Below, piece by piece: positions 1 through 33,503 of a DNA stretch of 33,503 nucleotides. This stretch comes from Acidobacteriaceae bacterium (GTDB lineage: Bacteria; Acidobacteriota; Terriglobia; Terriglobales; Acidobacteriaceae): the NCBI GenBank assembly GCA_025361625.1, contig JANYKL010000180.1, forward strand, positions 1 through 33,503, read 5' to 3'. Numbering within the stretch: position 1 is the stretch's first letter; each line of letters begins with the position of its first letter. Made by a program: the position numbers and the translations under genes. The notes beneath the pieces were generated by a model. That model did no database searches. It was given only the letters and a program-made list of their open reading frames with translations, and was not told where the DNA came from.

Positions 1-1624
1 GGCAATATCTGGAGCAAGCTGCCGCGCACCGTCCGCGGATCTGGCCATCGACTGCGGCAAACGGGCGCGGGTCGAGATGGAAGGGCAGGAGACGGAACTG
101 GACAAGACTCTGATCGAAGCGATCAAGGATCCGCTCACCCACATCGTGCGCAACTCCATCGACCACGGCATTGAAGCGCCCGAGGCGAGACTTGCGGCAG
201 GAAAGGACCCGGAAGGCCTTCTCTACTTGCGCGCCTTTCATGAAGGCGGGCAAGTCAACATCGAGGTCTCGGATGACGGGGCGGGGCTCAATCAAGAGCG
301 CATCCGCCTGAAGGCGATCGAGAAAGGCTTGGTTACTTCCGACCATGCAGGGAGGATGAGTGACCGCGAGGTCGTGAATTTAATTTTGTTGCCGGGCTTT
401 TCGACGGCGGAAAAATTGACCAAGGTGTCCGGACGCGGCGTCGGCATGGACGTGGTCAAGACGCACATCGAGCGCATGGGCGGCACGATCGAAGTCCACT
501 CCCGGCCGGGCCAGGGAGTGCTCGTGAGGATGAAGATTCCGCTGACGCTCGCGATCATTCCGGCGCTGATCGTCACCAGCGCAGGAGAGTCCTATGCCAT
601 TCCGCAGGTCAGCCTGCTCGAACTGGTTGGACTCGACGGCAGGGAGTCAGGAAAGGGAATCGAGATCGAGGCCATTCACGGCGTCCCCGTTTATCGCCTG
701 CGCGGGCGACTCTTGCCGCTCGTTTACCTGAAGACCGCGTTGCGTCTCAACGAAGGCGAGCAAACTGGAGAGTGGAATTCGAAGAGACGGGTTGAAAGCT
801 CTTTGCTCGCTGGGATGGGATTGAGCAGCGCGCGCTCGAAGCATATCGAGTTGAAGCAAACCAAGTCCAAGGGAAAGGGCTCGAAGCGAATCAATATCGT
901 AGTGCTCGCCGCCGACGGGCGGCAATTCGGCTTAGTGGTCGATGCTATCAACGACACCGAAGAGATCGTGGTCAAGCCGCTGAGCAAGCACCTGAAGGAC
1001 ATCACCGTCTACGCCGGCGCGGCCATCATGGGAGATGGCAAGGTCGCTCTCATCCTCGATGTGCTCGGACTGGCCAAGTGCTCGGGCGTTCTTAAGGAAG
1101 GAACGGAATCCGGCCGCGAACTTGAGCCCAAGGCGCGGGTCGAGAGCAATGGCGGCAAGCAAAAGCTGGTCCTCTTTTCGGGCCCCGCCGGGGCACGCAT
1201 GGCAGTGCCTCTGAAAATGCTGGCGCGTCTTGAAAATATTCCGGGCGGGCAAGTGGAGCGTTCGGGCGACCGCTGGGTAACGCAATATCGCGGACAGATT
1301 CTTCCTCTGATTCGCATTACTCACGCGCTCGAAGAACGGCGCCGGGTGCTGCCGGCCGAGGACTTTCTGCGGCTTCCGACGAGCGAGATGCTGCAAGTGC
1401 TGGTGCTCGAGGATGAGAAGCAGGCGTTTGGGTTGGTGGTAAATCGCATTCTCGACATTGTCGAGAGCGCCATGGAGCCGAAGTCGGCGGCTTCCCGCAG
1501 CGGGGTCTTGCACTGTTGCGTGATTGCGGAGAAGGTGACCGAGTTGCTCGATGTGTCGACCCTCCTCCGCATTGGAGAAGCTTTTGAACCGTCAGAAGTT
1601 CCCTCAGGCCAGGAGTTGAACTGA
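1..1624 (+). CDS. cheA: Chemotaxis histidine kinase CheA, 3' part, apparent frameshift near left edge
   Basis: CheA autophosphorylates and passes phosphate to CheY/CheB in the receptor array. The 5' end lies outside the window. Counting from the ATG at 77, the HATPase core has the N box (HIVRNSIDHG, N26), G1 box (DDGAG, 66-70) and G2 box (GRGVGMD, 119-125). A CheW-like P5 domain follows at about 155-340, with a Lys/Ser-rich insert near 235-275. A second CheW-like domain lies at about 365-505, so the regulatory domain is doubled. Homology continues upstream of 77. Bases 1-36 read GNIWSKLPRTVR in frame 1, and from base 38 the protein resumes in frame 2 as DLAIDCGKR. The expected PRxVRDLA junction therefore needs one fewer G at 37/38: a frameshift or a sequencing error. 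The stop TGA overlaps the cheW ATG (ATGA), implying translational coupling. Confidence 0.93.
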   Translation, partial: AISGASCRAPSADLAIDCGKRARVEMEGQETELDKTLIEAIKDPLTHIVRNSIDHGIEAPEARLAAGKDPEGLLYLRAFHEGGQVNIEVSDDGAGLNQERIRLKAIEKGLVTSDHAGRMSDREVVNLILLPGFSTAEKLTKVSGRGVGMDVVKTHIERMGGTIEVHSRPGQGVLVRMKIPLTLAIIPALIVTSAGESYAIPQVSLLELVGLDGRESGKGIEIEAIHGVPVYRLRGRLLPLVYLKTALRLNEGEQTGEWNSKRRVESSLLAGMGLSSARSKHIELKQTKSKGKGSKRINIVVLAADGRQFGLVVDAINDTEEIVVKPLSKHLKDITVYAGAAIMGDGKVALILDVLGLAKCSGVLKEGTESGRELEPKARVESNGGKQKLVLFSGPAGARMAVPLKMLARLENIPGGQVERSGDRWVTQYRGQILPLIRITHALEERRRVLPAEDFLRLPTSEMLQVLVLEDEKQAFGLVVNRILDIVESAMEPKSAASRSGVLHCCVIAEKVTELLDVSTLLRIGEAFEPSEVPSGQELN

Positions 1625-2166
1625 TGGCTAGCTCCGGGCAGTTTTGTACCTTCTATCTCAACCAGCTTCTTTTTGGCATTGAGACGCAGAAAATTCAGGA
1701 GGTTGTTACTTATCGCGAACTGCGTCCCGTGCCTTTGGCGCATCCCGCGGTCGGCGGCCTTATGAATTTGCGCGGTCAGGTGATCGTCGCGCTCGAACTG
1801 CGCCGTCAACTGGAGTTTCCGGAGCGTCCTAGCGAGATAAAGCCGGTGTGCCTTGTGGTGCGTGCCGCGGGAGGGACGGTCTGCCTGCTGGCGGACGAAG
1901 TGGGCAACGTCGTCGAAGTCAAAGAAGAGACCTTTGAACCCTCTCCTGAAACTCTTTCGCCGCGCCTCCGCTCCGTCATTCGAGGCGTGCACAAACTGGA
2001 GCACGAGTTGATGCATGTGCTCGATGCCGACCAAGCATGCGATTTTACCGCTAACCGTAGCCAAGCACATGATGCCGGGTTAAGCTCTTCTCCCGCCACT
2101 GCCTCCAAGCGACGTCCGTTAAGTCACGGAGCGCCGCGCCGGTTTGCCGGCGTCCCGTCGGCGTAA
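1624..2166 (+). CDS. cheW: Chemotaxis adaptor protein CheW
   Basis: CheW is the cytoplasmic adaptor that bridges CheA and the methyl-accepting receptors. The 180-residue product has one CheW domain over about 5-145. It starts with the FCTFYLNQLLFGI strand, contains the family's NLRGQVI motif (about 48-54), and ends in a helix (ELMHVLDADQA). The last 30 or so residues are low-complexity, Ser/Arg-rich and unlike the domain. Either the protein has a tail or that stretch is a poorly conserved run to the stop. The ATG is embedded in the cheA stop (ATGA overlap), which fixes the start and argues for coupled, near-stoichiometric expression with CheA. The tail coding region includes a GC hairpin (2137-2152). 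Confidence 0.93.
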   Translation: MASSGQFCTFYLNQLLFGIETQKIQEVVTYRELRPVPLAHPAVGGLMNLRGQVIVALELRRQLEFPERPSEIKPVCLVVRAAGGTVCLLADEVGNVVEVKEETFEPSPETLSPRLRSVIRGVHKLEHELMHVLDADQACDFTANRSQAHDAGLSSSPATASKRRPLSHGAPRRFAGVPSA

Positions 2167-2502
2167 GAAAACGTCCATTTGTGAATGTGCCCCTCATCGC
2201 AAGGCCAGGCGCGTGCTGCGTTCCAATAAGCCGTACGTTTCTAATTTTTTCGGAAGAGTGTGGGCGCGAGTGGGTTGGCAATATCCCGATTGGGCAGGCC
2301 AGTTTTTCGCGATTGCGCGGCATGAGGATCGCGCCCCCGGGGACAGAAGACCTTCAACCGGCTGCCGATGGAATACTCAGGGACGCTTCGGCTATCGCCG
2401 CGAGGACAAGGACAAGGACAAGAACTAAGGACAACGACATTCTAAGGGCGCGCAAACTCGAACTCCGCCTAGAGAGCCGGGCATGCAGGGGTGAGTGGAA
2501 CG
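2167..2502 (+). other. Intergenic stretch with short GGACAA tandem repeat
   Basis: About 335 bases separate cheW from the receptor gene. I see no protein with recognisable family features. A short hexamer repeat, GGACAA, occurs three times perfectly at 2404-2421 and once more at 2429-2434. I searched for a c-di-GMP-I (GEMM) riboswitch and found no convincing conserved core. The 3' end carries the Shine-Dalgarno-like AGGGGTGA (2487-2494) that serves the receptor start at 2503. Confidence 0.5.
2404..2434. repeat. GGACAA hexamer tandem repeat
   Basis: Three exact head-to-tail copies of GGACAA (2404-2421) are followed, after a 7-base interruption, by a fourth copy (2429-2434). The tract is purine-rich on the plus strand and lies in the non-coding gap before the receptor gene. 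Its length is not a multiple that would matter for a reading frame, because no gene spans it. It probably arose by slippage. Confidence 0.7.
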
Positions 2503-4161
2503 ATGAGAAATCTGTCACTTAAGGTGAAGCTCTTCCTGATGGTCGGGTCGGCCGTCGTCGGGTTCGCCACCTTCGGCATTCTCGCTATGACCACACTGAA
2601 CAAGGCGGAAGTGGGGAGCCGTATCTTCGAGCAGATCATGATGACGAAAGACATCAATACCGATTATGTTCCTCCGGCGCAGAGTCTCGGGTTGGCCGTT
2701 GTCCACGCCATCAAGATGGAGGAGGCGCCGGACGCAGCGACCCTCCAGAAGTTCCGGGAATGTCTGCGTCAAGACCAAAACAAATTCGACGATGGGCATG
2801 CCAAATGGATGCAGCAACTCCCCGAGGGAAAGCTTAAAGAACTGCTAGGGGGCGAAGCCTACACGACGTCGAAAGAATGGTTTCGCCTCGCCGAGCGGGA
2901 GTTCGTCCCGGCACTCGAGGCCGGAGACCGAAAGAAAGCGCACGAGATACGGATTGCACAAATGGAGCCACAGTTTGCCCGGCAGCAAGCAGCGGTCGAC
3001 GCCATCGAGAAAGCCACAAACGACATGGTGGTCGCCGACGAGGCAGAAGCAGCGGCCGTGGTAAAGAGCCGGACGCAGATGCTGGTGGTGGTGGGAATTC
3101 TGATGCTGGCAATGGTCGTAGGTCTCGGATTGATCACCGCTTTCAGCATCCTAGTTCCAATCAAGAAAACGCTCATCGTGCTGCAGGCGCTTGCCGAAGG
3201 CGATCTGCGGCAAACCGTCGCTGTCGATTCGAACGACGAAATAGGACTGATGGTGCGGGCGCTCAACCACGCGATCGGCGGGATCGCGAAGGTGGTGCTG
3301 TCGATTAGCGAGAACGCGGAGCAGGTGGCGGCGGCGAGCGAGGAATTATCCGCAACGAGCCAGCAGATTACTGCGAACTCCGAAGAAACGACCTCGCAGG
3401 CGAGAGTGGTCTCCGAGGCAGGCGGCCAGGTGAACGCCAACCTGCAAATCTTGGCGTTGAGTGCGGAAGAGATGAATTCGACGATTGGCGAGATTGCCAA
3501 GAACGCAACGGAAGCGGCTCGGGTTTCGGGCGAAGCGGTGGCGGCGGCAGAGTCGGCCAACCAGACGGTATCGAAGCTCGGCGAATCGAGCATCGAGATC
3601 GTGAAAGTGATCGAGGTGATTACCTCGATTGCGCAGCAGACGAATCTTCTGGCGTTAAACGCGACCATCGAAGCGGCGCGGGCCGGGGAGGCGGGCAAGG
3701 GCTTCGCGGTGGTGGCAAACGAAGTGAAAGAGCTGGCCAAACAGACCGCTAGAGCGACGGAAGAGATCACGCAGAAGATCGGCGTCATTCGGGAAAATAC
3801 CGGCGGAGCGGTAAGGGCCATCGTCGGCATCAAGGACGTAATCGACAAGATCAGCCACATTTCAACCGTGATTGCGACGGCGGTCGAAGAGCAGAGTGCG
3901 ACGACCAGCGAGATGTCGCGCAACGTGAACGAAGCGGCGCGCGGAGCGAGCACCATCTCCGACAACATTCAGGGAGTAGCGAGCGCCGCACAAGACACCT
4001 CAACCAATGTCGGCGAGGCCCAGATTGCGAGCGCACAACTGAGCCGCATGGCGAGCCAACTGCATGATTTGGTCGGGCGATTCAAGGTTGCGGCAGATAC
4101 CAAGCACCAGCACTCCGCGCCGTTGTGGGCGGCGGGGGCCGCCGTCGGGAGACATTCGTGA
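2503..4161 (+). CDS. Methyl-accepting chemotaxis protein
   Basis: This is a transmembrane chemoreceptor that signals to CheA through CheW. From the ATG at 2503 the 552-residue protein has TM1 at about 8-30, a roughly 160-residue periplasmic region that is probably helical (four-helix-bundle type), TM2 at about 193-215, a HAMP domain at about 213-267, and a long coiled-coil signalling domain. The conserved hairpin tip is at about 374-398 ([19 protein letters not shown]). I chose ATG 2503 because AGGGGTGA lies 8 bases upstream. The in-frame GTG at 2491 would overlap that Shine-Dalgarno element. The C-terminus has no CheR-tethering pentapeptide. Its place between cheW and cheB suggests it is the dedicated receptor of this array. 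The ligand cannot be inferred. Confidence 0.95.
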
Positions 4162-4198
4162 TCCGTCGGACATCGCATTCTGAAAGATTGTGCTTGCG

Positions 4199-4220
4199 GT
4201 TGGAACTGAGTTGGAACTGA
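4199..4220. repeat. 11-bp tandem duplication before cheB
   Basis: GTTGGAACTGA occurs twice head to tail (4199-4209 and 4210-4220) and is followed by a degenerate TTGAGATTGAGACTGA run. It lies in the 81-base gap between the receptor gene and cheB, just upstream of the cheB start. No clear Shine-Dalgarno sequence precedes the cheB ATG, so the repeat forms much of its untranslated leader if cheB has one. Confidence 0.7.
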
Positions 4221-4242
4221 TTGAGATTGAGACTGACTTAAG

Positions 4243-5328
4243 ATGACACCCTTTCGAGTTTTCATCGTCGACGATTCGGCTGTTGTCCGCGCGGTGATCA
4301 GCACCATGCTGTCCTCGGACCCGGAGATCACCATTGCTGGCTTCGCAGCCAACGGTTTTCAAACAATGGATCGTCTCCCGGAAGCGCGCCCCGATTTGGT
4401 CACTCTCGATATTGAGATGCCGGGGATGAACGGATTAGAAACCCTGGTTGAGATTAGAAAAATTTATCCAAAGCTCCCTGTGATTATGTTCAGCTCGCTG
4501 ACCGAGCGTGGCGCGACGGCAACGCTCGATGCGCTCGCCCGCGGGGCAAGCGACTATGTGACGAAGCCATCAGGCGGAACTTCGGCGCGGACGCAAGAGC
4601 GGTTGCGGGAAGACTTGCTGCGAAAGATTAAATCATTGTGCGCGGCGCGCACCCTTCTTCCCTCGCGAACTTCCTTGCCACTGTCGCCGCCTCAGCCACG
4701 GCTCGTTGCAGGAGAGCAGCCCCCCCGGGTGGATGTAGTCGCGATCGGCGCTTCGATTGGCGGGCCTTGCGCCTTAACCGCCCTGTTGCAGCAGATACCC
4801 CCGGATTTTCCCGTGCCTATCGTAGTCGTCCAGCATATGCCGCCCGTGTTTACGCGGCTCTTTGCCGAGCGCTTGCATGGACTAGGGCGGCTCAAGGTGC
4901 ACGAAGGTCGAGACGGCGTGCGGATTTTTCCCGGCCAGCTGTGGATCGCGCCGGGTGACTGGCATATGACTGTAGCGCGGGTGGGAGGAGAAGTCGTGCT
5001 CGCACTGAATCAGGGCGCGCAGGAAAATTCCTGCCGGCCCGCAGTTGATGTCCTCTTTCGTTCGGTTGCCGTGAGCTACAAGGCAAACGTTCTCGCAATC
5101 GTTTTGACCGGGATGGGAGCGGACGGAACCCTCGGCTGCGCCAGCATTCGTGAAGCGGGGGGGCAAGTGATTGTGCAGGATGAAGAGAGTTCGGTTGTTT
5201 GGGGCATGCCTGGAAGCGTAGTTGCCGCCCAAGTTGCGGCCGACGTTTACCCCCTGCATCGGATTGCTGCGGAGATGGTTCGCCGGGTATCAGCCCAGAG
5301 CGCTTTAGCCCACGCCGCGCAAGCATAG
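4243..5328 (+). CDS. cheB: Chemotaxis response regulator protein-glutamate methylesterase CheB
   Basis: CheB demethylates and deamidates receptor glutamates, giving adaptation opposite to CheR. Phosphorylation by CheA activates it. The 361-residue length is normal. The receiver domain (about 4-125) has the acidic pair D10/D11, phospho-acceptor D56 (LDIEMPGMNG) and conserved K108 (TKPS). A proline-rich linker (about 135-160) leads to the methylesterase domain, whose catalytic triad is visible as S171 (GASIGG), H198 (QHMPP) and D294 (GMGADG). Both halves are intact. It lies 16 bases before cheR, so the two opposing enzymes are co-transcribed. Confidence 0.97.
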   Translation: MTPFRVFIVDDSAVVRAVISTMLSSDPEITIAGFAANGFQTMDRLPEARPDLVTLDIEMPGMNGLETLVEIRKIYPKLPVIMFSSLTERGATATLDALARGASDYVTKPSGGTSARTQERLREDLLRKIKSLCAARTLLPSRTSLPLSPPQPRLVAGEQPPRVDVVAIGASIGGPCALTALLQQIPPDFPVPIVVVQHMPPVFTRLFAERLHGLGRLKVHEGRDGVRIFPGQLWIAPGDWHMTVARVGGEVVLALNQGAQENSCRPAVDVLFRSVAVSYKANVLAIVLTGMGADGTLGCASIREAGGQVIVQDEESSVVWGMPGSVVAAQVAADVYPLHRIAAEMVRRVSAQSALAHAAQA

Positions 5329-5344
5329 AAAAACGAGAGCAATC

Positions 5345-6250
5345 ATGTCGAGCCAAACTGCTACCGCACAGGCCCTGTCGACTACGACTCTCGCCGATCC
5401 CGCGTTTCTGAAAATTCGAGATCTTATCTATGCCATTGCCGGGATCTACCACTCCCAGGAAAAAATTTATCTTTTGGCCGCCCGGTGCGCCCGGCGCATG
5501 GCCGCTCTTGGCGTCGCGACTCCAGCCGAATATCTTGACCACCTCACCACACGCGGGAACCGCACGGCTGAGCTTCGACTTTTACTGAACGAGATCACGA
5601 TAGGCGAAACGTATATGTTCCGCCATCCAACTCAGCTCGACGCTTTGCGCGATGTGGTGATCCCGCAAATTCTCGAAGCGAAAAACCAGATTGGCCTCAA
5701 GAAGCTGCGCTTCTGGTGTGCCGGTTGTTCTACTGGAGAAGAGCCGCATACCCTCTCGATGCTGCTGCTCGAACATAAAGACAAGCTCCTCGCGGGTTGG
5801 ACGTTCGACATTCTGGCCACGGACCTGAACGACAATTCGCTGGAGTCGGCGCGTGCGGGAATCTATGGGGAATATGCGCTCCGCAATACGACGCCAGCGC
5901 TGCGAAGGAAATATTTCACCGACATCGGGGACAAGAAACTGAAGGCCAATGACCAACTCCGGGCGCACATCCGATTTGACCGTCTGAACCTGAGCGATGA
6001 CAGCAAGATGGTCTTTCAAAGAGGTTTCGACGTAATTTTTTGCTGCAATGTGTTGATCTATTTCGATCTCGCTTCAAAACGTCGAGTGGTGCAACACTTT
6101 TATTCCAACCTCATGCCTGGCGGTTATCTTTTCCTCGGACAGGCGGAATCTCTTTACCAGGTTGACGATTCTTTCAAGTTAGTGCACTTTGCCGGTACAA
6201 CCGGATATCGCAAGCCGATCGCCGTCCCTCCCGCAGGAGGTAAGAAGTGA
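5345..6250 (+). CDS. cheR: Chemotaxis protein methyltransferase CheR
   Basis: CheR methylates receptor glutamates using S-adenosylmethionine. The 301-residue protein has the N-terminal helical domain (about 20-85), the NEITIGETYMFRH segment that precedes the catalytic domain, the SAM-binding loop FWCAGCSTGEEPHTL (about 123-137), LATDLN, and the late CCNVLIYFD motif. No TPR or other C-terminal extension is present. It sits 16 bases after cheB. Its TGA stop overlaps the GTG start of the HDOD gene (GTGA). The gene appears intact and of ordinary length. Confidence 0.97.
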   Translation: MSSQTATAQALSTTTLADPAFLKIRDLIYAIAGIYHSQEKIYLLAARCARRMAALGVATPAEYLDHLTTRGNRTAELRLLLNEITIGETYMFRHPTQLDALRDVVIPQILEAKNQIGLKKLRFWCAGCSTGEEPHTLSMLLLEHKDKLLAGWTFDILATDLNDNSLESARAGIYGEYALRNTTPALRRKYFTDIGDKKLKANDQLRAHIRFDRLNLSDDSKMVFQRGFDVIFCCNVLIYFDLASKRRVVQHFYSNLMPGGYLFLGQAESLYQVDDSFKLVHFAGTTGYRKPIAVPPAGGKK

Positions 6251-7179
6251 ACGAGTCTTTGAGAGCGCAACTAAGACAGCAGATTCAGAAGCTTGATTCG
6301 ATTTCGACCGCTCCGGCAATTTTGAAGCCGCTCCTCGACTTGATGCGTCAGCCCTCGGAAGCAATCAAACTTGACAAAGTTGTCGAGATGGTTTCGTACG
6401 ACGGCGCCATCGCAAGCCAATGTGTGCGCATGGCTAACTCACCTATTTACGGACGGCGCGAGACGGAGACCGTGCGTGCCGCAGTGATGTCTCTTGGTCT
6501 CGAGCGCGTGCGGTCAATGCTGCTTGCACTTTGTATGAACCAGGTCATGCCCGCCGACAAGTGGGTCATGGATCCGAACGCTTTCTGGAAGCATTCTCTT
6601 GGCTGTGCGCTGGCGGCACAAAAGATGGCAAAGAGTATCGGCTGCCCGGAAGTTGAGAAGGCCTATCTGGCCGGGCTTATTCATGACATTGGAATTCTTG
6701 TGAACTCCGTTCTCTACACCGACAAGTTACGCGAATGCTTTGCTCGCGCGGCAAGCAATCACGCTCCGCTCCACGTGATTGAAGAACAGATTCTCGGTTT
6801 CACTCATTGTGATACTGGGCAGATGCTTTGCGAGCACTGGGGGTTATCAAAAGATCTGGCCGAATGCGCGGCTTATCATCACCATGTCAAGCCTCTGCCC
6901 ACGGTCTCGCCGCTGGTTTGCGTCATCCATCTCAGCGACTTACTTTGCAGAACGCGCCATCTTGGATATGGCTATGAGGAAATTATGGGTGTCGATTTAA
7001 GCAGTAATGTGGCGTGGGAGAATTTGTGCGGTAACTATCCCCAGCTTGAGGCCATGGATTTGGTTCGGTTCACGCTCGACATTGACGGATCGATGGAAGA
7101 AATCGTAGCGACAGTCGACTCCGTGTTTGGACCGAAAAAAATGGCCGCTGGCGCGCCCCCGCAAAACAAAACGCCCTGA
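6247..7179 (+). CDS. HDOD domain protein of the chemotaxis operon
   Basis: HDOD domains are HD-superfamily relatives, mostly without demonstrated phosphohydrolase activity, that act in signalling and regulation. The 310-residue product carries the HDOD fold over about 17-215. It retains the H...HD-type residues: H116 (FWKHS) and H146-D147 (GLIHDIG). A histidine cluster (YHHH) follows downstream. The start is GTG at 6247 with a strong Shine-Dalgarno sequence AGGAGG at 6235-6240, and it overlaps the cheR stop. It is the last gene of the operon. A role as an output or scaffold protein for the chemosensory pathway is an inference from this context; no partner domain is fused to it. Confidence 0.9.
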   Translation: MNESLRAQLRQQIQKLDSISTAPAILKPLLDLMRQPSEAIKLDKVVEMVSYDGAIASQCVRMANSPIYGRRETETVRAAVMSLGLERVRSMLLALCMNQVMPADKWVMDPNAFWKHSLGCALAAQKMAKSIGCPEVEKAYLAGLIHDIGILVNSVLYTDKLRECFARAASNHAPLHVIEEQILGFTHCDTGQMLCEHWGLSKDLAECAAYHHHVKPLPTVSPLVCVIHLSDLLCRTRHLGYGYEEIMGVDLSSNVAWENLCGNYPQLEAMDLVRFTLDIDGSMEEIVATVDSVFGPKKMAAGAPPQNKTP

Positions 7180-7197
7180 GCATTGAAGCTCAAGGCG
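7172..7197. terminator. Hairpin at the end of the che operon
   Basis: CGCCCTGAGC pairs with GCTCAAGGCG across an ATTGAA loop with one mismatch, overlapping the stop codon of the HDOD gene (7177-7179). No T-run follows, so it could be a Rho-type or decay-protecting hairpin and not a classical intrinsic terminator. Confidence 0.4.
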
Positions 7198-7387
7198 CTC
7201 CGTCGGCAGCCCTCCCCCAGAACTGCCGGACTACCTGCTCATCTTAGGTCTGGACCGTAAGACAGTAAATGTCACTTCCATAATAAATTACGAGTAACGC
7301 CCAGATGGCCGATTGGACCCAAAAGTAATAGTTACTAAGCGGCAGATGCGTTCACAAGAGTGCAACTAAGAAAATAGCTACTTACAA

Positions 7388-7424
7388 CCAACTCTTCGTT
7401 GGAGGTTTCGCAGCGAAGCACCTC
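7388..7424. terminator. Two abutting hairpins between convergent genes
   Basis: The first hairpin is CCAAC-TCTTC-GTTGG (7388-7402). The second is GAGGT.TTCG-CAG-CGAA.ACCTC (7402-7424) with a 2-base bulge. They share one G and lie 11 bases beyond the stop of the minus-strand anti-sigma gene, facing the end of the che operon. They are well placed as a bidirectional terminator, although no clear T-run is seen. Confidence 0.4.
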
Positions 7425-7434
7425 ACGTCAAAAG

Positions 7435-8511
7435 CTAATTTCGGCTCCAGGTAGCGCCGCCGTCAGCGCTGCTCCAAATCTCGCCCGCGCTTGTGGAAAT
7501 TCGAATTGCGTCCGAGATTGTTTTCAGATGCCCAGTATTTTCCGCTTCCCAATCGATTTGCACGATGTCCCCACTCAGGTTTTTTGAGGCCTGGACGTTT
7601 GACCAAGTCATTCCACTGTCGATCGAATACAGCAACGTTCCTTCCTTTCCGCCCGCCCATATCTCAGCGTCGCGGGAAGCGTAGCAGAGCAATCGATGAT
7701 CGGGGTTCAGCGCAGATTGCCAACTCTTGCCGCCATCAGCGGAGCGCTGCAGACTGCCAGCTTCAATCCTCCAAGTCACTGCGGGAAGGCTCACCGCAGC
7801 GGAGCTGCTATACACCTCAGGTTGCCTTTGCGGAACAGGCTTGGCCTTATAAATTGCGCGTGCGGTGCCGGCAACCGGGGGTAGCGTCGCGGGAAAGTTT
7901 TTTTCTGCCAATAAGTCGAGATTATTTTCCGTAAGCGACTTGGGTTGCGGGCCGCTTCGTTTCAAACTTCCTCTCGAAGGTTGATTCTCGTCAACTGTCG
8001 GCACGGAAAGCCTGCTGGAGGTCTCAGACGACTTCTCCCCCCAATGCGTCACGATTTCACTCGGGGCGGGCGCTGATGCTTGCCTCTGTTGAATCGGATG
8101 CAGTACCACCATCGAGGCGGCGACGGCAACGCCCGCTGCAAGCGCGCCCCACGCTAGGTTTGGGGGTACAAGCCCAAACCAGCGACTCTTCTTCTCCCTC
8201 TCGCTTGCGCCGGCAGAAACTTCCCGCTGCCCCAAGTCTTGGTCTTTCAACCGATCCGCCGTAACAACTTCTTCCCCGGAAGTCGGCGAAAGAGCGTTGG
8301 CCCTCTCCGGTGGCAGGGCGAGCGCCAGTATCTGCCTGCAAGCCTCGCATGCCGCCAAATGACTGAGCACCTTATCCCGCGCGCTCGGAGATAAAGTCTG
8401 CTCTACGAACGCCCCCAGCAGATCAGCATCTGCATGTCCCGATTCTAATTTCGTACTGGCAAATCCGGTAGCCTTTAACCGGCTTGAAACGATTTTTGGA
8501 ATTTCCAACAT
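7435..8511 (-). CDS. Zinc-finger anti-sigma factor with C-terminal Asp-box repeats
   Basis: This is probably the membrane-bound regulator of the sigma factor encoded just upstream. The 358-residue protein has an N-terminal zinc-finger anti-sigma region with H51-x3-C55-x2-C58 (HLAACEAC), a linker, and one transmembrane segment (about 117-138). A long Pro/Ser-rich extracytoplasmic linker (about 140-245) leads to a C-terminal part with three Asp-box motifs: SADGGKSW (257-264), SIDSGMTW (296-303) and SADGGATW (348-355). Asp boxes mark BNR/YCF48-type beta-propellers. Here the chain ends at the third box, so only part of a propeller is encoded. AAAGG lies a few bases before the ATG. Anti-sigma function is inferred from the HxxxCxxC finger and gene order. 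Confidence 0.82.
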   Translation of the reverse strand: MLEIPKIVSSRLKATGFASTKLESGHADADLLGAFVEQTLSPSARDKVLSHLAACEACRQILALALPPERANALSPTSGEEVVTADRLKDQDLGQREVSAGASEREKKSRWFGLVPPNLAWGALAAGVAVAASMVVLHPIQQRQASAPAPSEIVTHWGEKSSETSSRLSVPTVDENQPSRGSLKRSGPQPKSLTENNLDLLAEKNFPATLPPVAGTARAIYKAKPVPQRQPEVYSSSAAVSLPAVTWRIEAGSLQRSADGGKSWQSALNPDHRLLCYASRDAEIWAGGKEGTLLYSIDSGMTWSNVQASKNLSGDIVQIDWEAENTGHLKTISDAIRISTSAGEIWSSADGGATWSRN

Positions 8512-8546
8512 TTGGCCTTTATTTTTTCTTAGTAAACCTAACTGTT

Positions 8547-8568
8547 ATTAATCACGGCTCTGATTAAT
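8547..8568. promoter_or_regulatory. Perfect 8-bp inverted repeat between sigma and anti-sigma genes
   Basis: ATTAATCA-CGGCTC-TGATTAAT is a perfect 8-bp inverted repeat with a 6-base spacer. It sits in the 87-base gap between the sigma factor stop (8599) and the anti-sigma start (8511). The AT-rich arms stand out from the surrounding GC-rich DNA. It could be an operator half-site pair or an RNA hairpin that sets the ratio of the two products; the sequence does not decide. Confidence 0.5.
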
Positions 8569-8598
8569 TCGAGCATATTCGGCTTACTTAGCAAGCCA

Positions 8599-9546
8599 CT
8601 ATTCCGCATTTTCTGACCTTTTCAATCCGCTTGCCGATGCCCTGTTTCCTAGGAACGCCTTCCCGCTGGAATCTTGCGCCAGCCGGGCCCGTAAATTTAG
8701 TTGCACATCACGCACGTCCGTTTCCAAAGCTTCGGCGGCTTGGGCGTGACTCATCCCTTTTTCGCGGAGAATGACCAAGATACGTTTACGGATTCCGGTA
8801 GCAAGGCGATCCATGCGCCGGCTGATGCTTGATTCGTGTAGGCCCAGCATTCGCGCAATCTCGGCGAGCGTGCGGCCATCAAGAAAATAAGCGGCCAATG
8901 TGAACCGGTCCTCGGACGAGAGTTCTGCTAGCGCCTGGTCGGTGGCCCCTTCCAACCTTCCATCTGCTTCCGCGCCGGTCGCGGACTCTGTAGTAACCGC
9001 CGCGAACTGTACCCCATCTTCTGTCTGCTCTTCGAGGCTAACGGTGCGCTTCTGCTTGCGATAGCGGTTCACGAATTCCTGCGCCATCACGGAGCGGAGC
9101 CAGCCTTCGAGCGAGCCGCGCCCCGTATAAGAAGAAAGTTTCGAATTCCGCACACCGTCGCGAAGTTTCACACCATAAAGCTCAGCGAAGAGCGAATCCG
9201 CTAGTTCGCCGGCGTGCGTGCCGTCGCGCGTGATGTGGAGAGCTACATGATGCAATTTCTGCCGGTAACGGCTTATGAAGTCCTGCCACGCCTTTTCATT
9301 TCCAGCAGCGCATCCGCGCGCAACGGCCAATTCTTCCAGTCGCAAAGTTGCAAGGAATGAAGACTTCTCTTGGCTGGTTGGATTGGCATTGCCGGGAAAC
9401 GCTTTGCGCTCAACCTCACTCAGTATCTCAGCGAACTGCTCTTTACTGATCCCATAAATCTCGGCGCCGCTGCGTTTATAGAGAGCGCTGCCAACGCTAT
9501 TTTCGTTGTCTAATTTCGCCAGTTTTTCAGAGCTTCGAATCGACAT
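8599..9546 (-). CDS. RNA polymerase sigma factor, sigma-70 family (ECF-like)
   Basis: This is an alternative sigma factor, probably controlled by the downstream anti-sigma factor. An N-terminal extension of about 75 residues precedes region 2 (about 82-167, with SSYTGRGSLEGWLRSVMAQE and NRYRKQKR resembling regions 2.3-2.4). A variable linker is followed by region 4 (about 205-255), with the helix-turn-helix TLAEIARMLGLHESSISRR. A further C-terminal helix-rich part (about 255-315) extends past the usual ECF end. At about 315 residues it is longer than a typical 180-200 residue ECF factor. ATG 9546 is preceded by GGTGAG; two in-frame GTG codons at 9555 and 9552 are alternatives. No start-proximal promoter was identified. 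Confidence 0.85.
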   Translation of the reverse strand: MSIRSSEKLAKLDNENSVGSALYKRSGAEIYGISKEQFAEILSEVERKAFPGNANPTSQEKSSFLATLRLEELAVARGCAAGNEKAWQDFISRYRQKLHHVALHITRDGTHAGELADSLFAELYGVKLRDGVRNSKLSSYTGRGSLEGWLRSVMAQEFVNRYRKQKRTVSLEEQTEDGVQFAAVTTESATGAEADGRLEGATDQALAELSSEDRFTLAAYFLDGRTLAEIARMLGLHESSISRRMDRLATGIRKRILVILREKGMSHAQAAEALETDVRDVQLNLRARLAQDSSGKAFLGNRASASGLKRSENAE

Positions 9547-9732
9547 GCTCACCACGATGGTAGCAATTATTTTGATGCAAGAATCCGCCGCTAGTGCGTT
9601 CTTAAAGAGGAAGCAGTTGAAATCTCTTGGAAAAATGGCTCGTCGCCCCGCGGGCTGGTAAGGTCCTCTGATGCGGGCTTGGGGACCTAGCTTGTGTATC
9701 GAGCCAAGCCTTTGCGCACCACATCACTTGCG

Positions 9733-10143
9733 TCATAGGCGAGGCTTAGCGCAGGCAATTCTTCCGCTGTAAACCATCCGACGTCCGACGTCGGACGCGT
9801 CGCTAGCCGCCGAAAATTCACCACCCAGCCGTCGGCATAAAAAATCGATCAGCACATAGTGATAACGAATGCGGCCGCCTTCTCCGGGTATCACGCGTTC
9901 ATAAACTCCTAACATCTCCTGCGCCTCGACTATCAATCCAGTTTCTTCTAACGATTCACGGACGGCCGCTTCGCGCAGAGTCTCGCCGCATTCGAGCAAG
10001 CCCCCCGGCAACGACCACTCCCCGAGCAATGGTGCCTGTCCACGCTTAATCAGCAGTACGCGTGGAGGCGCTTCACCACTTGGCCGATCGACGATGACCG
10101 CCCCCACGCCGACCAACGGACCTTCCGGATATTCACGTTTCAT
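9733..10143 (-). CDS. NUDIX hydrolase, C-terminus altered by frameshift
   Basis: NUDIX enzymes hydrolyse nucleoside diphosphate-linked compounds. The Nudix box is complete (GGLLECGETLREAAVRESLEETGL, positions about 47-70, matching Gx5Ex7REUxEExGU). The open frame gives 136 residues. After ASDASDV the sequence loses family resemblance, while a neighbouring frame reads GWFTAEELPALSLAYD, the usual Nudix C-terminal helix, and continues to a TAG at 9687-9689. The cause is a direct 7-bp duplication, CCGACGT twice at 9778-9791. Removing one copy gives exactly 149 codons plus stop from 10143 to 9687. The copy as read is thus a recent frameshift mutant or an assembly error. It is divergent from ligD. 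Confidence 0.85.
   Translation of the reverse strand: MKREYPEGPLVGVGAVIVDRPSGEAPPRVLLIKRGQAPLLGEWSLPGGLLECGETLREAAVRESLEETGLIVEAQEMLGVYERVIPGEGGRIRYHYVLIDFLCRRLGGEFSAASDASDVGRRMVYSGRIACAKPRL
9778..9791. repeat. 7-bp tandem duplication disrupting the NUDIX gene
   Basis: CCGACGT is present twice head to tail (9778-9784 and 9785-9791). Deleting one unit restores the expected C-terminal reading frame of the minus-strand NUDIX gene. Seven is not a multiple of three, so gain or loss of a unit switches the C-terminus. Confidence 0.85.
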
Positions 10144-10331
10144 TTCTATGTTTCTTACCCGTGACGGCTTCGCCGCGCGACGAACCCCAAACAGTATATA
10201 AGTGCTGGAGTTTGATTCTCTATGGGCAACCGCAGCATCGGCTCCGGAGTCTTAGTCGACGAAGCGGTGGGCTGGCTCGGGCCTGTGCTCCAGTTGACAC
10301 CAGAGAAGGGCGATCCAATACTAAATCCGCC

Positions 10332-12284
10332 ATGTCACTAGACGAATACAAACGTAAACGCAGGTTTGAAGATACCCCCGAGCCTCCTCCAAAGATCGAA
10401 AATAAATCGCGACACCGATTCGTCGTCCAGCGGCACGCGGCTACGCGGTTGCACTACGACTTCCGGCTGGAGATGGAAGGCGTGCTCAAGTCTTGGGCTG
10501 TGCCTAAAGGCCCGTCGCTTGACCCGGCCGACAAACGTCTTGCCATGCAAGTCGAAGATCATCCTGTCTCCTACTTCGACTTCGAAGGCACGATCCCGCA
10601 GGGCAACTATGGCGGAGGCACGGTCATGGTTTGGGATAAAGGGACATGGGACCCGCTTTCGGCTGCTCCAGTGGATGGCGAATACAAAGTTGGCACGGAA
10701 AAAGAAGCGGCTGCGATGCTCGCAAAAGGAGACCTGAAATTTCGCCTGAAAGGGGAGCGACTCAACGGTGATTTTGCGCTCATACACATCAAGGCACGCA
10801 GGGCGGGAAGCAAGGGCAACGAGTGGTTGTTGATCAAGAAAAAAGATGACAATGTTGTCACAGGGTTTGATATCGATTCGTACGATACGTCGATTCTTAC
10901 CGATCGGACTATGCGACAGATCGGAGGGGATGAAGGCTCGGCCGAATGGAAGAGTAGTCGTCCAGCCGTGCGGGGCGGGGTAAAAGCCTCGTGGCTCGCC
11001 GACGCGATAGCGCGGGTCGATTCCAAGCGCAGGACGGCAGTTGTTAAGAAGCCTACGAACGCAGAGAAAGGCGCGACCTCATCTAAAAAAGCGGTCGGTG
11101 TAAAAAAAAAGTCCCTAGGCGAAAAGAATACCGAGGAAAAGGCCGAGGTCGATCAAAACTCTCCAACGCCGACTAAGGTCCGGAAGTCGACTTCAAAGTC
11201 AACTTTAAAGACAAACGCATCAGCCATCCCAAGTACGAGAGCAGCAGCCACTCCAGTGGGCACAAGTCTAGGTGCGGTGCCGGGAGCGGTGGAGCGGCCG
11301 ATGCCCAACGTTATTCAGCCGATGCTGGCTACGATTGTCGAAAAATCTTTTGATAATCCTGATTGGCTATTTGAAATCAAGTGGGATGGATTTCGCGCCG
11401 TCGCCTTTATCGATGGCGGTCGCGTACGGTTGGTGTCACGCAATCAAAACGACCTGACTGCGCAATTCCCTGAACTTGGCTCACTGCCGAAGTATGTGAA
11501 GGCAGAAAGAGCTATTATCGATGGCGAAATCGTGGCCCTTGACGATAAAGGCCGACCGTCGTTCAGTTTAATGCAGCAACGCACAGGGTTCCAGCCGGGT
11601 AAGCGTCGTTTGCCGGGTCGGGCGAACCAATCTCTGGGGATTACTTTTTACGCCTTCGACCTCCTCTACCTCGATGGCATCGACTTGCGGCGCGTGGTGC
11701 TTGAAGAGCGCAAGCGTCTGCTGCAAGAGCGAATTATCGCAAGCGGCCTCGTCCACTTCTCCGATCACTATTCCGAAAAGGGTCTCGATCTTTTCGCCGC
11801 TGCGAAAGACCGCGGTCTTGAAGGAATTGTTGCGAAGAAGCGCAATAGTCTTTACGAGGAACGCCGCTCGCGGGAGTGGCTCAAGATCAAAATTACACAA
11901 CGCCAGGAGTGCGTGATCGGGGGATATACCGATCCGGAAGGGAGCCGAGAGCATTTCGGCGCACTGGTCCTCGGTCTCTATGACCGGCAAGGCCGCCTGA
12001 TTCATGTAGGCCAGGCAGGCACGGGCTTTGACCGGAAGGGATTGAAGGAGTTGTTCGAGCGCTTGCAGCCGCTGAAGACGAAAGAAAATCCTTTTCATGG
12101 CTCGCTCGGTGGATTGCGAAAAGTTCATTTCGTTCGTCCTGAACTCGTGGCCGAGATCAAGTTTTCGGAGTGGACCCACGAGACGGCGGGGGGCGGAGTG
12201 AAATTGCGCGCGCCCGTGTTCATGGGATTGAGAGCAGATAAATCGGCAGCCGAGTGCCGCCTCGATGAAGCAATTGCAAGCTGA
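10332..12284 (+). CDS. ligD: ATP-dependent DNA ligase LigD (phosphoesterase-ligase form)
   Basis: LigD seals breaks in bacterial non-homologous end joining and trims 3' ends. From ATG 10332 the 650-residue protein has an N-terminal 3'-phosphoesterase domain (about 20-175). It shows the HxxxRxHYDFR signature (H35, R39, H41, D43, R45) and H77 (EDHPVSYFDFEG). A Lys/Ser/Thr/Ala-rich linker follows (about 230-320). The ligase core has nucleotidyl-lysine K350 in EIKWDG, and a C-terminal OB domain follows (about 530-640). The primase/polymerase domain found in larger LigDs is absent, and no ku gene lies in the window. I chose ATG 10332 because conserved sequence begins at SLDEYKRKR. The open frame extends upstream to a GTG at 10161, but that part has no family likeness and no good Shine-Dalgarno sequence. 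Confidence 0.94.
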   Translation: MSLDEYKRKRRFEDTPEPPPKIENKSRHRFVVQRHAATRLHYDFRLEMEGVLKSWAVPKGPSLDPADKRLAMQVEDHPVSYFDFEGTIPQGNYGGGTVMVWDKGTWDPLSAAPVDGEYKVGTEKEAAAMLAKGDLKFRLKGERLNGDFALIHIKARRAGSKGNEWLLIKKKDDNVVTGFDIDSYDTSILTDRTMRQIGGDEGSAEWKSSRPAVRGGVKASWLADAIARVDSKRRTAVVKKPTNAEKGATSSKKAVGVKKKSLGEKNTEEKAEVDQNSPTPTKVRKSTSKSTLKTNASAIPSTRAAATPVGTSLGAVPGAVERPMPNVIQPMLATIVEKSFDNPDWLFEIKWDGFRAVAFIDGGRVRLVSRNQNDLTAQFPELGSLPKYVKAERAIIDGEIVALDDKGRPSFSLMQQRTGFQPGKRRLPGRANQSLGITFYAFDLLYLDGIDLRRVVLEERKRLLQERIIASGLVHFSDHYSEKGLDLFAAAKDRGLEGIVAKKRNSLYEERRSREWLKIKITQRQECVIGGYTDPEGSREHFGALVLGLYDRQGRLIHVGQAGTGFDRKGLKELFERLQPLKTKENPFHGSLGGLRKVHFVRPELVAEIKFSEWTHETAGGGVKLRAPVFMGLRADKSAAECRLDEAIAS

Positions 12285-12409
12285 AAAAATTTTAGTTATA
12301 GAGACGCAATTCTCCCCCCGGTCAGCTTACTGGTTGTGGGAAGAGGGGCAAGCCGAGCCTCTACATTTGAATGGTTGTGATGTCAGTCGGGCTGGTCGCT
12401 CCGGTCGAA

Positions 12410-12988
12410 TCAAACCGAGTAGGAAATATTGTCGGTGCTGTGGGCGTCTCGATTAGAGCCGTTTCTGCCGGCGTGGCCAGGCGCGTCCGAACGCGAACCC
12501 TGCTTGGCCGATTGGCTACCTCTTCTCATAGCCACGATTCCTGTGCGCACCATTTCTAAAATTCCGAAAGGGCGCAGCAGTTCCAGTAGTCCGTCAATTT
12601 TGTCTTCGGCGCCGGTGATCTCCATGGTGAGTGATTCGGGGGCAACGTCCACGACCCGCGCGCGAAAAACATTCGCCAGTTCAAGAACATGGGAACGCTC
12701 TTCATGCGTAGCCGCTACGCGGATCATCGCGAGATCGCGCACGATCGCAGGTTGATTGGTGATGTTCTCGACGAGCATGACGTTCACAAGTTTGTAGAGG
12801 TTTGCCTCAATACGGCGCGCCTGATCGTGATCGGCGTCGACCGTGATCGTCATGCGAGAAACTTCTGGCTTTTCGGTCCGGCCGACGGTGAGTGAATCGA
12901 TATTGAAAGCGCGCCGACGAAACAACGATGCGACGCGAGTAAGCACTCCAGGTTTGTTCTCAACGTAGACCATGAAAGTATTCAGCAT
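12410..12988 (-). CDS. ilvN: Acetolactate synthase small (regulatory) subunit
   Basis: This is the regulatory subunit that confers valine feedback on acetolactate synthase, the first common step of branched-chain amino acid synthesis. The 192-residue product starts with an ACT domain (about 1-75: MLNTFMVYVENKPGVLTRVA, FNIDSLTVGRTE). The family's C-terminal domain follows (about 80-160: RELA-like segment, GILEMVRTGIVAMRRG). A tail of about 30 hydrophilic residues after MRRG is longer than usual and probably unstructured. It lies 128 bases downstream of ilvB on the same strand, so the two subunits are likely co-transcribed. Confidence 0.95.
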   Translation of the reverse strand: MLNTFMVYVENKPGVLTRVASLFRRRAFNIDSLTVGRTEKPEVSRMTITVDADHDQARRIEANLYKLVNVMLVENITNQPAIVRDLAMIRVAATHEERSHVLELANVFRARVVDVAPESLTMEITGAEDKIDGLLELLRPFGILEMVRTGIVAMRRGSQSAKQGSRSDAPGHAGRNGSNRDAHSTDNISYSV

Positions 12989-13116
12989 AATTTGCTCTTA
13001 ACCGTGTGCCCTCAATTGCAGCGCCTGCGCTTTCGCCGGCCTGCTTACCAATTTCGATAACCGAATTCTCGTTACGCCGCCTGGAACTGGGGGGGACGCC
13101 GTTCGGATAGCCGCCG

Positions 13117-14916
13117 CTACTCTTCTTCCGCGGTTTCGACGATGGGACTGGGGCGGCGAATCATGTCGTTCAATGCCGCTCCGGCGGCCACCATCGGGTA
13201 GACCGTGTCTTCTTGTTCAACTTTGAAGTTGATCAAGACAGGCCCGTTGTGGCGTTGCGCTGATTGCACGGCGGGCACGACTTCCGAACGATTTGAAATG
13301 GTCATGCTTTGGATGCCGTAAGCTTCCGCTAAGCGCGCAAAATCCGGATTCAGCAAGGGTGTCGCGGCATAGTTCCGCTCATAGAAAAATTCCTGCCACT
13401 GGCGGACCATACCAAGGAAGCCATTGTTGATGATGGCGATGTTAATTTTCAGATTCTCCTGGACTATCGTCGCCAGCTCGCACATGGTCATCTGGAATCC
13501 TCCATCCCCCACGATGACCCAAACTTCCGATTCCGGGGAAGCGACTTTTGCGCCGATGGCTGCGGGTAGGGCAAAGCCCATAGTGCCCAGCCCGCCCGAA
13601 GTGATCAGCGAACGCGGCTGCTCATGTTTGTAATACTGCGCCTCCCACATCTGGTGCTGGCCGACGTCGGTCACGACGATTGTCTTTCCGTCTCGCGTCT
13701 GCCGCCACAGATCATTGATTACATGTGCAGCGTAGAGATGTCCGTTGTCGGGCAGGTTTTGGATATCGCGCACGGCTGAATCCCCTTTTAATTTATCGAT
13801 CTTGTCGAGCCACTCGCTGCGGTCGATCGACTCGACGTGCGGCATCAGTTCCAGTAGCACTTCACGAAGATCACCGACTAGAGGCACGTCGACTTTGACG
13901 TTCTTGTTGATTTCTGCGGGATCGATTTCGATATGAATTTTCTTCGCGTTGGGAGCATAGTTTTTCAGATTGCCGGTGACGCGATCGTCGAAGCGCATGC
14001 CGAAGGCAAGAAGAAGGTCGGCCTCCTGAATCATGTGGTTGACCCACGCTTCGCCGTGCATGCCCATCATTCCGAGATTCAGAGGATGCGAAGCCGGGAA
14101 AGCCCCGAGCCCGAGTAGCGTCATCGCGACAGGAATTCCGGCGCGCTCGCAAAAATCACGCACCTCGCGCATCGCTCCTGAGATGATGATGCCGTGGCCG
14201 GCCAGAATGATCGGCCTCTTTGAATTGCGGATCAGTTCCAGAGCCTCCGCATACTCTTCCGGTGCCGGCGAAAGGTCGGGACGATACCCAGCCATGTGCG
14301 GTTCAGCCGCATCCCAGTCGAATTCGCAAGTACTCTGCTGCGCGTCTTTTGTTATGTCGACCAATACAGGTCCGGGACGACCGGAACGCGCAACGTAAAA
14401 AGCTTCGCGAATCGTCTCCGCGACCTCGCTCGCATGTGTTACTAGGTAGTTATGCTTCGTTATCGGAAGAGTGACGCCGGTAATATCAGTCTCCTGGAAC
14501 GCGTCCGAACCGATGAGCTTGCTGCCCACCTGTCCCGTGATGCACACGATTGGCGAGGAGTCGAGCATTGCCGTGGCAATTCCCGTAACCATGTTCGTCG
14601 CGCCTGGGCCTGAAGTTGCGATTGCTACTCCGACTTGGCCACTGGCGCGGGCGTAGCCGTCCGCCATGTGGGTAGCGCCCTGCTCATGGCGCACCAGAAC
14701 ATGATGAATCTTGCTGTGCTTAAGCGCATCGTAGGCGGGCAGAATTGCGCCTCCGGGATAGCCGAAGACTACCTTCACGCCTTCGCGTTCCAAACACTCC
14801 CAAAGAATGGCGGCGCCAGTCATTTTTTTGAGCGCTGTCTTGAGCGGTGACTCGCCGGCTGGCTTCTTGCCTTGATCTGCGGTGAGTGATGCCGCCCTGC
14901 TTCGAGGGTTAGTCAT
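13117..14916 (-). CDS. ilvB: Acetolactate synthase large (catalytic) subunit
   Basis: This thiamine-diphosphate enzyme condenses pyruvate to acetolactate, or with 2-oxobutyrate to acetohydroxybutyrate. Visible features are the N-terminal TPP-binding domain with the catalytic-glutamate segment RHEQGATHMADGYARASG, the central FAD-binding region, and the C-terminal GDGGFQ...NN motif that binds TPP and magnesium. The length of about 600 residues fits the family, with a hydrophilic N-terminal leader of about 30 residues. I chose ATG 14916. A TTG at 14937 is also in frame, but a likely promoter -10 element lies at 14941-14946, which would put that TTG at or before the transcript start. ilvN follows downstream. 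Confidence 0.95.
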   Translation of the reverse strand: MTNPRSRAASLTADQGKKPAGESPLKTALKKMTGAAILWECLEREGVKVVFGYPGGAILPAYDALKHSKIHHVLVRHEQGATHMADGYARASGQVGVAIATSGPGATNMVTGIATAMLDSSPIVCITGQVGSKLIGSDAFQETDITGVTLPITKHNYLVTHASEVAETIREAFYVARSGRPGPVLVDITKDAQQSTCEFDWDAAEPHMAGYRPDLSPAPEEYAEALELIRNSKRPIILAGHGIIISGAMREVRDFCERAGIPVAMTLLGLGAFPASHPLNLGMMGMHGEAWVNHMIQEADLLLAFGMRFDDRVTGNLKNYAPNAKKIHIEIDPAEINKNVKVDVPLVGDLREVLLELMPHVESIDRSEWLDKIDKLKGDSAVRDIQNLPDNGHLYAAHVINDLWRQTRDGKTIVVTDVGQHQMWEAQYYKHEQPRSLITSGGLGTMGFALPAAIGAKVASPESEVWVIVGDGGFQMTMCELATIVQENLKINIAIINNGFLGMVRQWQEFFYERNYAATPLLNPDFARLAEAYGIQSMTISNRSEVVPAVQSAQRHNGPVLINFKVEQEDTVYPMVAAGAALNDMIRRPSPIVETAEEE

Positions 14917-14940
14917 ATGGAAGATCGCGCGTGGCAATCA

Positions 14941-14970
14941 ATCTTAACCGACCGACCGTCCGGTTTGCAA
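14941..14970 (-). promoter_or_regulatory. Candidate sigma-70 promoter of ilvBN
   Basis: On the minus strand TTGCAA (14970-14965) and TAAGAT (14946-14941) are separated by 18 bases, each matching four of six consensus positions. This would give a leader of about 20 bases before ATG 14916, too short for a peptide attenuator. The spacer contains a GGTCGGTCGGT run. Confidence 0.45.
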
Positions 14971-15409
14971 GCACGCTCCCTGTTTCCGACGGCCAACAGA
15001 GCCGTACTAAGTTCCTTCGACAATTGCGTTAACGTGATATCAGAACGGTCGAATAGGTGGCGAATATCAGCCGTCGGTAACACTTTCTCAATCACTTTCG
15101 ACAACAAGAAACAAGGAAATCCGACGTTTAAGGTCATCGGAATCAGCCTGACCGTCGCAACCGGGGGCAGGTAACGGACGTCCTGAAATCTTTTTAACCA
15201 TGCATTTCCGTGGAACACGGGCGTGCTGGGAGATGAATACCACACTCGACGAATCTGTTTGCCGGACGGTCGCCATGAAAGCCCGCGTTCTCCTGCAGAC
15301 AATGCTAAAGGTATTCAGTGTGCCTCCCATCTTCGCAACCTACGCGGAGGATGGGGCACCCTCCATAGATGGTAGGGTCGACGAAAAGCTGGGCCACCCG
15401 GCGGCAAAT
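14971..15409 (-). other. Gene-poor stretch with an imperfect long hairpin
   Basis: Between the ilvB promoter and the RHS relic I find no gene I can support. One 129-codon minus-strand frame is open through part of it but shows no family features. An imperfect hairpin lies at 15321-15358. TGCC-CCCATC-TTCGC pairs with GCGGA-GATGGG-GGCA around an AACCTAC loop, with small bulges. It resembles the short hairpin elements common between genes in this group of bacteria, but I cannot name a family. Confidence 0.35.
15321..15358. repeat. Imperfect inverted repeat next to RHS relic
   Basis: The left arm 15321-15336 and right arm 15344-15358 fold into a stem of about 14 bp with bulges and one G-T pair. 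It lies just downstream of the probable end of the RHS relic on the minus strand. It may be a dispersed intergenic element or the old terminator of that gene. Confidence 0.4.
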
Positions 15410-15780
15410 CTATTTTGGCGGGATCGCGTACTCGGTGGAAGATGCATCTGCCAGCGACCGTCGCGGTGCAACCAAACAGTGGATATGTTTGTTTCGCCGG
15501 ACATCGTGTGAGGTTCCCCCAAGCATCGATCGTGTAAGTTTCACCAGGGAATGACCCTATCGTCATCCCTGCCACTTCGCCAGGCGAGCATACGTTGCGA
15601 TTGATGCGACGGTAAGAGTATCCCCAGAATCGGAGACCTGTGTTGCAAGTCCAGCCGCGCCCATGGTATGCGAAAGTGCTTTGAGCGGCGCGTTGTGACG
15701 GCACGTATCGAACCATCGGCGTTGTATGTGTACGTCACGTATTATGAGGTCGTTGATCTCCAATCGAACGCCTATCTCGT
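15410..15780 (-). pseudogene. RHS/YD-repeat protein remnant, multiple frameshifts
   Basis: Fragments of RHS (YD-repeat) sequence appear in successive frames of the minus strand. YVTYTYNADGSIRAVTT (from about 15741) is in one frame, HTMGAAGLATQVSDSGDTLT in a second, and VAGMTIGSFPGETYTIDAWG followed by NLTRC in a third. A short frame near the end reads ADASSTEYAIPPK, then TAG at 15410-15412. YTYNADG and YTIDAWGN are YD-type repeat signatures. The parts are in the right order for one protein but need at least two or three frame changes, and no start codon or signal region remains. I interpret this as the decayed C-terminal core of an RHS protein. RHS genes commonly leave such fragments behind. 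Confidence 0.6.
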
Positions 15781-15959
15781 AGCGAAATCGCGTGTGAAAA
15801 GACCAATAGTTTTCTATTCATTTGAATCTCCACATCAGCTCGTTTTCTGGCTTCCGGCGAGGGTTTTCGTTTGACCGCAAGATTCGGATATCCCACGCAA
15901 AGCAGACGCTTTATGTTAGACGCATGTCCACAAATGCGATACTTGCAGACGAAACGAAG

Positions 15960-17126
15960 ATGAAACGCACCACATTGCAAACGCCGACCGCAAACTATGC
16001 TCTGCTCGGGAGCCCTACTCTTCCCGGTGTTCAAGCACGCGGTGTTCAAGCAAGCGTAGTTCGAACAAGGGAAGAGGACACCGATCGCTGGCAGGCTGTG
16101 CTCAACCGAGATTGCGCGCTCGACGGAAAGTTCGTCTTCGCCGTCTCATCCACTGGAATCTTCTGCCGCCCCTCGTGCCCGTCGAAGCGGGCTCGCCGTG
16201 AGAATGTCGCTTTTTTTGACAACTCGGTTCAAGCGGAGGGGGCCGGGTATCGCGCTTGCCTGCGCTGCCGCCCGAAGGCAGCCGATGGGAACCCGCAATC
16301 CGCAATGGTCCGCGCGGTTTGCCGTTTTATCGAGCAGCAAGTCGGCGATCAGCAGATGGAAAGCAGTATTTCGCTGAAGCTCCTGGCAAAAGAATTTCGC
16401 CTGAGTCCATTTCACCTGCAGCGCACCTTTAAGTCAGTGTTGGGCGTGTCGCCGAAGGCCTACGTCGATGCATGCCGCCTGCGGCAAGTGAAACAGAATC
16501 TGCAGACTGGGCACTCCGTGACGACGTCGCTCTATGCCGCGGGATACGGATCAAGCAGCCGTCTCTACGAGCGCACCGCGTCACAACTCGGCATGACTCC
16601 AGAAAAATATCGCCGCGGAGCGATCGCGGCAATGATTCGTTACACCATCACCGACTCTCCGCTGGGCCGGATGTTGATCGCCGCCACAGACAAGGGAGTC
16701 TGTGCCATCACCTTCGGCGATTCGGACGAACTCCTGCACCAGGGATTGGTGCGCGAATTTCCCTTCGCCACCCGTAAGCGCGACGATGCGACGATGGCGG
16801 AGTGGAGCTCGAGTCTCAACCGACTGATGCAGAGGCAAGATGCCCCGGCATCGCTGCCGCTCGACATTCGCGCTACGGCTTTTCAGCGCCGGGTCTGGGA
16901 GGCACTGCAACAGATTCCGCGTGGTGAGACTCGATCCTATAGCGAGTTGGCAAGAGAGATTGGATCGCCTTTCGCCACACGAGCCGTGGCTCGCGCATGC
17001 GCCACGAACCGAATTGCGGTTGCGATTCCATGCCACCGCGTCGTCAGACAAGACGGGGGCCTGGGCGGGTACCGATGGGGCGTCCGCAGGAAAGAACAGC
17101 TACTGGCCTTAGAGCACCGAGCTTAA
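15960..17126 (+). CDS. ada: Ada: methylphosphotriester sensor and O6-methylguanine-DNA methyltransferase
   Basis: Ada repairs alkylated DNA and, once methylated on its N-terminal cysteine, activates the adaptive response. Counting from ATG 15960 (389 residues), the zinc domain has C69 (acceptor, FCRPSC), C73, C100 and C103 with the same spacing as E. coli Ada. An AraC-type helix-turn-helix region lies at about 120-220 (FHLQRTFKSVLGVSPKAYV). The methyltransferase domain has active-site C358 in IPCHRVV. All three functional parts are intact. Starts at 15924 and 15822 are also in frame; I prefer 15960 because even it leaves 43 residues before the conserved domain. That leader includes an in-frame 15-bp tandem duplication (16026-16055). 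Confidence 0.93.
   Translation: MKRTTLQTPTANYALLGSPTLPGVQARGVQASVVRTREEDTDRWQAVLNRDCALDGKFVFAVSSTGIFCRPSCPSKRARRENVAFFDNSVQAEGAGYRACLRCRPKAADGNPQSAMVRAVCRFIEQQVGDQQMESSISLKLLAKEFRLSPFHLQRTFKSVLGVSPKAYVDACRLRQVKQNLQTGHSVTTSLYAAGYGSSSRLYERTASQLGMTPEKYRRGAIAAMIRYTITDSPLGRMLIAATDKGVCAITFGDSDELLHQGLVREFPFATRKRDDATMAEWSSSLNRLMQRQDAPASLPLDIRATAFQRRVWEALQQIPRGETRSYSELAREIGSPFATRAVARACATNRIAVAIPCHRVVRQDGGLGGYRWGVRRKEQLLALEHRA
16026..16055. repeat. 15-bp in-frame tandem duplication in ada leader
   Basis: GGTGTTCAAGCACGC (16026-16040) is repeated as GGTGTTCAAGCAAGC (16041-16055) with one mismatch, encoding GVQAR-GVQAS. It keeps the frame and lies in the unconserved N-terminal leader. Confidence 0.7.
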
Positions 17127-17204
17127 ACCTCGGGCGGGCACTCGAGGCTTTTCATAAGCAGCCGATCGTAAGCAGGCGACCCCGCTTTTAGAGCTGCAGC
17201 ATGG

Positions 17205-17600
17205 TTAGTTGGGAGACTGCTTTCCACCTTCTGGCACCGCGTTTTTCTTTGGGCCGTTGGCTGTGAGCCGGTCTTGAATCTTGTCATAGGTCGCTTGCGG
17301 CAGAATCTTCTTCTTCAAAATGTCTTCCTTCTTACTGAACGGGCGCCCGTCGATGATGTTTTGGGCATAGTCGGGGCCGACTCCAGGAAGCGCCGCCAGT
17401 TCCTTCTTTGTGGCGATATTCAGATCGACCGGCTGGCCCTTCGCCGCCGCCGTGTCTTTTTTTTCTTTGCTCGACATCTTGTGGGTCGCGGCTGGGTAGG
17501 TACTCTGCGTGCCGAGCGGCGGTGTCGATTGCTGGTCTTGGGCGAATGTAAGGGGGACAAAAAGAATGATTCCTACGAAAACTGCAGAAATAGATTTCAT
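17205..17600 (-). CDS. Secreted helix-hairpin-helix protein (ComEA-like)
   Basis: The 131-residue product has a signal peptide (about 1-20, cleavage likely after TFA). A hydrophilic linker follows, then a helix-hairpin-helix pair over about 58-112 (DLNIATKKELAALPGVGPDY, FSKKEDILKKKILPQATYDK). This layout resembles the DNA-binding part of the competence protein ComEA, though the protein is short and has no obvious membrane anchor after cleavage. A strong Shine-Dalgarno AAGGAGATG precedes the ATG. It lies about 145 bases downstream of ftsW on the same strand, where murG would be expected in a complete dcw cluster. DNA binding in the periplasm is inferred from the fold only. Confidence 0.8.
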   Translation of the reverse strand: MKSISAVFVGIILFVPLTFAQDQQSTPPLGTQSTYPAATHKMSSKEKKDTAAAKGQPVDLNIATKKELAALPGVGPDYAQNIIDGRPFSKKEDILKKKILPQATYDKIQDRLTANGPKKNAVPEGGKQSPN

Positions 17601-17746
17601 GGATACGCATCTCCTTCGGTTCGTCCCGCTTGGATGCCCGGAGGTGCCCTAGAGGTTTCCACGGCTTACCGATCTGTCGCGGCAGGTGAAGTTCGCAGGC
17701 CGAGCGGTGGCCTCATCCTGCCTGAATCTGCTTCATCAGATCGAGG

Positions 17747-18838
17747 TTATTCCGCCTGCTTGGTGATATTCAGCAGCACGCCCACGCACATTAGGGTCAC
17801 AAACAACGAAGATCCGCCATAGGAAACAAAGGGCAGAGGAATGCCCTTGGTAGGCATCAGCCCAAGCACGACGCTGATATTGATAAACGCCTGCAACACA
17901 ATCATTGCAGTGATCCCAACTGCCAGGAAGCGGCCAAAATTATCCTGGGTACGCAAGGCCGCGCGAGTGCCCCTCCACAAGAAAATACCGAACAACGCCA
18001 CGACCACGAGGGCCCCCATCAATCCCAATTCTTCGGCGGTCACGGCGAAGATGAAATCAGTATGCGGCTCGGGGAGATAAAAAAGCTTTTGCTTACCTTC
18101 CATCAGTCCGAGCCCTGTCACTCCGCCGGTTGCGACGGCAATCAAGGACTGAATGATGTGAAAGCCAAAACCCTTGGGATCGGCGTAGGGATTCAGAAAC
18201 GCAAGAATTCGGTCGCGCCGGTACGACACGTGGAAAATCAAAAAATAGAGCGGCACAATGGATGCAATCAAGGCATAGCCGAAATAGCGAACGCGGATTC
18301 CGGCAACAAAAAGAATGCAGGCGGTAATGCCGGCGCAGGCGATCGCTGTACCAAGGTCGGGCTGAAAGACGATGAGCGCGAGAAAGACGGCAGTGGGGAC
18401 GATGGCGGGAATCATCGTGTTTCGCCAGTCCGCAATGGCCTCAATCTTGTCGTGCAAAAACCATGCAAGAAAAAGGATGAGGGCGGGCTTCGCCATCTCG
18501 GAAGGCTGAAGCGAGACAGGGCCAAGGTGAAACCAGCGATGCGTTCCGTGCGCGCGATCGAGGAAAAACACGGATACAAGAAGTAGCGTGGTCACGCCGA
18601 GGCTGGTGAAAACCAGCGCTGGATGCTGGAGGCGCTTGTAGTCGACCTTCATGGCGATGACCATCGCAATAAGACCCGCCACTGCCCATACAAGTTGCTT
18701 CAGCAGGAATTCGTAAGCCGATCCAAAGCGCTCTTTGGCCATAACGGCGGAAGCACTGAAGATCATCACCAGTCCAATGAAGACGAGCACGGTCGTGACG
18801 GTAAACATCCAACGATCGACGCTGACACGCTTGGCCAT
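17747..18838 (-). CDS. ftsW: Lipid II polymerase / division protein FtsW
   Basis: FtsW is the SEDS-family glycosyltransferase that polymerises septal peptidoglycan together with FtsI. The 363-residue protein has about nine or ten membrane segments. Conserved motifs include FSASAV near the N-terminus, the HRWFHLGPVSLQPSEMAKPA loop, FQPDLGTA, PEPHTDFIFAVTAEELG, and the late GLMPTKGIPLPFVSYGGSS. All hallmark SEDS motifs are present. It is the last cell-wall gene of this block. A gap of 123 bases separates it from murD, and no murG follows in the window. Confidence 0.95.
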   Translation of the reverse strand: MAKRVSVDRWMFTVTTVLVFIGLVMIFSASAVMAKERFGSAYEFLLKQLVWAVAGLIAMVIAMKVDYKRLQHPALVFTSLGVTTLLLVSVFFLDRAHGTHRWFHLGPVSLQPSEMAKPALILFLAWFLHDKIEAIADWRNTMIPAIVPTAVFLALIVFQPDLGTAIACAGITACILFVAGIRVRYFGYALIASIVPLYFLIFHVSYRRDRILAFLNPYADPKGFGFHIIQSLIAVATGGVTGLGLMEGKQKLFYLPEPHTDFIFAVTAEELGLMGALVVVALFGIFLWRGTRAALRTQDNFGRFLAVGITAMIVLQAFINISVVLGLMPTKGIPLPFVSYGGSSLFVTLMCVGVLLNITKQAE

Positions 18839-18961
18839 GGAAGGTTCATTTCACCACGCAAACTGCCGAGGGCGGGAGAACTTTCGCAGGAGAAAGCCCG
18901 GGCTGGATAACTTACTTGGTTCGGGTGTACCGATAAAGATAGAGGGTGCAAGTGAGGGTTG

Positions 18962-20326
18962 CTAGGTAGATCTTGCCATCGCCAATGAATGCACAAGTTC
19001 TTTGAACACGCGTCCGCGATGCTCGTAGCTCTGGAACTGATCGAAACTGGCACACGCCGGGGCCAACAATACAACATCGTCGGTGACGGCCACGGAGGAG
19101 GCATGATGGACCGCCTTTTCTAAGGTCTCCGCGTGATCAATCTCAACGATATCTCTTAATTGCGACCCAATTTTCTCCGCCGCCGCTCCGATTGTGTAGA
19201 CCTTTTTGACTCGCGACCGCAACAAATCGCCGAGCATAGCGTAGTCACTGCCTTTATCTTTGCCGCCAAGAATCAGGTGGACATTCGATGGGAAGGACTC
19301 CAGAGCCTTTATAGTTGCGTCGACGTTCGTCGCCTTCGAGTCGTTGTAGTAATCGACGCCATTAACGCGAGCGACAAATTCGAGGCGATGCTCGACCGCT
19401 TTGAAATTCTGGATGGCCTTGCGGATCTGTTCAGGCTGGCAGCCGACGATCATTCCGATGGCAACCGCAGCCATGACATTCTCTTGATTGTGCACGCCCT
19501 TCAGCGGTATCTCGGACAATGGCATAATCTGGCGCTCGCTATTTCCGTCGCGATAATAAATACGCGACTCGCGAACCAGGGCGCCCTTCTCGACCGCCGT
19601 CTTCCGGCTAAACAGGATCACTTGCGCCTTGGTGCGAGACGAAAGCGACTTGGCGGCTGCGTCGTCTGCATTGAGGATTGAAAAATCGTCAGCGTGCTGA
19701 TTTTCGAAAATTCTTGCTTTGACGTTGACGTAATTCTCAAACGTCTTATGCCGGTCAAGATGATCTGGCGTGATGTTCAGTACCACGGCGATGCGAGGAC
19801 GAAAATCAACGATTGTCTCTAACTGGAAACTCGATACTTCGAGCACCGTCCAGGTCGCGGGGCCCGCCTGATCGACAAAGCTGACGGCGGGAGTGCCAAT
19901 ATTTCCTCCGACGAGGGTCGGGAAGTTACCCGCGGCAACAATTTCGCCTGCCAGCGTGGTAGTCGTGGTTTTGCCGTTCGCCCCGGTAATAGCCACGATC
20001 GAGCCGGACAAGAATTGGGCCGCAAGTTCGATCTCTCCCATCACCGATTCGCCCATCTTGCGCGCCTGAACCAGTTGCGGCGAGTCGACGGGAACGCCGG
20101 GGCTTACAACGATGAGGTCTTGTCCGCGAAATGTACGTTCGCCATGGCCTCCGGTTTCGACGGTGATGCCGTGATCGAGAAGAAGGAGGATTTCGTTGCG
20201 CAGTTCGGTTTCAGGTTTCGAGTCGGAAACGGTCACGCGTGCACCGCGTGATTTCAGGAAAAGGGCGGAGGCGACTCCGGACTTACCCAGGCCGACGACC
20301 AGCACGCGTTTGTTGTTGAGTTCCAT
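18962..20326 (-). CDS. murD: UDP-N-acetylmuramoyl-L-alanine--D-glutamate ligase
   Basis: MurD adds D-glutamate to UDP-MurNAc-L-Ala in the cytoplasm. The 454-residue length is typical. The N-terminal domain (about 1-95) holds the UDP-substrate with GLGKSGVASA. The central ATPase has the P-loop GANGKTT at 115-121 and the later NITPDHLDRH and NSKAT-type segments (DYYNDSKATN). The C-terminal domain carries LGGKDKGSDY. It starts 24 bases after mraY, within the same transcription unit. Confidence 0.96.
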   Translation of the reverse strand: MELNNKRVLVVGLGKSGVASALFLKSRGARVTVSDSKPETELRNEILLLLDHGITVETGGHGERTFRGQDLIVVSPGVPVDSPQLVQARKMGESVMGEIELAAQFLSGSIVAITGANGKTTTTTLAGEIVAAGNFPTLVGGNIGTPAVSFVDQAGPATWTVLEVSSFQLETIVDFRPRIAVVLNITPDHLDRHKTFENYVNVKARIFENQHADDFSILNADDAAAKSLSSRTKAQVILFSRKTAVEKGALVRESRIYYRDGNSERQIMPLSEIPLKGVHNQENVMAAVAIGMIVGCQPEQIRKAIQNFKAVEHRLEFVARVNGVDYYNDSKATNVDATIKALESFPSNVHLILGGKDKGSDYAMLGDLLRSRVKKVYTIGAAAEKIGSQLRDIVEIDHAETLEKAVHHASSVAVTDDVVLLAPACASFDQFQSYEHRGRVFKELVHSLAMARST

Positions 20327-20350
20327 GAACGATGGTTGACAGAAAAGTTT

Positions 20351-21484
20351 TTATCTTAGCTTCAGCGTAGTCAAGGCAAACAGCGCGAACACCAATGATG
20401 CGATCCAAAAGCGCACGATCACTTTCGATTCAGACCAACCAAGAAGTTCGAAATGATGATGGATAGGTGCCATCTTGAAGATGCGTTTTTTTCGCAGCTT
20501 GTAAGAGCCGACCTGCAAGATCACCGACAGGGCTTCGATCACGAACACGCCGCCGATAAAAGGGAGGAGCAATTCCTGTTTGATCATGACCGCGACGGTT
20601 CCGATCGCTCCCCCCAGCGCCAGCGAACCAACGTCGCCCATGAAGACCTCCGCAGGGTGCGCGTTGTACCAGAGAAATCCGATGGACGAGCCCACCATCG
20701 CGCCACAAAAAATCGTAAGCTCGCCAATCTGCGGCATGCGCTGCAATTCAAGATAGGTGGCGAAAGTGGCGTGGCCGCTAAGATAAGTGAGGACGGCAAG
20801 CGCTCCTGCCGCAATTACCGTACAGCCGATAGCGAGGCCGTCGAGGCCATCAGTCAAATTGACGGCATTGCTCGATCCAACAATCACCAGCACGACGAAA
20901 GCAACAAAAGGCAGGAATGCCAATGGCCACAGGTGCGGATCGCCGAGCAGTCTCTGAATCACAAGATCAGGATGAATTTGCTTCACGAATGGCACCATCA
21001 GCCGGGTTGAATATTCCTGATGGTGCTCGAGCGCAATCAAGGCGATGGCGATTGCCACGCTGGCAGCGACCTGGTAGCCAAGTTTGGCGCGCGCGGTGAG
21101 CCCCAGGTTCCGGCGATGAACAACTTTCAGGTAATCATCGGTGAATCCGATCGCTGCGAAGGCGACCGTCGAGAAAACTGCGATCCATACAAAAGGATTG
21201 CTGAGATCGGCCCAGAGCAACGTCGGCACAAGAATAGAAATGGCAATCAGCAAGCCGCCCATGGTTGGAGTGCCTGCTTTTTTCTGGTGGGCCTGCGGCC
21301 CTTCCTCCCGAATGTACTGGCTAATCTGAAATTCTCGCAGCCTTCGAATGACGATGGGGCCGACGATCAGTCCGGTGAAAAGCGCTGTCAGGCTGGCAAA
21401 AGCGGTGCGAAACGTAAGGTAACGAAAAATGCGGAATGGCGGAAAGTAATGGAACAGTTTCAGATAGAGCAGCCAGTAGAGCAA
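20351..21484 (-). CDS. mraY: Phospho-N-acetylmuramoyl-pentapeptide transferase
   Basis: MraY transfers phospho-MurNAc-pentapeptide to undecaprenyl phosphate, forming lipid I in the inner membrane. The 377-residue protein has about ten membrane helices. Conserved loops are EGPQAHQKKAGTPTMGG (61-77), GFTDDYLK with D116/D117, NAVNLTDGLDGLA, GDVGSLALGG and MAPIHHHFELLGW. The start is TTG at 21484, supported by GGAGG 4 bases upstream and by the family's usual opening, LLYWLLY...FRYLTFRT. The length matches the family. It follows murF by 94 bases. Confidence 0.96.
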   Translation of the reverse strand: MLYWLLYLKLFHYFPPFRIFRYLTFRTAFASLTALFTGLIVGPIVIRRLREFQISQYIREEGPQAHQKKAGTPTMGGLLIAISILVPTLLWADLSNPFVWIAVFSTVAFAAIGFTDDYLKVVHRRNLGLTARAKLGYQVAASVAIAIALIALEHHQEYSTRLMVPFVKQIHPDLVIQRLLGDPHLWPLAFLPFVAFVVLVIVGSSNAVNLTDGLDGLAIGCTVIAAGALAVLTYLSGHATFATYLELQRMPQIGELTIFCGAMVGSSIGFLWYNAHPAEVFMGDVGSLALGGAIGTVAVMIKQELLLPFIGGVFVIEALSVILQVGSYKLRKKRIFKMAPIHHHFELLGWSESKVIVRFWIASLVFALFALTTLKLR

Positions 21485-21578
21485 TCCGCCTCCGACAACC
21501 CGCTGGCAGCGCTTGGCTGTCAGGTCTCAGTGTTTTATTCTTACTGCGCAGCGTTTAATTTCTTGCGGCCTTAATTTC

Positions 21579-23009
21579 TTAACGTCCAGCGCTTTCAGCG
21601 TTGGCCCCCGCTACTTTGCGTTGCCAGCTCTCAAGAGCCTTTTCCAATTTCACGCCGCGAGACGCCTTGAGCAATACCACATCACCTTCCCGTGTTTCGT
21701 CTGCCAGCCAATCACCGGCTTCTTCCGGAGTCGCGACGAATTTCGCGTTCATTCCTGAGCTCTGTGCGGCTTTCACCATAGATTCTGCAAGACCTCGCAC
21801 TCCGAGCAAAAAGTCGAACTTGCCGCCTTCGTCCGCGCGCGTTTCCGCAAAGTGGCGACCGCACTCGCGATGGAGTTCTTCGCCGGTCGGACCGAGTTCC
21901 AGCATTTCTCCCGCTACGATGATTCGTCGTTTCGCTGCCATCGCTGCGAGCGCATCCGCCGCCGCAATCAGCGCCTTCGGACTTGAATTGTAGCAATCGT
22001 AGAGCACGGTGATGTTATTCACTTGAACCACCTGCCCGCGTTTATCGGCAGCGGCCAGCGAAGGCAGCGCGGCGGCAATCTCCGATGGAGTGATTCCGTG
22101 TTCAATGGAGATCGCCGCTGCCGCAAGTACGTTATAGACATTGTGTTTCCCAAGCAGCGGGCTTTGGACCGATTGACGGAGATTATTAGTAATCAGATCA
22201 AAGCGCGCACCTTCTGGACCAAGCAACATGATGTTCTCAGCGCGCACGTTGGCCTCTGGCCTCAGCCCATAGAACACGACTTTGCCTTTAAAATTTCGCC
22301 CGAATTGAGACACATATTCGTCGTCCGCGTTGAGCGCCGCAAGACCAGTGCCAGGAAGGGCTTCAATCAATTCATACTTGGCCCGAGCGATTCCGGCGAT
22401 CGAGTCAAAGCTTTCCAAATGCACGGGGGCGACGTTGGTGATGACGGCCTGATTCGGTAGCGCGATTTTGGCGAGCGCGGCAATCTCGCCGGCGTTCGAC
22501 ATTCCCATCTCAACAACAGCGACGTCATGCTCGGGCTCAAGAGTGAGCAAGCCTAGTGGAAGACCAAAGTGGTTATTGAAATTGCCTTTAGTGCTGTGCA
22601 CGCGGTACCTGATGGAAAGAAGATGCGAGAGCGCCTCTTTCGTAGTTGTCTTTCCCATCGACCCGGTAACGCCAATGGCCGTCTTTCCCCACTTTTTTCG
22701 CACCGCGGTCGCCAGCGTTTGCAGTGCAGCGAGGGTGTTGTCAACCACTAGCAACGGAGTGGCGTTCGAGTAGCGTTCCGTCTGGCTTTTCTCGACGACG
22801 GCGGCCAGCGCGCCCCTTTTTAGCGCCTGCTCAACGAAATCGTGGCCGTCAAGGCGCTCTCCCTTCACCGCAAAGAAAAGTTCTCCCGGACATACCGTAC
22901 GGGAATCGATCGAGTATCCATGGGCTGAGACGCTGTTGTCTGCCAGGCTGGCAACCGACGGAGTTGTCGCGGCGATGAACTCGGCTATGCGGGACAGCTT
23001 AAGCTTCAT
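21579..23009 (-). CDS. murF: UDP-MurNAc-tripeptide--D-alanyl-D-alanine ligase
   Basis: MurF adds D-Ala-D-Ala to the UDP-MurNAc-tripeptide. From ATG 23009 the product has 476 residues: an N-terminal substrate domain (about 1-95), a central ATPase with P-loop GSMGKTT at 116-122, the KGNFNNHFGLPLGLL segment typical of MurF, and a C-terminal domain with DCYNSSP and GEMLELG. The ATG overlaps the murE TGA (ATGA), which fixes the start. An in-frame start at 23051 would run 46 bases into murE and adds an unconserved segment, so I rejected it. Confidence 0.96.
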   Translation of the reverse strand: MKLKLSRIAEFIAATTPSVASLADNSVSAHGYSIDSRTVCPGELFFAVKGERLDGHDFVEQALKRGALAAVVEKSQTERYSNATPLLVVDNTLAALQTLATAVRKKWGKTAIGVTGSMGKTTTKEALSHLLSIRYRVHSTKGNFNNHFGLPLGLLTLEPEHDVAVVEMGMSNAGEIAALAKIALPNQAVITNVAPVHLESFDSIAGIARAKYELIEALPGTGLAALNADDEYVSQFGRNFKGKVVFYGLRPEANVRAENIMLLGPEGARFDLITNNLRQSVQSPLLGKHNVYNVLAAAAISIEHGITPSEIAAALPSLAAADKRGQVVQVNNITVLYDCYNSSPKALIAAADALAAMAAKRRIIVAGEMLELGPTGEELHRECGRHFAETRADEGGKFDFLLGVRGLAESMVKAAQSSGMNAKFVATPEEAGDWLADETREGDVVLLKASRGVKLEKALESWQRKVAGANAESAGR

Positions 23010-24535
23010 GACGTCTTCCCGGCAGAGCCGGATTTCGAGAAGCCTGCACAATCGAAACCGAGTTTTCTCAGCGCCTCCGTAGCCGCGGCAACGTCATCGA
23101 AGGGAACCTGCCCATCTTTGTTCATCTGCACCTTTTCGTGTCCTTTGCCGGCAACGAGCACAATGTCTCCAGGGGTAGCGCGGCTGAGTGCCAGCGCGAT
23201 TGCTTTGCGCCGGTCTGGTTCCATGGCATACTTTGCGCCCGACTTCTGCAATCCCACAAGCGCATCGTTGATGATGGCCAGCGGATCTTCTGATCGTGGG
23301 TTGTCGGAAGTAAGAACAACAAAATCACTGCCTCTTCCCGCAGCTTCTCCCATTAATGGACGCTTGGCGCGATCGCGATCTCCGCCGCATCCAAAGAGCG
23401 TAATCACTTTCCCCTTCAATCCAGAGCGGGCAACGAAGTCGCGTGCCAGGGCGGTTAAATTTCGCAGCGCGTCGTCGGTATGCGCATAATCGACGACCGT
23501 GGTAAAGGGCTGGCCGCAATCGACGCGCTCGAAGCGGCCGGGAACGCTCGCCAGTTGCGCCACGCCCTTGGCAATCTGATCGAGAGAGCATCCCCGCGCG
23601 AATGCGCCGGCACACGCCGCCAGCACGTTATAAATGTTGATGTAGCCAATCATGGAAGTCCACATCGGAACCTTGCCCGCCGGGGTCGCCATTTGAAAGC
23701 GGGTACCCCCGGAGGAAATTTCCACCGATTCCGCGTGAAAGTCTCCCAAGGTCAGACCGTAGGAAAATACCTTCGCACTCTTCTTGCGGCTTAGTTGCTC
23801 CAACTGGCGGCCATGTTCGTCATCCGTGTTTAGGACGGCCACTCGCGGCGCCTCGGTTCCGCACCCGTCGAAAAGCACTTTTTTAGATTGGAAATACTCA
23901 TCCATCGTTCCGTGATAGTCGAGATGGTCCCGGCTGAGATTCGTGAACACGGCGACATCGAATGGAACAGCGAAAACACGCTGCTGATCGAGGGCATGTG
24001 ACGACACTTCCATGACGCATTCGGTGACTCCAACGCTCAGCGCTTCGGCTAGAAGCCGGTTCAATTCCAATGACTCCGGAGTCGTATGGGGCGACGGAAG
24101 AACCTTGCCCGCGATGTGATATTCGATGGTGCCTACCAGGGCCGTTTTGCGGCCTGCGGCGTTAAGAATTGCTTCCAGCAGAAACGTAGTGGTGCTCTTG
24201 CCATTGGTTCCGGTGATTCCGGTGATTGAAATTCGTTCGGCCGGGCGCTTGTAGAAATTTGCGCTAATGTTGGCGAGAGCTCGACGGCCGTGCACGACCT
24301 GGGCCCAGGCAATCCCAGCGCGCGGCCTCTCTTCTCCTGAATCTGTGACGACCGCAACCGCTCCCGAAGCAATGGCCTGATCAATAAAACGATTGCCATC
24401 GCTCGTCTCGCCCTTTATGGCGACGAAAACGGTGGCAGGACGCACTCGTCGAGAATCGTATTCCACTCCATCAATAGGCGGATTGCCGCTTTGTGATAAG
24501 ACCTCGGCGCCTTGCAGGAGCTGCTGGAAAGTCAT
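23006..24535 (-). CDS. murE: UDP-MurNAc-L-Ala-D-Glu--2,6-diaminopimelate ligase
   Basis: MurE adds the third residue of the stem peptide. The 509-residue protein has the P-loop GTNGKST (109-115), HTTPESLE, the carbamylated-lysine region (YFQSKK, about 214-219), and the specificity motif DNPR at 411-414 followed by SEDP. DNPR is the signature of the meso-diaminopimelate-adding enzymes, which indicates DAP-type, Gram-negative-style peptidoglycan. It is preceded by ftsI with a 40-base gap and overlaps murF at its stop. Confidence 0.96.
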   Translation of the reverse strand: MTFQQLLQGAEVLSQSGNPPIDGVEYDSRRVRPATVFVAIKGETSDGNRFIDQAIASGAVAVVTDSGEERPRAGIAWAQVVHGRRALANISANFYKRPAERISITGITGTNGKSTTTFLLEAILNAAGRKTALVGTIEYHIAGKVLPSPHTTPESLELNRLLAEALSVGVTECVMEVSSHALDQQRVFAVPFDVAVFTNLSRDHLDYHGTMDEYFQSKKVLFDGCGTEAPRVAVLNTDDEHGRQLEQLSRKKSAKVFSYGLTLGDFHAESVEISSGGTRFQMATPAGKVPMWTSMIGYINIYNVLAACAGAFARGCSLDQIAKGVAQLASVPGRFERVDCGQPFTTVVDYAHTDDALRNLTALARDFVARSGLKGKVITLFGCGGDRDRAKRPLMGEAAGRGSDFVVLTSDNPRSEDPLAIINDALVGLQKSGAKYAMEPDRRKAIALALSRATPGDIVLVAGKGHEKVQMNKDGQVPFDDVAAATEALRKLGFDCAGFSKSGSAGKTS

Positions 24536-24575
24536 TGATTTGATTATAGCTAGGGCGGTTTCGGGGACGAAATGA

Positions 24576-26792
24576 CTACCGCCCGAAGTGAACTATGATC
24601 CTCGAGCCTGCGGCAACATGCGCGCCTGGTTGGGGCATCTGGTCGCGGGCGACGCCGCTGCCAACGGCGTCAAGATCTAAACCTGCATCTTGCGCGGCTT
24701 CGATAGCGATTCGCAGATTCTTTCCTAAGAAGGATGGCACCTCGATCCCTCCTTCTTGAACATCAAGTACGACGGTTCCACTCGACGGCAGCTTTTGCGT
24801 GGTCGGATTATTGGACGCCGGCACTGAAGCGGCCGGACTTGAAGACAGGTGATTCCCGGATGTCGCCCCTGAAGTTGACTCCGCCTTCGCCTCCGATGCG
24901 CGCTCGCGAGAGAGTATGGCCGCGGGAATGATCGCCTCCGCGATGGGGCTCGGCTTAGGGGTCTCGACGGGAGGCAGAGGCACCGTGGTCGCCGCCTCCG
25001 CCATATCGAGCGTCGAGCCGAGGCGATCCGGAGAACCTTCGTCCAGACTCGATTCCGAAACCGTGCGGCTTGCCATCAAAGTTTGCTGGCTGGTCGCGAA
25101 CTGGACATCATGCGGGACGTGCAAATATTCGAGAGATTGCTGCATGATTCGCTGGAAAACCGGCGCGGATACCTGGCCACCTTGATGTAGCCCAACCGCG
25201 GAATCGAGAATCACGACGACTGCAAGCTGCGGATCGTTGATCGGGGCAAATCCGGCAAACGACGCGACGTATTTTGTCTTTGAATACGCGTGCGTGTTGG
25301 GATCGACTTTTTGCGCTGTTCCCGTCTTGCCTGCGGAGCTATACCCTTCAAGCACAGCCTTTCGTCCCGTGCCATGAAGCACGACCCCTTGCAGCATCTG
25401 GCGCATTTGCGCCGCGGTCAGTGACGAGATGACGCGCTTTCCTTCCGCGGGTTGAAAGGCTATCGTCTGCGGCGTGCTCTGTGGGGCGATTGTTCCGGCA
25501 ATGATTCGCGGAGGTACGTGCACTCCGTCGTTGGCGATGGTCGAGATGAGAGACGCGAGTTGCACCGGAGAGATGCCGATCTCCTGACCCATGGAGATTG
25601 CGCCAATCGACACTTTTGACCATCGCTCGACCGGCTTCGTCAGGCCGCGCGTTTCGCTGGGCAGTTCGATTCCCGTCGCTTGCCCGAACCCGAAGGCGCG
25701 AATGTATTTATAGAGGCGGTCGTCGCCGAGGCGTAGCGCAACTTTGATCGCCCCCACGTCACTCGACTCGGCAAGAATGTCGGCAACGGAGAGCAAACCG
25801 TGCGGCTTGCTATCGCGGATGCGCATGCCGTTGATGACGATTGATCCCATCTGGCAATCGAACATTTCATCGGGGCGCGTGATCTTTTCTTCGAGGCCGG
25901 CGGACAGCGTGACCATCTTGAAGGTCGAACCGGGCTCGTAGATGTTGCTTACGGCGCGATTTTGGAGCGCTTCGTTCTTTATTTCCTTGCGAATATTCGG
26001 GTTGAAAGTTGGGCGGTTGGAAAGCGCCAGAATCTCGCCGGTATGCGGATTCTCTACGATCACCGTGCCTGCAATGGCATGACTTTCTTGCATTCCGCGT
26101 TCAAGTTCGCGCTCGGCAATGTATTGAATGTTCTGGTCGATGGTGAGAACTACACTGTTGCCTGACTCGGGCTGCTTCTCAACGCTCGCAAACCAGTGCT
26201 TGCGGGCATCAACCGAGATCATCAGCTTGCCGGGTTTGCCGCGGAGTTGATCGTTAAATTGTCTTTCTAATCCGCTGAGGCCTTGATCATCGGTTCCGAC
26301 ATAACCTAGAACTTGCGCCGCCAGTTCGCGCTTCGGATAAAAACGCTTAGGCTCTTTCTGATAGTGAATACCTTGCAGATTCAACGTTCGAATTCTCTCA
26401 ATAGTTTCCGTGTCCGACTTACGCGCAACCCAGCAAAAAGTCTTGTGAGCGCGGCAGTCGGCGAGAACCACTCGTGGATCTTCTTTCGTGATGCGAGTGA
26501 TCAGGCTGACTGTATTCGGAAGGTCCGGGGTTTCCGACGGGACGATGAATGCGGAGTCGACTTGCACCGACATTGCGAGTTCGCGCCCGGCTCGGTCGAA
26601 GATTACTCCGCGCTTAGCGGAGAGATCGAAGCTGCGTTGCTGCTGGTGCTGGGCGCGGCGCTCAAAGTCTCCGTAGCAGAAGACCTGGAGATAGACGAGA
26701 CGGATGCAGATGACGAGGAGCCAAAAGCAGAGAAATCCAGCGAGGGTGTAAAGCCTGAATCGCGTTCTATTCGATGAGGTGTTTGTTGCCAC
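24576..26792 (-). CDS. ftsI: Septal penicillin-binding protein FtsI (class B PBP) with PASTA domain
   Basis: FtsI is the transpeptidase that cross-links septal peptidoglycan with FtsW. The 738-residue protein has a cytoplasmic N-tail, one membrane anchor (about 15-36), a PBP dimerisation domain (about 55-215) and a transpeptidase domain (about 235-555). The catalytic serine is S289 in STFK, and KTG is at 489-491. The second motif reads SSD (343-345) where SSN is usual. A Pro/Ser/Ala-rich linker (about 575-675) leads to a single PASTA domain (about 682-738: EVPSFLGKN...), a peptidoglycan or muropeptide-sensing module common in Gram-positive PBPs. The start ATG follows a gap holding two hairpins. 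Confidence 0.95.
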   Translation of the reverse strand: MATNTSSNRTRFRLYTLAGFLCFWLLVICIRLVYLQVFCYGDFERRAQHQQQRSFDLSAKRGVIFDRAGRELAMSVQVDSAFIVPSETPDLPNTVSLITRITKEDPRVVLADCRAHKTFCWVARKSDTETIERIRTLNLQGIHYQKEPKRFYPKRELAAQVLGYVGTDDQGLSGLERQFNDQLRGKPGKLMISVDARKHWFASVEKQPESGNSVVLTIDQNIQYIAERELERGMQESHAIAGTVIVENPHTGEILALSNRPTFNPNIRKEIKNEALQNRAVSNIYEPGSTFKMVTLSAGLEEKITRPDEMFDCQMGSIVINGMRIRDSKPHGLLSVADILAESSDVGAIKVALRLGDDRLYKYIRAFGFGQATGIELPSETRGLTKPVERWSKVSIGAISMGQEIGISPVQLASLISTIANDGVHVPPRIIAGTIAPQSTPQTIAFQPAEGKRVISSLTAAQMRQMLQGVVLHGTGRKAVLEGYSSAGKTGTAQKVDPNTHAYSKTKYVASFAGFAPINDPQLAVVVILDSAVGLHQGGQVSAPVFQRIMQQSLEYLHVPHDVQFATSQQTLMASRTVSESSLDEGSPDRLGSTLDMAEAATTVPLPPVETPKPSPIAEAIIPAAILSRERASEAKAESTSGATSGNHLSSSPAASVPASNNPTTQKLPSSGTVVLDVQEGGIEVPSFLGKNLRIAIEAAQDAGLDLDAVGSGVARDQMPQPGAHVAAGSRIIVHFGR

Positions 26793-26813
26793 TTCCGGTC
26801 CTTAGAAAGATCG

Positions 26814-26838
26814 GGCGGCTCCGGAGTGAAGAGCCGCC
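26814..26838. other. Perfect 8-bp hairpin in ftsL-ftsI gap
   Basis: GGCGGCTC (26814-26821) and GAGCCGCC (26831-26838) form a perfect 8-bp stem with a 9-base loop just before the ftsI start. No T-run follows on the minus strand, so this is more likely a transcript structure than an intrinsic terminator. Confidence 0.55.
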
Positions 26839-26916
26839 GCATTTGAATCAAATATTTCGCCGACAAGACTCGGGGCAAAGAACCTTGTGCAACCAACCTC
26901 TGTGCCCTTTAGGCGC

Positions 26917-26938
26917 GGCGGAATGGGGGCGTTCCGCC
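26917..26938. other. Perfect 7-bp hairpin after ftsL
   Basis: GGCGGAA (26917-26923) and TTCCGCC (26932-26938) form a perfect 7-bp stem with an 8-base C/G-rich loop about 10 bases past the ftsL stop. Together with the hairpin at 26814-26838 it fills much of the 156-base ftsL-ftsI gap. Confidence 0.55.
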
Positions 26939-26948
26939 TTCCATAAAC

Positions 26949-27404
26949 CTACCAGCCGGAGATCACCGCCACCGGGGCAATGCTTGCCATCACTGGGGCG
27001 GTCGTCTCGGTTGAAACTTCCATACGGACGACTTGGCCCGGCTGCGGTGATTGCATGCCTAGCTTGCGGGCCATCATGTCGATGCGTTCCGGATCACGCA
27101 GTGACGCTTCTTCAAGACGCAGGGCGCGATTCATTTCGACCAAGCCATCGCGTTGCGAGCGTAAGGATTCAATCTTGTATCCGTACTCGATGGCGCGGAA
27201 ATGTTGCAGGGCGTAACCCATCACCAGCAGGAACAGGCAGCAAAGGGCGAATCCGAACAATTTCATCTCCCGCCCGCGGCGCGGGTCTTCGACCTTCACC
27301 AGGCGCGAGTTGTCGATCTGCTTGCGGAAATAGATTTCCGGAGTTCCCAGCCAACAGGATTTGCTTCGGACGTAGGGCGCGGACTGCATTGCTAGGGCAC
27401 TCAT
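26949..27404 (-). CDS. ftsL: Cell division protein FtsL
   Basis: FtsL is a small bitopic protein that works with FtsB and FtsQ to recruit and activate FtsW/FtsI. The 151-residue product has a cytoplasmic N-terminal part of about 45 residues, one transmembrane helix (about 48-66, LFGFALCCLFLLVMGYAL), and a coiled-coil region (about 68-110). A Pro/Thr/Ala-rich C-tail follows. The sequence family is weakly conserved, so the call rests on size, topology, the DPERIDMMARKLGM segment typical of FtsL, and its place between rsmH and ftsI. It starts 3 bases after the stop of a small upstream ORF. Confidence 0.85.
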   Translation of the reverse strand: MSALAMQSAPYVRSKSCWLGTPEIYFRKQIDNSRLVKVEDPRRGREMKLFGFALCCLFLLVMGYALQHFRAIEYGYKIESLRSQRDGLVEMNRALRLEEASLRDPERIDMMARKLGMQSPQPGQVVRMEVSTETTAPVMASIAPVAVISGW

Positions 27405-27407
27405 GAT

Positions 27408-27632
27408 TTAAGCCACTCCAAAAAGTTTCGGATCGTAATTTAAGCTTTGGTCAACAGAGGCAAACCAGGAATTCATGGGGGAGGGCTCGCCGCCTCGCAG
27501 AGAAGCTTCGAGCAGGCAAAGATCGCCGCTCGATATTTGAATTGCACCAGATCGAACCGAAACTTCGCGCAAGCGCTCCGTTCGTTCCACCGTGGCCATC
27601 AGGTCTTGAATCAGGGTGCCGGTAAAAATCAT
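27408..27632 (-). CDS. Small hypothetical protein upstream of ftsL
   Basis: This is a 74-residue open frame from ATG 27632 (MIFTGTLIQDLMATVERTER...), ending 3 bases before the ftsL ATG. The GGAG that could serve ftsL lies inside its end. I do not recognise a family. It has no membrane segment or signal peptide and is mixed-charge with a hydrophobic core. The tight junction with ftsL argues that it is translated. Against it, no Shine-Dalgarno sequence precedes the ATG. A TTG at 27644 is an alternative start. Its place between rsmH and ftsL, where most clusters have nothing, makes it worth a homology check. Confidence 0.5.
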   Translation of the reverse strand: MIFTGTLIQDLMATVERTERLREVSVRSGAIQISSGDLCLLEASLRGGEPSPMNSWFASVDQSLNYDPKLFGVA

Positions 27633-27895
27633 TGAGTGTTTCAATTGAGTGTCCCAATTTTTTCTTCCTCAACGCGGCCTTATATTTTTTCCACTTAGCC
27701 GCTGGAGGAAAACTCCACCACAGAGTTACGGTTGCCAACTTCGAACTACCGCCGTTCAAAATTCGTTTCCCGGCACGCCATGCTTCGACTGCGCCGGGAC
27801 CCCGGCTGGTTTTCCGAGGCAAAATCAATTTCGTTGTGCTTCTAAAATCGTTTGCTTCCAGCCCCGTTTATCTCCGCTGCCGCGAGATGCCGGCG
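27633..27895 (-). other. Gap between rsmH and the small ORF
   Basis: About 260 bases carry no gene I can support. Near 27622-27646 the 9-mer ACACTCAAT occurs twice on the minus strand, 13 bases apart, flanking the small ORF's start. A longer minus-strand frame overlaps this stretch and runs through the small ORF in another phase. It shows no domain features, so I left it out. Confidence 0.4.
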
Positions 27896-28852
27896 TTACC
27901 CAATTTTTTCTGCGACTCGCATTTTGGCGCTTCTCGATCGCGGATTGCTTTCTATTTCTTCTTCCGTGGCCGTCAGCGGCTTTTTCACCAGCAGCGTGTA
28001 TATCCCGCCTTTCGCGCCTTCGCGCATCGCATCTTTCACGATCCTGTCTTCGAGCGAATGAAAGCTGATCACTACCAGCCTTCCGCCCGGCTTCAGCACT
28101 CTGGGAGCGGCCACCAGCAGTGCTTTCAGATCGTCCAGTTCATGGTTTACGAAGATTCGGAGAGCTTGAAAAGTTCTGGTCGCCGGATGAATGCGCTCAT
28201 GTTTCATTGACCGGGCCGCGGCTGATATCACATCGACCAATTGCTTCGTTGTCGATATCGGCCGCGACCGGACAATGGCTCTGGCGATTCTCCGCGACCT
28301 CCTTTCCTCACCGAATTCGTAAATCACATCGGCCAGCTCGCGCTCGTCGATGTGGTTTACCACTTGTTCGGCGGAGTCGCCGGACATCGGGTTCATCCGC
28401 ATGTCCAGCGGTCCATCCGCCTGAAAACTAAATCCCCGGGCCGGGTCGCCTAATTGCAGGCTGCTTACGCCCAGGTCGGCCAGAATTCCGTCGTACGCTT
28501 CCCCCCGTTCGCGAGTCGTTAACTCCGCAAACGACATGTTCAGCAGCGTTATCGTCGGCCAATCAGGTTCCCCGCTCCTGCTTGCGCTCTCAGCGAGCCG
28601 TTCTGCTGCTTTCTTCAGCGCTGCGGGATCCTTATCGAAGCCAATCAAATGTCCCGGAGCGCCGAGGCGTTTTGCGATTTCGTAACTGTGCCCACCCAGG
28701 CCCACCGTGGCATCCAGATAGATTCCGCCACGCTTTACGGCTAAAAAATCGATCGCTTCTTTTAAAAGAACCGGGACATGGCCAACCACTGTTCCGACCG
28801 CTCCATGCCCACCCCGCTTGGGGGTGTTGGCTAACTTCGTATCTCGTTTCAC
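27896..28852 (-). CDS. rsmH: 16S rRNA (cytosine(1402)-N4)-methyltransferase RsmH
   Basis: RsmH (formerly MraW) methylates N4 of C1402 in 16S rRNA. The 318-residue protein has HVPVLLKEAIDFL (about 25-37), the SAM-binding motif DATVGLGGHS (about 47-56), FDKDP, ILADLGVSSLQL, the RGFSF and GPLDMRM motifs, and late VISFHSLEDRIVK. These are the complete family signatures. The start is GTG at 28852, whose G is shared with the mraZ stop (TAGTG overlap), so the two genes are translationally coupled. It is followed by a longer gap than usual before ftsL. Confidence 0.95.
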   Translation of the reverse strand: MKRDTKLANTPKRGGHGAVGTVVGHVPVLLKEAIDFLAVKRGGIYLDATVGLGGHSYEIAKRLGAPGHLIGFDKDPAALKKAAERLAESASRSGEPDWPTITLLNMSFAELTTRERGEAYDGILADLGVSSLQLGDPARGFSFQADGPLDMRMNPMSGDSAEQVVNHIDERELADVIYEFGEERRSRRIARAIVRSRPISTTKQLVDVISAAARSMKHERIHPATRTFQALRIFVNHELDDLKALLVAAPRVLKPGGRLVVISFHSLEDRIVKDAMREGAKGGIYTLLVKKPLTATEEEIESNPRSRSAKMRVAEKIG

Positions 28853-29289
28853 TAGATGCCCAAGTCGTCGAGCGTCTTCGTGTCATCATCCGTGAATGGC
28901 TCTTTAACCTCTCGGTCAAGCGCTTCCATGTTCCGGACTTCCAGATAAGTCAGATTTCCGAGCACTGCCACTTCTCCGCGAATCTGCGCTGCCTCGCGCA
29001 GAATCTGAGGAATCAAGAGGCGCCCCTGCCCGTCCATCTCTACGACCTGTCCGTAATAGTTGGTGCGTGTCAAAAATTTTTTCTTGGTCGGGTTGTAGGT
29101 CGAAAGCGCCGCCAGTTTCTGCTCGATCCGCTCCCATTCCTCGAAGGGATACAACTGAGCAACAAGTCCATCGACGCTGGTGATGTAAAATTTGGGGGCA
29201 TATTTCTCGTCGATCACGCGCTTGAATTCCGCCGGGACTTTTAACCGTCCTTTTTCGTCGACGCGCGTTGGGTGATTTCCGCGAAACAT
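28852..29289 (-). CDS. mraZ: Transcriptional regulator MraZ
   Basis: MraZ is an AbrB/SpoVT-fold DNA-binding protein that represses its own dcw operon. The 145-residue length is typical, with two tandem AbrB-like half domains (about 3-60 and 77-125). Signatures include MFRGNHPTRVDEKGRLKVPA at the start and DGQGRLLIPQILRE in the second half. The ATG at 29289 is at the family's usual position. It heads the cell-wall cluster and overlaps rsmH by one base. The upstream promoter carries likely MraZ boxes (29471-29494), so negative autoregulation is expected. Confidence 0.95.
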   Translation of the reverse strand: MFRGNHPTRVDEKGRLKVPAEFKRVIDEKYAPKFYITSVDGLVAQLYPFEEWERIEQKLAALSTYNPTKKKFLTRTNYYGQVVEMDGQGRLLIPQILREAAQIRGEVAVLGNLTYLEVRNMEALDREVKEPFTDDDTKTLDDLGI

Positions 29290-29470
29290 GGGCGTTGCTC
29301 GTTGGGCTCTTTTTATTTATGACCGTCATCGCAACCATCAGCATGAGGGAGGTAGAAGTTGCGACGGAAGTGGATTCGGGTACGTTGGGAGCGTTTTTGT
29401 CGGTGTCAGCCTCGGAACTCACTGGCGCCTCGAAAGTTAGCGTTACTACCCACGACCTCTATTGTTTGTT

Positions 29471-29494
29471 CCACTTTCAACCACTTTTGTCCAC
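29471..29494 (-). promoter_or_regulatory. MraZ operator: three GTGG boxes at 10-bp spacing
   Basis: On the minus strand GTGG occurs at exactly 10-bp intervals (plus-strand CCAC at 29471, 29481 and 29491). Two boxes read AAAGTGGTTGAAAGTGG, that is AAAGTGG-N3-AAAGTGG. This matches the AAAGTG[T/G] repeats with 3-base spacers bound by Mycoplasma MraZ, and resembles the 10-bp-phased TGGG boxes of E. coli. The boxes lie over the predicted transcription start, as expected for a repressor site. Confidence 0.75.
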
Positions 29495-29522
29495 ATCCTA
29501 CGCCTAAATCGTTTGTTGTCAA
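29495..29522 (-). promoter_or_regulatory. Sigma-70 promoter of the mraZ cell-wall cluster
   Basis: On the minus strand a perfect -35 TTGACA (29522-29517) is followed after 16 bases by TAGGAT (29500-29495; four of six matches to the -10 consensus). Transcription would start near 29488, leaving a leader of about 200 bases before mraZ. The GTGG boxes overlap the start region. Confidence 0.65.
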
Positions 29523-29760
29523 TAATAAAGTTTGAAGTTGCTACTTTAGTGTGGAAAAGCCATGCCAAACCGCGAAATGTTGCGGTTAACCAGAATGGTG
29601 ACCACTAGAACTTGTGTTTAGAGAAGCGGTTCGGGAGCGGCCGAGCACGAGCCAGCGGGACTGAAATTCCTATATGGCTCTGAAGATTGGAGATTTATCT
29701 GGCGCAGTCCATGAATTGGAATAGACTTGGGCCGGAATTTTCGGCATGTTCGGAGGATGG

Positions 29761-30186
29761 ATGAAGCTGAACACGATGCGGATTTGGCTCGGAGGGGTTG
29801 CAGGTGGACTCGGGTGGTCAATGTGGAGCGTCCTCATCGGCATAAAAGAGGCTCCATTCTATGAGGCGATGCAGAGGCAAGGGCTGTTTTTGAAACAGCC
29901 GCGGTATTCCCTTTTTGCCGCGTACTGGGTTCTGCTGATTTTTGTGATGTCAATTCTTCTCGCGCACCTATACGCGTGGAGCCGGGCGACAGCGGGGGCA
30001 GGTCCGAAAACGGCCCTGAAGATAGGAATGATAGTCGGTTTTTGTGCAGGCCTTCCCGGCAATTTTGCGCAAGCAGCCTGGTCGCCGGTTCCTCGCGTGA
30101 TGCCGCTCGGCTGGATGCTTGACCTGTGGGGCGGAGCAATCATAGCCACGATGATTGCTGGGGCGTTGTACAAAGATCGAACTTAG
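29761..30186 (+). CDS. Small integral membrane protein, unknown function
   Basis: The 141-residue product is hydrophobic, with about four predicted membrane segments (about 6-26, 52-70, 85-103 and 118-136). I recognise no domain, catalytic motif or conserved cysteine. ATG 29761 is chosen because GGAGG lies 4 bases upstream; an in-frame ATG at 29746 has no such site. It is divergent from mraZ across about 470 bases and convergent with the UPF0145 gene. There is no operon partner on its strand. Confidence 0.75.
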   Translation: MKLNTMRIWLGGVAGGLGWSMWSVLIGIKEAPFYEAMQRQGLFLKQPRYSLFAAYWVLLIFVMSILLAHLYAWSRATAGAGPKTALKIGMIVGFCAGLPGNFAQAAWSPVPRVMPLGWMLDLWGGAIIATMIAGALYKDRT

Positions 30187-30198
30187 CTCGTTGCGGAC

Positions 30199-30220
30199 AG
30201 CGGGTGACTATGACCGCGCT
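30199..30220. terminator. Hairpin between convergent genes
   Basis: AGCGGGT (30199-30205) pairs with ACCGCGCT (30213-30220) around GACTATG with one bulged base. It sits between the stops of the membrane-protein gene and the UPF0145 gene. There is no T-run, so it is a candidate only. Confidence 0.35.
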
Positions 30221-30226
30221 ACGCGA

Positions 30227-30598
30227 TCATTTTGCGGCTTCGACAAAAACGGCGGTTCCGTAAGCGAGGACTTCTGTGACGCCCTGCATCACTTCAGTTG
30301 CATCGTAGCGAGCGCCGACAACCGCGTTTCCGCCGAGGTCCGCGGCATGCCGAAGCATAAGATCAAACGCCTCCGCCCGCGCGCGCTCGCAAAGGTTTGT
30401 AAGCAGACTGATATTGCCGCCGACAAGGGTCTGCAGGCTGGCCCCGATAGTCCCGAAGATGGAGCGTGAACGCACGGTGATTCCGCGCACCACGCCCAAA
30501 GTTCGCACCACGCGAAACCCATCCAATTCGAATTGCGTGGTCACCATGTTGTGAGCAACCATGCGTCCGGTTCCGGTCTGTACGGCGTAGCTGCCCAT
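30227..30598 (-). CDS. UPF0145 (YbjQ-like) heavy-metal-binding-domain protein
   Basis: The 123-residue protein matches the YbjQ/UPF0145 family, whose function is not established despite the historical 'heavy-metal-binding' label. The conserved core is [20 protein letters not shown], followed by [20 protein letters not shown] and [16 protein letters not shown], ending in [15 protein letters not shown] 30598 has GGAGG 6 bases upstream. The open frame extends to a TTG at 30628, but that lacks support. It lies 42 bases downstream of the CPXCG gene on the same strand, so the two are probably co-transcribed. Confidence 0.88.
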
Positions 30599-30640
30599 GG
30601 CAACCTCCAGGGAAATTCGATTTAACAACTGCGCGAAGAA

Positions 30641-30820
30641 TCATTCTAGTACAGCATGAACGGCAAATTGCGCGCCGCCCTTGTCCCAACTGATATGCAA
30701 CAGATTTGGTTTGCAGCAGACCTGACAGTCCTCGATATATTCCTGACGGCTGCCTGCCGATTCATCGACTGAGATGTCATTCCATTCACCGCATCCGGCG
30801 CAGGTATAGCCGCTCTCCAT
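30641..30820 (-). CDS. CPXCG-motif cysteine-rich small protein
   Basis: A 59-residue frame starts at ATG 30820 and ends TGA at 30641. Two cysteine pairs are visible: C7-x2-C10 (YTCAGCGEWND) and C32-x2-C35-C36 (EDCQVCCKPN). Between them lies VDESAGSRQEYIEDCQVCC, and HISWDKGG follows. This is the pattern of the small Cys-rich CPXCG-motif family, presumed zinc ribbons of unknown function, although the first pair here reads CAGC and not CPxC. The whole protein has the family's usual length of about 60 residues. It sits directly upstream of the UPF0145 gene on the same strand. Confidence 0.8.
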   Translation of the reverse strand: MESGYTCAGCGEWNDISVDESAGSRQEYIEDCQVCCKPNLLHISWDKGGAQFAVHAVLE

Positions 30821-30845
30821 TCAGCTATTCTAGCGGTCCGTTTGG

Positions 30846-30871
30846 CGCGAAGCGCTCATTCTCGCTTCGCG
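30846..30871. promoter_or_regulatory. Perfect 9-bp inverted repeat in divergent promoter region
   Basis: CGCGAAGCG-CTCATTCT-CGCTTCGCG is a perfect 9-bp inverted repeat with an 8-base spacer. It lies between the divergent CPXCG and M24 peptidase genes. It could be an operator acting on one or both genes, or a transcript hairpin. No T-run flanks it on either strand. Confidence 0.45.
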
Positions 30872-30971
30872 ATTGGGAAACTGACTTTGCAACGCGCCGA
30901 AAAATTGAGTTCTCTTTAGCTAAAGTCTGTGCCTTTTGGTTATTGTTCGTGTATAGAAATTGCTGTCTGAC

Positions 30972-30977
30972 TATAAT
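30972..30977 (+). promoter_or_regulatory. Candidate -10 element of the M24 peptidase gene
   Basis: A perfect TATAAT lies at 30972-30977, 22 bases before the GTG start at 30999. No good -35 hexamer is present at 16-18 bases upstream, so the promoter would be weak or activator-dependent. The leader would be very short. Confidence 0.35.
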
Positions 30978-30998
30978 AGTTTCTTTTTGGAGGGGCTA

Positions 30999-32282
30999 GT
31001 GATTTCGCGTCGAGGCTTTTTGCAGAGTGGATCTGCGGCAGTTGGAGTTTGCGCAAGTTTACCCGCGTTCGCAACTTCCAGCGATGCCTACTCGCAGCCG
31101 GCGGCTATCGCCGCTCTCCAAAGCCGAAAAGCAGAGGCGAAACCAATCACCGTTGAAGAGCGCACCGAGCGTCAGCAAAAAGCCAGGCGTTTGATGCAGG
31201 AAAATAAGCTGTCGGCGATTCTGCTTCCGCAGGGAACCTCGCTCACTTATTTCTCCGGCATTCGCTGGGAAGGGGGCGAGCGTCTGTTCGCGATGGTTCT
31301 ACCGACGAGCGGCCAAGCTTTCTATGTCGCTCCTGCGTTTGAAGAGGGCCGAGCGCGCGAGCAGATTGCATTAGCACCGGAAGGAAAAGAGCCGGACCTC
31401 CGGGTATGGCAGGAGGACGAAAGCCCGTACGATCTCGTCGCCCAGGGACTGCGTGATCGCAAGCTCGCGAGCGGCATAATTGGAGTTGAAGAGACCGCAA
31501 AGTTTCTCTTCAGCGACAATTTGAAAAAAGCGGCACCCAGCGCAACATTCACAAGCGCGACGCCCGTAACCGCTGGCTGCCGCATGATCAAAAGTCTCCA
31601 CGAGATCGAACTGATGCGGCTTGCGGCACACATTACCTTGGCCGCGTACGAGGCGACCTACCGCTCCATGAAAGCGGGGATGACGCAACACGACGTTGAA
31701 GAAATGATCGCGTCTGCTCACCGGCGGTTGGGATTCGATGGGGAAGCCGATGTCCAGGTCGGAGAATATTCTTCGTTTCCGCACGGATCAGTGCAGCCCC
31801 AGGAAATTCGCGAAGGCACCATTGTGATGATCGATGGCGGATGCTCTGTGGAAGGCTATCAATCAGACATCACGCGCACGTTCGTTCTAGGCAGAGCCAG
31901 CGACAAGATGAACAAGGTCTTCGAGATCGTGCATCGCGCCCAAAGTGCGGCGCTCGATCAAGCGAAGCCTGGTGTTGAGGCCGGTTCAGTGGATGCCGCC
32001 GCTCGAAAGGTGATCACCGATGCGGGCTATGGTCCTGACTACAAATACTTCACACACCGACTAGGGCATGGCATGGGAATGGATGGCCATGAGTGGCCCT
32101 ACCTCGTGCGCGGCAACCCTCTAAAACTTGAGCCAGGGATGACCTTCAGCGACGAACCTGGTATTTATATTCGCGGTGAGTTCGGAATTCGATTAGAAGA
32201 CGACATGCACATCACCGAGAGCGGCTCAGAATTGTTCACTCCGCAAGCGCCGTCGGTCGAACAACCTTTCAGCAAAGCCTGA
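30999..32282 (+). CDS. Tat-exported M24 family metallopeptidase (Xaa-Pro aminopeptidase-like)
   Basis: This is a dinuclear-metal peptidase of the creatinase/prolidase fold, probably cutting Xaa-Pro bonds outside the cytoplasm. From GTG 30999 (427 residues) the N-terminus ISRRGFLQSGSAAVGVCAS is a twin-arginine signal with the SRRxFL motif. The N-terminal creatinase domain spans about 55-190 and the catalytic domain about 200-420. All five metal ligands are visible: D279 (MIDGG), D290 (SDITRT), H357 (LGHGMG), E386 (SDEPGIY) and E400 (RLEDDM). GGAGG lies 5-6 bases upstream of the GTG. Export in a folded, metal-loaded state is inferred from the Tat signal. Confidence 0.93.
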   Translation: MISRRGFLQSGSAAVGVCASLPAFATSSDAYSQPAAIAALQSRKAEAKPITVEERTERQQKARRLMQENKLSAILLPQGTSLTYFSGIRWEGGERLFAMVLPTSGQAFYVAPAFEEGRAREQIALAPEGKEPDLRVWQEDESPYDLVAQGLRDRKLASGIIGVEETAKFLFSDNLKKAAPSATFTSATPVTAGCRMIKSLHEIELMRLAAHITLAAYEATYRSMKAGMTQHDVEEMIASAHRRLGFDGEADVQVGEYSSFPHGSVQPQEIREGTIVMIDGGCSVEGYQSDITRTFVLGRASDKMNKVFEIVHRAQSAALDQAKPGVEAGSVDAAARKVITDAGYGPDYKYFTHRLGHGMGMDGHEWPYLVRGNPLKLEPGMTFSDEPGIYIRGEFGIRLEDDMHITESGSELFTPQAPSVEQPFSKA

Positions 32283-32341
32283 AATCGCACCGAACTTCCG
32301 CTGAACTTGCGCTACGTCAAGGATCGTTGGTTGAGTTTTGC

Positions 32342-32791
32342 CTACTTGGTCGGGACGCTGTAATGAGAAGAAATCACTTCCCACGAGTTCTTGTTCTTGA
32401 CCCACACATCGGTCAAGCGGTCGTGATATTCGTAGGGCTTGCGGTTGGAGGTTCCTCTTTCGTGATAGGCGCCGGTTACGATCGCGAGATTTCCGCGCAC
32501 GCGCACTCTTAGATCACGCAGTTCAGCGATTTCAACTTTCACTGAACTGTCCGCGGTGTGGGTTATGTAACCCTGCTTGCTGAAAGTATTGCCGTCTTCG
32601 ACTGTGATCAGGAAGTCATCAGCGAGGAGAGTTGAAAGTACGTCGATCTGCCGTTCTTTGTAGGCGGCAGTCCATTTTTCTTCCAATTTGCGCACCTGGC
32701 TTTCTGCTGCTGAAGTTTCCTGGGCAGGCAGGCTTGCGATCAGACAGACCAGCGAGGCTAAGACGCATGTCAATGCGCATCGAATTCTCAT
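32342..32791 (-). CDS. Secreted SnoaL/DUF4440-like protein
   Basis: The 149-residue product has a signal peptide (about 1-23, cleavage likely after LPA). An NTF2-like domain (about 30-145) follows: VRKLEEKWTAAYKERQIDVL, LLADDFLITVEDG, and late NSWEVISSHYS. This is the usual pattern of DUF4440 and related SnoaL-like proteins. No catalytic residues can be assigned. It is convergent with the peptidase gene and has no operon partner on its strand. A periplasmic small-molecule binding role is possible but not shown. Confidence 0.8.
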   Translation of the reverse strand: MRIRCALTCVLASLVCLIASLPAQETSAAESQVRKLEEKWTAAYKERQIDVLSTLLADDFLITVEDGNTFSKQGYITHTADSSVKVEIAELRDLRVRVRGNLAIVTGAYHERGTSNRKPYEYHDRLTDVWVKNKNSWEVISSHYSVPTK

Positions 32792-32867
32792 TTGTCTATC
32801 TCACAACAAGGGCTTTCACCTGACAAGTTGCTAGGGGAATTCCTGCGCAACACCGGCGTTACGCCGC

Positions 32868-33503
32868 TCACTCTTCGATCCACTCTCGCATGCGCCGCAC
32901 CAGCGAGGCGGGCGCCTCAGCATCGATCATGACAAAACCGCCTTGATATTGGCGGGAGTAGACTCGGGCCTTCGCGTCAAGCTGCGACAGCAATTTTCCT
33001 TCTTTTTGCGGGACGCGAAGCTTCACTCGTTGCGGGCGATCTTCATCCAGCAGACCATCGATGCGATCCAGCAATGTTGTCAGCCCGATGCCCTTAGCAG
33101 CCGATACGTGGACGGTCTGCTCTTTATCGTCAGGGTCGCTGTCGCGAAGCGACTCGCGCTGCTTTGGCAACAGTAAATCGATCTTATTCATGACGTGAAT
33201 GCGAGGACGCTCGTCGGCTTCCAGTTCTTTTAACACGCTTTCGACCTGCGCGTCCTGTTCCGCTGATATGGGGCTACTGGCGTCGGAAACCTGCATGATC
33301 AAAGTCGCCCGCTGTACCTCTTCCAGGGTCGCGCGGAATGCGGACACCAAAGTGTGCGGCAAATGCCTGATAAAACCTACCGTATCTGAGAAAAGAATTT
33401 TGCGTTTGGAGGGAAGTTCCGCCGAGCGAATGGTGGGATCAAGCGTAGCGAACATGCGCGACGATTCCAACACCTTGGATTTGGTGAGCACGTTGAAGAG
33501 CGT
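32868..33503 (-). CDS. hflX: GTPase HflX, C-terminal part (runs off window)
   Basis: HflX is a ribosome-associated GTPase that splits stalled ribosomes. The gene enters at the right edge in frame (TLFN before the GTG at 33491) and ends at 32868, so 211 residues are seen. Visible parts are TLFNVLTKSK just after the missing P-loop, the switch region ATLDPTIRS, G3 DTVGFI, the HflX-typical RHLPHTLVSAFRATLEEV, G4 NKIDLL and G5 SAAKG. A C-terminal domain follows. The G1 motif and the N-terminal HflX domain lie outside the window. The downstream neighbour on the same strand is the DUF4440-like gene, beyond a gap. Confidence 0.93.
   Translation of the reverse strand, partial: TLFNVLTKSKVLESSRMFATLDPTIRSAELPSKRKILFSDTVGFIRHLPHTLVSAFRATLEEVQRATLIMQVSDASSPISAEQDAQVESVLKELEADERPRIHVMNKIDLLLPKQRESLRDSDPDDKEQTVHVSAAKGIGLTTLLDRIDGLLDEDRPQRVKLRVPQKEGKLLSQLDAKARVYSRQYQGGFVMIDAEAPASLVRRMREWIEE

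What the first reader, a model, noticed from the sequence alone, without database searches (positions are those of the whole stretch)
9687..10143. NUDIX gene switched by a 7-bp tandem duplication
CCGACGT is duplicated at 9778-9791. Removing one copy restores the expected C-terminus (GWFTAEELPALSLAYD...) and gives exactly 149 codons plus stop at 9687. This is either a fresh slippage mutation or a reversible on/off site.
Basis: seen in the sequence. Interest (0 to 1): 0.5.

Follow-up and report, generated by a model that had tools for sequence, protein, structure and literature searches.

The report
Nudix gene frameshifted by 7-base duplication
In this soil-bacterium genome one ordinary Nudix (nucleotide-hydrolase-type) gene has been knocked out of frame by an extra copy of seven bases, most likely a recent chance mutation (or an assembly error) rather than an evolved on/off switch.

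Summary
On the minus strand a Nudix gene (10143 to 9687) carries CCGACGT twice (9778-9791), which ends the frame after 136 codons. Leaving out one copy gives 149 codons plus the stop at 9687. The 29 related genes aligned at DNA level all lack the extra 7 bases. Of 90 distinct related genes, 87 could be read to a stop and all 87 run open through the site (139-167 codons). Past the duplication the old frame still looks constrained, so the event is recent, or not real. The protein loses part of the last strand and both C-terminal helices of the fold, so it is probably inactive. The 'reversible switch' half is not supported: two perfect copies plus one imperfect, no comparable repeat in 86 related genes, and no excess of 7-base arrays in 333,757 bases of this genome (22 seen, 22.8 simulated). 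The one-copy site was already a 6-of-7 near-repeat, which would explain slippage here. No reads and no second genome of the species were available, so assembly error or a minority allele stays open. Ordinary finding.

The parts
9687..10143 (-). Nudix gene, full extent including the out-of-frame remainder (149 codons plus stop if one 7-base copy is left out)
   Evidence: Pfam PF00293 NUDIX, E 1.3e-18, profile positions 4-102 of 134 only; orthologue L049 matches 4-131 of 134; length
9733..10143 (-). Open reading frame as it stands, 136 aa; residues 121-136 are out-of-frame sequence
9777..9797 (.). 7-base array TCCGACG TCCGACG TCGGACG: two perfect copies and a third with one mismatch; holds the 12-base palindrome TCCGACGTCGGA
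   Evidence: palindrome read directly from the sequence
9687..9776 (-). Former C-terminal coding segment (29 codons and stop), now out of frame, still similar to relatives
10161..12284 (+). Divergent neighbour, context only: LigD-type ATP-dependent DNA ligase (phosphoesterase and ligase domains); start codon uncertain
   Evidence: reading frame; Pfam LigD_N, DNA_ligase_A_M, DNA_ligase_A_C; divergent arrangement in 64 of 90 related loci

Best explanation
A conserved Nudix gene of an uncultured acidobacterium suffered one recent 7-base tandem duplication, probably by replication slippage at a site that was already a 6-of-7 near-repeat and a palindrome. The insertion shifts the frame after codon 120, replaces the last 29 residues by 16 unrelated ones, and removes part of the last beta strand and both C-terminal helices, so the product is probably misfolded or inactive. 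It is a fresh loss-of-function allele with no sign of an evolved switch. Shown: the duplication, its effect on the frame, its absence from the related genes examined, and constraint on the old frame. Inferred: slippage, loss of function, the organism's group (from its relatives' record titles), and that the allele is real rather than an assembly product.
For: 29 of 29 related genes aligned at DNA level lack the 7 bases (the best-scoring 29 loci fetched, while one search found matches in 56 other genomes). Of 90 distinct related genes, 87 reach a stop and all 87 are 139-167 codons long; 2 run off the contig; 1 (L072) has undetermined residues in its tail and ends at 130, so it is not decided. 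Downstream of the array, in the old frame, pN is 0.11-0.23 against pS 0.61-0.91 for the 14 nearest relatives; upstream pN is 0.14-0.18 and pS 0.54-0.77. The one-copy site has 6 of 7 matches at period 7; none of 86 relatives exceeds 5. The Pfam match stops at profile position 102 of 134, against 131 in an orthologue. The AlphaFold2 model of orthologue L049 (best of five models, pLDDT 93.7) has strand 110-117 and helices 118-124 and 128-140; the break corresponds to its residue 114-115.
Against: No reads, so the allele itself is unproven. The genome is a 196-contig draft. In 2 of 9 syntenic stretches from related drafts a neighbouring gene matches in two frames that meet at a homopolymer run, so single-base frameshifts of technical or natural origin occur in such drafts. 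The window's Nudix branch is longer than most (0.35 against a median of 0.16), which may mean relaxed selection before the event; in the same call, however, only 1 residue departs from otherwise invariant columns (0-4 in the 20 relatives).
Confidence: 0.62

Rival explanations
1. Assembly error or consensus choice: the assembler wrote a 7-base duplication that most cells do not carry, or picked a minority strain's allele.
For: Draft of 196 contigs. The old frame looks fully constrained, as it would if the gene were intact in the cells. Neighbouring genes in 2 of 9 related stretches carry apparent single-base frameshifts. The abstract of PMC11017572 reports that many bacterial pseudogenes are assembly artefacts.
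Against: The lesion is an exact duplication at a repeat-prone site, a common signature of natural mutation (recalled), unlike the homopolymer indels seen in the related drafts. The window holds no undetermined bases. A real mutation just as recent would leave the same constraint pattern, so one search does not separate the two.
Confidence: 0.28
2. Phase-variable on/off site: the gene is switched reversibly by gain and loss of the 7-base copy.
For: A tandem duplication can collapse back. Precedents: pneumococcal capsule genes (Waite 2001 and 2003, seen only as titles in the reference list of PMC4022640, one of which speaks of high-frequency phase variation) and 6-base repeat changes in mutL (passages of PMC2955026). 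The one-copy site is repeat-prone.
Against: 0 of 29 related genes have the extra copy and none of 86 has a comparable repeat. No excess of 7-base arrays in the genome sample. A passage of PMC4022640 puts reversion at about 1e-5 at most for insertions of up to nine bases. The gene family is Nudix; that such enzymes are cytosolic and not typical contingency genes is recalled.
Confidence: 0.06
3. The 136-residue form is a functional short variant, or the frame is rescued by translational frameshifting.
For: The Nudix box lies upstream of the break and is largely kept (the motif itself is recalled).
Against: Columns invariant in the 18 aligned relatives lie beyond the break (W115, F116, L126 in L049 numbering). 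All 87 relatives read to a stop have an unbroken frame, so no inherited recoding site is seen.
Confidence: 0.04

Closest known systems
Short tandem duplications in pneumococcal capsule genes (Waite and colleagues 2001, 2003; seen only as citations in PMC4022640)
   Same: A short tandem duplication inside a reading frame abolishes the product and could be lost again.
   Different: The cited titles report phase variation of a surface capsule; here neither reversion nor a surface trait is shown.
6-base repeat copy-number change in mutL of Salmonella and E. coli (passages of PMC2955026)
   Same: Slippage at a short tandem repeat inside a housekeeping gene changes its function.
   Different: mutL has three repeats, shared with close relatives, and a change that keeps the frame; here the array is seen in this genome only and shifts the frame.
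Nudix hydrolase family, PF00293
   Same: Domain and Nudix box; related genes across the genus and family.
   Different: This copy lacks the last quarter of the domain. No NCBIfam model reaches its curated cut-off for it or for orthologue L049, so the substrate is unknown.

Membership tests
Phase-variable (contingency) locus by simple sequence repeats | Repeat array conserved or variable in copy number at the same site among relatives | tested here: not met
   0 of 29 relatives aligned at DNA level have the extra copy; none of 86 reaches 6 of 7 period-7 identity there
Phase-variable (contingency) locus by simple sequence repeats | Many repeat units, giving a high slippage rate | tested here: not met
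   two perfect copies and one imperfect copy
Phase-variable (contingency) locus by simple sequence repeats | Both states present in one population | not testable with these tools
   no reads; the genome collections hold one genome per species
Recent frameshift pseudogene by tandem duplication | Relatives have the intact gene; exact duplication at the point of frame loss | tested here: met
Recent frameshift pseudogene by tandem duplication | Little decay of the out-of-frame remainder | tested here: met
   also expected under assembly error
Recent frameshift pseudogene by tandem duplication | Lesion present in the organism's DNA (reads) | not testable with these tools
   no reads available
Nudix hydrolase (PF00293) | Significant match to the family model | tested here: met
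   E 1.3e-18, 67.7 bits against cut-off 21.1, but only profile positions 4-102 of 134
Nudix hydrolase (PF00293) | Hydrolase activity | not testable with these tools
   needs an assay

The most novel reading that the evidence does not exclude
The site is a low-rate reversible switch of a Nudix gene next to a LigD ligase gene, poised by a near-repeat and palindrome that arose in this lineage, so that the population holds both the 136-residue and the 149-residue form.
Probability: 0.05. Interest if true: 0.4.

Novelty: new member of a known kind. Interest (0 to 1): 0.12.

Why it matters
Little, beyond accurate annotation: the gene should be called a frameshifted Nudix gene and checked against reads before any claim of gene loss. 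It also illustrates that a near-repeat plus palindrome in one lineage can seed a frameshift by short duplication. If reads showed both forms, it would be an unusual case of switching in an uncultured soil bacterium.

Tried and rejected
Surveyed the window plus 20 stretches of the same genome for tandem duplications whose removal would lengthen a reading frame. The simple test was only slightly above a null of 3000 random deletions (180 of 1301 arrays, 13.8%, against 11.7%, at a gain of 13 or more codons). A codon-usage test was underpowered: it returned nothing, not even the Nudix site. A frame-openness test on 307 arrays listed 34 rows including the Nudix site. Of the other 33 I read eight, those with periods 7 and 16, plus one more site; I judged none a convincing second duplication frameshift. 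That is judgement by reading, not a homology test, and the 25 rows with period 5 were not examined.

Rejected two apparent breaks in related Nudix genes: in G018 the gene is split by undetermined bases, and in G028 the two pieces join as one in-frame match with an insert. One search used a mistyped range for L005; one search corrected it. Literature searches looked for precedents of slippage switches and for assembly artefacts; they were not a search for this locus, and I make no claim about what is in print on it.

Full report
What is there. On the minus strand, 10143 down to 9687, lies a Nudix gene. Its frame as written stops after 136 codons at 9733. CCGACGT stands at 9778 and again at 9785, and the period-7 array runs to 9797 with a third, one-mismatch copy. 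Leaving one copy out gives 450 nt: 149 codons and a TAG ending at 9687.

Is it chance? A 7-base tandem repeat as such is not remarkable: 22 arrays in 333,757 bases of this genome (window plus the first 20 kb or less of 20 of 196 contigs) against 22.8 +/- 5.8 in 12 order-3 Markov simulations. The link to the frame is what matters. In a DNA alignment with 29 related genes the window row alone has 7 extra bases at this place: 29 of 29 lack them in the printed part, gene base 319 on.

Relatives. The protein finds a match in 57 of 61 genomes including its own; the best 29 outside this genome were fetched as loci. Together these are 109 loci with 90 distinct genes. Two run off the contig; one (L072) has undetermined residues in its tail and ends at 130 codons, so it is undecided; the other 87 are open to a stop at 139 to 167 codons. 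The query for the named collection was an alignment of the first 115 residues, so the ranking did not favour intact tails. The collections hold one genome per species, and records of the window's own genome may be left out (note), so variation within the species could not be tested.

Age of the lesion. Downstream of the array, in the old frame, the codons show few amino-acid changes (pN 0.11-0.23) and many silent ones (pS 0.61-0.91) against the 14 nearest relatives; the upstream part gives 0.14-0.18 and 0.54-0.77. That fits a very recent event, and equally an assembly error. The glycine before the tryptophan, where 74 of 88 relatives with the motif have arginine, is seen in 3 of the 88. One window residue departs from columns otherwise invariant in the 20 same-genus relatives used; the relatives show 0 to 4 such departures. 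The window's branch in that tree is longer than most (0.35 against a median of 0.16).

Why here. With one copy left out, the site already has 6 of 7 matches at period 7; the best of 86 relatives has 5. It also holds the palindrome TCCGACGTCGGA (read from the sequence). Slippage or template switching at such a site is the natural mechanism. This is inference.

Effect. The frame is lost after codon 120; 29 residues are replaced by 16. The Pfam NUDIX match of the window protein ends at profile position 102 of 134, that of orthologue L049 at 131. In the AlphaFold2 model of L049 (best of five models, mean pLDDT 93.7, pTM 0.87; the five range from 56.2 to 93.7) the lost part holds the end of strand 110-117 and helices 118-124 and 128-140. 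W115, F116 and L126 are invariant in 18 relatives. Loss of function is likely but not shown. The best sequence matches of L049 among solved structures are MutT/Nudix proteins such as 4dyw and 2yyh, and no NCBIfam model reaches its cut-off, so the substrate is unknown.

Switch or not. Nothing points to an evolved switch: an array seen in this genome only, low copy number, no excess of such arrays in the sample. Precedents show that short duplications can switch genes (passages and reference titles in PMC4022640, one title speaking of high-frequency phase variation; passages of PMC2955026). The same PMC4022640 text expects reversion at about 1e-5 at most for insertions of up to nine bases. The remaining serious rival is technical: a draft in 196 contigs, apparent single-base frameshifts at homopolymers in neighbouring genes of 2 of 9 related stretches, and the abstract of PMC11017572, which reports that many bacterial pseudogenes are assembly artefacts. 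Only reads can settle it.

Verdict. Observation confirmed; fresh mutation favoured (0.62) over assembly error (0.28) and over a reversible switch (0.06). Ordinary.

Noticed in passing
window 9687-12284 and related loci: The Nudix gene and a LigD-type ligase gene stand back to back: in 64 of 90 distinct related loci a ligD match lies upstream of the Nudix gene, in all 64 divergently; 23 of 90 have 1500-2000 bases upstream and no ligD match; 3 of 90 have under 300 bases there. A possible functional link to DNA repair.
   Followed up: partly
L141:7990-8160 (same genome, contig C170): A gene of repeated 'LGTLGG...GINxxGxVVG' motifs appears to change frame near a GGGGAAAA run about 100 bases after another 7-base tandem repeat. 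It looks like a separate single-base frameshift; Pfam gave no match for the stretch given.
   Followed up: partly
L034:5823-5925 and L040:14458-14471: In two related draft genomes, cheR and an HDOD gene near the Nudix locus match in two frames that meet at G-rich and C-rich homopolymer runs.
   Followed up: partly
L138:7548-7612 (same genome, contig C140): A 16-base tandem array (about 4.1 copies, 90% match) covers the very end of a gene whose product looks macro-domain-like (recalled, not searched).
   Followed up: no
window 2403-2439: A hexanucleotide AGGACA array (6.0 copies, 84% match) lies shortly before the reading frame at 2491-4161.
   Followed up: no
window plus 20 stretches of the same genome: Tandem arrays with periods 6, 9 and 12 exceed simulation (143 against 79.3, 6 against 1.0, 7 against 0.2; shorter-period runs included), as does 11 (2 against 0.2), while 4, 5, 7, 8 and 10 do not. 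The first three fit in-frame repeats in coding sequence.
   Followed up: no
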